Source of the DNA: Pseudomonas fluorescens
GTDB taxonomy: Bacteria > Pseudomonadota > Gammaproteobacteria > Pseudomonadales > Pseudomonadaceae
Assembly (NCBI RefSeq): GCF_001708445.1
Contig: NZ_CP015637.1
Coordinates: forward strand, 4,465,001-4,529,000
Direction: 5' to 3'
Length of the DNA: 64,000 nt
Shown: positions 1-64,000 of the stretch, one piece after another
Layout of the letters: every line of letters begins with the position of its first letter
How positions within the stretch are numbered: the stretch's first letter is position 1
Program-made: the position numbers and the translations under genes
The notes under the pieces: model-generated
The model's input: only the letters and a program-made list of their open reading frames with translations
The model's database searches: none
Told to the model about the DNA's origin: nothing

Positions 1-1022
<1,022 letters not shown>

Positions 1023-1070
1023 TCATCTAGAACACCCGGGCGGTTCTGAACGCCGCGAGGTGTTAGGGAA

Positions 1071-1090
1071 GAGCAGGATCTGTACCAGTC
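1071..1090 (-). promoter_or_regulatory. Candidate sigma-54 promoter of ansB
   Basis: On the minus strand CTGGTACAGATCCTGCTC has GG and GC spaced by exactly 10 nt, matching the -24/-12 pattern TGGCAC-N5-TTGCT with two differences. It lies about 90 nt upstream of the ansB ATG. Sigma-54 control of this gene through the AauRS system is reported in P. putida; here it is inferred from the sequence. Confidence 0.55.
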
Positions 1091-1173
1091 TGATTGTGGC
1101 CTTGTATATAAATTAAGCTATTGATTTAAAACGATTTATTTTCACTGTTTCGGACCGGTTGGCTGGCCCGTTG

Positions 1174-1219
1174 TCCGGCTTTCCGAACAACAGAGTGGGT
1201 TCGCGTTCGGTTGTCCGAA
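1174..1219. promoter_or_regulatory. Two candidate AauR boxes upstream of ansB
   Basis: A perfect TTCGG-TTGT-CCGAA inverted repeat lies at 1206-1219, and a one-mismatch copy (TCCGG-CTTT-CCGAA) at 1174-1187. This is the motif I recall for the acidic-amino-acid response regulator AauR. Both lie about 85-130 bp upstream of the sigma-54 element, an enhancer-like position. Confidence 0.6.
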
Positions 1220-1372
1220 AGCAGTGACGAACTCTCCGGACACTCTGCGCGACGGAGGCGTCATGGCCTGTCGTTTTAGAGAACGACTGGGCGCAGGTGA
1301 TGTTTACTGATCGGTGCGATCGAGCGGCAAGGCAGGGGATAGAGGGCCTGGATGAAAGGTTGTTTTCCAGCG

Positions 1373-1401
1373 TTGACAAATCTCGACAAGGTTCTCATAG
1401 T
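1373..1401 (+). promoter_or_regulatory. Sigma-70 promoter of the rbs operon
   Basis: A consensus TTGACA -35 (1373-1378), a 17-nt spacer, then CATAGT as -10 (1396-1401). The predicted start, near 1408, abuts the palindrome at 1410-1423, so repressor binding there would block initiation. Confidence 0.65.
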
Positions 1402-1409
1402 TTGAATAA

Positions 1410-1423
1410 CGCAAACGTTTGCG
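1410..1423. promoter_or_regulatory. LacI-family operator, probably for RbsR
   Basis: Perfect 14-bp palindrome CGCAAACGTTTGCG with the central CG typical of LacI/PurR-type operators. It sits at the predicted rbs transcription start, and a LacI-family regulator is encoded in the operon. Assignment to RbsR is inferred from context. Confidence 0.75.
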
Positions 1424-1548
1424 AGATATTTCACGGGTGGCTCCCTGAGTCTCGTGAAAGCTCGTTTCAGCCACCCAGGTGGGAGGGCTGCCGAAGCGCT
1501 TTTCGGTGCAAGCGTTGCTCACAATAATCATAAGATCGGAGTGAACCC

Positions 1549-2508
1549 ATGAAGCTGCCATTTGCTGGACGTCTTCTTGCTGTCGCTGTGCTTGCTGCCG
1601 CATCCGTCGCTTTACCACTCTCCTCTGCATTCGCTGACGATACTGCCGCCAAACCCAAGGTCGGCCTGGTGATGAAGTCCCTTGCCAACGAGTTTTTCGT
1701 GACGATGCAGGAGGGGGCGAAAGATTACCAAAAGGCGCACTCCGCTGATTTCGACATGATCACCAACGGTATCAAGAACGAAACCGATACCAGCGCGCAG
1801 ATCGATATCGTCAATCAAATGATCCTTGCCAAGGTCAACGCTATCGTCATCGCCCCAGCCGATTCCAAGGCGCTGGTCACCGTGCTGAAGAAAGCCTCCG
1901 ACGCCGGTATCAAAGTCGTCAACATCGACAATCGATTGGACCCGGACGTACTGAAAAGCAAAAACCTCAATATCCCATTCGTAGGCCCCGACAACCGCAA
2001 AGGCTCCAAGCTGGTGGGCGACTACCTGGCCAAGAAACTGGCCTCGGGTGACAAGGTCGGCATCATTGAAGGTGTGCCGACCACTACCAATGCCCAGCAG
2101 CGCACCGCAGGCTTCAAGGATGCGATGGACGCTGCCGGTATGAAAATCGTCTCCACCCAATCCGGTAACTGGGAAATCGACCAGGGCCAGAAAGTGGCGT
2201 CTGCGATGTTGAGCGAATACCCGGACATCAAGGCTCTGCTGGCGGGTAATGACAATATGGCCTTGGGCGCAGTGTCTGCGGTACGTGCAGCAGGCAAGGC
2301 GGGGAAAGTGATGGTGGTGGGCTACGACAACATCGAGGCCATCAAGCCGATGCTGCAGGACGGCCGAGTCTTGGCGACTGCTGACCAGGCTGCCGCCCAG
2401 CAAGCCGTGTTCGGTATCCAGAATGCCCTGAAGCTGGTCAAGGGTGAAAAAGTCGACGCCAAAGACGGTGTGATCGAAACTCCGGTCGAACTCGTTACCA
2501 AGCAGTAA
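1549..2508 (+). CDS. rbsB: Ribose ABC transporter, periplasmic binding protein
   Basis: Captures ribose in the periplasm and delivers it to RbsAC. 319 residues with an N-terminal signal peptide ending near SSAFA, then a type-I periplasmic-binding fold opening KVGLVMKSLANEFFVTMQEGAK, a typical RbsB/sugar-binding start. It is the first gene of rbsBACRKD, preceded by a GATCGGAGTG ribosome site. The operator-overlapped promoter upstream points to RbsR control. An inverted repeat lies between it and rbsA. Specificity for ribose is inferred from the operon (RbsD, RbsK, RbsR homologues). Confidence 0.93.
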   Translation: MKLPFAGRLLAVAVLAAASVALPLSSAFADDTAAKPKVGLVMKSLANEFFVTMQEGAKDYQKAHSADFDMITNGIKNETDTSAQIDIVNQMILAKVNAIVIAPADSKALVTVLKKASDAGIKVVNIDNRLDPDVLKSKNLNIPFVGPDNRKGSKLVGDYLAKKLASGDKVGIIEGVPTTTNAQQRTAGFKDAMDAAGMKIVSTQSGNWEIDQGQKVASAMLSEYPDIKALLAGNDNMALGAVSAVRAAGKAGKVMVVGYDNIEAIKPMLQDGRVLATADQAAAQQAVFGIQNALKLVKGEKVDAKDGVIETPVELVTKQ

Positions 2509-2525
2509 TCCTGGCAGCACCAACA

Positions 2526-2550
2526 GCGTCCGCTCGTCCTGAGCGGGCGC
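2526..2550 (+). terminator. Intercistronic hairpin between rbsB and rbsA
   Basis: GCGTCCGCTC-gtcct-GAGCGGGCGC forms a 10-bp stem (one G-T pair) with a 5-nt loop and no T-run. Such hairpins after binding-protein genes usually protect the upstream message and reduce downstream expression. That role is inferred. Confidence 0.6.
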
Positions 2551-2564
2551 CTGGAGATTTTCCT

Positions 2565-4118
2565 ATGTCATCTTCCGCCCCGAACGCTGTCCTCTCGGTC
2601 AGCGGTATCGGCAAGACCTATGCCCAACCGGTTCTGTCCGACATCACCCTGACGCTCAATCGCGGGGAAGTGCTGGCGTTGACCGGTGAAAATGGCGCAG
2701 GCAAAAGTACCTTGTCGAAGATCATCGGCGGTTTGGTCACACCGACCACCGGGCATATGCAGTTCAATGGCGAGGACTTCCGTCCAGGCAGTCGCACCCA
2801 GGCCGAAGGGTTGGGCGTACGTATGGTTATGCAGGAACTCAACCTGCTGCCAACGCTGACCGTGGCCGAAAACCTGTTCCTGGACAACCTGCCCAGCCAC
2901 TGTGGCTGGATCAGCCGCAAGCAACTGCGTAAAGCCGCGATCGACGCCATGGCTCAGGTCGGCCTGGATGCAATCGACCCTGACACCTTGGTTGGCAGCC
3001 TGGGCATCGGCCATCAACAAATGGTCGAAATCGCGCGCAACCTGATCGGCGACTGCCATGTGCTGATCCTCGACGAACCTACGGCCATGCTGACCGCCCG
3101 TGAAGTCGAGATGCTGTTTGAACAAATCACTCGCCTGCAGGCCCGGGGCGTGGCGATCATTTATATTTCGCACCGGCTCGAAGAGTTGGCCCGTGTAGCC
3201 CAGCGCATTGCGGTACTGCGCGACGGCAAGTTGGTCTGTGTCGAGCCGATGGCCAATTACAACAGTGAGCAACTGGTCACCTTGATGGTCGGTCGCGAGC
3301 TCGGCGAGCACATCGATCTGGGCCCGCGGACAATCGGCGGTCCCGCCTTGACGGTGAAAAACCTGACGCGTTCGGACAAGGTTCGTGATGTGTCCTTTGA
3401 AGTGCGTGCTGGCGAGATCTATGGCATCTCCGGCCTGATCGGCGCTGGTCGTACCGAGTTGCTACGCCTCATTTTCGGTGCCGACCTCGCCGACAGCGGC
3501 ACCGTGGCGCTGGGCTCCCCAGCCCAGGTTGTCAGCATTCGTTCACCTGTGGACGCGGTAGGCCACGGCATTGCCCTGATCACCGAAGACCGTAAGGGCG
3601 AAGGCCTGCTGCTGACCCAGTCCATCAGCGCCAATATTGCCTTGGGCAACATGCCGGAAATTTCTGGCGGCGGTGTAGTGAATCGCCGCGATGAAACCGC
3701 CTTGGCCAAGCGCCAGATCGATGCCATGCGCATCCGCAGTTCCAGCCCGGCGCAGTTGGTGTCCGAGCTCTCCGGCGGCAACCAGCAAAAGGTGGTAATA
3801 GGCCGCTGGCTGGAGCGCGACTGCTCGGTGATGCTGTTCGATGAGCCGACCCGCGGTATCGATGTGGGGGCCAAGTTCGATATTTATGCCTTGCTCGGCG
3901 AGTTGACTCGCCAGGGTAAAGCGCTGGTGGTGGTGTCCAGTGACCTGCGTGAGCTGATGCTGATCTGCGACCGCATCGGCGTGCTGTCCGCCGGGCGCCT
4001 GATCGAGACCTTCGAACGTGACAGCTGGACCCAGGACGAATTGCTCGCCGCCGCGTTTGCCGGCTATCAGAAACGTGATGCGCTGCTCAATGACGCCGCG
4101 CTTAGGGATACCCCATGA
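2565..4118 (+). CDS. rbsA: Ribose ABC transporter, double ATP-binding protein
   Basis: Energises ribose import. 517 residues with two ABC modules, as usual for RbsA/MglA/XylG. The first has Walker A GENGAGKST near residue 45 and Walker B HVLILDEPTA; the second has a degenerate P-loop region (GLIGAGRTEL), signature LSGGNQQK and LFDEPTRGIDVGAK. The stop overlaps the rbsC start (ATGA-type), implying coupled translation. Located at the cytoplasmic face with RbsC. Confidence 0.95.
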   Translation: MSSSAPNAVLSVSGIGKTYAQPVLSDITLTLNRGEVLALTGENGAGKSTLSKIIGGLVTPTTGHMQFNGEDFRPGSRTQAEGLGVRMVMQELNLLPTLTVAENLFLDNLPSHCGWISRKQLRKAAIDAMAQVGLDAIDPDTLVGSLGIGHQQMVEIARNLIGDCHVLILDEPTAMLTAREVEMLFEQITRLQARGVAIIYISHRLEELARVAQRIAVLRDGKLVCVEPMANYNSEQLVTLMVGRELGEHIDLGPRTIGGPALTVKNLTRSDKVRDVSFEVRAGEIYGISGLIGAGRTELLRLIFGADLADSGTVALGSPAQVVSIRSPVDAVGHGIALITEDRKGEGLLLTQSISANIALGNMPEISGGGVVNRRDETALAKRQIDAMRIRSSSPAQLVSELSGGNQQKVVIGRWLERDCSVMLFDEPTRGIDVGAKFDIYALLGELTRQGKALVVVSSDLRELMLICDRIGVLSAGRLIETFERDSWTQDELLAAAFAGYQKRDALLNDAALRDTP

Positions 4119-5092
4119 AAACAACAACTTCCCCCGGTAAAGCAGCTGGCAACTTCTACGGCCTGGGCACCTACCTGGGGCTGGCAGGTGCGTTGCTGGC
4201 GATGATTGCGCTGTTTTCGGTGCTCAGTGATCACTTCCTGTCCTACGACACCTTCAGCACCCTGGCCAACCAGATTCCAGACCTGATGGTGCTGGCAGTG
4301 GGCATGACCTTCATCCTGATTATCGGCGGTATCGACCTGTCAGTGGGCTCGGTGCTGGCACTGGCGGCATCGGCCGTCAGCGTGGCGATTCTTGGCTGGG
4401 GCTGGAGCGTGTTGCCGGCAGCCTTGCTCGGCATGGGCTGCGCCGCATTGGCTGGCACGATTACGGGTTCGATCACGGTGGCCTGGCGCATTCCGTCGTT
4501 CATCGTGTCCCTTGGCGTGCTGGAAATGGCACGCGGTGTGGCGTACCAGATGACCGGCTCGCGCACCGCCTATATCGGTGATTCCTTCGCCTGGTTGTCC
4601 AACCCGATTGCCTTCGGCATTTCGCCGTCATTTATCATCGCCTTGCTGGTGATCATCGTTGCCCAACTGGTGTTGACCCGTACCGTGTTTGGTCGTTACC
4701 TGATCGGCATCGGCACGAACGAGGAAGCCGTGCGCCTGGCAGGGATCAATCCCAAGCCCTACAAGATCCTGGTGTTCAGCCTCATGGGCCTGCTGGCTGG
4801 CGTGGCGGCGTTGTTCCAGATATCACGCCTGGAAGCGGCAGACCCGAACGCCGGTTCCGGCCTGGAACTGCAAGTGATCGCTGCGGTGGTGATCGGCGGC
4901 ACCAGCTTGATGGGTGGGCGCGGCTCGGTCATCAGTACGTTCTTTGGTGTGTTGATTATTTCGGTGCTGGCCGCTGGCTTGGCGCAGATCGGTGCCACGG
5001 AGCCCACCAAGCGCATCATCACCGGTGCTGTGATCGTGATTGCCGTGGTCCTCGATACTTACCGCAGCCAACGCGCCAGTCGGCGAGGCTGA
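4115..5092 (+). CDS. rbsC: Ribose ABC transporter permease
   Basis: Membrane channel of the ribose importer, 325 residues with 8-10 hydrophobic segments. It has the family motif LIIGGIDLSVGSVLALAA near residues 67-85 and a GGRGSVISTFFG stretch near 270. It overlaps rbsA by 4 nt and ends 3 nt before rbsR, so it is translated as part of a tight operon. Belongs to the BPD_transp_2 family. Confidence 0.95.
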   Translation: MKTTTSPGKAAGNFYGLGTYLGLAGALLAMIALFSVLSDHFLSYDTFSTLANQIPDLMVLAVGMTFILIIGGIDLSVGSVLALAASAVSVAILGWGWSVLPAALLGMGCAALAGTITGSITVAWRIPSFIVSLGVLEMARGVAYQMTGSRTAYIGDSFAWLSNPIAFGISPSFIIALLVIIVAQLVLTRTVFGRYLIGIGTNEEAVRLAGINPKPYKILVFSLMGLLAGVAALFQISRLEAADPNAGSGLELQVIAAVVIGGTSLMGGRGSVISTFFGVLIISVLAAGLAQIGATEPTKRIITGAVIVIAVVLDTYRSQRASRRG

Positions 5093-5095
5093 GCC

Positions 5096-6118
5096 ATGGC
5101 AACGATCAAGGATGTGGCAGCGCTTGCCGGTATTTCCTACACCACCGTGTCTCATGTGGTGAACAAGACGCGTCCGGTCAGCGAGCCGGTGCGCATCAAG
5201 GTGGAAGCCGCGATCAAGCAGTTGGACTACGTGCCCAGCGCCGTCGCGCGCTCGCTCAAGGCCAAGACCACGGCGACTATTGGCCTGCTGGTACCCAACA
5301 GCCTCAACCCGTATTTTGCCGAGCTGGCCCGAGGCATCGAGGATTACTGCGAGCGCAATGGCTATTGCGTGATCCTGTGTAATTCCGACGACAATGCTGA
5401 AAAGCAACGCAGCTACCTGCGGGTGTTGCTGGAAAAACGTGTCGATGGCTTGATCGTGACCTCCGTGGGCGGTGACGACAGCGGCCTCGCCGCGGGCTTG
5501 AGCGCGGTGCGCACGCCCATGGTCATCGTCGACCGGGCATTGGACGGCATTGACGTTGACCTGGTGCGTATCGACCACGAGGAGGGCGCTTACCTGGCCA
5601 CCCGGCACTTGCTTGAACTGGGTCACCGGGACATCGCCTGTATTGGCGGCCCAGTCCATACCCGCGTGGCGCAGATGCGCCTGGCGGGGTATCACCGTGC
5701 GCTGCGCGAGGCGGGTGTGGAGGTGGCGGCTGATCGCACCCGGGAAAGCGACTTCACCAGTACCGGTGGTTATGCTGCGGCTGTGCAGTTATTGGCAGAA
5801 AACCCGCCCAGCGCAATCTTCGCCAGCAACGACATGATCGGCTTTGGTGTGCTGCGCGCGGCGGCTGAGCGTAATCTCCGCGTGCCCGGCGAGCTGTCGG
5901 TGATTGGTTTCGACGATATTCAAATGGGCCGTTACGTCTACCCGGCGCTGACCACGGTCGGGCAATCGATCGTGCAACTGGGCGAGACGGCTGCCGAACT
6001 TTTACTGCGACGGATTGCGACACCCCAACTGCCGATCGATCAACGCATCGTGACGCCGAGCATCGTGTTGCGTGAGTCGACGGCGCCAATTGCCGGTGTG
6101 TTCGCCCAATACCGCTGA
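5096..6118 (+). CDS. rbsR: LacI-family ribose operon repressor
   Basis: 340 residues: N-terminal helix-turn-helix (ATIKDVAALAGISYTTVSHVVNK) plus hinge with LDYVPSAVARSLK, then a sugar-binding core homologous to RbsB. It is likely released from DNA by ribose or a phosphorylated derivative. The 14-bp palindrome at the rbs promoter is the obvious target. Its place between rbsC and rbsK makes the operon self-regulating. Confidence 0.92.
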   Translation: MATIKDVAALAGISYTTVSHVVNKTRPVSEPVRIKVEAAIKQLDYVPSAVARSLKAKTTATIGLLVPNSLNPYFAELARGIEDYCERNGYCVILCNSDDNAEKQRSYLRVLLEKRVDGLIVTSVGGDDSGLAAGLSAVRTPMVIVDRALDGIDVDLVRIDHEEGAYLATRHLLELGHRDIACIGGPVHTRVAQMRLAGYHRALREAGVEVAADRTRESDFTSTGGYAAAVQLLAENPPSAIFASNDMIGFGVLRAAAERNLRVPGELSVIGFDDIQMGRYVYPALTTVGQSIVQLGETAAELLLRRIATPQLPIDQRIVTPSIVLRESTAPIAGVFAQYR

Positions 6119-6141
6119 ACCGAATTGATGAGTATTGATGT

Positions 6142-7059
6142 ATGCCAGCAAAAGTAGTGGTAGTAGGCAGCTTGAACATGGACCTGGTGACCCGTGCCAG
6201 TCGCTTGCCCCGTGCCGGTGAAACCTTGATCGGCCAATCGTTTTCCACCGTTCCCGGCGGCAAGGGCGCCAACCAGGCCATGGCTTCGGCGCGGCTGGGG
6301 GCCGAGGTTGCGATGATCGGTTGTGTCGGCACTGATGCCTACGGCAGCCAGCTGCGCGATGCGCTGCGGGTGGAAGGCATCGATTGCGGGGCTGTGAGCA
6401 CCGTTGCCGGCTCCAGCGGCGTGGCGCTGATTGTCGTAGATGACAGCAGCCAGAACGCCATTGTGATCGTCGCGGGCAGTAACGGTGAACTCACGCCGGC
6501 TTCATTGCAGGCGTCTGACGCGGTGCTGCAGGCCGCCGATGTGATCGTCTGCCAGCTTGAAGTGCCAATGGAGACTGTGGGGCATGCGCTCAAGCGCGGT
6601 CGTGAGCTGGGTAAGACGGTTATTCTTAACCCTGCGCCGGTCAGCGGTCCTTTGCCGACCGAGTGGTATGCCTCGATCGACTACCTGATTCCCAATGAAA
6701 GCGAGGCGACCGCGCTGAGCGGTGTGGCGGTCGACTCCCTCGACAGCGCCAGGCTGGCTGCGACCGAATTGATCAAGGCGGGCGCGGGTAAAGTCATCAT
6801 TACACTTGGTGCCCAGGGCGCATTGTTCGCCGATGGTCATGGCTTTGAACACCTGGTGGCGCCCAAGGTCAAGGCGGTGGATACCACGGCGGCCGGTGAT
6901 ACTTTTGTGGGTGGCTTTGCCGCGGCATTGGCCAGCGGCAAGAGCGAAGCCGAGGCTATTCGATTCGGCCAAGTGGCGGCGGCGCTGTCGGTGACCCGTG
7001 ACGGCGCCCAGCCTTCCATCCCTACGCTGCACGACGTACAAGGTTTTGTGCCCTCATGA
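6142..7059 (+). CDS. rbsK: Ribokinase
   Basis: Phosphorylates ribose to ribose 5-phosphate in the cytoplasm. 305 residues of the PfkB family: signature 1 [15 protein letters not shown] near residue 39, and signature 2 [15 protein letters not shown] near residue 248 containing the catalytic aspartate. The TGA overlaps the rbsD ATG (ATGA). It lies 23 nt after rbsR. Confidence 0.96.
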
Positions 7060-7460
7060 AAAAGACACCCCTGCTCAATATTGCTCTGTCGCGCGTGATC
7101 GCCTCCCTGGGGCACGGCGATATTCTGGTCATCGGCGATGCTGGTCTGCCAGTACCGCCGGGTGTCGAGTTGATCGACCTGGCGCTGACCCAGGGCATTC
7201 CCGATTTCATCAGTACCTTGCGCATCGTGCTCAGTGAAATGCAGGTGGAAAGCCATGTGCTGGCCGAAGAAATCCTGCTTAAGCAGCCACCGGCGCTGAC
7301 TGAGCTGAACAGTCTGAACGCACAGGCCCATCTCGGCGAGCGTCGCCTGGTCAGCCATGAAGCGTTCAAGCAGCTCAGCCGTAACGCGCGCGCCATTGTT
7401 CGCACCGGTGAGTGCCAGCCTTATTGCAATATCGCGCTGGTGTCCGGCGTCACGTTCTAG
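7056..7460 (+). CDS. rbsD: D-ribose pyranase
   Basis: Interconverts the pyranose and furanose forms of ribose so that ribokinase can use it. 134 residues, the usual size, with the family pattern [28 protein letters not shown] at the start and [15 protein letters not shown] at the end, including the conserved H and D. Translationally coupled to rbsK. Confidence 0.95.
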
Positions 7461-7486
7461 CGTTTCCCAACGACAAGGAGTGTTCC

Positions 7487-8515
7487 ATGCAACGTAGTCT
7501 TCCCAACCTGAGAAATCTGTTCCGGAGTGTCCTGCTTTTGTCCGCACTCACTGCAGCAAGCGCCCAAGCGGCGGAAAAAATCGACCTGATCATCGACACC
7601 GACCCGGGCGCTGACGACGTGGTGGCCTTGCTGTTTGCCATGGCTTCCCCAGAGGAGTTGAATATTCGCGCGCTGACCACCGTCGCAGGTAACGTGCGCC
7701 TGGACAAGACATCGCGCAATGCGCGCCTGGCCCGCGAGTGGGCAGGGCGTGAGGACATCCCGGTGTACGCCGGTGCGCCAAAACCGCTGCTGCGTACGCC
7801 TATCTATGCCGAGAATATCCATGGCAAGGAAGGCATTTCCGGTGTGACGGTGCATGAGCCGAAAAAAGGCCTGGCCGAAGGCAATGCTGTCGACTACCTG
7901 ATCAAGACCCTCAGCACCGCCAAGCCCCACAGCATCACCATCGCCATGCTCGGCCCACAGACCAACCTGGCGCTGGCATTGACCCAGGCTCCTGAAATTA
8001 CCCAAGGCATCAAGGAAGTGGTGGTAATGGGCGGCGCGCACTTCAATGGCGGCAATATCACGCCGGTGGCTGAGTTCAACCTGTTCGCCGACCCGATAGC
8101 GGCCGAGATCGTGCTCAAGAGTGGCGTCAAGCTGACCTACCTGCCGCTGGACGTGACCCACAAGGTGCTGACCAGCGAGGCGCGCCTGAAAAAGATCGCG
8201 GACATCAAGAACAACGCGAGCAAGGTCGTCGGCGATATTCTCAATGAATACGTCAAGGGTGACATGGAGCACTACGGCATCCCAGGTGGCCCAGTGCACG
8301 ACGCCACCGTGATTGCCTACCTGCTCAAGCCTTCTCTGTTCAGTGGGCGTCAGGCCAATATGGTGGTGGACAGCCGCGAAGGACCGACCTTCGGCCAGAC
8401 CATCGTCGACTGGTATGACGGCCTGAAGCAGGAAAAGAATGTGTTCTGGGTTGAGAACGGCGATGCCCAGGGCTTCTTCGATCTGTTGACCGAGCGCTTG
8501 GCACGCCTGAAGTAA
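7487..8515 (+). CDS. Exported nucleoside hydrolase (IUNH family)
   Basis: Splits nucleosides into base and ribose. 342 residues from the ATG at 7487, which follows an AAGGAG site at 7475-7480; an upstream in-frame start would read into rbsD and is disfavoured. An N-terminal signal peptide (VLLLSALTAASAQA) precedes the metal-binding motif DTDPGADDVVAL at about residues 36-47, and NLFADPIAAEIVL and the late GGPVHDATV follow. Periplasmic location lets it feed free ribose to RbsB, explaining its place as the last gene of the rbs operon. Exact base specificity is not readable from sequence. Confidence 0.9.
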   Translation: MQRSLPNLRNLFRSVLLLSALTAASAQAAEKIDLIIDTDPGADDVVALLFAMASPEELNIRALTTVAGNVRLDKTSRNARLAREWAGREDIPVYAGAPKPLLRTPIYAENIHGKEGISGVTVHEPKKGLAEGNAVDYLIKTLSTAKPHSITIAMLGPQTNLALALTQAPEITQGIKEVVVMGGAHFNGGNITPVAEFNLFADPIAAEIVLKSGVKLTYLPLDVTHKVLTSEARLKKIADIKNNASKVVGDILNEYVKGDMEHYGIPGGPVHDATVIAYLLKPSLFSGRQANMVVDSREGPTFGQTIVDWYDGLKQEKNVFWVENGDAQGFFDLLTERLARLK

Positions 8516-8548
8516 TGCAGTTGCCGGTTGGCGCTCGCCGGCCGGTTC

Positions 8549-8761
8549 TTAATCGCGCTCGGGGTCGTGTGCACCCCGGTAATCGGTCGGGTATTTCTCG
8601 AATATCTGGCCGATGAATGCCTGTGCGGCTTGGGTGCCGAGTTCCTTGACCAGCAGGTCGATGCCAATGATCGCCAATTCTTCCGGGCTTCCGGGGCTGT
8701 AGGAGCTCTGTCCTTGGTGCCATTTGGCTTTGATATCGGCTTGAAGGGTTACGGTACTCAT
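8549..8761 (-). CDS. Small conserved-looking hypothetical protein
   Basis: 70 residues, acidic C-terminus, no signal peptide or membrane segment (MSTVTLQADIKAKWHQGQS...). Codon use matches the neighbours. It converges with the nucleoside hydrolase gene, 33 nt apart. No family recognised. The start has only a weak purine stretch upstream. Confidence 0.65.
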   Translation of the reverse strand: MSTVTLQADIKAKWHQGQSSYSPGSPEELAIIGIDLLVKELGTQAAQAFIGQIFEKYPTDYRGAHDPERD

Positions 8762-8918
8762 GGGCGGCTCACGATCTGAAAAGTGCTGGGCAGTGCGCTG
8801 AAATGGGGTTCTTGCGGGGGGCAGTTAACCATTTTGCGTAGGGTTTGGCACTGCTACTTAGGCATGAGGGGAAGGCTGTGCGACACTGGTCGCCTGTTTA
8901 ACTGCCGGGGAACACCAG

Positions 8919-9227
8919 GTGCAGATCGATTTGAACAACCCCGAGAGCCTGACGCTGGTGGCCGTGCGCCAATTGATCGCCAGTGCCAGCGACGATGAAC
9001 ATACCCAGTTGCGCGTGACCAAGAGCGGTATCGCCTATATCTCATCGGGCAAAGCGGTGGGTGGCGTTGATATTGATGGGTTGCTGTTTCGTCTGGAAAC
9101 GTGGGCCAAGGGCTCTGGGTATGTAGGCAATGTGGCGGCCAGCGACGAAGTCTGGGTCATGCAGATTTTCAATGCGCTGAAGGAGAACTGGCCGACGCCA
9201 CGGTTTGACTACATTGATATCTACTGA
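8919..9227 (+). CDS. Hypothetical cytoplasmic protein, 102 aa
   Basis: Soluble acidic protein beginning MQIDLNNPESLTLVAVRQL and ending PRFDYIDIY. The start follows GGGGAACACCAG-type purines. No motif recognised; codon use is normal. The ORF fills the space between two other small genes without overlap, which supports it being real. Function unknown. Confidence 0.7.
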   Translation: MQIDLNNPESLTLVAVRQLIASASDDEHTQLRVTKSGIAYISSGKAVGGVDIDGLLFRLETWAKGSGYVGNVAASDEVWVMQIFNALKENWPTPRFDYIDIY

Positions 9228-9371
9228 GTACGTTCATATCTGGTCACGATTGGCCGGGCGAATGCCCGCGCTGAGTCAGGCAGACTTGCCCGCAGGCGAT
9301 TTACGTCTTGAAACCAATCCGTCTGACGGCTGTCGCACGATCTCTGTTCATTTTTTATCATAGGAGGCTTC

Positions 9372-9692
9372 ATGCCTTGGAAGCTCGCATCATTCGGTAC
9401 TTTGTTGGCAGCACTCGCGTTGTCGGGTTGCAGCACCCCAGGTGCCTCTGAGCCAGCCAAAGACGCCGCCACGGCCGACACCGGCCATAGCCGCTGTGAG
9501 TCGAAGGCCGCCGAGTTCGCGATTGGCCAGAAAGCCTCGCCCCAACTGCTGGAGCAGGCCCGCGCCCGCGCCGGTGCGCAGAATGCGCGGATCCTCAAGC
9601 CCAACGATATGATCACCCTGGAATACCGCTCCGACCGCCTGAACCTGAACACCGACGACAACCTGGTGATCACGCGGGTCAATTGCGGCTGA
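9372..9692 (+). CDS. Lipoprotein with I78-type peptidase inhibitor domain
   Basis: 106 residues. A lipobox LALSGC gives an acylated cysteine near residue 20. The mature part has a conserved Cys (SRCESKAAEFAIGQ), LEQARARAGAQNARIL and a C-terminal TLEYRSDRLNLNTDDNLVITRVNCG. This is the layout of the I78 (Aspergillus elastase inhibitor) family, in which the protein sits at the envelope and blocks serine peptidases. A strong AGGAGG lies 5 nt before the ATG. Followed by a bidirectional terminator. Confidence 0.8.
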   Translation: MPWKLASFGTLLAALALSGCSTPGASEPAKDAATADTGHSRCESKAAEFAIGQKASPQLLEQARARAGAQNARILKPNDMITLEYRSDRLNLNTDDNLVITRVNCG

Positions 9693-9719
9693 CAGCCTCC
9701 GGGTTTTTGCGCCACCCAT

Positions 9720-9751
9720 AAAAAACCCCGTCACATGGACGGGGTTTTTTT
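9720..9751. terminator. Bidirectional intrinsic terminator
   Basis: CCCCGTC-acatg-GACGGGG flanked by A-run and T-run on the two sides; it serves both the I78 lipoprotein gene (+) and the cold-shock gene (-). Confidence 0.92.
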
Positions 9752-9765
9752 AGCTCAGCGGAGAA

Positions 9766-9978
9766 TTACTCGCCGCGAACCTGTGCAGCTTGCATACCCT
9801 TTTGGCCTTTCTCAGCCACGAAGGAAACGGTTTGGCCTTCTTTCAGGCTTTTGAAACCGTCGCTTTCGATAGCTTTGAAGTGTACGAACAGGTCGTCACC
9901 GCCACCTTGAGGAGTGATGAAGCCGAAGCCTTTTTCATCGTTGAACCATTTAACGGTGCCGGTTTGGCGATTAGACAT
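9766..9978 (-). CDS. Cold-shock domain protein (CspA family)
   Basis: 70 residues, a full cold-shock domain with RNP1 KGFGFITP and RNP2 DLFVHFKAI, binding single-stranded RNA/DNA as an RNA chaperone. The true start is the ATG at 9978, preceded by GGAGATACACC; a longer in-frame extension upstream lacks similarity. The preceding about 200 nt without a gene would form a long 5' UTR, as is common for csp genes. Confidence 0.95.
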
Positions 9979-10267
9979 GGTGTATCTCCAAGAAACATAT
10001 ATTTTCAGTAGTGCTGTGCTGCTCAGGCCAACTGGGCACACCGGGCTATCATAGTCGAAATGTTCGACTTGGGAGCCCCCCCAAGGCATTGTTTGCGAGT
10101 CAATAGCGTTGCGTTTACTACCTGAATCGGCTGAAAGCCCCGATCTACGGGGCTTTTGTGCGAAATATAAGCTGGTAAAAAAAGCCGTAAAAGCTGCGTA
10201 ATTTGTGAGAAATGGCAGTTTTCGAGGTGTTTTTCCAGCAAAACGGCCGTCTGATCAGGGGTGAATA

Positions 10268-10582
10268 TTACTTTTTCTTCACGACCTTGCAGGACGAAAT
10301 AGCCGCGACCGCCTTGTTTTTAAGGTCCGGGCTGGCGTTCTGGTTGGTCATCAGCTCTTTGATCTCGGCCGTGCTCAATTCGGCGTTGATTTTGTTCGCG
10401 CCACATTCGCAATGGTCTTTGGCGGTTTTGACGTCCACATTTTGGCTGGCGGCAGAGGTGCAGTCTTTAACGAAGCTGTCACGGGCACCGGCTGGCCAGT
10501 TGGAAGGCGCAGCTGCTTGTGCGCCGAGGGAAAGGAGGCTCAGGGTAGCGGCGAGAGCGAGGGTCGAGGTAAAACGCATCAT
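10268..10582 (-). CDS. Small secreted protein with conserved cysteines
   Basis: 104 residues with a clear signal peptide (ALAATLSLLSLGAQAAA) and a mature part with four cysteines (DCTSAAS, HCECGANK, SSCKVVKK), suggesting a disulfide-linked helical periplasmic domain. GGAGCATCCC precedes tandem ATGs; either Met could start. Family not recognised, function unknown. Lies upstream of, and divergent from, thrS. Confidence 0.78.
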   Translation of the reverse strand: MMRFTSTLALAATLSLLSLGAQAAAPSNWPAGARDSFVKDCTSAASQNVDVKTAKDHCECGANKINAELSTAEIKELMTNQNASPDLKNKAVAAISSCKVVKKK

Positions 10583-10947
10583 GGGATGCTCCTTTGGGTC
10601 GAGGACGAACAGCGATTCTCAGTGGGTTTGAGGCGTGGCGTACAGCTCAAGTTCACTTTTACCGCTATAAAGGCTGGAATTTGTCTTTACGTCGGATGGC
10701 GCCGGCGCGATGACCGTTCATCTGTGCTAGCATCAGCCACCTGGCTATTCCCGGGCGCGCCATTTGCCGCCTTGCCATGTTCCTTTTGTTCACTCCAGTC
10801 ACTCTGGTTCGATTATCGGTTTGCCGAAAGGCTCCTGCCGCTGTAAGGCAGGCGTTCGTTGCTGAACGGCCTGGTGTTGGATCTTGTACTGGCTCATCCC
10901 AACCCACGTGACCTTTGGTAGGGGTCACCACTAGGAGAGGAGGCGCC
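10583..10947 (+). promoter_or_regulatory. thrS leader with two tRNA-Thr anticodon-arm mimics
   Basis: The 365-nt gap holds the thrS promoter region (not assigned) and two hairpins. The first, 10834-10852, has stem CCTGCC/GGCAGG and 7-nt loop GCTGTAA, with TGT in the anticodon position. The second, 10908-10928, has stem GTGACCT/GGGTCAC (one T-G pair) and 7-nt loop TTGGTAG, with GGT in the anticodon position, just before the ribosome site. UGU and GGU are both threonine anticodons. In E. coli ThrRS represses its own translation by binding two anticodon-arm-like domains; the same arrangement is inferred here. Confidence 0.7.
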
Positions 10948-12870
10948 ATGCCAACTATTACTCTTCCCGATGGCAGTCAACGTTCATTCGATCATTCGGT
11001 TTCCGTCGCCGAGGTCGCCGCATCCATTGGTGCCGGCCTGGCCAAGGCCACCGTGGCCGGCAAGGTCGACGGCAAGCTGGTCGACGCCAGCGACCTGATT
11101 ACCTCCGACGCCAGCCTGCAGATCATCACGCCCAAGGACCAAGAGGGGCTGGAGATCATTCGTCACTCTTGCGCGCACCTGATTGGCCACGCGGTCAAGC
11201 AGTTGTACCCCACCGCGAAAATGGTGATCGGCCCGGTCATTGACGAAGGTTTCTATTACGACATCGCCTACGAGCGTCCTTTTACGCCGGACGACCTGGC
11301 CGCCATCGAACAGCGCATGCACGCGCTGATCGAAAAAGATTACGACGTCATCAAAAAAGTCACCCCACGCGCCGAAGTGATCGACGTGTTTACTGCGCGT
11401 GGCGAAGACTACAAGCTGCGCCTGGTAGAAGACATGCCGGACGAACAGGCCATGGGCCTGTATTACCATGAAGAATACGTCGACATGTGCCGTGGCCCGC
11501 ACGTACCGAATACGCGTTTCCTCAAGTCGTTCAAGCTGACCAAGCTGTCCGGTGCCTACTGGCGCGGCGATGCCAAGAACGAGCAACTGCAGCGGATCTA
11601 CGGCACCGCCTGGGCTGACAAGAAGCAGCTGGCGGCCTACATCCAGCGCATCGAAGAAGCCGAGAAACGCGACCACCGCAAGATCGGCAAGCGCCTGAAC
11701 CTGTTTCACCTCCAGGAAGAAGCGCCGGGCATGGTGTTCTGGCACCCGAACGGCTGGACCCTGTACCAGGTGCTTGAACAGTACATGCGCAAGGTGCAGC
11801 GTGAGAACGGCTACCTGGAGATCAAGACTCCTCAGGTTGTTGACCGTAGCCTGTGGGAGAAATCCGGGCACTGGGCCAACTACGCCGACAATATGTTCAC
11901 CACCCAGTCGGAAAACCGCGACTACGCCATCAAACCGATGAACTGCCCTTGCCACGTGCAGGTGTTCAACCAGGGCTTGAAGAGCTACCGCGAGTTGCCG
12001 ATGCGCCTGGCCGAGTTCGGTGCCTGCCACCGTAACGAGCCATCGGGTGCATTGCACGGCATCATGCGCGTACGCGGCTTCACCCAGGACGACGCACACA
12101 TCTTCTGCACCGAAGAACAGATGCAGGCGGAGTCCGCTGCATTTATCAAGCTGACTATGGACGTTTATCGCGATTTCGGTTTTACCGAAGTCGAAATGAA
12201 GCTGTCCACTCGTCCGGAAAAGCGCGTCGGTTCCGACGAGCTATGGGACCGCGCCGAAGCGGCACTCGCCGCTGCGCTAGACAGCGCGGGCCTTGCGTAC
12301 GATCTGCAACCGGGTGAGGGCGCGTTCTACGGGCCTAAAATCGAGTTCTCGCTGAAAGATTGCCTTGGCCGTGTCTGGCAATGTGGTACCTTGCAGCTCG
12401 ATTTTAACCTGCCGATCCGTCTGGGAGCCGAATACGTCTCCGAAGACAACAGCCGTAAACACCCGGTCATGTTGCACCGGGCGATCCTTGGCTCGTTCGA
12501 ACGGTTCGTCGGGATCCTGATCGAGCACTACGAGGGTGCGTTCCCCGCGTGGCTGGCTCCGACCCAGGCAGTGATCATGAATATCACTGATAAACAGGCA
12601 GATTTTGCCGCTGAAGTTGAAAAAACTCTCAACGAAAGCGGATTTCGTGCCAAGTCCGACTTGAGAAATGAAAAGATCGGCTTTAAAATCCGCGAGCATA
12701 CTTTGCTCAAGGTTCCCTATCTTTTGGTTATCGGAGATCGGGAAGTCGAGATGCAGACTGTCGCTGTGCGTACTCGTGAAGGTGCTGACCTGGGCTCGAT
12801 GCCCGTCGCCCAGTTCGCTGAGTTCCTCGCGCAAGCGGTTTCCCGGCGTGGTCGCCCAGATTCGGAGTAA
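10948..12870 (+). CDS. thrS: Threonyl-tRNA synthetase
   Basis: Charges tRNA-Thr. 640 residues, the usual length: N-terminal TGS domain ([14 protein letters not shown]), the editing domain with [16 protein letters not shown] near residue 73, then the class II core with motif 2 [15 protein letters not shown] and the zinc ligands Cys/His/His ([14 protein letters not shown] and the C-terminal H), and the anticodon-binding domain. The start at 10948 follows GGAGAGGAGG; an in-frame upstream extension has no support. First gene of the conserved thrS-infC-rpmI-rplT block. Confidence 0.97.
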
Positions 12871-12872
12871 TT

Positions 12873-13421
12873 ATTATTAAGCGTGAAATGAGACAAGATA
12901 AACGAGCTGCACCGAAAGCCCCGATCAACGAGAATATCTCGGCACGCGAGGTTCGGTTAATTGGCGCTGACGGCGAGCAGATTGGCATCGTCTCGATTGA
13001 TGAAGCGCTTCGTATCGCTGAAGAGTCCAAATTGGACCTGGTGGAAATTTCCGCCGACGCAGTCCCGCCTGTTTGCCGGGTGATGGACTACGGCAAGTCG
13101 ATCTTCGAAAAGAAGAAGCAGATTGCTGCGGCGAAGAAGAACCAGAAGCAGATTCAAGTAAAAGAAATCAAGTTTCGTCCAGGGACGGAGGAAGGGGATT
13201 ACCAGGTAAAACTGCGCAACCTGGTACGTTTCCTGAGTGATGGGGACAGGGCCAAGGTATCCTTGCGATTCCGCGGCCGTGAGATGGCCCACCAGGAGCT
13301 GGGGATGGAACTCCTCAAGCGGGTTGAAGCTGACCTGCTCGAGTACGGTTCGGTCGAACAGCATCCTAAGATGGAAGGACGCCAGCTGATCATGGTCATC
13401 GCCCCGAAAAAGAAGAAGTAA
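12873..13421 (+). CDS. infC: Translation initiation factor IF-3 with AUU start
   Basis: 182 residues if started at ATT 12873, giving [12 protein letters not shown]... as in other pseudomonads. The GGAG at 12864-12867 lies 5 nt upstream and overlaps the thrS end. The alternative ATG at 12888 would lack a properly placed ribosome site. IF-3 rejects non-canonical starts, so an AUU start makes its synthesis self-limiting, as known in E. coli. Conserved segments: [39 protein letters not shown] and C-terminal MVIAPKKKK. Cytoplasmic, on the 30S subunit. Confidence 0.93.
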
Positions 13422-13481
13422 TCAACAGGGCACGGCAGGCCTTCTGATTATGTTTATCAACTGAATGCGGAGTATCCGAAC

Positions 13482-13676
13482 ATGCCAAAGATGAAGACTA
13501 AAAGTGGTGCTGCTAAGCGGTTTCTGAAAACTGCTAACGGTATCAAGCACAAGCACGCTTTCAAGAGCCACATCCTGACCAAAATGTCGACCAAGCGTAA
13601 GCGTCAACTGCGCGGTAGCAGCTTGCTGCATCCGTCTGACGTGGCAAAAGTCGAGCGCATGCTGCGCCTTCGTTAA
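13482..13676 (+). CDS. rpmI: 50S ribosomal protein L35
   Basis: 64 residues, very basic, [27 protein letters not shown] and the terminal VERMLRLR typical of L35. Lies between infC and rplT as in most gammaproteobacteria; preceded by GCGGAGTATCCGAAC. Confidence 0.97.
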
Positions 13677-13706
13677 TTTTTGGATCAAGACTAGAGGAAG
13701 TAACTC

Positions 13707-14063
13707 ATGGCTCGTGTAAAGCGTGGCGTCATTGCCCGTAAACGTCACAAAAAAATTCTGAAACTTGCTAAAGGCTACTACGGCGCACGCTCACGCGTAT
13801 TCCGTGTTGCCAAGCAAGCGGTAATCAAGGCAGGCCAATACGCCTACCGTGACCGTCGTCAGAAAAAACGTCAGTTCCGCGCTCTGTGGATCGCTCGTAT
13901 CAACGCTGGTGCTCGTGTTAACGGTCTGTCCTACAGCCGTTTCATTGCTGGCCTGAAAAAAGCGTCCATCGAGATCGACCGTAAGGTTCTGGCTGATCTG
14001 GCAGTGAACGAAAAAGCGGCGTTTGCTGCGATTGTCGAGAAAGCTAAAGCCACCTTGGCTTAA
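13707..14063 (+). CDS. rplT: 50S ribosomal protein L20
   Basis: 118 residues, [30 protein letters not shown] start with the highly basic N-terminal extension and the [15 protein letters not shown] globular start. L20 nucleates 50S assembly and in E. coli represses rpmI-rplT translation. AGAGGAAGTAACTC precedes the ATG. 30 nt after rpmI. Confidence 0.97.
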
Positions 14064-14077
14064 GTACCCCCGACAGT

Positions 14078-15188
<1,111 letters not shown>

Positions 15189-15214
15189 TCGTAACGAATC
15201 TTTAGGAGAGCAGG

Positions 15215-17593
15215 ATGAAATTCAGTGAACAATGGCTGCGTGGCTGGGTAAGCCCGCAGGTAAATCGCGACGAGCTGGTTGCTCGTCTGTCGATGGCCGG
15301 TCTTGAGGTCGATAGTGTTACCCCGGCTGCTGGCGTATTCAGTGGCGTGGTTGTGGGCGAGGTGCTGAGCACCGAGCAGCATCCTGACGCCGACAAGTTG
15401 CGTGTATGCCAGGTCAGCAATGGCACGGAAACCTTCCAGGTCGTGTGCGGAGCGCCCAATGTGCGTCCGGGCCTGAAGATCCCGTTCGCCATGATCGGCG
15501 CCGAACTGCCAGGTGACTTCAAGATCAAGAAAGCCAAGCTGCGCGGTGTCGAGTCCAACGGAATGCTGTGCTCCCAGGCTGAACTGCAGGTAGGCGAGGG
15601 CAACGATGGCCTGATGGAGCTGCCGGCCGACGCGCCAGTGGGCCAGGACATTCGTGCCTATTTGGAACTGGAAGACGCCAGCATCGAGGTTGACCTGACC
15701 CCGAACCGTGGCGACTGCCTGTCCCTGGCGGGCCTGGCGCGTGAAGTGGGCGCGCTGTACGACGTCCCGGTCACCCGGCCCGTGATTACCGCCGTCCCTG
15801 CGGTGCACGACGAAGTCCGCCCGATTGAGGTGCTGGCGCCAAACGCGTGTCCTCGTTACCTGGGCCGTGTGATCCGCAACGTCGACCTGTCCAAGCCCAC
15901 CCCGCTATGGATGGTTGAGCGCCTGCGTCGCGCTGACGTGCGCAGCATCGACGCTGCCGTCGACATCACCAACTATGTGATGATCGAGCTGGGCCAACCA
16001 CTGCACGCGTTCGATCTCGCCGAAATCAATGGCGGCATCCGTGTGCGCATGGCAGAAGAAGGCGAGAAGCTGGTATTGCTTGACGGCCAGGAAGTAACGC
16101 TACGGGCTGACACCCTGGTAATCGCCGACCATTCCCGCGCCCTGGCGATTGCTGGCGTGATGGGGGGTGAGCACAGCGGCGTGTCCTCGACCACGCGTGA
16201 CATCTTCCTTGAGAGCGCATTCTTCGACCAGATCGCCATCGCTGGCAAGGCCCGTTCCTACGGCCTGCATACCGATGCGTCGCACCGTTATGAGCGTGGC
16301 GTAGACTGGCAGCTCGCCCGTGAAGCCATGGAGCGCGCCACTGGCCTGCTGCTGGACATCACCGGTGGCGAAGCCGGCCCGATTACCGAGGCCGTGAGCG
16401 AACAGCATCTGCCGTCCGTTGCACCTATCACCCTGCGCGCCAAGAGCGTCGAGCAAATGCTCGGCCTGGTGATTGAGCCTGCTGAGATTGAGCGACTTCT
16501 GTCGGCTCTCGGCCTGGGTATTTCCGCAGGCGGGGAAGGGCAGTGGCGCGTTGAAGTGCCAAGCCATCGTTTCGATATCAGCCTGGAAGTCGACCTGATC
16601 GAAGAACTTGCCCGCCTGTACGGCTACAACCGTCTACCGGTTCGTTACCCGCAAGCACGCCTGGCACCGCAACCCAAGGCGGAGGCGCGTGCACACCTGC
16701 CTGAGCTGCGTCGTCTGCTGGTTGCCCGTGGTTACCAGGAAGCCGTGACCTACAGCTTCATCGATCCGAAGCAGTTCGAACTGTTCAACCCCGGTGTCGA
16801 GCCGTTGTTGTTGGCCAATCCGATTTCTAACGACATGGCCGCCATGCGTTCGTCCCTGTGGCCAGGCCTGGTGAAAGCGCTTTCCCACAACCTGAATCGT
16901 CAGCAGGATCGCGTGCGCATGTTCGAAAGCGGCCTGCGCTTTGTCGGCCAACTGGACGGCTTGAAGCAGGAACCGATGCTGGCCGGTGTAGTGTGCGGTA
17001 GCCGTCTGCCGGAAGGCTGGGCACAAGGTCGTGATGCGGTGGACTTCTTCGACGTCAAGGCTGACGTGGAAGCCGTATTGGGTTTTGCCGGTGCATTGGG
17101 TGATTTCACCTTCGTTCCAGGCAACCACCCGGCGCTGCACCCTGGCCAGACCGCGCGTATCGAGCGCGAAGGTCGCCTGGTAGGCTTCGTCGGCGCCATT
17201 CACCCGGAACTGTCGAAAACCCTCGGCCTTGACCGTCCGGTCTTCGTCTTTGAGTTGGTCCTGGCGGAAGTCGCTTCGGGCAAGATGCCTAAATTCAGCG
17301 AGCTGTCGCGCTTCCCTGAAGTGCGTCGAGACCTGGCCCTGATCGCCGACCGCGAAGTCGCCGCCACTGCCGTCCTGGATGTAATCCGTGAAAATGCAGG
17401 GGAATGGCTGACAGACCTCAGGCTATTTGACGTCTATCAGGGTAAAGGCATTGATCCGCATAGAAAAAGCCTTGCAGTTGGCTTGACCTGGCAGCATCCA
17501 TCGCGCACTCTTAATGACGATGAGGTGAACACCACGACACAAAATATCCTCACCTCGCTCGAACAAAGGTTAAACGCCACGTTAAGGAAGTGA
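15215..17593 (+). CDS. pheT: Phenylalanyl-tRNA synthetase beta subunit
   Basis: 792 residues, the usual length. N-terminal tRNA-binding (EMAP-like) domain with GVVVGEVLSTEQHPDADKLRVCQV near residue 45, B3/4 editing domain, B5, a class II-like core and the C-terminal anticodon-binding (FDX-ACB) domain from about residue 700 (FSELSRFPEVRRDLALI). Partner of PheS; ends 3 nt before ihfA. Confidence 0.97.
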   Translation: MKFSEQWLRGWVSPQVNRDELVARLSMAGLEVDSVTPAAGVFSGVVVGEVLSTEQHPDADKLRVCQVSNGTETFQVVCGAPNVRPGLKIPFAMIGAELPGDFKIKKAKLRGVESNGMLCSQAELQVGEGNDGLMELPADAPVGQDIRAYLELEDASIEVDLTPNRGDCLSLAGLAREVGALYDVPVTRPVITAVPAVHDEVRPIEVLAPNACPRYLGRVIRNVDLSKPTPLWMVERLRRADVRSIDAAVDITNYVMIELGQPLHAFDLAEINGGIRVRMAEEGEKLVLLDGQEVTLRADTLVIADHSRALAIAGVMGGEHSGVSSTTRDIFLESAFFDQIAIAGKARSYGLHTDASHRYERGVDWQLAREAMERATGLLLDITGGEAGPITEAVSEQHLPSVAPITLRAKSVEQMLGLVIEPAEIERLLSALGLGISAGGEGQWRVEVPSHRFDISLEVDLIEELARLYGYNRLPVRYPQARLAPQPKAEARAHLPELRRLLVARGYQEAVTYSFIDPKQFELFNPGVEPLLLANPISNDMAAMRSSLWPGLVKALSHNLNRQQDRVRMFESGLRFVGQLDGLKQEPMLAGVVCGSRLPEGWAQGRDAVDFFDVKADVEAVLGFAGALGDFTFVPGNHPALHPGQTARIEREGRLVGFVGAIHPELSKTLGLDRPVFVFELVLAEVASGKMPKFSELSRFPEVRRDLALIADREVAATAVLDVIRENAGEWLTDLRLFDVYQGKGIDPHRKSLAVGLTWQHPSRTLNDDEVNTTTQNILTSLEQRLNATLRK

Positions 17594-17596
17594 CGT

Positions 17597-17899
17597 ATGG
17601 GGGCTTTGACGAAAGCTGAGATGGCGGAACGTCTGTACGAAGAGTTGGGTCTGAACAAGCGCGAGGCCAAGGAATTGGTTGAGCTGTTTTTTGAAGAAAT
17701 CAGACACGCTCTGGAAGACAATGAACAGGTCAAATTGTCCGGTTTCGGCAATTTTGACCTGCGGGACAAACGCCAGCGGCCTGGCCGCAATCCAAAAACG
17801 GGAGAAGAAATCCCGATCACGGCTCGCCGTGTGGTCACCTTTCGTCCAGGGCAGAAGTTGAAGGCCCGAGTTGAGGCTTATGCTGGAACCAAGTCATAA
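17597..17899 (+). CDS. ihfA: Integration host factor alpha subunit
   Basis: 100 residues. HU/IHF fold with the DNA-intercalating arm ([23 protein letters not shown]). Forms the IHF heterodimer that bends DNA, including at sigma-54 promoters such as those proposed here for ansB and urt. Follows pheT as in most gammaproteobacteria; ends inside the next gene (20-nt overlap). Confidence 0.97.
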
Positions 17900-18236
17900 C
17901 GACGAGCTACCCGTCATCCCAGGCAAACGCTACTTCACCATTGGTGAAGTCAGCGAGCTATGTGCGGTAAAACCGCACGTGCTGCGCTACTGGGAGCAGG
18001 AGTTTCCTCAACTCAACCCCGTCAAGCGTACCGGGAACCGTCGGTATTATCAGCGCCAGGATGTGCTGATGATCCGACAGATCCGTGCGTTGCTGTATGA
18101 CCAGGGGTTCACCATCAGCGGCGCCCGCCAGCGCATGTCCGGTGATGAAGCCAAAGACGACACCACCCAATACAAGCAACTGATCCGCCAGATGATCTCC
18201 GAACTCGAAGATGTGCTGGTGGTGTTGAAGAAATGA
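17880..18236 (+). CDS. MerR-family transcriptional regulator
   Basis: 118 residues from the ATG at 17880 ([16 protein letters not shown]). N-terminal winged helix: [27 protein letters not shown], then [35 protein letters not shown] and a C-terminal helix. No cysteine pair for metal binding. It is the regulator normally found after ihfA in Pseudomonas; target unknown. Overlaps ihfA by 20 nt. Confidence 0.93.
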
Positions 18237-18326
18237 TTCAAGCTTTTAAAATACTTCCACATTTCAAAAGCTTGCGGTATATTCCTGATCGCTTCGTTGC
18301 GAAGCGAACCCAGTAACACGCCTAGT

Positions 18327-18403
18327 CGGGGCGTAGCGCAGTCCGGTAGCGCACTAGCATGGGGTGCTAGGGGTCGAGTGTTCGAATCACTCCGTCCCGA
18401 CCA
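18327..18403 (+). tRNA. tRNA-Pro(GGG)
   Basis: 77 nt folding into a full cloverleaf: acceptor CGGGGCG/CGTCCCG, anticodon arm CTAGC-ATGGGGT-GCTAG with anticodon GGG, T loop TTCGAAT, encoded CCA. Its 3' end is repeated 11.65 kb downstream, so it is the insertion site of the following island. Confidence 0.96.
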
Positions 18404-18404
18404 T
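18375..18404 (+). repeat. attL: 3' end of tRNA-Pro, left copy of 30-bp direct repeat
   Basis: From CGAGTGTTCGAATC through CCAT, identical base for base to 30028-30057. The repeat restores the tRNA 3' half, as is usual for tyrosine-recombinase islands. Confidence 0.85.
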
Positions 18405-18430
18405 TATTCCTGAGTAAAATCAGACAATTG

Positions 18431-18456
18431 AGCCGATCTAACAGATCGGCTTTTTT
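18431..18456 (+). terminator. Intrinsic terminator after tRNA-Pro
   Basis: AGCCGATCT-aac-AGATCGGCT followed by TTTTTT; a 9-bp perfect stem. It lies inside the island side of attL, so the tRNA now uses an island-supplied terminator. Confidence 0.88.
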
Positions 18457-18481
18457 GTGCCTGCGCAAAATCAACGCAAAA

Positions 18482-18730
18482 CTACCCGGTGATTTCACTG
18501 ATATTCAGGTCCGGGATTGCTTCTGCCCAGATGATTTCATCGTGGTCCCGCTGGTAGTTTTTGGTCATGCCCTCGCTCGCATGACCAGTGATCTTTTGCT
18601 CATCCTTTCCGGCTTTCTCTTACAGGTGCACCGACAGAGCTCGCACTTCGTGGAAGCCTGGCATCTCCTCTTCCTTCCATCCCGCGTAGCCGCTCGCCGC
18701 CTCGCTGACCGCCTTGAACGCTCGCGTCAG
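18482..18730 (-). pseudogene. C-terminal remnant of a lambda-type tyrosine integrase
   Basis: Read on the minus strand the frame gives LTRAFKAVSEAASGYAGW, then FHEVRALSVHL, a TAA stop, EKAGKDEQKITGHASEGM, TKNYQRDHDEIIW and a final stop. HEVR supplies the H-x-x-R pair, GHAS the second histidine and KNYQ the tyrosine nucleophile of phage integrases. The stop replaces the codon after HL, where family members usually have Tyr, and everything upstream of about 18730 is gone. It lies next to the tRNA, the expected place for an island integrase. Non-functional. Confidence 0.85.
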
Positions 18731-18973
18731 ATATGAGCCGGCCTAATGAATTTGGACATATCAATAGGGCGCTCTGATGGCGTCCAAACCTGATGTGTGC
18801 AGTTGCTGTTATCGACCCAGCCCGGGCATCTCTTGCGCACGACGCAACGCGACGTTGCGTCCCGGCCATATTCTCTCGAGGTGCACTGCCGCCTATGTTG
18901 TTGGCCTGGCAAACATGAATGCGAGTGACCTTCGTTGGAAGGTCACCGCTGTCGAACCTCAGGAGTCTATGGC

Positions 18974-20206
18974 ATGGGCCTTTCTACACGTGATACAGCA
19001 GCGACGATACAAAAAGCATCAATGACAAAGGGGCTGGTGCTTCTATTTGCTTTTTGTTGCGGTGCCATCGTGGCCAACATCTATTACGCACAACCGATTA
19101 TTAGCTTGATCGCCCCGGATATCGGCATGTCGAGTGGGAGCGCGAGTTTCATCGTTTCGCTGACCCAGATTGGTTATGCGCTCGGATTGTTTTTCCTGGT
19201 GCCCTTGGCGGACCTGGTAGAAAACCGTCGGCTGATGATCGCGACGATCGTGATTACGATCTTCAGCCTGGTCGCCGCCGGTTTATCCAAGCAGCCGAGT
19301 GTATTTCTAGTGGTGTCGGCACTCATCGGTTTCAGCTCAGTCTCCGTGCAGATGCTTATTCCGTTAGCGGCACATCTGGCATCAGAAGAGTCTCGCGGTC
19401 GGGTGGTTGGCGGGATTATGGGGGGCTTGCTGCTAGGGATTCTGCTGGCGCGGCCGCTGTCGAGCCTGGTTGCCGATCATTTGGGCTGGCGGGTGGTGTT
19501 TGTCGGGGCCGCCGCCTTGATGCTCGTTATCGCCATCGTGATTGGCATGACCCTGCCTAAATGGCAACCGACCCATCGTGCCTCGTACGGCCAATTGCTG
19601 ATGTCCCTTGGCCAACTGTTTTGCCGCGAGCCCGTGCTGCGTCAGCGCGCGCTCTATCAAGGGCTGATGTTTGCGGCGTTCAGTTTGTTCTGGACCGCTG
19701 TGCCATTGATATTGAGTCGTGAGTTCGGCCTCACGCAAAGTCAGATTGCGATTTTCTCTCTGGTTGGCGCCATCGGTGCCATTGCTGCACCTATCAGTGG
19801 CCGTCTTGCCGATGCAGGCCATACTCGACGAGCGTCGCAGGTGGCCATGGTGCTGGGTGTATTGAGTTTCCTTCCGGCCTTCATCAATCCCTTTTACGGT
19901 GTGATTGGGTTGGCCGTCACCGGGATAGCACTGGATTTTGCAGTGCAAATGAACATGGTGCTTGGCCAGCGAGCTGTCTATGCATTGGGCACTGCCAACA
20001 GAGGCCGTCTGAATGCGTTGTACATGATCAGTATCTTTATTGGGGGGGCAATCGGTTCTTCGGTAGCCAGTTTGCTTTATGAACATGCCGGCTGGCTGGC
20101 AATTGCTGCGGTGGGAAGCGCATTGTCGCTGGTAGCTCTAGTCGTCTTCTCGGTGGTTTCTCGTCGGACCCGAACTGGCACAATGCTCAATATGAACAAC
20201 GGGTGA
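18974..20206 (+). CDS. MFS efflux transporter
   Basis: 410 residues from the ATG at 18974, which has AGGAG at 18961-18965. Twelve hydrophobic segments; the cytoplasmic loop after TM2 reads PLADLVENRRLM, the degenerate motif A of the drug:H+ antiporter group, and LASEESRGRVVGGIMGG follows TM4. Inner membrane. Located 13 nt upstream of a LysR gene in the same orientation, so probably co-transcribed. Substrate unknown; the island context suggests an aromatic compound or product. Confidence 0.85.
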   Translation: MGLSTRDTAATIQKASMTKGLVLLFAFCCGAIVANIYYAQPIISLIAPDIGMSSGSASFIVSLTQIGYALGLFFLVPLADLVENRRLMIATIVITIFSLVAAGLSKQPSVFLVVSALIGFSSVSVQMLIPLAAHLASEESRGRVVGGIMGGLLLGILLARPLSSLVADHLGWRVVFVGAAALMLVIAIVIGMTLPKWQPTHRASYGQLLMSLGQLFCREPVLRQRALYQGLMFAAFSLFWTAVPLILSREFGLTQSQIAIFSLVGAIGAIAAPISGRLADAGHTRRASQVAMVLGVLSFLPAFINPFYGVIGLAVTGIALDFAVQMNMVLGQRAVYALGTANRGRLNALYMISIFIGGAIGSSVASLLYEHAGWLAIAAVGSALSLVALVVFSVVSRRTRTGTMLNMNNG

Positions 20207-20219
20207 GTCAAGGAGTGTC

Positions 20220-21152
20220 ATGGACAAGCTGCTCGCATTGAAGATGTTCGTCCAGGCTGTGGATTCGAAGGGCTTTTCTTCTGCCGCTCGACAGTTAGGC
20301 CTGGCGACGTCTTCTGTGACTCGGATGATCGATGGGCTTGAGGCGGAACTGGGCGCTGTCTTGCTTAATCGATCCACGCGTCAAATCTCATTGTCAGATG
20401 CCGGGGCCGCCTACTACTTGAAAGCGCGGGAAGTGCTGAATGCTGTCGCCGAGGCGGATGCCTCGGTCAGTGACCGCGGGGAACTCCCTGCGGGCCATCT
20501 TCGTATTTCCGTGCCCGTAGCGCTGGGGCGTCGTCTGATTGCACCTCATATTGCCTCGCTGTTGAAGCGATACCCTCAACTTGTGTTGGACATGACGCTC
20601 TCCGATGACATCGTTGAATTACTGGGGGAGCGCGTCGATCTGGCGATTCGATTGGGATCGGCAGCCGCCATGGATGGTGTCGTCAGTCGTCCCGTCGGTC
20701 ATTTCAAGCGCCGGGTGGTGGCCAGTGCCGAGTACCTGAATGCACATGGCTTTCCTGAACATCCCATGGACCTCATGCAGTACGAGTGCCTGCGTTTCAG
20801 TTACGGCCCAAAGCAACAGGTGTGGACTTTCCTGAAGGAAGGTGAGGAGACTCGAGTACCGATTGAGGGCCGCTTCAAAAGCAACAATGCCGAGGTTTTG
20901 CGTGAGGTTGCGTTGGCGGGCGGTGGAGTGGCTCTGTTACCTGACTGGCTCGTCAACGACGATATTGGCAGCGGTGATTTGACTTCATTGTTCGAGTCTT
21001 TCGTTATCAATCCGAACGATGCCAGTTCGGCCATTTCCGCACTGTATCTTCCCAATCATCGTGGCTCCAAGCGCGTCAATGCGTTTATCGATTTCATCAG
21101 CGAATTGCTAGGGCCTGAAGGCTCGTTTTCGAACGATGCTGTCAGGAGATAG
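20220..21152 (+). CDS. LysR-family regulator (first of two related copies)
   Basis: 310 residues. Winged helix-turn-helix MDKLLALKMFVQAVDSKGFSSAARQLGLATSSVTRMIDGLEAELG, then a periplasmic-binding-like effector domain of the DsdC/YafC-type group (LRISVPVALGRRLIAPHI). It resembles the regulator at 28925-29824 along its length (same MDKLLALKMF start, same SNNA(E/D)(V/I)LRE(V/A)ALAGGGV and INALYLPNHRGS-type ends). Likely controls the island operons or its MFS neighbour. Confidence 0.9.
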   Translation: MDKLLALKMFVQAVDSKGFSSAARQLGLATSSVTRMIDGLEAELGAVLLNRSTRQISLSDAGAAYYLKAREVLNAVAEADASVSDRGELPAGHLRISVPVALGRRLIAPHIASLLKRYPQLVLDMTLSDDIVELLGERVDLAIRLGSAAAMDGVVSRPVGHFKRRVVASAEYLNAHGFPEHPMDLMQYECLRFSYGPKQQVWTFLKEGEETRVPIEGRFKSNNAEVLREVALAGGGVALLPDWLVNDDIGSGDLTSLFESFVINPNDASSAISALYLPNHRGSKRVNAFIDFISELLGPEGSFSNDAVRR

Positions 21153-21158
21153 CATTGA

Positions 21159-21266
21159 AATGCTCAAGCGCCTGCAAAACTCTATCGATATTTCCCCAGC
21201 AAAGAGGCACTGATAGACCGCGTGTACGACGAGGTATATCAGTGGGATTCCTCGTGTTCGCGTTAA
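21159..21266 (+). pseudogene. TetR-family N-terminal fragment
   Basis: An open frame of 35 codons contains KLYRYFPSKEALIDRVYDEVYQ, which matches the end of the TetR helix-turn-helix and start of helix 4 (xLYRYFPSKEAL). No start, no effector domain, stop soon after. It lies between the LysR gene and the molybdenum hydroxylase gene, so a TetR regulator was probably once present. The next 120 nt show nothing recognisable. Confidence 0.5.
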
Positions 21267-21389
21267 CGGGTTGCTGCATGAGCGCCAGGCGCTCATGAGC
21301 GTGCGCGTGGCTACCGATTCAGACGTTTCGCCGGCATCGGCTGGCTGACTTGTGGCCGAAGGGCATAAAGTCGACACCGCCCGGATCGG

Positions 21390-23645
21390 TCATGACTCCA
21401 GCGCCTCCTGCCAGCCACGTCGCGCCAGCGGCAGATCGAGCAAGCGCTTGCCGGTGGCATCGTTGATGGCATTGCCCAGTGCTGCGGCCATGGGGCCCTG
21501 GACGATTTCCGCCGCACCAAGAAATGGCTGATCCGGCTGATCAATCAGGTGGACCTCGACCTGTTGCGGCAAATCCGGAAAACGCATGATCGGATAGCCG
21601 CTCCAGTCGAAGCTGTGTATGCCACTGGCGTCATAGAGGATTCGCTCATAGAGCGTCCAACTGGCGGACTGCACGATGCCACCCTGGATCTGATTGAGCA
21701 GCCCGTCGGGGCTGACAATTTGCCCCACGTCGACGGCGGCGACAACGCGATCAATCGTCACCTGTCCAGTCTGGCGCTGCACATGCAACTGCACGGCGAT
21801 TGCGCAGTAACCCATGATGTTTTTGTAGCGGGCAAAGGCAAAGCCGACTCCGCTGCCGGGGCCCGTTGCTTTTTGCGGCCAGCGGAACTCAGCGGCCACG
21901 CGCTCCACCACCGCCCGTGCTCGCGGATCGCTCAAGTGATTCAGGCGAAATTGTACCGGGTCGACGGTGGCCCTGGCCGCCAGTTCATCGACGGTGCTCT
22001 CGATGGCGAAGATGTTGATATGGGCACCGAGCGAACGCATGGCCGAGGTCCTGAATGGCATGGTCAGTACAAAGTTAAGATCGACCTTCAGGTTGGGGAT
22101 CTCATACAACGGAACGGCATTGCGGTCGCCGTCGCCTTCGGGCTGAGCGATCGGTACCGACGGTGCCGGGGTGAAGGGATTGGCCAACAGCCACGCCGGC
22201 AACAGGCGCCCGGCGTTGACGATACGTTCGTTGTGCGGCGTACTCCAGAGTTCGTATGTCCAGTCGCGAAGCCGCCCGCTGTCGTCCAGTCCTGCTTCCA
22301 CTTCGGCAAGCATGGCCGAGCTGTAGGGCTCCCAGAGATTTTCCTGTTCGCGCATCCATTGCACCCGTATCGGCTTGCCGGGAATGGCCATGGCGATCAG
22401 CGCGGCGTCGGCGGCGGCGTCATCGGCGCCGTTGTGGCCATAGCAACCGGAGCCTTCAGCGTGGATGCACCGCACCTGAGCCACCGGCAGGCCGACCATC
22501 TCGGCGATACCCGCACGCAATGGATAGACACCTTGAGAGTGGGTCCACACGGTCAGTGTGCCATCCTTGAACCAGGCCACTGCGCAGGAGGGGCCGATGG
22601 AGCCGTGCATCAGGTATTGCTTGGTCACCCGGGCCTTGTAGGCGTGTGGTGTCGGTTGCGGGAGGTCACCCTTGGCACTCACCGGGTAGCGTCGCGCCGG
22701 CAATTCGGTGAGGAGTTGATGGATGTGTGTCGAGTCGGGCAGCGGGTTACCTGCTGTCCAGCGGGCCGTGGCATAGCCCTCGCGCATTGCTTTGACCGCC
22801 AGCCATTCATCGGTGGCGACCACGGCAAGGTAGCTGCCGTTGCGGATCAGTTTCACCTCGCCGGGCAGTTTCCCGAGGGCGGCCTCGTCAATCTCCAGAA
22901 GCTGACTGCCGCGCCGGGGTGGCCGTATCACGCGGGCATGCAGCATATCGGGCAGGCGCATATCCTGCACGTAGGCTGCACCGCCGCTGACTTTGGCCGG
23001 GATGTCCAGTCGAGGCAGTGATTGGCCGATCAGGGTGAAACGGCTGGCTGGCTTGAAGGGCGAGTTGGCCGATGCAAAACGATGCAGTTGGACCCCTGCC
23101 ACGGCTTGTGCGTAGGTCATGCTGCGGCCTTGCGCATCGTAGATCACCGCGTCCCGCGTGGTCAGGCTGTCGACGTTGAGGTGCCATTGCCGTGCCGCGG
23201 ACTCGAGCAATAATTGACGCACCTGGGCCGCGGCGTTGAACAGCGCGGTGCCGCTGTCGACGATCGTATGGCTGCCGGCGGTATACCCTTCATTGGGGGT
23301 CAGTGCGGTGTCGGCGGTGAGAAAACGGATGAGCGTGGGCGGTACTTCCAGCCGCTCGGCGGCGATCTGCAGGAGCGCAGTTTTGACGCCAGTGCCCAGT
23401 TCCACTTTGCCGGTGTAGACGGTGATGCCATCTTTCGCATCAATGCGGATCCAGGCGTCCAGGTGAGGAGTGGCGCGCAGGCTGCCCGGCAGGTCGGGGG
23501 CGAGGATCTCTGTCCCCAAGGTGTCTACTTCAGTGTCGGCGAAGGCGCGAGGAATGGCCGGGAGCAGTGCGAACCCCATCACCAATGCGCCATTTATCAT
23601 GAAGGCGCGGCGGCTCAGATCGACTTTTTGCGTTGAGGTTTTCAT
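21390..23645 (-). CDS. Tat-exported molybdopterin-binding dehydrogenase large subunit
   Basis: 751 residues from the ATG at 23645. Begins with a Tat signal (SRRAFMINGALVMGFALLP...AFA), then the xanthine-oxidase/IorB-type molybdenum domains: SGGAAYVQDMRLPDMLHARVIRPP, the duplicated second half, and GAAEIVQGPMAAALGNAINDATG near the end with the catalytic glutamate. Similar in layout to isoquinoline 1-oxidoreductase beta subunit and membrane-bound aldehyde dehydrogenases. Overlaps the [2Fe-2S] gene by 4 nt. Hydroxylates an N-heterocycle or oxidises an aldehyde; which one cannot be told from sequence. Confidence 0.9.
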   Translation of the reverse strand: MKTSTQKVDLSRRAFMINGALVMGFALLPAIPRAFADTEVDTLGTEILAPDLPGSLRATPHLDAWIRIDAKDGITVYTGKVELGTGVKTALLQIAAERLEVPPTLIRFLTADTALTPNEGYTAGSHTIVDSGTALFNAAAQVRQLLLESAARQWHLNVDSLTTRDAVIYDAQGRSMTYAQAVAGVQLHRFASANSPFKPASRFTLIGQSLPRLDIPAKVSGGAAYVQDMRLPDMLHARVIRPPRRGSQLLEIDEAALGKLPGEVKLIRNGSYLAVVATDEWLAVKAMREGYATARWTAGNPLPDSTHIHQLLTELPARRYPVSAKGDLPQPTPHAYKARVTKQYLMHGSIGPSCAVAWFKDGTLTVWTHSQGVYPLRAGIAEMVGLPVAQVRCIHAEGSGCYGHNGADDAAADAALIAMAIPGKPIRVQWMREQENLWEPYSSAMLAEVEAGLDDSGRLRDWTYELWSTPHNERIVNAGRLLPAWLLANPFTPAPSVPIAQPEGDGDRNAVPLYEIPNLKVDLNFVLTMPFRTSAMRSLGAHINIFAIESTVDELAARATVDPVQFRLNHLSDPRARAVVERVAAEFRWPQKATGPGSGVGFAFARYKNIMGYCAIAVQLHVQRQTGQVTIDRVVAAVDVGQIVSPDGLLNQIQGGIVQSASWTLYERILYDASGIHSFDWSGYPIMRFPDLPQQVEVHLIDQPDQPFLGAAEIVQGPMAAALGNAINDATGKRLLDLPLARRGWQEALES

Positions 23646-24106
23646 ACCTTGCCCCCTTGCGCGATGACCGACTTGATAGCGGCGAGGATTCGCACATGGG
23701 TGCCGCAGCGGCACAAGTTGGGTGCCATGTGGCGACGGATCGTTTCATCGTCCGGATGGGGGTTGGCTTCCAATAGCGCCTGTGCGCGGACGATCATTCC
23801 GGCGATGCAATAGCCGCACTGGGCCGCCTGTTCCTCGATAAAGGCTTTCTGCAAGGCACCCGGTTGGTCAGCGCTGCCGAGGCTCTCGACCGTGCGCACC
23901 GATTTGCCCGCCAGCGCACCGCAGGGCGTCAGGCAGGAAAACACCGGTTTGTCGTTCACTAGCACCGTGCAGGCGCCACATTGACCCAGACCGCAGCCGT
24001 ATTTGGCGCCGTTGAGCCCCACTTGATTGCGCAAGGCATACAGCAGGGGCATGTCGTCCGCGATGTCCAGTTCGTGAGTCTTGCCGTTGATATCGAGTGT
24101 GATCAC
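23642..24106 (-). CDS. [2Fe-2S] small subunit of the molybdenum dehydrogenase
   Basis: 154 residues. Plant-type cluster ligands YGCGLGQCGACTVLVNDKP with a fourth Cys in SCLTPC, and the second cluster CGYCIAG...LCRCGTH in a helical domain. This is the IorA/XdhA-type small subunit that carries electrons from molybdenum to the acceptor. No own signal peptide, so it probably leaves the cell as a complex with the Tat-bearing large subunit. Overlaps both neighbours by 4-5 nt. Confidence 0.93.
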   Translation of the reverse strand: MITLDINGKTHELDIADDMPLLYALRNQVGLNGAKYGCGLGQCGACTVLVNDKPVFSCLTPCGALAGKSVRTVESLGSADQPGALQKAFIEEQAAQCGYCIAGMIVRAQALLEANPHPDDETIRRHMAPNLCRCGTHVRILAAIKSVIAQGGKV

Positions 24107-25377
24107 GGTTGCTGCTCCTGAGCCCGAATGCTTTTGATGGTCTTATCGAGATCCGTCCAGGGACGGTTCGCGCAACTTTGGTTGCGCAAGTACTCGGCAA
24201 GTGCAGCCACATGGGTGTCGTCCAGGCTAGGGGCGAAGGCAGGCATGTAGTGGCTGGAAGCGGCGCTGGACATGGGGATGCCCTGCAGGATGGTCTGGAT
24301 CAAATTGCGTGGCGAGTCCTCCATCACCGCCGAGGTGTTCGCCAGCGCCGGCCGCGATTCAATGACGCGCATCGGCGCCGCGCCGCCGTGGCAACTCGCG
24401 CAGGCGCCGTCGAACAATGAGGCGCCCATAAGTGCTCTGGCGCTGGGCTTGACCCCAGAAGTGCAGGGCGGCGATGGGGCATCCGATGAGGTTTTCTTGA
24501 GGTCGAGAATGTACTGCGCGATGGCATGGGCATCTTCCGTCGGCAATTGCGCGATGCTCAGACTGACCGGCAACATCGGGCCCGCTGCTGCGCCGTGTCC
24601 TTCGGCGACCTCGCCCGTCAGATAGGCGACCAACTGGGCTTCGTTCCAGGGGTGTTGCGCCTCGGTCATTCCGCGCAGGGCAGGGGCTGTCCAGCCGTCG
24701 ACGACACCACCGTTGAACCGTTCGCTGCTTTTTTCCCCGCCAATCAGATTCAGGGGCGAATGGCAGGATGAACAATGTCCCGCTCCCTCGACCAGGTAGC
24801 GTCCGCGGTTCCATTGTGCTGACTGGTTGGGAAGTGGCTCCAGCGGATCTCCATGCAGGAACAACAAGTTCCAGAAGGACACCAGCGGACGGAAGTTCAT
24901 GGGGAAGACCATATGGTTCTGCGGCGCGGTGTATGTGATCGGGTCCACGCTCATCAGGTAGGCATAGGCGTCGGCGATATCGGCGTCGCTCATCTTTCGA
25001 TAATGCACGTAGGGGAACGCCGGATAGAGGAAATGGCCGTCACGCGCGATGCCTTCACGCATGGCCCGTTCAAAGGCGTCCAGCGACCACTTTCCGATAC
25101 CGGACTCCGGGTCCGGTGTAATGTTGGTGGTGAAGAGGGTTCCGAAAGGCGTTACCAGCGGCAAACCGCCGGCCATGTAGGCGCCTCCTGGCCGTGTGTG
25201 ACAGACCGCACAGTCTCCGGCTTCGACGACGCGGCGGCCTCTGTCCAGGGTTTCGCGATCGGCATTCAGGGGCTGGCTGACCGTGGCAATTTCCGGCCTC
25301 CACATCATCCAGAACGCAAACCCTAACCCCACGACGCCGATCGCCAGAACGACACCGATGATCGTTTTGCGCTTCAT
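24103..25377 (-). CDS. Membrane-anchored triheme cytochrome c
   Basis: 424 residues: an N-terminal membrane anchor (TIIGVVLAIGVVGLGFAFWMMW), then three CxxCH heme sites, CAVCH near 57, CSSCH near 204 and CASCH near 329, each followed by a distal methionine region. Same family as the cytochrome subunits of alcohol, gluconate and aldehyde dehydrogenases. It would take electrons from the [2Fe-2S] subunit to the respiratory chain, replacing the FAD subunit of soluble xanthine dehydrogenases. First gene of the minus-strand operon. Confidence 0.93.
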   Translation of the reverse strand: MKRKTIIGVVLAIGVVGLGFAFWMMWRPEIATVSQPLNADRETLDRGRRVVEAGDCAVCHTRPGGAYMAGGLPLVTPFGTLFTTNITPDPESGIGKWSLDAFERAMREGIARDGHFLYPAFPYVHYRKMSDADIADAYAYLMSVDPITYTAPQNHMVFPMNFRPLVSFWNLLFLHGDPLEPLPNQSAQWNRGRYLVEGAGHCSSCHSPLNLIGGEKSSERFNGGVVDGWTAPALRGMTEAQHPWNEAQLVAYLTGEVAEGHGAAAGPMLPVSLSIAQLPTEDAHAIAQYILDLKKTSSDAPSPPCTSGVKPSARALMGASLFDGACASCHGGAAPMRVIESRPALANTSAVMEDSPRNLIQTILQGIPMSSAASSHYMPAFAPSLDDTHVAALAEYLRNQSCANRPWTDLDKTIKSIRAQEQQP

Positions 25378-25727
25378 CGCCTTACCTCTCGAGCTGAATT
25401 AACGACAGATTTTTCAATCCGCCGCGTGCGATGGGCGTACGGCGATTTTCCATGACGTGAGCTTAGAGAGGGCGCTTGTGATGGAGTACCCCATCAAGGC
25501 GCAACGCTACATTGCGCCAGGCGCAACGGTGACCGAATCAACAACCGTTAACTCGCGCAGCGTGCGCCTGTGTCCAAAGACAGGCGCTCAAGGACCGTGG
25601 CGCGCCGAAGGCGTGATCGGCGCATCGTTGCGTTTTGCGAAAAGCTACGTTGTGCAACCGACGGATTCTCTGGCGGCGCTCCGGCCCCTACCTTGGGGGG
25701 GGGAAACACTCAACCACGGAGACCGTC
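25378..25727. promoter_or_regulatory. Divergent promoter region with nested palindromes
   Basis: 350 bp between the cytochrome and DsbA-like genes. Contains GGCGCAA (25498-25504), TTGCGCC (25512-25518) and GGCGCAA (25520-25526): two overlapping perfect inverted repeats sharing the middle arm. A further repeat GCGCCTGT/ACAGGCGC lies at 25564-25587. These are likely operators for one of the island LysR proteins. The ORF that runs through the region has no recognisable product. Confidence 0.55.
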
Positions 25728-26372
25728 ATGAGTTTGCACTCATCCACAATTCAAGTGACTTACGACTTCATCTGCCCATGGTGCTGGATCGGTGAGGAAC
25801 ATCTCGAACGCGCTCTGGCTGCTTCGGGTTTATCAACGGACCGCCCCATCGGCTTCCTGCCTTATCAGTTGAACCCTGACATGCCCGTTCAAGGCATGGA
25901 TCGCAAAGTCTATCGCTCTGGCAAATTCGGCAGTTGGGCACGTAGCCAGGCGATGGACGCACAGGTCACCCACGCGGGTAAGGCGGTCGGGCTTGAGTTC
26001 GATTACGAGCGAGTCAAAAAAACGCCCAACACCCTGGCCGCGCATCGGTTGGTATGGCGCGAGCAACAGGCGGGTCGAGACGCGTCGACGCTGGTCAAGG
26101 CCATTTTCAAGGCGTACTTCGGCGAGGGGCGGGATATCGGCGACCTCACGATACTGGCCGACATCGCCGCCGAAACCGGGCAGGACCGAGCGGTTATTGT
26201 CGACTTTCTCAAGTCCGATGAAGGCACGGCTGAAGTCTTGAAGCTCGAAGCCCAAACCAAGGCATCCGGTGTGCGCTCGGTGCCCAGCATTCAGATCGCA
26301 GATGACGTGATCAGTGGCGCCCAGCCCGTCGAAATAATGACCCGGATACTGAAACGAAGCGAAGCCGCTTAA
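25728..26372 (+). CDS. DsbA-family oxidoreductase (FrnE-like)
   Basis: 214 residues from the ATG at 25728 (CGGAGA upstream). Thioredoxin fold with CPWC at about residues 18-21, no signal peptide, and C-terminal VRSVPSIQIADDVISGAQPVEIM with the cis-proline loop. The DSBA/FrnE group includes cytoplasmic isomerases and dithiol oxidoreductases near aromatic-degradation genes. First of three co-oriented genes (spacing 37 and 52 nt). Substrate unknown. Confidence 0.88.
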   Translation: MSLHSSTIQVTYDFICPWCWIGEEHLERALAASGLSTDRPIGFLPYQLNPDMPVQGMDRKVYRSGKFGSWARSQAMDAQVTHAGKAVGLEFDYERVKKTPNTLAAHRLVWREQQAGRDASTLVKAIFKAYFGEGRDIGDLTILADIAAETGQDRAVIVDFLKSDEGTAEVLKLEAQTKASGVRSVPSIQIADDVISGAQPVEIMTRILKRSEAA

Positions 26373-26409
26373 GGCGTTTTTCCAATCCCTATTCATTCAG
26401 GAAATCATC

Positions 26410-27522
26410 ATGACTCATCACTTGTTCAGCCCGATCAAACTTGGCCAACTCACCCTCAAGCACCGCGTCGCCATGGCGCCTCTGACTCGTTCGCGGGCGG
26501 GGCAACCTGGCAACGTACCGACATCGATGAACGTCGAGTACTACCGTCAGCGTGCCAGTGCCGCATTGATCATTACCGAGGCTACGCAGATTTCGCAGCA
26601 GGGCCAGGGTTACGCCTGGACCCCCGGCATCCATAGCGACGAGCAGATCCAGGGCTGGAAGGCGGTCAGCGAGGCCGTGCACGCAGAAGGCGGGCGCATT
26701 TTCCTGCAGCTCTGGCATGTGGGGCGAGTGTCGCACCCGGTGTTCCAGCCCAACGGCGGCTTGCCGGTGGCGCCCACCGCGCAACCGGTACCCGGCAAGA
26801 CCTTCATACTCAATGAAGAGGGCGAGGGCGTATGGGGTGATGTACCTGTCCCTCAAGCGCTGGACATTCCAGGAATCGAAGCGATCGTTGCCGACTTCCG
26901 CAAGGCCGCTCGCAACGCGATCCTGGCGGGTATGGACGGTGTGGAAATTCACGCCGGCAATGGTTACCTGCTCGACCAATTCATCAACAGCGCCAGCAAT
27001 CAGCGAAGTGATCGCTACGGTGGAAGTATCGAAAACCGTGCCCGGTTGCTGCTTGAAGTCGTGGACGCCGTGACCGCGCAAGTAGGCGCCGAACGCGTAG
27101 CTGTCCGCCTGACACCGATGGGACGTTTCATGGGGATGGGCGATGACACCCCGGAACAAACCTTTGGCTACATCGCATCCCGGCTCAATCACTGGAATCT
27201 CGCGTACCTGCACCTGGTAGAACCGATGATGGTTGGCACAGTGCTCGATGAAAGTAACGACCCACGCTGGGACGCGATCATCAAGCAACTGCGTAATGAC
27301 TTCCACGGCGTTCTGATGTTGGCGGGAGGCTACTCCGGCGAAACGGCCGAACAGGCCATTGCGCAGGGCCGTGCGGACCTCATCGCGTTTGGTCGCCCGT
27401 TCATTGCCAACCCCGACTTACCGGCTCGCTTGCGCGGTCGCAACGAACTCAACGTGGCTGACGGCAACAGCTTTTTTGGTGGCGACGCCAAGGGGTACAT
27501 CGACTATCCGGTGTTGGCATAA
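26410..27522 (+). CDS. Old yellow enzyme family alkene reductase
   Basis: 370 residues, FMN-dependent TIM barrel that reduces activated C=C bonds or nitro groups with NAD(P)H. N-terminal LFSPIKLGQLTLKHRVAMAPLTRSRA, the substrate pair as EIHAGNGYLLDQF, RYGGSIENRARLLLEV and the C-terminal ADLIAFGRPFIANPDLPARL are all standard for the NemA/XenB group. The usual second asparagine of H-x-x-N is present in HAGN. Cytoplasmic. Confidence 0.94.
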   Translation: MTHHLFSPIKLGQLTLKHRVAMAPLTRSRAGQPGNVPTSMNVEYYRQRASAALIITEATQISQQGQGYAWTPGIHSDEQIQGWKAVSEAVHAEGGRIFLQLWHVGRVSHPVFQPNGGLPVAPTAQPVPGKTFILNEEGEGVWGDVPVPQALDIPGIEAIVADFRKAARNAILAGMDGVEIHAGNGYLLDQFINSASNQRSDRYGGSIENRARLLLEVVDAVTAQVGAERVAVRLTPMGRFMGMGDDTPEQTFGYIASRLNHWNLAYLHLVEPMMVGTVLDESNDPRWDAIIKQLRNDFHGVLMLAGGYSGETAEQAIAQGRADLIAFGRPFIANPDLPARLRGRNELNVADGNSFFGGDAKGYIDYPVLA

Positions 27523-27574
27523 CGCAACGCTAAACCGCAGCCGGGGAAATCACCCGGCAACGAGGAGAAAGGTA

Positions 27575-28717
27575 ATGAAGCGTTCAGGTGTTCCGAAGGC
27601 CTTGGTCATTGGTGGTTCCCTGGGAGGGCTGTTCGCCGCCACGGCGTTGCGCGCGATTGGTTGGCAGGTCGATATTTACGAGCGATCCCCTGCGGCGATG
27701 GACAGTCGTGGCGGGGGCATCGTTTTGCAGGCGGATGTCCTGCACCATTTTCGCTATGCGGGCATTCATCCGGCAGGTGCGCTCGGCGTCCGGTCCCATG
27801 ATCGTCTCTATCTGGATCGAGTCGGTAGCATCGTGCATAAAGAGCCGATGCCGCAAACCCAGACGTCCTGGAATACGTTATACAGCGCATTATTTTCTGC
27901 GTTTCCTGCCGAGCATTATCACCGTGGCAAGACGTTGGTGGATCTGACCCAGAATGAGCACAGGGTGACTGCGACTTTTGCAGATGGCGGCAGTGCAGAG
28001 GGTGACCTGCTGATTGGTGCCGATGGCGCGGGTTCAACCGTACGAAGCATGGTGCTGCCTGGAGCGGTACCTACTTATTCGGGGTATGTGGTGTGGCGTG
28101 GGCTGGTCGATGAAGAGCAACTTCCAGACTTCGCCAAAACGCAGCTTTACGAGGACTTTGTTTTTCAACAGGACCCTGAATCGCTGATGCTGGAATACAT
28201 GGTCCCGGGCGTGAATGGCTCCGTTAATCCTGGCGAGCGTCGGTTCAATTGGCTGTGGTATTTGAAAGCTGCACAAGGGCCGGAACTGGACGCTGTGCTC
28301 ACTGACCGCAATGGCCATCGGCGTAGTCACTCCATTCCACCCGGGGCCTTGGCCACGGGGCAGGATGCTTACATTCGGGAAATGGGTGAGCGGCAGGCGA
28401 ACCCGGCTTTTCGGGAACTGATTCGCCAGACCAAGGATATTTTTGTGCAGGCGATCCTTGATCTCAACGTCCCGCAAATGGTGTTTGGCCGTGTGCTGTT
28501 GACGGGGGATGCCGCTTTTGTGCCGCGTCCTCATACCGCCGGAAGCACGGCCAAGGCCGCCCGCAATGCACTGTCCCTGGCGCAAACAATCGATGACAGC
28601 GGCGACCTCGATCATGCACTGCTGGCCTGGCAGCGACAGCAACTTGCAGAAGGCAAGCGCATGGCGGATTGGGGAGTGAATATGGGCAATCGGATCATGG
28701 GCATCGCGCAAGCCTGA
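27575..28717 (+). CDS. FAD-dependent aromatic monooxygenase
   Basis: 380 residues from the ATG at 27575, after GAGGAGAAAGGT; a longer in-frame ORF starting inside the previous gene is rejected. N-terminal FAD motif VIGGSLGGLFAATAL, middle LIGADGAGSTVRSMVLP (DG motif) and C-terminal LTGDAAFVPRPHTAGSTAKAA (GD motif). The PRPHTA(G/A)STAKAA form is shared with 2,6-dihydroxypyridine 3-hydroxylase-type enzymes, suggesting a hydroxylated heterocycle or phenol as substrate. Last gene of the plus-strand set. Confidence 0.9.
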   Translation: MKRSGVPKALVIGGSLGGLFAATALRAIGWQVDIYERSPAAMDSRGGGIVLQADVLHHFRYAGIHPAGALGVRSHDRLYLDRVGSIVHKEPMPQTQTSWNTLYSALFSAFPAEHYHRGKTLVDLTQNEHRVTATFADGGSAEGDLLIGADGAGSTVRSMVLPGAVPTYSGYVVWRGLVDEEQLPDFAKTQLYEDFVFQQDPESLMLEYMVPGVNGSVNPGERRFNWLWYLKAAQGPELDAVLTDRNGHRRSHSIPPGALATGQDAYIREMGERQANPAFRELIRQTKDIFVQAILDLNVPQMVFGRVLLTGDAAFVPRPHTAGSTAKAARNALSLAQTIDDSGDLDHALLAWQRQQLAEGKRMADWGVNMGNRIMGIAQA

Positions 28718-28924
28718 TGGGTGCGGTTCACACCGGCCAACCTGTACCTGCCCCGGGATGCCACTCTATTGATCAATCGGTTATTTGTCGTTTTTTGATT
28801 GTCATCCGATCAATTGTAGGGTCGCAGGCCTCTTTAATCAGGCCATTGAGCACAGCCATGCAAGATTCCCATTGCCTGGTCATGCACAGTCGCCACCTTT
28901 ACCTTTCGATTTCGGAGTCCGTTC

Positions 28925-29824
28925 ATGGACAAGTTGCTTGCGCTGAAAATGTTTGTCGAAACGGTACGCTGTGGGGGGTACTCATCTGCAGCGCGTAAGC
29001 TCGGCATCTCCACGTCGTCGGTGACGCGGCAGGTCGCGGGGCTGGAAAGTGAGTTGGGCGCCAGCCTGCTCAACCGCACCACGCGCAATACGAGCGTCAC
29101 AGTGGCGGGGCAGCACTATTTCGATAAGGCCGTGGCGATCCTGGAGGCCATCGATGAAGCGGATGCCGTCGTTGCCGATCGTGGCAGCGAAGCTCAGGGG
29201 CGTCTGCGGGTCAGTGTCCCGGTGGAGTTCGGCCGGCGAATCATCGCCCCGCACTTGGGGCGGCTGCTTGAACGCCATCCCGGTCTGGAAATCAGTCTCT
29301 TGCTGAGCGACGAGATCAGTGACCTGCTCAGCGAACAAATTGATGTGTCAGTACGTCTCGGTTCATCGGTTGTCAGTGACGACATCATCAGCAGGCAGTT
29401 GGGCGAGTTCCAGCGCTGGGTTGTGGCGAGTCCCGAATACCTGGCACGAACCGGACTGCCCCGACACCCTTGCGACTTGCTGGAGCACCAGTGCTTACGT
29501 TTCGATTACCGCATGGGCCACCACCAATGGACATTCCAGGGGGATGAGGACGTCATCCGCTTGAATGTGCAGGGACGGCTGCAAAGCAACAATGCCGACA
29601 TTCTGCGCGAGGCTGCCTTGGCCGGTGGCGGGGTGACGCTGTTGGCCGATTGGCTGGTACGTGAGGATGTCAGTGCAGGTCGGCTGACGCGGGTGTTGGA
29701 GCAATATGAGGTCAACCCAGGCAGTGCAAGCACCTGCATCAATGCGCTGTATCTGCCCAACCATCGTGGCTCCAGTCGCATCAATGTATTCATAGCGTTT
29801 CTTCAGGAAATAATCACGCCCTAA
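28925..29824 (+). CDS. LysR-family regulator (second copy)
   Basis: 299 residues. Helix-turn-helix MDKLLALKMFVETVRCGGYSSAARKLGISTSSVTRQVAGLESELG, followed by an effector-binding domain parallel to that of 20220-21152. Probably arose by duplication or was brought in from a close relative. Position at the end of the catabolic genes suggests it regulates the 25.4-28.7 kb set. Confidence 0.9.
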   Translation: MDKLLALKMFVETVRCGGYSSAARKLGISTSSVTRQVAGLESELGASLLNRTTRNTSVTVAGQHYFDKAVAILEAIDEADAVVADRGSEAQGRLRVSVPVEFGRRIIAPHLGRLLERHPGLEISLLLSDEISDLLSEQIDVSVRLGSSVVSDDIISRQLGEFQRWVVASPEYLARTGLPRHPCDLLEHQCLRFDYRMGHHQWTFQGDEDVIRLNVQGRLQSNNADILREAALAGGGVTLLADWLVREDVSAGRLTRVLEQYEVNPGSASTCINALYLPNHRGSSRINVFIAFLQEIITP

Positions 29825-30001
29825 GCGCGTCTCGTGCATCAGGCAAGACCGCGTTGCACATTTCCCCGCGTGCTTGAGTTCGTACAGTGGCATCCATCAA
29901 CTGCCCCCGGTCGTCAACGCAGCATCCCGCGGCCACTGACAAAAAATTTCGTTTAGAACAGGACGTCAGCATGACGCAGTTGGCAGCTCAAACAGTCTTA
30001 T
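29825..30001. other. Intergenic region at the right edge of the island
   Basis: About 180 bp between the LysR stop and the tRNA remnant. Only a short ORF of about 32 codons running into the tRNA remnant was seen; no motif recognised. Confidence 0.5.
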
Positions 30002-30057
30002 CGGGGTGGGCAAGGGTGCTAGGGGGGCGAGTGTTCGAATCACTCCGTCCCGACCAT
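30002..30057 (+). repeat. attR: degenerate tRNA-Pro copy carrying the 30-bp repeat
   Basis: 30028-30057 is identical to the 3' 30 nt of tRNA-Pro and its next base. Upstream, GGGTGCTAGGGG still matches the anticodon stem region (one extra base), and CGGGGTG resembles the acceptor start, but the D arm is missing. Total about 55 nt, so no cloverleaf is possible. It marks the right end of the island. Confidence 0.85.
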
Positions 30058-30072
30058 ATTTTTCAATGACTT

Positions 30073-30101
30073 AGGCCAATGTTCACAGCATTGGCCTTTT
30101 T
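30073..30101 (+). terminator. Intrinsic terminator after the tRNA remnant
   Basis: AGGCCAATG-ttcacag-CATTGGCCT followed by TTTT. Probably the original tRNA-Pro terminator, pushed 11.6 kb away by the island. Confidence 0.85.
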
Positions 30102-30116
30102 CATGTGCGTGAGGCC

Positions 30117-30314
30117 TGCCAGCTTCCGTTCAGCCTCTGATCATGGCTAATCCTTTGACTTTTTGTGATTGAACAGGCGCGCGATGTTTTGATTTGGGGC
30201 AGAATGTCGGACTTCATCGGCTTGACAAAATACTTGGTGATCTCCTTGGTGTGTCTCTGGGCAGGATTTGCTTTCTTCCAAATCGCGCGTAAAGGTTTTG
30301 CAGATGTGTTCTGA
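30117..30314 (+). pseudogene. C-terminal remnant of an ABC glycan exporter permease (Wzm)
   Basis: The frame reads IEQARDVLIWGRMSDFIGL, then TKYLVISLVCLWAGFAFFQ and IARKGFADVF before the stop, the typical end of an O-antigen ABC-2 permease. Just upstream, NPLTF lies in another frame, separated by an extra T in the T-run near 30160, so there is a frameshift as well as loss of the N-terminal three quarters. The stop overlaps the wzt start, as in intact wzm-wzt pairs. Confidence 0.8.
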
Positions 30315-31635
30315 GTTTTCAATACAGGTTAAAAGTGTTAGCAAGCATTTTCGAATATACGCCAGCCCGCGCGCGCGTCTGCTGCAGATGTTCAGTAGGG
30401 AAAAGCACTATAAGGAGTTTGTGGCGCTAGATGATGTTTCTTTTGTAATAAATAAAGGCGAGACAGTTGGCATTGTTGGTCGCAATGGGAGTGGAAAGTC
30501 TACGTTGTTGCAGATGATTTGCGGCACTCTGACCCCTACTTCCGGTGAGATAACTACACATGGCCGTATTGCCGCGCTGCTAGAGTTGGGGTCGGGTTTC
30601 AACCCCGAGTTCAGTGGGCGAGAGAATGTTTACATGAATGCTTCCATACTTGGACTTTCCAATGCGGAAACTGCAGCACGCTTTGAGTCCATACTCGCCT
30701 TTGCAGAGATTGAAGACTTCATAGATCAGCCGGTCAAGAATTACTCCAGTGGCATGATGGTGCGGCTGGCTTTTGCTGTGGCTATCAATGTCGACCCGCA
30801 GATCCTGATTGTCGATGAGGCGCTGGCTGTGGGGGATGAGCTCTTCCAGCGCAAATGCTATGCGCGGATCGAGGCTATCAAGGCCCAAGGTGCAACCATT
30901 TTGTTCGTTTCCCATGCAAGTAATACGGTTGTGAGCCTGTGTGACCGGGCGATTCTGCTGGATGGTGGTAAAAAGATTACTGAAGGCACGCCCAAATCAG
31001 TGGTTGGTAAGTATCAGCGGCTGCTGAACGCTCCTGCCGACAAAGCCAAGGTCATGCGCGAACAAATGTTGGCTGGTATCGAGGCGCCTCCGAGTCCCGA
31101 GTTGGCTGAGCCTGGAGAAGTGGATGAGCTATGTCAGGAAATGGCGGGATATTTCGATCCGCACCTTGTTTCCAAGACTGTGCTGTCTTATGAATCTCGT
31201 GGTGCATTGATCTCTGATCCTCAGTTACTCAACATCCAAGGGCAAAAGGTTAATTGTCTCAAGGCAGGAGAAACTTATCGCTATACCTACCGTGTGCGCT
31301 TTGATCGTGATGCTAGGAATGTCCGTTTTGGTATGCTGATCAAGACTCCCACTGGCGTGGAGTTGGGAGGGGCTACTTCAGCCAAGCAGATCGCAGAGGG
31401 AATCGTGGTTGTTTCATCCGGTTCCGTGCTGTCGGTGGAGTACAGTTTTGTCTGTCGCCTCAATGAAGGATTGTATTTTCTCAATGCTGGCGTATCCGGG
31501 GATTGTGGTGAGGGATTCCACCATCTTCATCGCGTCGTCGATGCGTTGTGCTTTCGCGTGAGTGCGGAAAGCAAGCAGTTCGGGCTTGGTCTCGTGGATT
31601 TCTCATGTGCGCCGGAATGGTCTTTGGTAGAGTGA
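30304..31635 (+). CDS. wzt: O-antigen/polysaccharide ABC exporter ATPase with C-terminal glycan-binding domain
   Basis: 443 residues. N-terminal ABC domain: Walker A GRNGSGKST near 71, signature NYSSGMMVRLAF, Walker B ILIVDEALAVGDELF. From about residue 290 a beta-rich extra domain (LLNIQGQKVNCLKAGETYRYTYRVRF ... VVDALCFRVSAE) of the Wzt carbohydrate-binding type, which in other bacteria reads the modified chain end. The start at 30304 overlaps the wzm remnant. The gene is more AT-rich than its neighbours, suggesting transfer. Without a permease in the window it is either orphaned or uses one elsewhere. Confidence 0.9.
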   Translation: MCSEFSIQVKSVSKHFRIYASPRARLLQMFSREKHYKEFVALDDVSFVINKGETVGIVGRNGSGKSTLLQMICGTLTPTSGEITTHGRIAALLELGSGFNPEFSGRENVYMNASILGLSNAETAARFESILAFAEIEDFIDQPVKNYSSGMMVRLAFAVAINVDPQILIVDEALAVGDELFQRKCYARIEAIKAQGATILFVSHASNTVVSLCDRAILLDGGKKITEGTPKSVVGKYQRLLNAPADKAKVMREQMLAGIEAPPSPELAEPGEVDELCQEMAGYFDPHLVSKTVLSYESRGALISDPQLLNIQGQKVNCLKAGETYRYTYRVRFDRDARNVRFGMLIKTPTGVELGGATSAKQIAEGIVVVSSGSVLSVEYSFVCRLNEGLYFLNAGVSGDCGEGFHHLHRVVDALCFRVSAESKQFGLGLVDFSCAPEWSLVE

Positions 31636-31639
31636 TTGG

Positions 31640-32350
31640 ATGTTAAGGTTTATCGGAATTGGTGCCCAGAAAAGCGGCACTAGCTGGTTATACGAAGTGT
31701 TGAGCAAGCATCCAAGTGTAAGCTTTCCAGCTGGCAAGGAAGTTCACTTCTGGGATGCTCACTACCTGAATGGTGTTGGCTGGTACAGCAGTTTGTTCAG
31801 TGAGGAACGCTGCAATGGCGACATCACTCCTGCCTATGCAATTCTGCCACTCGACCGGATTCGTGAAGTGCACCAATACTTTCCCAGCTTACGTATCGTT
31901 TATCTGATGCGAAATCCGATTGAGCGAGCATGGTCTTCTGCCAGGATGGCACTGCGCCGAGCCGAAATGGAGTTTTGTGAAGCGTCTGATCAGTGGTTCA
32001 TTGATCATTTCAAATCGCAGGGATCGTTGCAGCGTGGTGACTACGCCAACTGCTTGAGAAACTGGATGTCGGTCTATCCTCGTGAGAGCTTTTTGATTTC
32101 TCGCTACGAAACGATTGCGCACGACCCCGTTGGTTTCGCCAACAGGGTACTGAGTCACATTGGCTTGGGTGAGTTTTTCTCCGAGACTCATCGTCCCGAG
32201 TTATCTCGGCCGGTCTTCGAGGGCTACAAATCTGCTATCCGACCGGAATTGTTGCAAGTGTTGCATCGGCTCTATGCTGACAAGATCGACGCATTGAGCG
32301 AGCTGCTCGAGGCTGACTTCTCAGACTGGAAGAACAGGTGTTGGCGCTGA
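31640..32350 (+). CDS. Sulfotransferase family protein
   Basis: 236 residues. PAPS-binding 5' motif IGAQKSGTSWLYEVLSKHP at residues 6-24 and 3' motif RIVYLMRNPIERAWSSARM near 88, the two hallmarks of the sulfotransferase fold. Starts 5 nt after wzt, so the two are coupled: a sulfate (or similar) modification of the exported glycan, recognised by the Wzt C-terminal domain, is a reasonable inference. Slightly short for the family but both motifs are present. Confidence 0.87.
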   Translation: MLRFIGIGAQKSGTSWLYEVLSKHPSVSFPAGKEVHFWDAHYLNGVGWYSSLFSEERCNGDITPAYAILPLDRIREVHQYFPSLRIVYLMRNPIERAWSSARMALRRAEMEFCEASDQWFIDHFKSQGSLQRGDYANCLRNWMSVYPRESFLISRYETIAHDPVGFANRVLSHIGLGEFFSETHRPELSRPVFEGYKSAIRPELLQVLHRLYADKIDALSELLEADFSDWKNRCWR

Positions 32351-32600
32351 CGGAAAGCTGACCCACCCAGCCGATTGATAATTGACCCAGGACGGATTGC
32401 TGATTTTTGCCCCAGCAATTGTGGATAAGTTTAGCAGCAGTGTTCTGGTTGACGACGCATCCAGCCCCACTGACCCGCTGATGTAGCGCACTATCGCTCC
32501 CGGATCAGCCGTCACTGGCATTCCATGCGCGCTGGATGCCTGGTTGGGTACTGGGTACAGTGCTTGGAGTCCAAGTTGCACTATCCGCCTGAATCGCAAG
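32351..32600. other. Gene-free stretch with possible IS21-like end remnant
   Basis: About 250 bp with no convincing gene. On the minus strand, GGGTCAATTATCAATC and GGCTGGGTGGGTCAGC (32360-32400) resemble terminal repeats of IS21-family elements found in pseudomonads. No transposase is present. Confidence 0.3.
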
Positions 32601-32607
32601 GATGCCC

Positions 32608-33171
32608 ATGCGTAAAATCTTGATAGCGTTGTCGCTCGTTATTCCCTCGCTCCTGCTGCCTGGCTGCTCAGCTGTGTCGACTTTCGACAAGTATGCAACC
32701 TTGCGCTTTTATGAGTTCAGTCGAACGGACATTAAGTACAGTCACTTTGATGGTGAGTCAGGCATGCTGAGTTCTAATCCCAATTTTCGGAATACAATGC
32801 TGCCCGCACGGATAGCCGATAACAATCAATGGATCGACTTCACTGATGACATGGGGCAAGTTTGTAAGACGTTTGGAAATACCTTACATCGCGACACATT
32901 TCCAGCTGGGCTGGAGCCGATCAAAGAGTTTGTTGCCTGGAGTCAGCTTCCGCCAATGCAGCGCCTGATTATGCGCGATACGTTGAATGCCAAGCCTGAG
33001 TTCACATCTATTAACGCTCGACTGGTGCTTGAGCGCGGCACGAATGAGCCGCTGTTGGTTTTTACAGGCAGTTCGCTACCTTGGGAGACAGCCCCGCAGT
33101 ATGCGATCGACAAAGTCAACGCAGTCAGAATGCTGGTGAATGCGCGGATCTGGTATGAGATTTTGAAGTAG
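32608..33171 (+). CDS. Putative lipoprotein of unknown function
   Basis: 187 residues from the ATG at 32608, chosen because AAGGA at 32598-32602 overlaps the earlier ATG. Hydrophobic signal followed by lipobox LLPGC, then a soluble domain with no recognised motif (FDKYATLRFYEFSRTDIKYSHFDGE). Followed by an intrinsic terminator. Related to nothing I can name. Confidence 0.75.
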   Translation: MRKILIALSLVIPSLLLPGCSAVSTFDKYATLRFYEFSRTDIKYSHFDGESGMLSSNPNFRNTMLPARIADNNQWIDFTDDMGQVCKTFGNTLHRDTFPAGLEPIKEFVAWSQLPPMQRLIMRDTLNAKPEFTSINARLVLERGTNEPLLVFTGSSLPWETAPQYAIDKVNAVRMLVNARIWYEILK

Positions 33172-33204
33172 CAGGCTTCCGAGAAGGCCAATGGCAGATC
33201 TGAC

Positions 33205-33229
33205 AGCCCAGCCCCACGCTGGGCTTTTT
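33205..33229 (+). terminator. Intrinsic terminator
   Basis: AGCCCAGC-cccac-GCTGGGCT followed by TTTT; closes the lipoprotein transcript. Confidence 0.88.
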
Positions 33230-33255
33230 GCATCTGGCGGGAAATATCGGTACTA

Positions 33256-33615
33256 ATGAAAACCCAATCGAGCGTGATGTCGTTTTGCCTCTTCCCACTC
33301 GCGACCTATGGAATCAAGGCGGTCGATCTGGGTGGCAAGTATTCGAGCGAGGTATTCGCTCAGTTCGTCCCAGGCGCGCGGGTTGTCAAAGCCTTCAACC
33401 ACCTTGATGTGGCAGTGCTGGCGGAGCCGGAAGTGGCGGGCGGCAAGCGCGTCTTGTTCTACTCAGGCGATGATGCAGCCGCAAAGGCAGACGTGCGTAA
33501 GATCATTGAAGAGACCGGCTTCTATCCCGTTGACCTGGGGTCGCTTGACGTTGGTGGGCATCTGGCATCGCTGCCTTTTGGCTCGCTGTCTGCGCAGAAC
33601 TTCATCAAGATCTGA
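33256..33615 (+). pseudogene. Truncated NADPH-dependent F420-reductase-like protein
   Basis: 119 codons. From about residue 18 it matches the middle and C-terminal part of the family: GGKYSSEVFAQFVPGARVVKAFNHL, RVLFYSGDDAAAKADVRKIIEETGF and VDLGSLDVGGHL. The N-terminal Rossmann motif (GxGxxG) is absent and the first 17 residues are unrelated, so this is a 5'-deleted fragment with a chance start. The next 140 bp hold no recognised gene. Confidence 0.75.
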
Positions 33616-33757
33616 TCGCACAACGCTGAATAACGCGCAGTATTTTCCCCGGGAGACCGGACTGCCGTTGACGAGTGATTCCCGGGACTGGCATCTGGCA
33701 TTACGCGCGTGGGGTGTAGTGGTCATGCCCTCTCCCTATGGGCGTACTTATCTGTCT

Positions 33758-34495
33758 TCAGTTCTGGATGAGTTGGCCGAGGGTCTGCAGTTCGCCTTTT
33801 TCTACATCGGAAACAAGGACGTAGCGCATGTGCTTAGCTTGCCACGAGACGACGTTGAAGCCTCGGATTGATTGGGTTTGCTGAGGTTTGTCAGCTTCGG
33901 GGGTGGGCAGTATGAACACGTTGATAATGTGTTTCGCCCGGCCATAGCTCAGTGCTGCTATGGTCTGGTGTTGCAGATAATCAAGGCGTCCGCCCAGCAG
34001 CACAAACCCTTGCGCCGTGTAGTCGACCACCGGTGGCGAGAAGTCGAGTTTGCCGGCGAACCACGGTTTGACGGTGTGACGGTCGGAGGAAACGACGTCG
34101 TTGAGGTGTTCGCCCATCAGCGAGCGCACGTGGCTGGAGACGGCTTCGTCCATCAGCGGTTGTTCGCCGTCGGGCGTTGCGATGTAAAGCATCGCGGCCA
34201 GCGCCAACGTCGTCGCAGAGAACGCTGGGGCGAGCCATTTCCGCCAGCGTTCCATTAGGCCAATGGCAGGTGCTTCAGGCGCGAAGATACGGGTGGCTAA
34301 CGCTGCCGGCGCCGGGTAATACGCAGCATGGCGCTTCACGCTGACCTTCAGCGCTTTTACTTCTTCACACACCCGCGCGCATTCCCTGCACAAAACCAGA
34401 TGCGCAGACACATCCGCAGCCAAAGCAGGATCCAGTTCCTGATCCACATAACCTTGCAACCGAACCCGGCAAACCGGGCAATCAAGCTCATTCAT
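33758..34495 (-). CDS. Anti-sigma factor with zinc-binding N-terminus
   Basis: 245 residues. N-terminal ZAS-type motif (AHLVLCRECARVC: H-x3-C-x2-C) that binds the sigma factor, one transmembrane segment (LAPAFSATTLALAAMLYIA) near residue 90, and a periplasmic domain with FVLLGGRLDYL and VVSWQAKHMRYVLVSD. Overlaps the ECF sigma gene by 8 nt, the standard pairing, so it should hold the sigma factor inactive until a periplasmic signal arrives. Confidence 0.92.
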   Translation of the reverse strand: MNELDCPVCRVRLQGYVDQELDPALAADVSAHLVLCRECARVCEEVKALKVSVKRHAAYYPAPAALATRIFAPEAPAIGLMERWRKWLAPAFSATTLALAAMLYIATPDGEQPLMDEAVSSHVRSLMGEHLNDVVSSDRHTVKPWFAGKLDFSPPVVDYTAQGFVLLGGRLDYLQHQTIAALSYGRAKHIINVFILPTPEADKPQQTQSIRGFNVVSWQAKHMRYVLVSDVEKGELQTLGQLIQN

Positions 34496-35000
34496 GATCG
34501 TGCAACTTCAGTAATTCAATCTTGAGCATCGCGCGCGCCCGGGCCAGTCGCGACATGACGGTGCCCATCGGAATGTCGGCCACCAGGGCGATGTCTTTGT
34601 AGGGCAGGTCTTCGAGTTCTTTGAGCACGATCACCTCGCGATACGCTGGCGGCAGGGCGCTGAGGGCTTGCTGGAGCAACGCGACGTTTTCGGTGTGAAT
34701 GGCCAGCAATTCCGGGGTCTGGCTGTGGCTGAGTGCGCCTTCATGCTCGCCGATGTCGTCTTCGATGGCCACCCAATGCCGCCCGGCCGAGGCTTTGAGC
34801 CAGGTGTAGCTTTCGTTGCGCACGATAGCCAGGAACCACGCCCTGGCATTGCCATCGGCAAAGCGCTGCAAAAACCTGAAGGCGCGCAACGCGCTTTCCT
34901 GCACAACGTCGCGCGCGGCGCTGTCGTTGCCGGTCAGCCAGCGCGCGAGGTTGTAGGCGGCGTCCAGATGGGGCGCTATCAGTTCCTCGAATTGCTTCAT
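34488..35000 (-). CDS. ECF-family RNA polymerase sigma factor
   Basis: 170 residues. Region 2 (AARDVVQESALRAFRFLQRF ... ARAWFLAIVRNESYTWLK) and region 4 (ALPPAYREVIVLKELEDLPYKDIALVADIPMGTVMSRLARARAML). Drives the divergent metallophosphoesterase operon and itself, as suggested by inverted identical GGAATAAAC elements between them. Confidence 0.94.
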   Translation of the reverse strand: MKQFEELIAPHLDAAYNLARWLTGNDSAARDVVQESALRAFRFLQRFADGNARAWFLAIVRNESYTWLKASAGRHWVAIEDDIGEHEGALSHSQTPELLAIHTENVALLQQALSALPPAYREVIVLKELEDLPYKDIALVADIPMGTVMSRLARARAMLKIELLKLHDHE

Positions 35001-35045
35001 GGTCGGTTCCGCACCGTCACACCTCTATAACTGTGCTGCGCGGGC

Positions 35046-35088
35046 GTTTATTCCCGCAAAAGAATTTATTTTTTGGCTCGGAATAAAC
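35046..35088. promoter_or_regulatory. Divergent pair of identical ECF -35-like elements
   Basis: GGAATAAAC occurs on the minus strand at 35054-35046, facing the sigma gene, and on the plus strand at 35080-35088, facing the metallophosphoesterase gene. The GGAA core and identical sequence suggest recognition by the same ECF factor. The -10 elements could not be fixed by eye. Confidence 0.65.
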
Positions 35089-35153
35089 CGCCACCGCGCA
35101 AGGTTTCCCTCGTGTCAGCTACCTCACTGTAGTTCGCCCGCGAGGACACACCG

Positions 35154-36122
35154 ATGGCCATGCACACAAAACCTCAACGCCGCACCGACGGCTTGCTCAA
35201 CCCGGACCGGCGCACGCTGCTCAAGTGTTCGGCGTGGGCCGGGGCCGGCGTCATCTGGGCCTTGCATGGCGGCATTCCGAAAGCCTTTGCGCTGGATGCG
35301 GCGGGCAACGTTTCCGATCCCGAGGCGTTGGACAGCACCTTCCACTTCGTACAGATCAGCGACTCGCACATCGGCTTCAACAAGGAGGCCAATCCGGAGC
35401 CGGTGAAGACCCTGCAAGTGGCGATCGACAAAGTTATTGCGCTGCCGAAACGGCCTTCGCTGATCCTTCATACCGGCGACATTACCCACCTGTCCAAAGC
35501 CGAGGAATTCGACACGTCGGCGCAGTTGCTCAAGGCGCTGCCGTCCACCGTGCATTACGTGCCGGGCGAGCACGACACGCTCGATGCGGGCGGCGGCGCG
35601 CTCTATCTGGAGCGTTATGGCAAGGGCACCAAAGGCAATGGCTGGTATAGCTTCGACGATCACGGCGTGCATTTCATTGCGCTGGTGAATGTCTTCAATT
35701 TTCAAGCGGGGCGTGAGGCCAATCTCGGCGCCGATCAACTCGCCTGGCTGGCGGATGACTTGCGCGTGGTGTCGAGCAGTACACCCATCGTCGTCTTCAC
35801 CCACATTCCGTTGTGGACGATTTATCAGCCATGGGGCTGGGGCACCGAGGACGGCGATCAGGCGATCGCGATGCTGCGCAAGTTTGGTTCGGTGACGGTG
35901 CTGAACGGGCATATTCACCAGGTCATTCAGAAGGTCGAAGGCAACATCACCTTCCACACCGCCCGTGGCACGGCGTATCCGCAACCTGCACCGGGTGCGG
36001 CACCTTCACCGGGGCCGATGACGGTGGCGGCGGATCAGTTGCGCAATTATCTGGGGGTTACCGAGGTGCGTGCCACGCAGGGCGATCACCCGTTGGCGCT
36101 GATTGACTCGACATTGGTTTAA
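35154..36122 (+). CDS. Tat-exported metallophosphoesterase
   Basis: 322 residues. Twin-arginine signal DRRTLLKCSAWAGAGVIW up to AFA, then calcineurin-type metal motifs: QISDSHIGF (D-x-H), HTGDITHL (G-D), GEHD (a variant of GNHD, with Glu in place of Asn), FTHIPL and LNGHIHQ (G-H-x-H). Periplasmic phosphoesterase; substrate unknown. Followed 12 nt later by a cupredoxin in the same orientation. Likely ECF-controlled. The GEHD variant is worth noting, as the Asn is usually a metal or phosphate ligand. Confidence 0.9.
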   Translation: MAMHTKPQRRTDGLLNPDRRTLLKCSAWAGAGVIWALHGGIPKAFALDAAGNVSDPEALDSTFHFVQISDSHIGFNKEANPEPVKTLQVAIDKVIALPKRPSLILHTGDITHLSKAEEFDTSAQLLKALPSTVHYVPGEHDTLDAGGGALYLERYGKGTKGNGWYSFDDHGVHFIALVNVFNFQAGREANLGADQLAWLADDLRVVSSSTPIVVFTHIPLWTIYQPWGWGTEDGDQAIAMLRKFGSVTVLNGHIHQVIQKVEGNITFHTARGTAYPQPAPGAAPSPGPMTVAADQLRNYLGVTEVRATQGDHPLALIDSTLV

Positions 36123-36134
36123 GAGGGTGGACAA

Positions 36135-36443
36135 ATGAAAACGCGACTGTTGGCGCTGCTGTGCCTGATGTTGTCGATGCCGGTGTGGGCGCAGGAAGTG
36201 AAGATCGACATCAAGCAATTCATGTTCGACCCCAAGGATCTGACCGTGGCCGTGGGCACCAAAGTGACGTGGGTGAACGACGATCAGGTCCCGCACACGG
36301 TCGCGGAAACCCACAAGGTGTTTCGCTCGGGAGCGCTGGATACGGACGATAGTTTTTCCTGGGTGTTCGATACCCCAGGGGAGTTTGAGTACTTCTGTGC
36401 GCTGCATCCGCAGATGATCGGGAGGATTATCGTGACTCAATAA
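36135..36443 (+). CDS. Periplasmic cupredoxin (plastocyanin-like)
   Basis: 102 residues: signal peptide (LLALLCLMLSMPVWA) and a type-1 copper fold. Ligands visible as VPHTV (His) and YFCALHPQM (Cys, His, Met). An electron carrier or copper-binding protein made together with the metallophosphoesterase. Confidence 0.92.
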   Translation: MKTRLLALLCLMLSMPVWAQEVKIDIKQFMFDPKDLTVAVGTKVTWVNDDQVPHTVAETHKVFRSGALDTDDSFSWVFDTPGEFEYFCALHPQMIGRIIVTQ

Positions 36444-36444
36444 T

Positions 36445-36732
36445 CTAGCCGGAAAACGTCAGTACCGTTGTCTCTTCAGTTGCCGCGATGAAGGCCGCGA
36501 CCTGCTCCTTCGGGGGCGGAGAGAGTTGGCAATATTCGTCTGCCAGGTATTCGATAACGGCTTGGTCATCCCAGGGGCCAAGCGATGTCAGGTAGTCAGG
36601 GTACTGATTCTGAATCTCTACCCATGAAGAGTAAGGTTTTTTGGAGAGCAGCATCTTTGTGTGGGTGTAAATAATGTGGATGTGCACGAGGCGGTTTTCC
36701 TTACGCTGCCTGGGGGTTGTGACTTCTTTCAT
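36445..36732 (-). CDS. Hypothetical protein, 95 aa
   Basis: Begins MKEVTTPRQRKENRLVHIHI after AAGGACAGTC. An internal Met (MLLSKKPYSSWVEIQNQYP) could be an alternative start giving 69 residues. C-terminal region acidic; no motif recognised. It converges with the cupredoxin gene, ending 1 nt from it. Confidence 0.6.
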   Translation of the reverse strand: MKEVTTPRQRKENRLVHIHIIYTHTKMLLSKKPYSSWVEIQNQYPDYLTSLGPWDDQAVIEYLADEYCQLSPPPKEQVAAFIAATEETTVLTFSG

Positions 36733-36809
36733 GACTGTCCTTGCGCAAGGGCCGGCGCGGTGGAAGCGGGCGCGCCATCATCTACAAAGAGCTTGAGCAG
36801 CATCAGCAC

Positions 36810-37688
36810 TCATTTGCGACGTACACGCGGTGCCACGCCGGTCAGATGCTCACGCACGCACGCCCAGGCTGTGTGAAGGCTGTTGCGCAGTGACACGGCA
36901 TCAAGGGTCATGATGCGTAATGAAACCCCGCAATCGTTGGGCAACGCGCTGACACCCAGATAGCGGTCGGGGTGAGCGGGTAGGGCATTGCGCAAGGCTG
37001 TTTTCAACGCTTCGACAGGTAAGCCCTGGCCCACAAGCATAAATGTTGCCAGGGTCTGGAAGGCATGACTGACGCCCGGTAATTGCCGCAGCAGGTCTTG
37101 CCCGCTCAGCGCCAGGCGATCGCCGGCCAGTAAGCGGCCTGCCGGGCAGCGCACTTCCAGGTCGGCGCGGTAGAAATCGAAGAGGCCGGCACTGTCTTGA
37201 GGGGTGTGCAGGCAAAACGCGTCGCACAGCATCACCCTGGCGCCCGGGTGCAGATTCACCCTCACCTGGCTGTACAGGTTTGCCTGGGGAAACAGGATCG
37301 TCGCCATTGGCAGGTACTCCAGCAATGCTCCGCGTTCGGCGGTGAGGCTGACAGTCTGGCGTGCCGATTGCTCGAGCATGCTGTGCGCTACCGTCGCCGC
37401 GCCAGTGCTGACATGGACTTGAGTGTCCGGCCCGGCATGCAGGTGCATCCGCAAATCCTGCCCTGCGAAAATCCCGCCCGAGCACGACTGCACATACACG
37501 GCGGCCATGTCTTTCGGGTCGTCCGGCAGCTTCAGGGTGCGGCCCAGATGAAAGGGATAGCCCACGCGCTGCTCGCTGATATAACTGGCGCCGGACGGCG
37601 CTTTGCTGAAGGCGATCCGGGCCTGCACCGGTGACGATGCCTGGGGCGGGGCAATCAACGGGCGAAGCAGTTGCTGCGGCGCGTTCAT
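36810..37688 (-). CDS. ureD: Urease accessory protein UreD (UreH)
   Basis: 292 residues. Conserved pattern [43 protein letters not shown] and [17 protein letters not shown]. Scaffold that receives UreF and UreG to deliver nickel to apo-urease. Last gene of the urt-ure operon; overlaps ureG by 4 nt. Confidence 0.93.
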
Positions 37689-38338
37689 GGTCGGTCAAAC
37701 AATACGGCGCGGCTGATGGCTTCGACTACCGCGTCGACCCCGTCACCCGTCGCGCAGTTGGTGAACAGCACGGGCCGGCCGTTGCGGGCTTCGGCGGATT
37801 CGCGACGCATGCGTGGCAGATCAACGCCCACATAGGGCGCCAGATCATATTTGTTGACCACCAGCAGATCACAGCTCAACACGCCTGGCCCTCGTTTGCG
37901 CGGGATGTCATCGCCGCCAGCAACATCAATCACAAAGATCCAGTAATCCACCAAGTCCAACGAGAAGGTCGAGGCCAGGTTGTCGCCACCGGACTCAATC
38001 AGGATCAGGTCCAGGTTCTCGAATCGCGCTTCCAGTTCGTCGGCCATTTGCAGGTTCAGCGTCGGGTCTTCGCGGATCGCCGTGTGCGGGCAGGCGCCGG
38101 TTTCTACCGCGAGCACCCGTTGTGGGTCGATCAGGCCGCTGCGCTGCACCCGTTCGGCGTCCTCGCGGGTCGCCAGGTCGTTGGTGATGATGGCCAGTTC
38201 GGTGCCGCGCGCGATGAAGCGCGGAATCAGTTGCTCCAGCAGGCGAGTCTTGCCCGAACCGACCGGGCCGCCAATCCCGACTCGCGCGGCGCCGGGGTGG
38301 GCTTGCGGCTGCGGTACGGCGTGGAATGCAGTGCTCAT
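37685..38338 (-). CDS. ureG: Urease accessory GTPase UreG
   Basis: 217 residues. P-loop GGPVGSGKT at 23-31, the nickel-binding CPH in [13 protein letters not shown], and [13 protein letters not shown] for guanine recognition. GTP hydrolysis powers nickel insertion into urease. 26 nt after ureC. Confidence 0.96.
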
Positions 38339-38364
38339 TATCGGGTTCCTTTTATTGGCTGTGA

Positions 38365-40077
38365 TCAGCGCAACATGTAGCGCTGGGCCAGGGGCACTTC
38401 GCTGACCGGCTCGCAGGTCAAGCGCTCACCGTCGGCGTACACATCGAAGGTCTGTGGGTCGACGCGAATGTCCGGGCAGGCGTCGTTGTGCAGCATGTCG
38501 GACTTGCGCAGGGTGCGGGTGCCGAAGGCCGGCAACAGGACTTTTTTCAGGCCCAGCTTCTCGGCGGTATTGGCCTCTACCGCGAGGCGGTTGACGAAAT
38601 TCACCGACAGCGCCTGTTTGGCTTCACCGAAGGCACCCCATTGCGGGCGCATGATCAGCGGTTCGCAGGTGTACAGCGAGGCTGCCGAGTCGCCCATCAC
38701 GCCGTGCACGATAAAACCGCCCTTGACCACCAGCTCCGGCTTGATGCCAAAAAAGGCAGGGCGCCACAGCACCAGGTCAGCGATCTTGCCCGGCTCCAGC
38801 GAGCCGATATAACTGTCGATTCCGAACACCCGCGCAGCATTGATCGTGTACTTGGCGATGTAACGCTTGATGCGTTCGTTGTCGCCCAATCCGGTTTTTT
38901 CTTCCGGCAAACGGCCGCGTTGGTCTTTCATCTTCGAGGCCAGTTGCCAGGTGCGACAGATCACCTCGTTGATGCGCCCCATGCCCTGGCTGTCGGAGCC
39001 CAGGATCGAAATCGCCCCGGTGTCGTGCAGGATGTCTTCGGCGGCGATGGTCTGCGGACGGACCCTGGACTCTGCGAATGCCACGTCTTCCGGCACGTCC
39101 GGATTGAGGTGATGGCAGACCATGATCATGTCCAGGTGCTCGTCGAAGGTGTTGACGGTGTACGGATTGGTCGGGTTGGTCGAGGAGGGGATGCAGTTGG
39201 ATTTTCCTGCCACGCTGATGATGTCCGGGGCGTGGCCGCCGCCTGCACCTTCGGTGTGGTACATGTGGATCGTGCGGTCGCCGATGGCGGCCAGCGTGTC
39301 TTCGAGAAAGCCCGACTCATTCAGGGTGTCAGTGTGCAGTTGCACCTGAAAGTCGTATTCATCGGCCACCTTGAGGCAGGTATCGATCACGGCGGGCATC
39401 GCGCCCCAGTCCTCGTGGATCTTCAAACCCAGGCAGCCACCACGCAGTTGGCCGAGCAGCGATTCCGGCTTGCTGGAATTACCCCTGCCGAGAAAGCCGA
39501 AATTGATTGGCCAGGCTTCAGAGGCTTGCAGCATCTTGCCAACATTCCATTCGCCGCCGCAGTCGATCCCCACGGTAATCGGCCCAAGCGAGCCGCCGAT
39601 CAGCGTCGTCAGGCCCGCGGCGAGCGCGTGGTCGCAGAGTTGCGCAGAATCGAAATGCACGTGCACGTCGATCCCGCCGGGCGTGACGATCAGGCCTTCA
39701 GCGTCGCGCACGGTGGTTGCGATGCCGCAGATCAGCAGCGGATGCACACCGTCCATGACCTGCGGATTGCCGGCCTTGCCGATGGCTACGATCTTGCCGT
39801 CCTTGATGCCGATGTCGCCTTTGACGATGCCGATCACCGGGTCGATGATCAGCGCGTTGCAGATCAGCATGTCCAGCGCGCCGTCTGCGCTGTCATGCCC
39901 CGGCATCAGGCCCATGCCGTCGCGCAGGGTCTTGCCGCCGCCGTGCAGGCATTCATCGCCGGGCACCGAGTGGTCGAATTCCACCTCGGCCAGCAGCGAA
40001 GTATCCCCCAGGCGCACGGCGTCGCCGGTGGTGGGGCCGTACATCGCGGCGTATTCCTTGCGAGTCATCGTTGCCAT
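38365..40077 (-). CDS. ureC: Urease alpha (catalytic) subunit, divergent type
   Basis: 570 residues. All catalytic positions are present: IDVHVHF (two Ni histidines), GLKIHEDWG (carbamylated Lys and His), [25 protein letters not shown], flap [22 protein letters not shown] with Cys-His, and GSDSQGMGR with the Ni aspartate. However the stretch after the first histidines, [14 protein letters not shown] and [10 protein letters not shown], differs from the usual CPQQ...GGGTGPAAGT of classical ureases. Starts 3 nt after the fused ureAB gene. Confidence 0.94.
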
Positions 40078-40080
40078 GGA

Positions 40081-40782
40081 TCACGCCCCCTTGAACTGTT
40101 GAGCGCGCGCGCGATCGAGCGCGATGGCTTTGCAGGCCGGATCGTGCAGGTTGCCGTTGGTCAAACCGCTGAAACCGTGGATGTCACCCGTGCCGCCGAA
40201 TTGCACCAGGTGCACTTCGCGCAGCTCCCCCGGCTCAAAACGCACGGCGGTGCCGGCGGGAATGTCCAGGTGCATGCCGAAGGCGGCGGCGCGGGGGAAA
40301 TCCAGCGCCTTGTTGACTTCGAAAAAGTGGTAGTGACTGCCGATTTGCACCGGCCGGTCGCCGGTATTGATCGCCCGTACGGTGGTCGTGGGGCGACCGC
40401 TGTTGAGCTGTATATCGCACTCGGGCGAGATGATTTCGCCAGGCGTCGGCATGACGGCCAACGGCAACTGGCCGGGTCGAATCGGCTGATGCACGGTGAC
40501 CAGTTTGGTGCCATCGGGGAACGTACCCTCCACTTGCAGCACCGGCAGCAGATCGGCCACGCCGGGCATGACATCGTCAGTGTTGAGGAGCGTTGAGCCG
40601 AAACTGATCAGCTCGGCCACGCTGCGCCCCTCACGGGCGCCTTCCAGTATTTCATCGGCAATCAGCGCCGAGGCTTCCGGAAAGTTCAGGCGCAGCCCTT
40701 TGGCGCGGCGTTTACGCGAGAGTTCGGCGGCGGTGTACAGCGTCAGCCGCTCAAGTTCGGTGGGCGTCAGCAGCATGTTCAA
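40081..40782 (-). CDS. ureAB: Fused urease gamma-beta subunit
   Basis: 233 residues. Residues 1-105 are a complete gamma subunit ([25 protein letters not shown] ... [16 protein letters not shown]); from about 110 a complete beta subunit ([52 protein letters not shown]). Pseudomonads usually have separate ureA and ureB; fusion is known in Helicobacter and some actinobacteria. Structural part of the same urease as ureC. Confidence 0.95.
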
Positions 40783-40821
40783 GCTCCTGTGTCGGCAGCA
40801 GGCGTTTTCGTGCCTGCCACC

Positions 40822-41577
40822 TCAATTGGCGAAAAGACGGAGGTCCTGGGTTTCGTGACGCATCACGGCAATCTCGGCCATGGGTGTGAAACCGCTGGCG
40901 TCGTCGGGGGCGAGCGGAGCCTCAGCCAGCAGTTGCAGGAGCAAGGGCTGGATATCGGTAAGCACCCGCTGCGCATCCACATGCCCCATTACGCCCAGGC
41001 GCACAGCGGCGCTGACCAGTCCGGTGCATAACCCATGGGCGGCAGCGAGTTGGCAGTGCTCGAGTGGCATGCCGAGACGTTTCCACAGCAGCCCTTGCAG
41101 CACCGGCAAATGCCCCGGCGTTGCTCGGGCGAGCACGTGTTGCTGGTAAGCGGCAGCGCCGGGTGTACCGAGCGCGACATGCACGCCCAGCAACGATTGG
41201 CCAACGCGACGTGAGCCTTGGCGCAGTTCCTCTGCCAGGGTCAGGGCCTCGATGTGACTGTCCAGGTCCATCAGGGTGGCGAGGTCAGCCGCCGCGTGCC
41301 AGGCGGCGCATAAAAACACCCGGTCAAAACTGTTCCAGCGATGGCGCAATTGCCCTTCGACGAAGGCCCGCACCTGAACGCTGCGATCATTCTGCAGCCC
41401 GCGCTGACGGCGCCTGACAGGGACGCGGTCGGTCATCGAGTCGTTCTGCCCCAGGCGTGCATCGGCCACCAGCGTTTCCAGCCCCCATGACCAGGCAACC
41501 GCGCCGCCGGGGAAAAAGCTGTCCGCCTGTTGCAGCGCCAGCAGGCTGCTGCGCAAATCGGCCGGTGCGGCGCTCAT
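40822..41577 (-). CDS. ureF: Urease accessory protein UreF
   Basis: 251 residues. [26 protein letters not shown] replaces the usual LQLxSPALPVGGFSYSxGLE start but keeps the FPGG/GLE pattern; C-terminal helical repeats with [17 protein letters not shown]. UreF gates UreG in the nickel-loading complex. Its start overlaps the ureE stop. Divergent, matching the divergence of ureC. Confidence 0.87.
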
Positions 41578-42014
41578 AGGCGCTGCACCCGGCCGTCCGC
41601 GAGCATCGGCGCCAGACGTTCGAGGTAATCGGCCTGCGGGCCATTCAGCGGGATCCGTAACGTCGTGCCTGCAAAGCGCACGGCCCAGTGCATGTTTCCG
41701 GCGAAATACCCCAGCTCCAGCGCTGCGGCAGCGTCCCTCGGTTGCAGGTCGAGAAACTGCACGTCCTGCATTTGCACGACGATGGCGCGCTGACCGTCGA
41801 GCATCAGCACCGAGCCGTTACGCAGTTGCTGATGGCGCTCCAGCCGAATCGCACAGTCGGTGCCGCGATCACTGGCCAGGCGCAGGCGATGACGCTGAAT
41901 ATCGCTGGCCGACAGGCTGAGGGTTTCGACCTGGCCTGCGTGGCTGAGGTCATGCAAACGGTCGGCGAGGGCAGGGTCGCTGGCCTGGCCCAGAATGCGG
42001 TCAAGGATCAACAT
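41574..42014 (-). CDS. ureE: Urease accessory nickel chaperone UreE
   Basis: 146 residues. N-terminal peptide-binding domain ([27 protein letters not shown]) and metal-binding domain with [14 protein letters not shown], where the His corresponds to the conserved dimer-interface nickel ligand. It lacks the histidine-rich C-terminal tail of Klebsiella UreE, ending LADGRVQRL. First accessory gene after urtE. Confidence 0.88.
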
Positions 42015-42037
42015 GGTGTGCGCTCCCAGGTCCGGTT

Positions 42038-42727
42038 TCAGATGGTCAGGTAGCGCAGGATGCGCTCGCGGTCGACGGTTTCCCGGACCTCGCTGTGGAC
42101 GAACTCGCCTTTCTCGATGATCAGGTAACGGTCGGCCACTGCCATCGCAAACGACAGCACCTGTTCGGAGACGATCAGCGAAAACCCCCGTTCTTTTTTC
42201 AGCAGGTTCAGGGCCCGGGCGATGTCCTTGATGATCGATGGCTGAATGCCCTCGGTCGGCTCATCCAGGATCAGCACTTTGGGGTTGGACACTAGCGCGC
42301 GGGCAATCGCCACGTGTTGTTGCTGGCCGCCGGAGAGGTTGCCGCCCTTGCGTCGACGCATCTCGAACAGCACCGGGAAGTACTCGTAGATGTAGTCGGG
42401 AATCGGCGCGGCTGGGGCGCCCTGCATGCCCGTGAGGATGTTTTCCTCAACCGTCAGGTACGGAAAAATCATCCGCCCCTGTGGCACGAAGCCCACCCCG
42501 GCGGCCACCCGCTCATAGCTCTTGCTGGCAGTGAGTTCCTGGCCCGCCAGCGTGATGCTGCCGCTACGTGTCGGCAGCATGCCCACCAGGCTTCTGAGCA
42601 GGGTGGTCTTGCCCATGCCGTTGCGACCCATGATCGCCAGGGACTCGGCGGGTGCGAGAGCCAGGTTGAGGTTGCGCAGCACATGGCTGTCGCCGTAATA
42701 CACGTTCAGGTTATTGACGGTCAGCAT
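42038..42727 (-). CDS. urtE: Urea ABC transporter ATPase UrtE
   Basis: 229 residues, LivF-type: Walker A GRNGMGKTTLL, the Q-loop region VPQGRMIFPYLTVEENIL, signature LSGGQQQHVAIARAL, Walker B LILDEPTEGIQP. VPQGRMIFPYLTV is typical of UrtE. 2 nt after urtD. Confidence 0.95.
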   Translation of the reverse strand: MLTVNNLNVYYGDSHVLRNLNLALAPAESLAIMGRNGMGKTTLLRSLVGMLPTRSGSITLAGQELTASKSYERVAAGVGFVPQGRMIFPYLTVEENILTGMQGAPAAPIPDYIYEYFPVLFEMRRRKGGNLSGGQQQHVAIARALVSNPKVLILDEPTEGIQPSIIKDIARALNLLKKERGFSLIVSEQVLSFAMAVADRYLIIEKGEFVHSEVRETVDRERILRYLTI

Positions 42728-42729
42728 GC

Positions 42730-43467
42730 TCAGTGCCCCAGATAGACGTCGATGACGCGAGGATCGTTTTGCACCTGATCCATCGAGCCGTAGGCCAGGG
42801 TTTTGCCCTGGTGCAGGACGGTGACTTTGTCAGCCACTGACTTCACGAACTCCATGTCGTGCTCGATGATCACCATGGCGCGGCCCTTGGCGATACGCTT
42901 GAGCAGGCCCGCGGTCTTTTCCCGTTCGCCTGCACTCATGCCGGCCACCGGCTCGTCCAGCAGCAACAGGTCCGGGCGCTGCATCAGCAACATGCCGATC
43001 TCCAGCCACTGCTTTTGCCCGTGGGACAACAGCCCGGCTTTGCGCCCCAGTTGGTCCTGGAGGAAAATCATCTCGGCGGTCTGCTCGATCTCTGCTTGCA
43101 GGGCCGCGTCTTTGCGGGCGAACAGGCAGTTAAAAATGCCGCGTTTGCCAGGCGATGAGATGTCGAGGTTCTCGCGCACGGTGAGGTCTTCATACACCGA
43201 AGGGTTCTGGAACTTGCGCCCAACGCCCGCGCGGGTGATCTGGTACTCGATCATGTTGGCCAGTTGCAGGTCCTTGAAACGGATGCTGCCGGCACTCGGG
43301 CGGGTTTTGCCGCAGATCATGTCAAGCAGGGTGGTCTTGCCCGCGCCGTTAGGGCCGATCACTACGTGCACCTGGTTTTCTTCGACATAGAAATTCAGGC
43401 TGTCCACTGCCTTGAACCCGTCGAACGACACCGTGAGGTCTTCGACACTCAGCAACAGGCCACTCAT
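42730..43467 (-). CDS. urtD: Urea ABC transporter ATPase UrtD
   Basis: 245 residues, LivG-type: VEDLTVSFDGFKAV, Walker A GPNGAGKTTLLDMICG, LSHGQKQWLEIGM (signature variant typical of UrtD), LLLDEPVAGMSAGE. Overlaps urtC by 4 nt. Confidence 0.95.
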   Translation of the reverse strand: MSGLLLSVEDLTVSFDGFKAVDSLNFYVEENQVHVVIGPNGAGKTTLLDMICGKTRPSAGSIRFKDLQLANMIEYQITRAGVGRKFQNPSVYEDLTVRENLDISSPGKRGIFNCLFARKDAALQAEIEQTAEMIFLQDQLGRKAGLLSHGQKQWLEIGMLLMQRPDLLLLDEPVAGMSAGEREKTAGLLKRIAKGRAMVIIEHDMEFVKSVADKVTVLHQGKTLAYGSMDQVQNDPRVIDVYLGH

Positions 43468-44612
43468 GACTGCACCTCCTGTTGGGCGTGGCCAAGGCGT
43501 TGCAGCAAACCGGCCAGCCCGGTCGGCAAGAACAGCACCACGCCCATGAACAGGAAACCGATGAAGTACTGCCAGAAGTTGACGAAATTTTCCGACAGGT
43601 AGGTTTTGGCCACGCCAATCAACAGCGTGCCGTACACCGCACCCACCAGCGACAGACGCCCGCCAAGGGCTGCGTAAATGACGATTTCGGTCGAGGGGAT
43701 GATGCCCACCAGCGACGGCGACGCGAGGCCGACCTGCAGGGTGAACATCACTCCGCCGAGCGCCGAGATCAGTGCCGCCACGGCAAAGATGAACGCTTTG
43801 AACAGTGCTGTGTTGTAGCCGGAAAACCGCACGCGGTCCTCACGGTCACGGATCGCCACCACCACTTTGCCCAGTCGGCTGCGCAGGATGAACCCGCACA
43901 ACGCCACGCAGCCCAGCAGCAACAGGGTGGTGATCAGGTACAGAATCCAGGGCGTTTGAGGCGTTTGCAGGCTCATGCCAAAGGCGGTCTTGAAGTCGGT
44001 CAGGCCATTGACGCCACCGGTGTAGCCTTGCTGGCCGATGATCATGATCGACATGATCGCCGCCAACGACAGGGTGATGATCGAAAAGTACACGCCGCCC
44101 ACGCGCTTCTTGAAATACGCGTAGCTGAATACAAACGCGAGCAATGTCGGGAGGATGAGGATCGCCGCAAAGGTGAATGTCGCCGACTCGAAAGGCTTCC
44201 ACCACCAGGGCAGCGCGTCGACGCTGTTCCAGATCATGAAGTCCGGCAACGCCGAGCCGTAGAAGGCGGCGAGTGCGCTCGCCGCTTCGTCGGTGGCCGT
44301 GGCTTCAAGTTTCAGGTACATCGCCATCATGTAGCTGCCAAGGCCAAAGAAGATGCCCTGGCCCAGGCTGAGTATCCCGCCGTACCCCCAGATCATCACC
44401 ATGCCCACGGCGCAGAACGCCAGGCTCAAATATTTGCCGGCCAGGCCCAGGCGAAAGTCGCCCAGGCTCAGGGGCAATATCACCAGCAACAGCAGCGACA
44501 GCCAGGCCAGGCTGTGGCGCTCGAGCAACGGCAGCAACCCGGCGCGCAGCCAGCGCGTGGTCGGCGTCGAGGTGCTGGGGCGGGTGAGGGGCGTCTCAGT
44601 CATATCGTTCAT
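43464..44612 (-). CDS. urtC: Urea ABC transporter permease UrtC
   Basis: 382 residues, LivM-type permease with about ten hydrophobic segments, WGYGGILSLGQGIFFGLGSYMMAMYLKLE and GGRLSLVGAVYGTLLIG. The insertion between early TM segments (ATATDEAASALAAFYGSALPDFMIW) is typical of UrtC. Inner membrane. Confidence 0.94.
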   Translation of the reverse strand: MNDMTETPLTRPSTSTPTTRWLRAGLLPLLERHSLAWLSLLLLVILPLSLGDFRLGLAGKYLSLAFCAVGMVMIWGYGGILSLGQGIFFGLGSYMMAMYLKLEATATDEAASALAAFYGSALPDFMIWNSVDALPWWWKPFESATFTFAAILILPTLLAFVFSYAYFKKRVGGVYFSIITLSLAAIMSIMIIGQQGYTGGVNGLTDFKTAFGMSLQTPQTPWILYLITTLLLLGCVALCGFILRSRLGKVVVAIRDREDRVRFSGYNTALFKAFIFAVAALISALGGVMFTLQVGLASPSLVGIIPSTEIVIYAALGGRLSLVGAVYGTLLIGVAKTYLSENFVNFWQYFIGFLFMGVVLFLPTGLAGLLQRLGHAQQEVQS

Positions 44613-44613
44613 C

Positions 44614-45516
44614 TCAGCGTCTCACTTTCGCGGCGAACAAGCCGTTGGGGCGGAAGAACAGCAGCACGATCACCACCAGCAGCGTGATGGCTTTGGCCAT
44701 GGATCCGGTGGTGAGGTATTCCAGCGAAATCTGCGTCTGGCCGATGGCGAAGGCCGACAGGAAGGTGCCCAGCAAACTCTCCACCCCGCCAAACACCACG
44801 ACGATGAAGGTGTCGACCAGGTACTGCTGGCCGCTCACCGGGCCGGTCGAGGCGAGCATGGTGAACGAGCTGCCGGCGATCCCGGCCAGCCCGCAGCCCA
44901 GGGCAAACGTGACCGCGTCGACGCGGGCGGTGTTGATGCCGGCCGCCCCGGCCATGGCGCGGTTCTGGGTCACCGCGCGAATGCGCAAACCCCAGCGGCT
45001 GCGGTACAAAAACAGAAACACGGCGCCGGCGATGACCAGTGTCAGGCCGATGATGAAAATCCGGTTGAGCGGCAGTTCCAGGCCATCGCTGATCTTCCAG
45101 GCGCCTTGCAGCCATTGCACGGTGGGCACGCTGACTTCCTTGGGCCCGAAGACTTGGCGGAACACCTGCTGCAGCACCAACGACAGGCCCCAGGTCGCCA
45201 GAAGCGTGTCGAGCGGGCGGTTGTACATGAAGCGAATAAAGCAGCGTTCGAGCAAGAAACCAAACGCGAAGGTCACGACGAAGGCCACGCCGATGCCGAT
45301 CACGAAATACCAGCCCATGTAGTCGGGAAAGTAGCGCGCAAACACCACGGACGTGACGTAGGTCATGTAGGACCCCATCGCCATCAACTCGCCATGGGCC
45401 ATGTTGATTACGCCCATCAGGCCGAACACGATGGTCAGCCCCAGGGCCATCAGTACCAACACCGAGAACAGCGAGAACCCGCTGAAGACCTGCATCACCA
45501 AAATATCGAAAGTCAT
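44614..45516 (-). CDS. urtB: Urea ABC transporter permease UrtB
   Basis: 300 residues, LivH-type permease. LGLTIVFGLMGVINMAHGELMAMGSYMTYV near the N-terminus and FIVVVFGGVESLLGTFLSAF near the C-terminus. Single-nt spacing to urtC; 79 nt after urtA. Confidence 0.94.
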   Translation of the reverse strand: MTFDILVMQVFSGFSLFSVLVLMALGLTIVFGLMGVINMAHGELMAMGSYMTYVTSVVFARYFPDYMGWYFVIGIGVAFVVTFAFGFLLERCFIRFMYNRPLDTLLATWGLSLVLQQVFRQVFGPKEVSVPTVQWLQGAWKISDGLELPLNRIFIIGLTLVIAGAVFLFLYRSRWGLRIRAVTQNRAMAGAAGINTARVDAVTFALGCGLAGIAGSSFTMLASTGPVSGQQYLVDTFIVVVFGGVESLLGTFLSAFAIGQTQISLEYLTTGSMAKAITLLVVIVLLFFRPNGLFAAKVRR

Positions 45517-45595
45517 TGCGTCGCTACCTGTCGCTGCACGTTGGCGGACCGCGTGGGCGGGAGAGGGCGCGAGTCAGATCGCGCCCGACCCTGCA

Positions 45596-46777
45596 TCACA
45601 GTTTCGGGAAAGGGTTGGGCTCGATGGGCGCGGACTCGTAGATCACGTCAACCTGACCCTGGGCATTGAGGGTGCCGATACGCGCGCGCTTCCACAGGTG
45701 GTGGTTGTCCTTGTGGACTTTGACCTCGCCTTCAGGCGCGTCGAGGGTCAGTTCCGAGGACGCGGCGATCACGGCCGGGACGTCGAAACTGCCGGCTTTT
45801 TCCACGGCTTTCTTCCACAGGTACACGGCGGTGTACGCGGCAGCCATTGGGTCGCCGACCACGCGTTTGTCGCCATAGCGGGCCTTGAAGGCGGCGACGA
45901 ATTTCTCGTTGACCGGGTTTTTCAGGCTCTGGAAGTAGCTCATGCAGGTGAGAAAACCGGTGAGGTTTTCGGCGCCGATGCCGGTGACTTCTTCTTCGGT
46001 GACGGCCAGCGCCATCAGCGTCTGGTTGCTGCTGTCGATGCCGGCGGCCTTGAGCTGTTTGTAGAACGCCACGTTTGAGCCACCGACGATGGTGGACAGC
46101 ACGATGTCGGGCTTGGCGGCCTTGATTTTGTTGATCACCGAGGAGAACTCGATGTTGCCCAGGGGCAGGTAATCCTCACCGACGATGGATCCGCCCTGCT
46201 TGGTCACCGACGCCCGTGCCAGCTTATTGGTGGTGCGCGGCCAGATGTAGTCCGACCCCACGAGGTAGACGGTCTTGCCTTTGTTGGCCATCAACCAGCT
46301 GACGGCTGCCAGGGTTTGCTGCGACGCTTCGGCGCCGGTGTAGATGATGGCCGGGGATTTTTCCAGGCCTTCATAGAACGTCGGGTAATACAGCAACGCC
46401 TTGTTGCGTTCGAACACCGGCAACACCGCTTTACGCGACGCCGAGGTGAAGGCGCCGAACGTAGCGACAACGTGATCGTTTTCCAACAGCTTGCGCGCCT
46501 TCTCGGCGAAGGTCGGCCAATCGCTGGCACCGTCCTCGACGATCGGTTCGATGGTCTTGCCGAGCACGCCACCGCTGGCGTTGATTTCGTCGATGGCGAG
46601 TTTTTCCGCATCCACCACCGAGGCCTCACTGATGGCCATGGTGCCGGTCAGCGAGTGGATGATGCCGACCTTCACGGTCTCGGCTGCCTGCACCTGGCTG
46701 ACCAGGGAAAACGGCAACAGGCTGAAGGCGCCCAGCAACAGGGCATGCTTGATCAAACGGCGTTTGTCGTTGTGCAT
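45596..46777 (-). CDS. urtA: Urea ABC transporter substrate-binding protein UrtA
   Basis: 393 residues with signal peptide LLLGAFSLLPFSLVSQVQA, then ETVKVGIIHSLTGTMAISEASVVDAEKLAIDEINA, the standard UrtA opening. The internal segment SASRKAVLPVFERNKALLYYP ... EGLEKSPAIIYTGA parallels AmiC, encoded divergently. First gene of an 11-gene operon joining high-affinity urea uptake to urease. Its leader carries a terminator and ANTAR-type hairpins, and a sigma-54-like promoter lies upstream. Confidence 0.95.
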   Translation of the reverse strand: MHNDKRRLIKHALLLGAFSLLPFSLVSQVQAAETVKVGIIHSLTGTMAISEASVVDAEKLAIDEINASGGVLGKTIEPIVEDGASDWPTFAEKARKLLENDHVVATFGAFTSASRKAVLPVFERNKALLYYPTFYEGLEKSPAIIYTGAEASQQTLAAVSWLMANKGKTVYLVGSDYIWPRTTNKLARASVTKQGGSIVGEDYLPLGNIEFSSVINKIKAAKPDIVLSTIVGGSNVAFYKQLKAAGIDSSNQTLMALAVTEEEVTGIGAENLTGFLTCMSYFQSLKNPVNEKFVAAFKARYGDKRVVGDPMAAAYTAVYLWKKAVEKAGSFDVPAVIAASSELTLDAPEGEVKVHKDNHHLWKRARIGTLNAQGQVDVIYESAPIEPNPFPKL

Positions 46778-46795
46778 TCACTTCTCTCCAGGAAT

Positions 46796-46843
46796 AAAAA
46801 AAGCCCGACATCCCGGCTAAATCAATAGTCGGGAAATCAGGCT
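46796..46843 (-). terminator. Leader terminator directly upstream of urtA
   Basis: On the minus strand AGCCTGATTTCCCG pairs with CGGGATGTCGGGCT (14 positions, two G-T pairs, one mismatch) and is followed by six T. It ends about 18 nt before the urtA ATG, upstream of GGAGA, and therefore lies inside the transcript from the proposed promoter: an antitermination site. Confidence 0.88.
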
Positions 46844-46862
46844 TCTTGTGCCGAATCTGGCG

Positions 46863-46929
46863 GGACAGCTGTGTCCGATCCAGTCGTACGCGAGGTGCTT
46901 CCCTACTTGCCAAGGGGGCGTAGGGCAAA
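46863..46929 (-). promoter_or_regulatory. ANTAR-type leader element of urtA
   Basis: Hairpin 1 (46901-46925): CCCTAC...GTAGGG with inner GCC/GGC. Hairpin 2 (46863-46876): GGAC-ACAGCT-GTCC, hexaloop with A at 1 and G at 4. The block shares most bases, in the same order, with the amidase leader at 49261-49326, including TTTGCC, TACGCC, CTTGGCA and CACC. Confidence 0.75.
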
Positions 46930-46958
46930 CAGCTGGCGCGATGTCTCTGGAGAGTTAT

Positions 46959-46975
46959 AGCAAGGGCAGTGCCAA
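46959..46975 (-). promoter_or_regulatory. Sigma-54 promoter of urtA
   Basis: Minus strand TTGGCAC-TGCCC-TTGCT: GG and GC exactly 10 nt apart and only one base off the consensus TTGGCACG-N4-TTGCT. Upstream of the leader hairpins and terminator. Confidence 0.78.
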
Positions 46976-47084
46976 TTGCGACCAGGGCGTTTTCCGGGCA
47001 GTTGAGGGGAGGGGGCGAGTGACTCCTGCATCTATTGCCGCGTGTCACTGGCCTGCGCTGCTTTGGCGCGAATGCATGATAAAT

Positions 47085-47099
47085 GCACCAATACCGTGA
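47085..47099. promoter_or_regulatory. NtrC-like site
   Basis: GCACCAATACCGTGA matches GCAC-N7-GTGC with one mismatch and lies about 110-125 bp upstream of the sigma-54 element, a normal enhancer distance. Confidence 0.5.
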
Positions 47100-47430
47100 G
47101 CATGTGGGCGGCATGGGTTGGCTCCAAGGCAAGGATTGAAACCGGCTGGCGCCAGGCGAGCAGGTTGCCCGTTGTGTGTGGCCCACTATCTGCATGAGTG
47201 ACAGGCAACACCCTCGCAGGGTCCCTTGTCACACGCCCATCCTCGGCAGGTGTGGAAGGCCCCTCGCATGACTGGCCCTGACAGCGTTGTCGCGCCAGCC
47301 CCAGGCACAACCCGCCTGAGAGCAGCCGTTGCGTTTACACGGCGTCTCGTTCAATCATTTTTTTGCACAGGCCTCCAGACCCCCATCCACGAGCGGGTGT
47401 CTTTTCTCACGTTGAACAAGGTTTATAGGC

Positions 47431-48579
47431 ATGGTTGACCAGTCGATCCGCATAGGCGGTCTGTTTTCCGATACCGGTGTCACGGCGGCTGCCGAGGGCT
47501 CGACGATGCGCGGCGCGCAGTTCGCGATTGCGCAGATCAATGCGGCCGGCGGGGTCGATGGTCGCCCGCTGCAGTTGATCACCCGCAACCCCGATTCAAC
47601 GCCTGCGCTGTACGCCATGCACATCGAATCGCTGATCCGCGAAGAACACCTGCGGTTTTTCTTTGGTTGCTACACCTCGGCTGCACGCAAGGCGGCACTG
47701 CCGATTGTCGAGCGCTACGACGCCCTGTTGCTGTACCCGGTGTATTACGAAGGTTTCGAGTATTCGCGCAACATCATCTACACCGGCGCCACACCGAATC
47801 ACAATGCCTTGCCGCTGGGTAATTACATGCTGGACAACTTCGGCAATCGCGTGTTGATGATCGGTTCCGAATACGTCTACCCGTACGAAACCAATCGCTT
47901 GATGAGCGACCTGTTGTACGAGCGTGGCGGCACCAAGCTGGGCGAGTATTACCTGCCGCTGAAAAATGCGCGGCCGGAAGATTTCGCCAAGCTGATGGTC
48001 AAGGCCAAGGAACTCAAGCCCTCGTTTATTTTCTCGACAGTCGTCGGTGAAACCATGGGGCATTTGTACCAGGCCTACGCCGACGCAGGCTTTGATCCGG
48101 CAGTGATGCCGATTGCCAGCCTGACGACCAGCGAAACCGACATTCAGCAAATGGGTGTTCACCTGGGCGCGGGGCATATTTCGGCGGCTACGTATTTTCA
48201 GTCGGTGGACACGCCGACCAACCGCCAATGCATTGCCCAATACCGCGAGCTGTTTGGTCAGCATCAGGTCACTGACCGTTGCTGGGAGGCGGCCTACTTC
48301 CAGGTGCATTTGCTGGCCAAGGCGATCGTTCGAGCGGGCAGCACTGAAGTGGAGGCTGTGCTGCAGGCCATGCGCGGGCTGGAATTCGAAGCGCCACAAG
48401 GACGCATTCGGATCGATGCCAACAATCACCATACGTACCTGTTTTCGCGGATCGGCCGGGCCAATGTCGAGGGTCAATTCGACATCCTTTACGAAAGCCA
48501 GCGTGCACTCAAGCCTGACCCATATGCCATTGCACCCAATTTCAATGAATGGTCCGGCTCGGTGGGGAGACGTCTATGA
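47431..48579 (+). CDS. amiC: Cytoplasmic amide/urea sensor, AmiC-like
   Basis: 382 residues of the type-I binding-protein fold but without a signal peptide (starts MVDQSIRIGGLFSDTGVTAAAEG), so it stays in the cytoplasm, as AmiC does. YTSAARKAALPIVERYDALLLYP and YTGATPNHNALPLGNYML are typical of AmiC/FmdD. In P. aeruginosa AmiC sequesters AmiR until an amide binds. Similarity to UrtA along the chain suggests a related ligand. Overlaps amiR (ATGA). Confidence 0.88.
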   Translation: MVDQSIRIGGLFSDTGVTAAAEGSTMRGAQFAIAQINAAGGVDGRPLQLITRNPDSTPALYAMHIESLIREEHLRFFFGCYTSAARKAALPIVERYDALLLYPVYYEGFEYSRNIIYTGATPNHNALPLGNYMLDNFGNRVLMIGSEYVYPYETNRLMSDLLYERGGTKLGEYYLPLKNARPEDFAKLMVKAKELKPSFIFSTVVGETMGHLYQAYADAGFDPAVMPIASLTTSETDIQQMGVHLGAGHISAATYFQSVDTPTNRQCIAQYRELFGQHQVTDRCWEAAYFQVHLLAKAIVRAGSTEVEAVLQAMRGLEFEAPQGRIRIDANNHHTYLFSRIGRANVEGQFDILYESQRALKPDPYAIAPNFNEWSGSVGRRL

Positions 48580-49208
48580 CCGTGCGCGCCGCCAAGAAAC
48601 GCCTGCGCAACGACGGTGCCGGTGGCATCAAGGACCTGCGCGACGTCAGCGTATTGGTGATGCACCCGGATGACGAGGATGGACGCAACCTGATCGAACA
48701 GTTGCAGCGCATCGGTTGTCAGGTGCGTGTGCAATGGCCGATTCCGGAGCGCTTGAGCGCTGAGGCGGACGTGATCGTGTTGGCGGTGTCGCCGGAAAGC
48801 CTGTCGACCAACACACCATGGCTGCTGCACGCCAGCACGCCGCCGATCATTCCGGTGATTGCCTATGAGAACCCGATCATTGTCGAGGCATTGGTGCAAT
48901 TGAACGCTTGCTCTGTCATTCCTTCGCCCGTGAAGTCGTTCGGTTTGCTGACCGCGTTGGCGATCACGCTCAGTCAGTCACGCAAGGCCCGCGAACGGGA
49001 AAGGCACGTCAAGCGCCTGGAAGGGCGCATGGCGGTCATGCGCACCGTGCAGCAGGCGAAAATAATCCTCATCGAAACCAAGGGCATGTCGGAGACCGAT
49101 GCCTACAACGCCTTGCGAGATCAAGCCATGGCCAAACGCGAACCGGTGGAAAAAATCGCCGAAGCACTGGTCAAGGCCCACGAGTTGTTCCGACAAGCCT
49201 GTTCCTGA
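48576..49208 (+). CDS. amiR: ANTAR-domain antiterminator, AmiR-like
   Basis: 210 residues from the ATG at 48576, overlapping the amiC stop. N-terminal pseudo-receiver without the usual acidic pocket (DVSVLVMHPDDEDGRNL), a coiled-coil (SRKARERERHVKRLEGRMAV) and a C-terminal ANTAR domain (AKIILIETKGMSETDAYNALRDQAMAKR ... KIAEALVKAHELF). ANTAR proteins bind paired hexaloop hairpins in leader RNA and block termination. Such hairpins occur both 3' of this gene and in the urtA leader. Confidence 0.92.
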   Translation: MTVRAAKKRLRNDGAGGIKDLRDVSVLVMHPDDEDGRNLIEQLQRIGCQVRVQWPIPERLSAEADVIVLAVSPESLSTNTPWLLHASTPPIIPVIAYENPIIVEALVQLNACSVIPSPVKSFGLLTALAITLSQSRKARERERHVKRLEGRMAVMRTVQQAKIILIETKGMSETDAYNALRDQAMAKREPVEKIAEALVKAHELFRQACS

Positions 49209-49221
49209 ACAGTCTTTGAGC

Positions 49222-49243
49222 ATCAAGCTTGTGAAGGCTTGAT
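49222..49243 (+). terminator. Weak hairpin after amiR
   Basis: ATCAAGC-ttgtgaag-GCTTGAT followed by CCTCTTCT, 7-bp stem without a proper T-run; may give partial termination or stabilise the amiCR message. Confidence 0.4.
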
Positions 49244-49260
49244 CCTCTTCTGCGTGGACG

Positions 49261-49326
49261 TTTGCCATACGCCTCACTTGGCAGGTATGGATCACCGCGT
49301 GGCGACCGGCATGGACAATGGAGTCC
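49261..49326 (+). promoter_or_regulatory. ANTAR-type leader element of the amidase gene
   Basis: Hairpin 1 (49265-49290): CCATAC...GTATGG with inner GCC/GGC. Hairpin 2 (49313-49326): GGAC-AATGGA-GTCC, hexaloop with A at 1 and G at 4. Counterpart of the urtA leader; the third base pair of hairpin 1 is A-T here and C-G there, a compensatory change. Confidence 0.75.
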
Positions 49327-49376
49327 TCCGGAGCGAGCCGTAACCTGTGCATTGGGCACGGCCGGTTCGAGTCAAT

Positions 49377-49398
49377 GATCACCCGATATCGGGTGGTT
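49377..49398 (+). terminator. Candidate leader terminator before the amidase gene
   Basis: GATCACCCG-atat-CGGGTGGTT (9 pairs, two or three of them G-T) followed by CTTAAC. The T-run is poor, so this is weaker than the urtA terminator. An alternative hairpin GTGC-attgg-GCAC lies at 49347-49359. Confidence 0.45.
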
Positions 49399-49421
49399 CT
49401 TAACGTCACTTGGAGAACACC

Positions 49422-50957
49422 ATGTCCGTAAAACGCCCCAGCAAAGCCGATTTTCTGATGGCCGCCGAAGACCACGGTTATCACCTGACAGATAGCCAGA
49501 TGGAGGCCTTCCTCAATCTGGCCGACGAAACGTTGAACGCCTATGAAGCCATCGATGCGCTGTACGCCGCCAACGTCGCGCAGCAACCGCCTGAACGCGA
49601 ATACAACAAAGCCGCCGAGGCAGACAACCTGCACGGCGCCTGGTACGTGAAAACCCGCATCGTTGGAGCGGCGCAAGGGCCATTGGCCGGCAGGACTGTG
49701 GTCATCAAGGACAACGTGTCGGTGGCTGGCGTCCCCATGGCTAACGGTTCATTGAGCCTGGACGGGTATATCCCGTCCGAAGACGCCACTGTGGTCAAAC
49801 GCTTGCTGGCGGCCGGGGCCACGGTGGTCGGCAAGTCGGTGTGTGAAGACTTGTGTTTCTCCGGGGCCAGTTTCACCTCCGCCAGCGGCCCGGTTAAAAA
49901 CCCGTGGGACCTGACGCGCAATGCAGGCGGCTCGTCCAGCGGAAGCGCGGTGCTGGTGGCGCTTGGCCAAGTAGACATGGCCATCGGCGGCGATCAGGGC
50001 GGTTCGATCCGGATGCCGTCGGCCTGGAGCGGCATCGTCGGGCACAAACCGACTTACGGCCTGGTGCCTTACACCGGGGCGTTCCCGATTGAGCGAACCA
50101 TCGATCACGTGGGCCCGATGGCCAATAACGTGCGCGATGTGGCAGTGATGCTCGATGTCATTGCGGGAGCCGATGGGCTTGATTCCAGGCAAAAGAGTCC
50201 ACCCGCGGTCAACTGCCTCGCGACGCTGGACCAGGGCGTTGCCGGCTTGAAGATCGGCTTGCTGCGAGAGGGGTTTGCGATCCCGGGGATGTCCGAGCCG
50301 CAGGTGGATGCGCTGGTCAAGGCGGCGGTTGCCCAGCTTGAAAGCCTGGGCGCCAGTGTCGGCGAAGCGAGTGCTCCGTGGCACACGGGCGTGGCATTGG
50401 ATCTGTGGAACGTGATTGCCACTGACGGCGCGGCGTATCAGATGTTGCAGGGCAATGGTTACGGCATGAACGTCGACGGTTATTACGACCCGGACATCAT
50501 GAGTTACTTCGGCGAAAAACGCCGTGAACACGCGGATGCGTTGTCCAGTAGCGTGCGAGCGGTCGCGTTGACCGGTCACTACAGCCTGAAAAACCTGCAT
50601 GGCGCCTACTACGCCAAGGCGCGGATGCTGGTACCGGAGCTGACGCGCCAGTACGACGAGGCATTCAAGGATTTTGATGTATTGGTGCTGCCCACCATGC
50701 CCTTCGTAGCCACGCCGTTGACCGCCGCGGATGCGCCCGTCGAGGAGTACGTGCACAGTGCACTGGACATGCTCGCCAATACCGCGCCGTTTGACCTCAC
50801 GGGGCACCCCGCGACGTCGATCCCGGCGGGGCTTGCGGACGGCTTGCCGGTAGCCATGATGATCGTTGCCCCGCGTTTCCAGGACGCCCTCGCATTACGC
50901 GTTGCCCAGGCCTACGAACACGCCCGTGGCGCATTCCCTAAACCCCCGGCGCTGTAA
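49422..50957 (+). CDS. Amidase signature family amidase
   Basis: 511 residues from the ATG at 49422 (TTGGAG upstream). Ser-cisSer-Lys triad visible: Lys in VVIKDNVSV, cis-Ser in GGSSSGSA, catalytic Ser in GGDQGGSIRMPS. N-terminal helical extension (KADFLMAAEDHGYHLTDSQMEAFLNLADETL) as in the enantioselective amidases linked to nitrile hydratase in Rhodococcus and Pseudomonas. Hydrolyses amides to acids plus ammonia. It takes the place of the unrelated nitrilase-fold AmiE found after amiCR-type genes in P. aeruginosa. Confidence 0.92.
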   Translation: MSVKRPSKADFLMAAEDHGYHLTDSQMEAFLNLADETLNAYEAIDALYAANVAQQPPEREYNKAAEADNLHGAWYVKTRIVGAAQGPLAGRTVVIKDNVSVAGVPMANGSLSLDGYIPSEDATVVKRLLAAGATVVGKSVCEDLCFSGASFTSASGPVKNPWDLTRNAGGSSSGSAVLVALGQVDMAIGGDQGGSIRMPSAWSGIVGHKPTYGLVPYTGAFPIERTIDHVGPMANNVRDVAVMLDVIAGADGLDSRQKSPPAVNCLATLDQGVAGLKIGLLREGFAIPGMSEPQVDALVKAAVAQLESLGASVGEASAPWHTGVALDLWNVIATDGAAYQMLQGNGYGMNVDGYYDPDIMSYFGEKRREHADALSSSVRAVALTGHYSLKNLHGAYYAKARMLVPELTRQYDEAFKDFDVLVLPTMPFVATPLTAADAPVEEYVHSALDMLANTAPFDLTGHPATSIPAGLADGLPVAMMIVAPRFQDALALRVAQAYEHARGAFPKPPAL

Positions 50958-51005
50958 ACCGATTGCCTGCCCTGGCGCTGGCGAATACGTTCGCTGGCGC
51001 CTGGG

Positions 51006-51338
51006 CTACTTTGCCTGCCAGCCCAATTGTCTGGAAATCTGCTGGGTGGCTTCCATCAGCCGATTAACGTAATCCTGCTTGAGTTCTTCGCGAAAACGAA
51101 AGCAGGGGAAGGACACGCTCATGCCCGCTATCACGTGGCCGAAACGGTCACGGATCGGTGCGGCCAGGCAGCGCATATTGTCTTCGAACTCTTCATGGTC
51201 TTCGGCATAACCCTGGGCGCGTACCACTTCCAGTTCTTGTAGATAGGCCTCGATGCTGGTCAAGGTGTTGGCGGTACGGCGCTCGAAACTTTCTTCCTGC
51301 AAATGAGCGATCAGCTCGGGCTGCTCCAGCCAGGGCCT
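51006..51338 (-). pseudogene. C-terminal fragment of an IclR-family regulator
   Basis: 110 codons open, equal to the last two fifths of a normal 250-270-residue protein: WLEQPELIAHLQEESFERRT, then AAPIRDRFGHVIAGMSVSFP, which is the effector-domain end of IclR proteins. A TAA in frame at 51339-51341 and lack of a helix-turn-helix show that the 5' part is lost. The break lies about 55 nt from the response-regulator stop, suggesting the two-component/RND block was inserted here. Confidence 0.8.
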
Positions 51339-51396
51339 TTAGGATGGTCAAGGGGGGCGTTGCCAGGGTGCAGACTGCCTTGGCCTCGACAAAACC

Positions 51397-52080
51397 TCAG
51401 CCCCCGGAAAGCTGAAACCGATAGCCCACCCCATACAACGACTCGATGGGCGTTTCCCCAGGGCATGCCTGCTCCAGCTTACGCCGCAGGTTACGGATAT
51501 GGCTGTCCACCGTGCGGTCGGTGACCACACGGTGGTCGGAGTAGATGTTGTCGAGCAGTTGGTCACGGGAAAACACCCGCCCGGCGGAACGTGCAAAGGT
51601 GCTGAGCAAGCGCAGTTCCAGCGGCGTGAGGTCCAGTTCGATACCGTCGAGTGACGCACGGTATTGCGCTTCGTCGATCAGCAGGCGCGGCGGTGTGCTG
51701 GTCAGCAGTTGGGGGCCGCGACGCAGGATGGCCTTGACTCGCGCTACTACCTCGCGCGGGCTGAACGGCTTGCAGATGTAGTCGTCGGCGCCCAGGTCCA
51801 GGCCCTGCAGGCGGTCCACCTCTTCGACTCGGGCGGTGATCATGATGATCGGTACGGCGCTGAACCCGCGCAGGTCCTGGCACACTTGCATACCGTCGCG
51901 CCCGGGTAGCATCAGGTCGAGCAAGATCAGGCGCGGTGCCTGGGCGCGCACGCTCGGCACCACCTGCAAGCCGTTGTCCAGGCAGCGCGTCGGGTAGCCC
52001 GCGGCGACCAGGTAATCGCGCATCAGTGCGGCCAGCTTCGGTTCGTCTTCGACGATCAGGATCGGGCTTTCGTCGCTCAT
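51397..52080 (-). CDS. baeR: OmpR-type response regulator, BaeR-like
   Basis: 227 residues. Receiver with acidic pair ED at 11-12, phospho-Asp in LILLDLMLPG and Lys in YICKPFSP; C-terminal winged helix (LTPLELRLLSTFARSAGRVFSRDQLLDNIY ... GVGYRF). Downstream of its kinase by 3 nt. Likely controls the divergent RND pump. Confidence 0.9.
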   Translation of the reverse strand: MSDESPILIVEDEPKLAALMRDYLVAAGYPTRCLDNGLQVVPSVRAQAPRLILLDLMLPGRDGMQVCQDLRGFSAVPIIMITARVEEVDRLQGLDLGADDYICKPFSPREVVARVKAILRRGPQLLTSTPPRLLIDEAQYRASLDGIELDLTPLELRLLSTFARSAGRVFSRDQLLDNIYSDHRVVTDRTVDSHIRNLRRKLEQACPGETPIESLYGVGYRFQLSGG

Positions 52081-52083
52081 GAG

Positions 52084-53469
52084 TCAGGTATTCCGTGGCA
52101 GGCGCAGGGTCAGCCAAAGACCGCCGAGGGGGGAGTGAGCGGCGCTGAGGCTGCCGCCGTGGGCGAGGGCGATGCTGTGACAAATCGCCAGCCCCAGGCC
52201 GGCCCCGCCACTGGCGCGGTTGCGCGACGATTCACCGCGATAGAAACGCTCGAACAGGCGCGGCAGTTGTTCGGCTGAAACGCCTGGGCCGGAGTCTAGA
52301 ACATCAATGCACACGTCGGTGCGATCCAGGCCGGCGCGGATGCGTATGAGCCCCTGCGGGTCGGTGTAGCGCACGGCGTTTTCCAACAGGTTGGAAAACA
52401 ATTGCTGTAAGCGATTGGCGTCGGCCAGCAGTTCTAGGGGTTGGGATGGCAAGTCCAGTTCGATGCGCAGGTGCTGGGCGTGCAAGCGCTCCTGGAACAT
52501 CGCCACACTGTTGCGCAGCAGCGGCTCCAGTGCGCAAGCGCTCTTGCGATAGGTCAGTGCGCCCACATCCGCCAGGGACAGTTCATACAGATCATCCACC
52601 AGCTTGCTGAGCATGCCGACCTCACCTTGCAAGGATTTCATCGAGCCTTGGTCCAGGGTGCGCACGCCATCCTCGATGGCCTCCAGCTCGCCGCGCAACA
52701 CCGACAGCGGGGTACGCAATTCGTGGGACACATCGGCCATGAACTCACGACGCATCTGTTCATTGCGCTCCAGGGTATAGGCGAGCTGATTGAAGTCCCG
52801 GGCCAATTGGCCCACTTCGTCATTGGAGGCCACCGCCACGCGGCCGCTGTAGTCGCCGCTGGCCAGGCGATGGGTCGCTGCGGCCACCCGTTTGACCGGC
52901 TCTAACAACGTGCGGGCGATCCACCAGGCAATCAGCATCGCCAGTAGCAGCGAAAAGGCGCCCATCACCAGGCTGGTGCGTAACTGGTATTGCTGGAACC
53001 GTTCGCCGCCGGCCTCGGTCACGCTCTGGAACGGGGTCACGGCCAGCCAGCCGACGGTTTCATCGGCCACCACGATCGGGCGCAACAAGGCGTCGTTGCC
53101 GATATCCGGGTAGCCGTTCACGCGTTTTTTGTGTTTATCCAGCAATGCAATGCGAAACAGCGCGCCCGTCAGGTCCGAGGCCATGGGGGTACGCAAGTCG
53201 TTCTTCGCCGGATCTTCGCCGAGTTCGGGCCGCATAATGTCAAACCAGCGGTCCGGCTGGTTGCGCAGGAACTCCCAATTCCCCTCACGCGCATAGGCAC
53301 TGGCCAGGCGTGGCAGCACGGGTGCCATGCGGTCCAGCGCCTGCTCATTGAGATACCCGAGAAAGCCGCGCCCAAAACTCCAGCTCGTCGCCAAGCCCAT
53401 GCTCAGGATGACCAGCAGCACACCGGCCAGTACCGCGATAAACAGCTTGGTGGAGATACTCAACTTCAT
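52084..53469 (-). CDS. baeS: Sensor histidine kinase, BaeS-like
   Basis: 461 residues. Two membrane segments (LFIAVLAGVLLVILSMGLA; LVMGAFSLLLAMLIAWWIA) flanking a periplasmic sensor, HAMP, H-box FMADVSHELRTPLSVLRGELE, N-box NLLENAVRYTD, G-boxes DSGPGVS and GGAGLGLAI. BaeS senses envelope stress and foreign compounds in enterics; here it adjoins an RND pump. Confidence 0.9.
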   Translation of the reverse strand: MKLSISTKLFIAVLAGVLLVILSMGLATSWSFGRGFLGYLNEQALDRMAPVLPRLASAYAREGNWEFLRNQPDRWFDIMRPELGEDPAKNDLRTPMASDLTGALFRIALLDKHKKRVNGYPDIGNDALLRPIVVADETVGWLAVTPFQSVTEAGGERFQQYQLRTSLVMGAFSLLLAMLIAWWIARTLLEPVKRVAAATHRLASGDYSGRVAVASNDEVGQLARDFNQLAYTLERNEQMRREFMADVSHELRTPLSVLRGELEAIEDGVRTLDQGSMKSLQGEVGMLSKLVDDLYELSLADVGALTYRKSACALEPLLRNSVAMFQERLHAQHLRIELDLPSQPLELLADANRLQQLFSNLLENAVRYTDPQGLIRIRAGLDRTDVCIDVLDSGPGVSAEQLPRLFERFYRGESSRNRASGGAGLGLAICHSIALAHGGSLSAAHSPLGGLWLTLRLPRNT

Positions 53470-53612
53470 GCAGGTGGGCCGTTAAGAATGGATGGACCAT
53501 TTAGGCCCTGGCGACGGAAAGATTCAACCCGGTCGGGCAATCTTCAATTTTCCTGCACATTTGCCTCGCAGGATGGCGCTGACTCAAGCCATTCCGTCTT
53601 GCAGAGGCAGCT

Positions 53613-54797
53613 ATGTCCACGAAAATAATCGCCAAATTCCTGGTAACCGCCGCGGTTTTCCTGTCGTTGATCATTCTGGTCATGTTGGGTGGCTGCTCCG
53701 GTGGCGAGCCGGCGCCTGAAGCGGTCACCCCCAAAGTCTCGGTGATCAGCATAAAGCCCCAGAGCCAGGTGCTGACCACTGAGTTGGCGGGGCGCACCCA
53801 GGCGTTCATGGTGGCGCAGATCCGTCCGCAGGTGGGCGGCATCGTCCAGCGGCGACTGTTTGTCGAGGGCGCGGATGTCAAGGTCGGGCAGGCCCTGTAC
53901 CAATTGGATGCTGCGTCCTATACCGCCGCGCTGGCGCAGTCCCAGGCGAGCCTGGCCAAGGCTCGCGCCACGCTTAAATCGGCGCAGAGCACCGCCAGGC
54001 GCGACGCGGAACTGGTGAAGATCAATGCCATCAGCCAGCAGGATAACGAGGACGCCCAGGCGACCTTGCTGACGGCTGCCGCCGATGTGCAAGTCGCTGA
54101 GGCGGAAGTCGAAACTGCCCGGATCAACCTGGCGTACACACGTATCACCTCGCCGGTCAGCGGGCGCATCGAAACGTCCACCGTGACCCCTGGTGCGCTG
54201 GTGGTGGCCAATCAGGACAGTGCATTGACCACGGTGCAGCAACTCGATCCGATCTATGTGGACGTTACCCAATCGACCACGCAATTGCTGCGGCTCAAGC
54301 GGGACCTGGCCAGCGGCGTGTTGCAGTCCAACGGTGACGGCCAGGCGCGGGTCAGCCTGAAGCTGGACGATGGCAGCACTTACAACCAGCAAGGGCGGCT
54401 CAAGGTCAGCGGCGTCAGTGTCAACGAGGGGACGGGCACCGTCACCCTGCGCGCGGAGTTCGCCAATCCAGACCACCTGCTGCTACCGGGCATGTATGTC
54501 CGCGCGGTGCTGGAGCAGGCCCGCAATGACCAGGCCATTCTGGTTCCGCAAAAAGCAGTGACCCGCAGCGCCAGCGGTGTGACCACGGCGCTACTGGTGG
54601 TCGACGGCAAGGTGGAACAACGTCAGCTGAGCATTGATCGCGCGGTGGGCAATCAATGGTGGGTCACGGCAGGCCTCAAGGCGGGTGACCAGTTGATTGT
54701 CGAAGGCGGACAAAAAGTCCGTGCCGGTGCCGCAGTCCAGGCGCAGGACGCCAGCGCGCAAGCGGCCACGCCACCCACCCCTGTGAAGGAGGGTTAA
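53613..54797 (+). CDS. RND efflux periplasmic adaptor lipoprotein
   Basis: 394 residues. Lipobox MLGGC near residue 28, lipoyl halves RPQVGGIVQRRLFVEGADVKVGQ and SPVSGRIETSTVTPGALV around a coiled-coil hairpin with alanine-rich heptads, then beta-barrel (RAEFANPDHLLLPGMYVRAVL). AcrA/MexA family. 2 nt before the pump gene. Confidence 0.94.
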   Translation: MSTKIIAKFLVTAAVFLSLIILVMLGGCSGGEPAPEAVTPKVSVISIKPQSQVLTTELAGRTQAFMVAQIRPQVGGIVQRRLFVEGADVKVGQALYQLDAASYTAALAQSQASLAKARATLKSAQSTARRDAELVKINAISQQDNEDAQATLLTAAADVQVAEAEVETARINLAYTRITSPVSGRIETSTVTPGALVVANQDSALTTVQQLDPIYVDVTQSTTQLLRLKRDLASGVLQSNGDGQARVSLKLDDGSTYNQQGRLKVSGVSVNEGTGTVTLRAEFANPDHLLLPGMYVRAVLEQARNDQAILVPQKAVTRSASGVTTALLVVDGKVEQRQLSIDRAVGNQWWVTAGLKAGDQLIVEGGQKVRAGAAVQAQDASAQAATPPTPVKEG

Positions 54798-54799
54798 GC

Positions 54800-57700
54800 G
54801 TGGCGCACTTTTTTATTGATCGACCGATTTTCGCCTGGGTCATCGCCATCGTGATCATGCTCGGTGGCAGCCTCTCCATCAGCCAGTTGCCGTTGGAGCA
54901 ATACCCGGACATCGCGCCACCCACGGTGAAGATTTCCGCGACCTACACCGGGGCCTCGGCCAAGACCGTGGAAGACTCGGTGACCCAGGTCATCGAACAG
55001 CAGATGAAAGGCCTGGATAACCTGACCTACATGTCGGCCACCAGCAGTTCGGCGGGCAGTGCCAGCATCAGTTTGACGTTCACCGCCGGCACCGACCCGG
55101 ATGTCGCCCAAATGCAGGTACAGAACAAGCTGCAACAAGCCGAGTCGAGACTGCCGCAATCGGTACAAAGCGAAGGCCTGACCGTGACCAAGGGCGGCTC
55201 GGACTTCCTGATGATTGTCGCCCTGGCATCGGATGACCCCAGCGTGACCGGCACCCAGATCGGCGACTACATTTCCACCACCTTGCTGGACTCCATCAGC
55301 CGCATAGACGGGGTCGGCGATGTGCAGACATTGGGGGCAGGCTATGCCATGCGTATCTGGCTGGACCCGGCCCTGTTGGAAAAGTACGCGCTGATGCCTT
55401 CGGACGTCAGCAGTGCCCTGGAGGCGCAGAACACCGAAGTCTCCGCCGGGCAACTGGGGGCATTGCCGGCGATCAAGGGGCAGCAGTTGAACGCCACGAT
55501 CAGTGCCCGCAGCAAACTGCAGACCGTCGAAGCGTTTCGTGATGTGGTGGTCAAGTCCAGCAGCGACGGTGCCGTGGTGTTGCTGGGCGATATCGCGACC
55601 CTGGAACTGGGCAGCGAAAGCTACGACATCAGCACCGCCCTCAACGGCAAGCCCGCGGCGGCCATGGGGGTGCAACTGGCGGCAGGCGCGAATGCGCTGA
55701 ACGTCGGCAAGGCGGTCAAGGCCAAGCTCAAGGAGATGGAGCCGTTCTACCCGACTGAAATGCAGCTTAAAAACGTGATTGCCTACGACACCACGCCGTT
55801 TGTCAGTCTGTCCATCGAGGAAGTGGTCAAGGCCTTGGGCGAGGCCATCGTGCTGGTGGTGTTGATCATGTTCCTGTTCCTGCAAAACCTGCGCGCGACG
55901 CTGATCCCGGCGATTACCGTGCCGGTGGTGTTGCTGGGCACGTTCGGCGTGTTGGCGATGTTTGGCTATTCGATCAACACCTTGACGATGTTTGCCATGG
56001 TCCTGGCGATTGGCTTGCTGGTGGACGACGCCATTGTGGTGGTCGAAAACGTAGAGCGGCTGATGGGGGAGGGGCTATCGCCTGTGGCGGCCACGCGTCA
56101 ATCGATGCGCGAAATCAGCGGCGCACTGGTCGGCATCACGCTGGTGCTGAGCGCGGTGTTTATCCCCATGGCGTTTTTCGGCGGTTCCACCGGGATTATC
56201 TATCGGCAGTTTTCGGTGACCATTGTCTCGGCCATGGTCCTCTCGGTGTTGGTGGCGATGACGCTGACCCCCGCGCTGTGCGCTTCGTTGCTCAAAACCC
56301 ACGATGGCCAGGGGCATGCGGCCCAGCGCGGGTTCTTCGGCGGGTTCAACCGCACCTTTGAACGTGCCAGCGCCGCTTACGAGCGTTGGGTGGGTGTGGT
56401 GTTGCGGCGTTGGGTGCGCAGCCTGCTGCTCTATGGCGGGGTGCTGGTGGTCATGGCGGTGGGCTACATGAGCCTGGCCACGTCGTTTCTGCCGGACGAA
56501 GACCAAGGGATCCTCCTGGCACAGATCCAGTTGCCGGTCGGCGCGACGGACAGCCGCACCCAGGCGGTGATCAAGCAGTTCGAGGACTACATCCTCAAAC
56601 AGCCCGAAGTCGAAGCGATGATCAGCATCAGCGGGCTGGGCATGGGGGGGAACAGCCAGAACACCGCGCGCGCGTTTATCCGCCTCAAGGACTGGGACGA
56701 ACGCGGTGGGCCCGGCCAGGGTGCGGCGGCCATTGCCCAACGGGCGACCCTGGCACTGGCCAGCATCGGGGATGCCGACGCGTTCGTCATGCAACCGCCG
56801 ACCGTACGCGGCCTGGGCCAAAGCTCGGGGTTCGACCTGCAACTCAAGGACCTCGCTGGCCTGGGCCACGATGCACTGGTGGCGGCCCGCGAACAGTTTC
56901 TTGAGCTGGCCAGAAAGGATCCACGTTTGCTCGGGGTTCGCAGCAACGGCCTGGACGATGCGCCGCAGCTCAAGGTCAGCATCGACGACCGCAAGGCCGG
57001 GGCCCTGAGCCTGAGTACCAGCGACATCAACACCACCTTGTCGACGGCGTTGGGCGGTACTTATGTGAATGACTTTCTCAACCAGGGCCGGGTGAAAAAA
57101 GTCTACGTGCAGGGCCAGGCATCCGCGCGCATGCAGGCCGCGGACCTTGATCATTGGTTCGTGCGCAACAGCAACAATGAAATGGTGCCGTTCTCATCGT
57201 TTGCCAGCAGCACCTGGAGTTACGGCTCACCCTTGCTGGAACGCTACAACGGTAACGCCTCCCTGGAAATCGTCGGTGACCCCGCGCCAGGGGTGAGCTC
57301 CGGCGACGCGATGGACGCGGTGGAAGCCATTGTCCGGCAATTGCCCCAGGGCATCGGCTACGAATGGACCGGGCAGTCCTATCAGTTGCGGCTATCCGGC
57401 TCCCAGGCCCCGCTGCTCTATGCCCTCTCCGTATTGTTTGTGTTCCTGTGCCTGGCCGCACTCTACGAGAGTTGGTCGGTGCCGTTCTCGGTGATTCTGG
57501 TGGTGCCCCTGGGGGTGATTGGCGCAGTGTTGGCGACCCGCGTCGCGGGGTTGAGCAACGACGTGTATTTTCAGGTGGGGCTGTTGACCACCGTGGGCCT
57601 GGCGGCGAAAAACGCGATCCTGATCGTTGAGTTCGCCAAGCACCTGCAAGAGCAGGGCAACAGCCTGATCGACGCGACGCTGATCGCGGTGCGCCAGCGC

Positions 57701-57934
57701 CTGCGGCCGATCCTGATGACGTCCCTGGCCTTCATGTTCGGCGTGTTGCCGCTGGCCTTGAGTACCGGCGCAGGTTCCGCCGGACGTCAGGCCATCGGTA
57801 CCGGCGTACTGGGCGGGATGTTCAGCGCCACGGTGCTGGGGATTTTCTTTGTACCGCTGTTTTTTGTGCTGATCCGCCGCCGTTTCGGCCGCGAGCGCAG
57901 TGCTCGTCAATCTGCCCCGACAGGTGATGCATGA
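54800..57934 (+). CDS. RND multidrug efflux permease
   Basis: 1044 residues, AcrB/MexB family. [19 protein letters not shown] start, twelve TM segments, the proton-relay aspartates in [21 protein letters not shown] (TM4), and [22 protein letters not shown] with the TM10 lysine. Drives drug export with its adaptor and outer-membrane partner (overlap 4 nt). Drug range not readable. Confidence 0.95.
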
Positions 57935-59325
57935 TCAAGTCACATTGGCCTTTGCTGGCCGCCATGGTCCTGGGCGGCTGCGTCAACCTGGCGCCCCAGT
58001 ATGAGCGGCCTGAAGCGCCCGTCTCCGGGCAATGGCTGCCGGCGGCCAGCCTGCCGAAAGGGCAGGTGGGCGCCGACGTCAAATGGCAGCAGTTCTTCAC
58101 CGACAGCCGCCTGGCGCAGTTGCAGGCGTTGGCGCTGGCCAATAACCGCGACTTGCGCCTGGCCAACCTGAACGTGGAGAAGGCCCAGGCGCAGTACCGC
58201 ATCAAGCGCGCGGACCTGTTTCCCACCCTTGACGCGAGCGTCAGCGGCACCCATAGCCGTACGCCGGGGTCGTTGTCCAATACCGGCACGGCGGCCACCA
58301 CCCACGATTACAGCGCGCAATTGGGGCTGAGCAGCTATGAACTGGACGTGTTTGGCCGGGTACGCAACCTTCGGGACGAGGCCCTGGAAGACTACCTGGC
58401 GCTGACGGAAACCCGGCGCAGCACGCAAATCAGCCTGGTGGCCGAAGTGGCCACCGCCTGGCTGACCCTGGCGGCCGACAACGAACGGCTGCTGCTGGCC
58501 CAGGAAACCCTGACCAGCCAGTTGGCCACCTACGACCTGACCCAGCGCAGCTATGCCCTGGGCGGCTCCTCCGCGCTGTCCGTGGCCCAAGCCCAGACCA
58601 CGGTCGAGTCGGCGCGGGGCGATGTGGCGTCCTACGAGAGCCAGATTCTGCAGGACCGCAATGCCTTGCGCCTGTTGGTCGGCAGTGACGTGCCCGAGGC
58701 CCTGTTGCCGGGCACGCACCTGGAGTCAGCGGCCGTGCTGGTGCAGATACCCGCGGGCCTGCCTTCCAGCCTGCTGCAACAACGCCCGGATGTGCTGTCG
58801 GCCGAACACACCCTCAAGTCCGCCAATATCGATATCGGCGCGGCGCGCGCGGCGTTTTACCCCAGCATCAGCCTGACCACCAATGCCGGCTCCTCCAGCG
58901 CGGCGTTGGCCGGCCTGTTCAAATCCGGCAGCGGTGCCTGGACCTTTGCCCCGAGCATCAGCGTGCCGATTTTTGACGCGGGCAGTAACCGCGCGACCCT
59001 GGACTCGGCCAAGGTCGAACGTGATATCCAGGTGCAGACCTACCAGCAAACCCTGCAGACCGCGTTCCGTGAAGTGGCCGACGCGCTGGCGGTGCGCAGC
59101 ACCCTGGATCGCCGGATCGCCGCGCAACAGGCGCTGACCGACGCCAGCCGCAAAAGCTTCGAACTCTCCGATGCCCTCTATCGTGGCGGGTTGAAAAGCT
59201 ACCTCGAAGCCCTGGATGCGCAACGCTCCCTCTACAGCGCACAGCAAGACCTGATCACCCTGCGCCTGACCGAGCAGAGCAACCGCATCACGCTCTACAA
59301 AGTGTTAGGCGGCGGCTGGAACTGA
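57931..59325 (+). CDS. Outer-membrane efflux lipoprotein (OprM/NodT family)
   Basis: 464 residues. Lipobox VLGGC near 17, followed by [18 protein letters not shown], the standard OprM-type start; two repeated OEP domains, with [22 protein letters not shown] and [36 protein letters not shown]. Forms the outer-membrane channel of the pump. Confidence 0.94.
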
Positions 59326-59427
59326 AGGCCCAGGCGAAAAGACTCTGCCGCATACACACACATAACCGCAGCGATGGAACGGCTTGCGTGGATCAAATCG
59401 GGTGACTTCATTCATTGGGGAATAAAC

Positions 59428-60129
59428 ATGCGTGCCTTTCGTTTCACCTTAAGCCGTCGCGCCCAGGCACTGGCCTGCGCCTGTTTCATCACGCTGTCAC
59501 CGCTGTGCCGTGCGGATTCCGACGAGGACCCATGGGAGGGGTTCAACCGATCGATCTTTGCATTCAATGACACGTTGGATACGTATGCACTCAAACCGCT
59601 CGCCCAAGGCTATCAATTCATCACCCCCCGTAGGGTCCAGGACGGTATTCATAACGTCTTCAACAATCTGGGGGAGGTGAAAAACCTGGCTAACAATGTA
59701 CTTCAAGCCAAATTTCACAGTGCCGGCGTAGATACCAGTCGCTTTTTGCTCAACAGCACGCTGGGCCTGGTGGGGATGATCGACGTCGCGACGCCGATGG
59801 GGCTGCAACGCAGTGACCAAGACTTTGGCCAAACCCTGGGGCACTGGGGCGTCAACAGCGGCCCTTACCTGGTACTGCCATTCCTGGGGCCAAGCACGCT
59901 TCGCGATGCACCCGCGATCCTGCCCGATGCCTACGCCAACCCGGTCCGTTACATCGGCGACGTTCCGACGCGCAATAGCCTGTACGGCGTGAGCATGATC
60001 GACGGGCGTGCCCAATACCTGAAATCTGAAAAGCTCATCACTGGCGATAAATACAACTTTATCCGCAGTGTTTATCTGCAAAACCGAGCGTTCAAGATCC
60101 AGGGCGCAAACGTCAAGGATGACTTTTGA
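59428..60129 (+). CDS. MlaA/VacJ-family lipid transport protein
   Basis: 233 residues from the ATG at 59428 (GGGGAA upstream). Signal peptide up to LSPLCRAD, then the MlaA core DPWEGFNRSIFAFNDTLDTYALKPLAQGYQFITP, and DFGQTLGHWGVNSGPYLVLPFLGPSTLRD. Removes misplaced phospholipid from the outer leaflet in its family. Unlike E. coli MlaA the signal has no canonical +1 Cys lipobox, only SPLCRAD, so lipidation is uncertain. Other mla genes are not adjacent. Confidence 0.92.
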   Translation: MRAFRFTLSRRAQALACACFITLSPLCRADSDEDPWEGFNRSIFAFNDTLDTYALKPLAQGYQFITPRRVQDGIHNVFNNLGEVKNLANNVLQAKFHSAGVDTSRFLLNSTLGLVGMIDVATPMGLQRSDQDFGQTLGHWGVNSGPYLVLPFLGPSTLRDAPAILPDAYANPVRYIGDVPTRNSLYGVSMIDGRAQYLKSEKLITGDKYNFIRSVYLQNRAFKIQGANVKDDF

Positions 60130-60215
60130 GCCGTGTGACGACCTACACGAGGTGACCTGCATGCGTTGCCAGGCCCGTCCACCCTGACCTCGGTGTGGAT
60201 GGGCGGTGCCTGGGG

Positions 60216-61214
60216 TTACGCCGCGGTGGAGTTGGCGCGGGCGTCGCTGGCGGTCTCACGAAACAGCCGGGGCGACATGCCGAATGTCGACTTGAAGTGC
60301 CGGCTGAAGTGCGAGCTGCTGCCATAACCCCAGGCGTAGGCTATTTCGGTGAGGGAGCGATGGGCCTGGTCGTGGTTGCGCAGGTCTTCGGCGCAGCGGG
60401 ACAACCGACGCTGCCAGATGTACTCGCTGACGCTGCACCCCAGTTCGTCCTGGAATGCCCGATGCAAACTGCGCACCGAACACTGCTCGGCGTTGGCGAT
60501 GCGTTCGATGCTCAGGTCGCGGTCGGCCAGGTGGCGCTCAATGTAGGCCTTGAGGCGGTTCTGCTTGAAGAAGCGGAAGTCATGGTCGAGCTGCTTTTCA
60601 TCTTGCTTGTTCTTCAGCGCATTGTTCAGCAGCCCGGCGATACTGTCGCCGATCAGCCCCGCCGACTGGCTGTTGAGCAAGGGGTATTGGTGGTAGGCGT
60701 CGCTGATCAAGTGCATCAGCATGCGCCCCAGCCCGTTGCGGCCGCTCAAGTGCATGTCGCCGGTCTGGGTCAGTTGCCCGGCAGCCCCCTGGAACAGCAG
60801 GATAAAGTGCTCGCAGCCCTGGGTACTGGTGACGCTGAAGGGTTTGCCGCAGTCGACCAGGAGCATCTCGTCCGGCGCGACGGCGCTGCTTTTCTGGCCT
60901 TGCTCGAAGTGACTGACACCGGCGATTTGCAATATCAGCATACGCGGGGTGTCGAGCACATCGAGCGCCTGGCTCAGGTGACGTGAATAGCGATGGGCAC
61001 TGGCGGTCATGCGGCAGAAACGCAACTGGCCCAGGTCGCCGTATTCCAGTCGCCCCTGGAAATTACCGTTGTGCAGCGGGTCGATGTGGGTGGATTCCAG
61101 GCGCTTTATATACTCCGGCGTGCGGCCCAGATGATCGCTCATGAATTCTTTCCACTTCATCAGCCGATCGGAGCGCATGACCTGTTCGGTGGACACACAG
61201 GCTAGATTACTCAT
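60216..61214 (-). CDS. AraC-family regulator (FeaR/NahR-like neighbourhood)
   Basis: 332 residues from the ATG at 61214; the longer ORF start has no ribosome site. N-terminal AraC_binding_2-type domain (EFMSDHLGRTPEYI ... VDCGKPFSVT), C-terminal double helix-turn-helix (LSIERIANAEQCSVRSLHRAFQDELG, SLTEIAYAWGYGSSSHFSRHFKSTFGMSP). Same strand as the aldehyde dehydrogenase, 71 nt downstream of it; likely activates the aromatic cluster. Confidence 0.9.
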   Translation of the reverse strand: MSNLACVSTEQVMRSDRLMKWKEFMSDHLGRTPEYIKRLESTHIDPLHNGNFQGRLEYGDLGQLRFCRMTASAHRYSRHLSQALDVLDTPRMLILQIAGVSHFEQGQKSSAVAPDEMLLVDCGKPFSVTSTQGCEHFILLFQGAAGQLTQTGDMHLSGRNGLGRMLMHLISDAYHQYPLLNSQSAGLIGDSIAGLLNNALKNKQDEKQLDHDFRFFKQNRLKAYIERHLADRDLSIERIANAEQCSVRSLHRAFQDELGCSVSEYIWQRRLSRCAEDLRNHDQAHRSLTEIAYAWGYGSSSHFSRHFKSTFGMSPRLFRETASDARANSTAA

Positions 61215-61285
61215 TGGTTTCGCCTTTTGTTTTTTGTTTTGGGCAGACGGGGCAGGGCTGGACCCTGCCCGATCCTCGCAGACGA

Positions 61286-62764
61286 TCAGAACGGGTAGTG
61301 ATGGCTCCCGGCTTGCCAGGTCACCCAATGGGCCCGGGTGAATTCATCCAAGGCATAGTGACCATTGAAGCGGCCAAGGCCGGAGTTCTTTTCGCCGCCG
61401 AACGGCGCATTGGGCTGATCATCGACCGTGATGTCGTTGATATGGGTCATGCCCGCCACGATGCCACGGGCAAAGCTCAGGCCGCGCGCCATGTCGCGGG
61501 TAAACACCGCACTGGACAGACCGTACTCGCTGGCGTTGGCCAACTCCAGGGCATGGGCCTGGTTTTGCGCGATCATCAACGGCAGCAGCGGCCCGAAGGT
61601 TTCATCGCGAGCCAGGGCCTGGTCGGGGCCCACTTCGCCAAAGACATGGGCCGGCAGCACCAGCCCGCGCGCCTGGCCGCCACACAACTGCTTGAGACCG
61701 GCGCGCTCGGCGGCGGCGATCTTCCCCAGCAGACCGTCGAGCTGACTTTGGTTGACCACCGGCCCGATCACCGTATCGGCCTGGGCCGGGTCACCGGTCT
61801 TGAGATTGCGCACGCGCTCGACCACCAGCGCTGCGAAATCGGCATACAGCGAGCGATCCACAATGACCCGGTTGACGCTCATGCAAATCTGGCCCTGATG
61901 CAGGAAGCGCCCGACCACGGCGGCATGCGCCGCTATCTCGATGTCCGCATCCTCCAGCACCACCAGCGGCGCGTTGCCGCCCAGCTCCAGCGCCACCCGC
62001 TTGATGTGCTTGCCACCGGTGGCGATGCGTCCGACATTGCGTCCCACATCGGTGGAACCGGTGAAAGAGATCAGGCTCGGTATCGGGTGTTCGACGAAGG
62101 CATCGCCAATCTCCGAACCCGCGCCGACCACCACATTCAACGAACCGGCCGGGAACCCGGCTTCTTCGAACAGGTGGGCAATCAGCAGGCCGCCGGTCAC
62201 TGCCGTGTCGCTGGCCGGCTTGAGTACCACGGTATTGCCCAGCGCAAGTGCCGGCACCACGGAACGCATGCTCAGGTACAGCGGGAAGTTCCACGGGCTG
62301 ATCACACCGACCACCCCCAGTGGTTCGCGAAACACGAAGCTCTGCTCACCAGGCTTGTAGCTGGTCAGGATCCGTCCCTCAACCTGCATCGGCAGGGTGG
62401 TGCACTCGCGAACCAGGTTGAGGGTGAACTGCCACTCCATGCCCGCCTTGATGCGGGTACTGCCGGACTCACGGATCAGCCAGTCGATGATTTCTTCGCG
62501 GCGGTTCTGGATGACCTGGGCGAGTTTTTCCAGCTGTGCGCCGCGCTCGGTCGGGTGCAGCGCGGCCCAGTCGGTCTGCGCGCGCTGGGCGGCCTGGTAG
62601 GCGTCATCCAGGTCGGCCACCGAGGCCAGGGGCATTTCCAGCAAGGGTTCGCCGTTGAAGGGGTTGCGGTCGTCCAGGCGTCGTGTCGAACCACCGGCGC
62701 GCCAGGTGCCGTTGATGTATTGGTCGCCGTTGATGGCGTAGGCCGCGAGTATTGGAGTTGTCAT
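61286..62764 (-). CDS. Aldehyde dehydrogenase (benzaldehyde/vanillin type)
   Basis: 492 residues. NAD-binding [21 protein letters not shown], catalytic Glu in [13 protein letters not shown] and Cys in [14 protein letters not shown]-terminal [14 protein letters not shown]. Oxidises an aromatic aldehyde to its acid; assignment to an aromatic substrate rests on the family look and neighbours. Confidence 0.92.
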
Positions 62765-62836
62765 TGTCTTACCTTTGAGGCAGGTAGCCGCGTCGATTGA
62801 GGGTGGGTGAGGGCAGACCCTTTAGGTTGTGCGTAT

Positions 62837-63685
62837 TCAGCTTCGGATCCAGGCGCGTCCCCAGGAGTTGAGGGTGTATTCCTCCTGCGGCCAGACGCCA
62901 GGCGGGCGCGTGGGCTCGGTGATCTCCAGCTCGGCCGAGAACTCCAGGCGGTTGCGATCGGCATCGACCACCATGAAGAACAGGTTGTTGCCTGGGCCAT
63001 GTCGTCCCGGGCCGAAGAACAAGGTGATGCGTTCCTTGGCGAAGCGGTCGCCCCAGTCGCGAATGTCGTTCCATTCGTTGGTTTCGTAACAGTGGTGATC
63101 CCACTCGTTTTTCGATCCGCGGAAGAACGCCAGCGAATGGTGCTCATCGTCCGAACGCAGGAAGCAGGTGGTGAGCTGGCCGCTCTGGTCGTCGACGACG
63201 TTGTCCGAGACGGTGAAGCCCACCGTGTTGACGTAGAAGTCGATCATCGCTTCCAGCTCCGTGGTCTGGAACACCACGTGCTGCAGGCGGCCCGGCATGC
63301 CCTTGCGGTCGAGCGTGGACGCGCCGCGAGACACCCCAAATACGGTTTGTCGACCCTGGGGGTCACGGATTTGAAAGGCGCCCGCTTCCAGCAACGGCGA
63401 GTCGAGCGCCTCGACGTTACAACCGTTGCCGACCAGGCGCGTGCGCAGCTCGTTCAAGTGTACTTGGCTGCCCAGGTCGTACGCCGCCGCGAGCAGGCCG
63501 CTATGGTCGGCGGGCGAGATCAGCATGGCCCGTTGAGGCCCCTGGAGCAGCCAGCTGCCGTCGGCTTGCGCCAGGCTGTCCATGTCCAGCAGGCGCCGAT
63601 AGAAATCGACTTGCTGCTGGGGCGCTTTGCTCGCCAGGTGCAGGTAACACAGGCGTGCGGGAGTGGAAGTCTGCAAGGTTTGCAT
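62837..63685 (-). CDS. VOC-family protein, extradiol dioxygenase-like
   Basis: 282 residues from the ATG at 63685 (AGAGG upstream; a GTG two codons earlier is possible). Two vicinal-oxygen-chelate modules; the second has LQHVVFQTTELEAMIDFYVNTVGF and a terminal NRLEFSAELE, with His and Glu as metal ligands; HHSLAFF gives the third. Similar to catechol 2,3-dioxygenases. Likely cleaves the ring made by the adjacent monooxygenase. Confidence 0.87.
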   Translation of the reverse strand: MQTLQTSTPARLCYLHLASKAPQQQVDFYRRLLDMDSLAQADGSWLLQGPQRAMLISPADHSGLLAAAYDLGSQVHLNELRTRLVGNGCNVEALDSPLLEAGAFQIRDPQGRQTVFGVSRGASTLDRKGMPGRLQHVVFQTTELEAMIDFYVNTVGFTVSDNVVDDQSGQLTTCFLRSDDEHHSLAFFRGSKNEWDHHCYETNEWNDIRDWGDRFAKERITLFFGPGRHGPGNNLFFMVVDADRNRLEFSAELEITEPTRPPGVWPQEEYTLNSWGRAWIRS

Positions 63686-63707
63686 AAACACCTCTGGGGC
63701 TGAAGGT

Positions 63708-64000
63708 TCAGGGGTAGACGGGCGCCATCGCCGGCTGATCCACGCGATGGTTCGTCAGGGTGATGCCGAACAACGACTGCAATGCGCCAGCGGCCTGGTC
63801 TTGTGTGGCCAGGTCGAAGATGGCGGCCACATAGCGATCCGGGCGCAGCAGCACAAACGTGTGGCTGTCGCCGAGCAGGTCCTTGAGCGCATCCTCGCGG
63901 TCGTGCAGCACGGTGCAGCCGGGCAGTGATGGCAGGGCCTGCACGTGCGCGGGCAGGATCAGGATGCGCTTGGCTTCCAGGTGGTCCCAAAGGCCGTGGC
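63708..64000 (-). CDS. FAD-dependent monooxygenase, C-terminal end only
   Basis: About 97 codons visible; the gene starts beyond the window. The frame reads HGLWDHLEAKRILILP and on to FVLLRPDRYVAAIFDLATQDQAAGALQSLFG, the thioredoxin-like C-terminal domain of phenol-hydroxylase/MhpA-type FAD enzymes (LLRPDRYVAA). Would hydroxylate an aromatic ring upstream of the VOC protein; 22 nt before it. Confidence 0.75.
   Translation of the reverse strand, partial: HGLWDHLEAKRILILPAHVQALPSLPGCTVLHDREDALKDLLGDSHTFVLLRPDRYVAAIFDLATQDQAAGALQSLFGITLTNHRVDQPAMAPVYP

What the first reader, a model, noticed from the sequence alone, without database searches (positions are those of the whole stretch)
46796..49398. 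One ANTAR antiterminator may control both urea uptake/urease and an amidase through twin RNA leaders
Seen directly: the leaders of urtA (minus strand 46929-46863) and the amidase gene (49261-49326) share a block of about 66 nt with TTTGCC, TACGCC, CTTGGCA and CACC in the same order. Hairpin 1 is CCATAC/GTATGG in one and CCCTAC/GTAGGG in the other (compensatory change). Hairpin 2 is GGAC/GTCC in both, and its different hexaloops (AATGGA, ACAGCT) both keep A1 and G4. In the urtA leader a strong terminator follows. Known: ANTAR proteins such as AmiR bind hexaloops with A1 and G4 and prevent termination. Inferred: AmiR, encoded between the leaders, switches on both the 11-gene urt-ure operon and the amidase when AmiC binds its ligand. 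I know of no description of AmiCR acting on urease/urea transport.
Basis: partly seen in the sequence, partly recalled or inferred. Interest (0 to 1): 0.88.

Follow-up and report, generated by a model that had tools for sequence, protein, structure and literature searches.

The report
Shared RNA switch for urea genes
Three copies of one orphan RNA element sit in front of a urea-uptake/urease operon, an amide-sensing regulator pair and an amidase gene in a Pseudomonas, and comparison with relatives suggests that the regulator encoded between them switches these genes on through that RNA.

Summary
The two look-alike leaders are real, and a third, missed one lies before amiC. All three pass the Rfam threshold for livK RNA (RF01744, an orphan cis-regulatory family) and are the only ones found in the genome. 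The RNA travels with the neighbouring AmiC-AmiR pair: the 9 livK genomes of a 249-genome genus sample are exactly those with a full-length AmiR at least 90% identical. In 83 copies the second livK hairpin has G at loop position 4 (83) and A at position 1 (78), while the other positions vary: the ANTAR signature. Before urtA a third small hairpin overlaps a strong terminator in 28 of 28 copies, and a sigma-54-like site precedes the RNA. AmiR therefore most likely antiterminates the 11-gene urt-ure operon, and probably its own. There are no binding data. New variant of a known kind; my searches found no paper linking livK to ANTAR.

The parts
46960..46974 (-). sigma-54-like promoter site of urtA, TGGCACTGCCCTTGC
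   Evidence: 10 of 10 consensus positions, ends 23 nt before the livK start; 28 of 28 copies of this class score at least 8 of 10. Promoter function is inferred.
46854..46936 (-). livK RNA copy 1, urtA leader (P1 and P2)
   Evidence: Rfam RF01744, 79.9 bits
46863..46876 (-). P2 hairpin GGAC-ACAGCT-GTCC, loop with A1 and G4
46840..46852 (-). P3 hairpin GGC-ACAAGAA-GCC, overlaps the 5' arm of the terminator (proposed antiterminator)
   Evidence: 28 of 28 copies of this class
46796..46846 (-). intrinsic terminator of the urtA leader
   Evidence: -27 kcal/mol, z -6.89; 28 of 28 copies of this class
45596..46777 (-). urtA, urea-type binding protein
   Evidence: PF13433; substrate inferred from the urease genes behind it
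42038..45516 (-). urtB, urtC (permeases), urtD, urtE (ATPases)
   Evidence: ORFs; Pfam; synteny
36810..42014 (-). ureE, ureF, fused ureAB (gamma-beta), ureC, ureG, ureD
   Evidence: ORFs; Pfam; synteny
47179..47193 (+). sigma-54-like promoter site of amiC, TGGCCCACTATCTGC
   Evidence: 8 of 10 consensus positions; 28 of 28 copies of this class score at least 8. Function inferred.
   Evidence: Rfam RF01744, 84.9 bits
47302..47318 (+). P3 hairpin CAGGC-ACAACCC-GCCTG of the amiC leader
   Evidence: P3 in 28 of 28 copies; the terminator behind it is weak
47431..48579 (+). amiC, ligand-binding partner of AmiR
   Evidence: PF13433; PDB 1pea, E 3.8e-94
48576..49208 (+). amiR, ANTAR antiterminator
   Evidence: AmiR_N and ANTAR; PDB 1qo0 AmiR, E 3.7e-25; 6wsh EutV
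49254..49334 (+). livK RNA copy 3, between amiR and the amidase gene
   Evidence: Rfam RF01744, 66.0 bits; no sigma-54-like site in 0 of 27 upstream stretches
49313..49326 (+). P2 hairpin GGAC-AATGGA-GTCC of the amidase leader
49380..49395 (+). weak terminator-like hairpin CACCCGATATCGGGTG in the amidase leader, poor U tract; part of the system only if it terminates
   Evidence: -9.2 kcal/mol; the same hairpin passes the criterion in 4 of 27 copies
49422..50957 (+). amidase-signature enzyme
   Evidence: PF01425; PDB 3a1k, E 1.1e-180

Best explanation
The three livK RNAs are targets of the AmiR encoded between them. A sigma-54 promoter (nitrogen limitation) starts the urt-ure and amiC transcripts shortly before the RNA. 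Without ligand, AmiC holds AmiR, and RNA polymerase stops at the terminator before urtA. When AmiC binds its ligand (urea or a small amide), the AmiR dimer binds the A1/G4 loop of livK hairpin P2 and helps the next hairpin, P3, to form; P3 takes the 5' arm of the terminator, so urtABCDE-ureEF(AB)CGD is transcribed. The same element before amiC gives feedback on amiC-amiR-amidase, and a third copy before the amidase tunes that gene by a readout that I cannot identify. Shown: the RNAs, their structure and conservation, promoter-like sites, the urtA terminator, protein families. Inferred: AmiR binding, P3 as antiterminator, ligand, transcription starts, regulation.
For: Co-occurrence: the 9 livK genomes of 249 are exactly those with a full-length AmiR at least 90% identical; the other 240 give at most 36% identity, apart from one 91% identical fragment without livK. 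A model finds the RNA in 29 of 29 loci with AmiR at least 57% identical and in 0 of 51 at 49% or less at E below 0.01; 11 of the 29 had given training copies, 18 had not. The window's genome has only two ANTAR matches. Loop information in 69 distinct six-base-loop cores: position 4 2.00 bits, position 1 1.62, others at most 0.51. P2 has G4 in 83 of 83 and A1 in 78 of 83. EutV residues that contact the loop (Tyr164, Lys149, Glu160, Arg168, Met172, Arg175; passages of PMC8934654) align with Tyr177, Lys162, Glu173, Arg181, Met185, Arg188 (read by me). P3 overlaps a terminator in 28 of 28 urtA-side leaders. Sigma-54-like sites before 28 of 28 urtA-side and 28 of 28 amiC leaders. The RNA stays with AmiR when the target genes differ: before ureE in Stutzerimonas kunmingensis, before a paralogous transporter in P. 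bohemica.
Against: No binding or expression data. The cluster is inherited as a block (urtA at E below 1e-150 in 6 of 119 genomes, all with livK), so co-occurrence is not independent proof. P3 has G4 in only 6 of 56 copies, against the strict dual-hexaloop rule. EutV contacts Arg142, Lys147, Asn173 and Arg177 are not kept (Met155, Gln160, Ala186, Pro190). The amiC terminator passes my criterion in 8 of 28, of which only 2 are the expected hairpin alone and 2 more contain it; the window passes by another hairpin. The amidase class passes in 14 of 27, but 10 of these hairpins run over the start codon and 4 (window included) are one weak hairpin with a poor U tract; forcing P2 raises predicted ribosome-site access by more than 0.2 in only 4 of 27. 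P1, the most elaborate part, has no role in this model.
Confidence: 0.72

Rival explanations
1. livK RNA is a riboswitch that binds a small molecule itself, and linkage to AmiR is incidental. P1, with its ACGCC/GGCA apex and two-base bulge, would be the pocket.
For: P1 is highly conserved and has no place in the ANTAR model. The 2010 table row for livK reads y, y, ? (that the last column means 'switch' is recalled).
Against: Found only together with this AmiR clade in the samples searched; the invariant loop positions of P2 are those of ANTAR targets; only two short hairpins in the core.
Confidence: 0.12
2. AmiR controls only amiC-amiR-amidase; the urtA copy is a relic and urt-ure is controlled by sigma-54/NtrC alone.
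For: The studied AmiR acts on an amidase operon (passages of PMC3369931).
Against: The urtA leader has the clearest terminator and P3 (28 of 28), and the copy on the urt/ure side is the one found in the most divergent loci, L114 and L115.
Confidence: 0.07
3. AmiR binds all three copies, but in the amidase leader it acts on translation, RNA processing or Rho-dependent termination rather than on an intrinsic terminator. Compatible with the main explanation.
For: No P3 of the urtA/amiC kind (23 of 27 without any match, 4 with an unrelated match) and no conserved terminator; in the window fold the P2 region pairs with the ribosome site and start codon (my reading).
Against: Accessibility test weak: mean 0.22 to 0.31, above +0.2 in 4 of 27 and not in the window.
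Confidence: 0.45
4. The second ANTAR protein of the genome (G000:C1:4812504, outside the window) is the regulator of livK.
For: It exists in the same genome.
Against: It is not linked to the RNA; a second ANTAR match of the same score range is also in G059, which has no livK. 78 livK-less genomes have only weak AmiR-like hits, not shown to be the same gene.
Confidence: 0.04

Closest known systems
Rfam RF01744 livK RNA (Weinberg et al. 2010, PMC2864571; one table row seen)
   Same: All three leaders score above the gathering threshold; listed for Pseudomonadales.
   Different: The passages seen give no regulator or mechanism; here the genes are urt/urease, amiC and amidase, and P3 and terminator lie outside the Rfam model.
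AmiC-AmiR antitermination in P. aeruginosa (PDB 1pea, 1qo0)
   Same: Homologous AmiC and AmiR; leader and ligand-sensing partner.
   Different: Three leaders instead of one (that the classical system has one is from passages of PMC3369931); targets are urea transport, urease and an amidase-signature enzyme; livK P1 is extra. I did not obtain the P. aeruginosa amiE leader.
EutV dual-hexaloop leaders (PMC3369931, PMC8934654; passages, and part 1 of section 10 of the former)
   Same: A1/G4 loop; the next hairpin overlaps the terminator stem.
   Different: Second loop has G4 in only 6 of 56 copies and is often 7 nt; an additional long P1 hairpin precedes.
Predicted ANTAR leaders before urea transporters (Ramesh et al. 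2012, one passage)
   Same: Same physiological target named.
   Different: The passage names no organism for urea; its supplementary tables could not be read here, so overlap with Pseudomonas is possible.

Membership tests
livK RNA (RF01744) | covariance-model score at or above 65 bits | tested here: met
   84.9, 79.9 and 66.0 bits
ANTAR dual-hexaloop leader | a hairpin with a six-base loop with A1 and G4 | tested here: met
   P2 in all three window copies; over 83 copies G4 in 83, A1 in 78; 6 copies have a 7-base loop
ANTAR dual-hexaloop leader | second hexaloop with A1 and G4 overlapping the terminator | tested here: not met
   P3 overlaps the terminator before urtA (28 of 28) and begins with A in 55 of 56, but position 4 is A in 49, G in 6, T in 1; the amidase class has no such P3. 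Hence: works like an ANTAR leader, not filed as a canonical member.
ANTAR dual-hexaloop leader | intrinsic terminator downstream | tested here: inconclusive
   urtA side 28 of 28; amiC 8 of 28, 2-4 by the expected hairpin; amidase 14 of 27, none convincing
ANTAR dual-hexaloop leader | bound by an ANTAR protein, relieving termination | not testable with these tools
   needs gel shift and transcription assays
AmiR | AmiR_N plus ANTAR domains | tested here: met
   PF21332 105.2 bits, PF03861 49 bits
AmiC | PF13433 protein close to P. aeruginosa AmiC, gene next to amiR | tested here: met
   cytoplasmic location is inferred, not tested
AmiC | amide ligand and AmiC-AmiR complex | not testable with these tools
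   ligand (urea or amide) unknown

The most novel reading that the evidence does not exclude
livK RNA is a new class of ANTAR target: one canonical A1/G4 hexaloop, a non-canonical terminator-overlapping hairpin, and a long conserved hairpin (P1) that is itself recognised by AmiR or by a second signal; with sigma-54 promoters it forms an AND gate by which one antiterminator switches urea uptake, urease, an amidase and itself.
Probability: 0.4. Interest if true: 0.75.

Novelty: new variant of a known kind. Interest (0 to 1): 0.62.

Why it matters
It would give an orphan Rfam RNA a regulator and a mechanism, extend the AmiCR system from amide breakdown to urea uptake and urease, and offer a natural test of the single-hexaloop model of ANTAR recognition, because P2 is canonical and P3 is not. 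Urease in these pseudomonads would then need two signals, nitrogen limitation and an amide or urea ligand.

Tried and rejected
Hairpin 1 as an ANTAR hexaloop: rejected. Among 74 distinct cores its apical loop has 4 to 8 bases (one core not matched), and none of the 12 six-base loops has A1 and G4.

Translational control of the amidase by exposure of the ribosome site: tested with forced P2 on 27 of 27 leaders; mean access 0.22 to 0.31, above +0.2 in 4, not in the window. Weak. For comparison urtA (26 of 28 analysed) 0.59 to 0.66 and amiC (28) 0.38 to 0.38.

Canonical amiE leaders as a positive control: an AmiE search gave 29 of 119 genomes; upstream stretches of 20 of the 29 showed no hexaloop leader. 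The P. aeruginosa amiE leader was not obtained.

My first sigma-54 pattern was wrongly spaced and found 0 everywhere; a position-scored scan replaced it. Background of that scan: 55 sites scoring at least 8 of 10 on the two strands of the 64-kb window.

The simple terminator scan found 3 sites against 2.6 expected and did not find the urtA terminator; energies are used instead. For amiC I read a longer stem by eye in an alignment of 21 of 28 copies. The seven left out were L088 and L108-L113, among them divergent ones; on all 28 the motif GCCTGAGAGC...G(C/T)TCA is in 25 and missing in L109, L111 and L113.

Literature: searches (listings; of long lists only the first 20 or 25 were seen). No held paper has both 'ANTAR' and 'livK' as whole words or the phrases 'livK RNA' or 'livK motif'. 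RF01744 occurs in two papers: PMC2864571, passages seen, and PMC3765529, listing only. Supplementary tables could not be read.
Full report
Observation. Both are members of Rfam family RF01744, livK RNA, above its threshold, and a third and best-scoring member lies before amiC at 47218-47301 (alignments). A whole-genome search finds exactly these three at E up to 0.001.

Genes. On the plus strand lie amiC, amiR and an amidase. AmiC matches P. aeruginosa AmiC (1pea, E 3.8e-94), AmiR matches AmiR (1qo0, E 3.7e-25) and EutV (6wsh, E 5.9e-5), and the amidase matches 3a1k (E 1.1e-180).

Distribution. livK matches are in 9 of 249 sampled genomes of the genus (all above the Rfam cut-off), 5 of 248 of the family sample (own included; 4 above the cut-off) and 1 of 194 of the order sample (own only). 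My model from 36 copies gives 1 of 274 in the class sample (own only). An AmiR search over the same 249 genus genomes matches 100 of them; full-length matches of 90% or more are in exactly the 9 livK genomes. One of these has a second AmiR (59%) on the contig that carries a weaker, fourth livK match (48.9 bits). G059 has a 91% fragment and no livK; the remaining matches are at most 36% identical. Gene order is conserved in 7 of 8 fetched relatives; the eighth is cut by a contig end. Of 80 named AmiR loci (the best 80 of 127), 29 have AmiR at 57% or more and all 29 carry livK; 51 have 49% or less and none does at E below 0.01 (best 0.32). Eleven of the 29 are loci whose copies trained the model, so 18 of 18 is the count outside training, though these are close relatives. 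Complete trios are in 24 of 29; L094 and L100 lack the urtA side at contig ends, L113 lacks the amidase copy, L114 and L115 have one copy each. UrtA at E below 1e-150 was in 6 of 119 genus genomes, all livK genomes, so the cluster moves as a block and the co-occurrence is not independent proof of function. The Fisher tests ignore relatedness and are given no weight.

RNA structure. In 36 copies all cells of 16 pairs are paired and 6 pairs show double changes, above shuffled and slid controls. P1 has an apex ACGCC...GGCA with a two-base bulge. P2 has a loop with A1 and G4. Over 83 copies (80 from the 29 loci, 3 from the window; 74 distinct cores), G4 is present in 83 and A1 in 78; the five exceptions have G1 and are all before urtA; 6 copies have a 7-base loop. 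Among 69 distinct six-base-loop cores, positions 4 and 1 hold 2.00 and 1.62 bits and the others at most 0.51. In the EutV-RNA structure G4 stacks on Tyr164 and A1 makes no specific contact (passages of PMC8934654), which fits G4 being the stricter of the two. Tyr164, Lys149, Glu160, Arg168, Met172 and Arg175 have identical counterparts here; Arg142, Lys147, Asn173 and Arg177 do not (read by me).

Terminator. After P2 a third hairpin, GGC-ACAAGAA-GCC before urtA and CAGGC-ACAACCC-GCCTG before amiC in the window, is matched in 28 of 28 and 28 of 28 copies of these classes (the urtA-side class includes L114 before ureE and L115 before a paralog). Its loop starts with A in 55 of 56 and has A, G or T at position 4 in 49, 6 and 1. 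In the amidase class 23 of 27 have no match and 4 an unrelated one. Before urtA the 3' arm of P3 overlaps the terminator in 28 of 28 (the terminator hairpin alone is -21.8 to -28.7 kcal/mol); stepwise folding of the window leader shows P3 before the terminator is complete and the terminator afterwards. Before amiC 8 of 28 pass my terminator criterion: L088 and L099 by the expected GAGC/GCTC hairpin, L089 and L090 by a larger structure that contains it, and L087, L109, L111 and the window by others. The amidase class passes in 14 of 27: four (window, L088, L089, L090) by one weak hairpin with a poor U tract, ten by hairpins that run over the start codon. The translational alternative is only weakly supported.

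Promoters. Sigma-54-like sites end 23-24 nt before livK in 51 of 56 urtA-side and amiC leaders (range 17-26 in all 56) and reach the threshold in 0 of 27 amidase leaders. The third livK is therefore probably intercistronic (inference).

Wider picture. In Burkholderiales with distant AmiR, seven aligned urtA upstream regions (of nine printed) share another leader: a hairpin CTGCC-A.....-GCCAG and a terminator. If read as a hexaloop, position 1 is A in 7 of 7 and position 4 is G in 5 and A in 2; but the stem has a mismatch, RNAalifold draws a four-base loop, and my hexaloop scan did not flag it. L116 and L119, with amiCR divergent from urt, have long hairpins with loops AACGGT and AAAGGC shortly before a terminator, while L117 has no such hit; the scan also flags other hairpins there. 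This suggests, by eye and on selected loci, that AmiCR control of urt is older than the livK form.

Prior knowledge. The 2010 table row for livK reads y, y, ?, Pseudomonadales, RF01744 (PMC2864571; column meanings recalled); Rfam types it as cis-regulatory. Ramesh et al. 2012 predicted ANTAR leaders before urea transporters in general terms (one passage; part 1 of section 10). No held paper has both ANTAR and livK.

Verdict. The leaders are livK RNAs (near certain).

Noticed in passing
39629-39927 +: Rfam hit to 5_ureB_sRNA (RF02514, 49.2 bits, gathering 40) antisense to ureC; may reflect only conserved urease coding sequence.
   Followed up: no
L114:8385-8858 (Stutzerimonas kunmingensis): livK lies directly before the urease operon (ureE first) instead of before urtA, next to amiCR 55-64% identical.
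   Followed up: partly
L066/L115 (P. bohemica): A second, paralogous amiCR with a urt-like transporter and its own weaker livK RNA in a genome that also has the main cluster.
   Followed up: partly
L067:10599-10892 (G059): A truncated AmiR remnant (84-91% identical, C-terminal half) in a genome without livK.
   Followed up: no
49209-49253 + and the same place in relatives: In the rows seen (its output was cut), a hairpin with differing but self-complementary arms, followed by CCTCTTCTGCG, precedes the amidase livK; possibly the end of the amiCR message or a processing site.
   Followed up: no
L140, L142, L145, L146, L148, L150, L151, upstream of urtA: Burkholderiales urt-amiCR clusters share another conserved leader (hairpin plus terminator), a candidate second ANTAR leader family.
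   Followed up: partly
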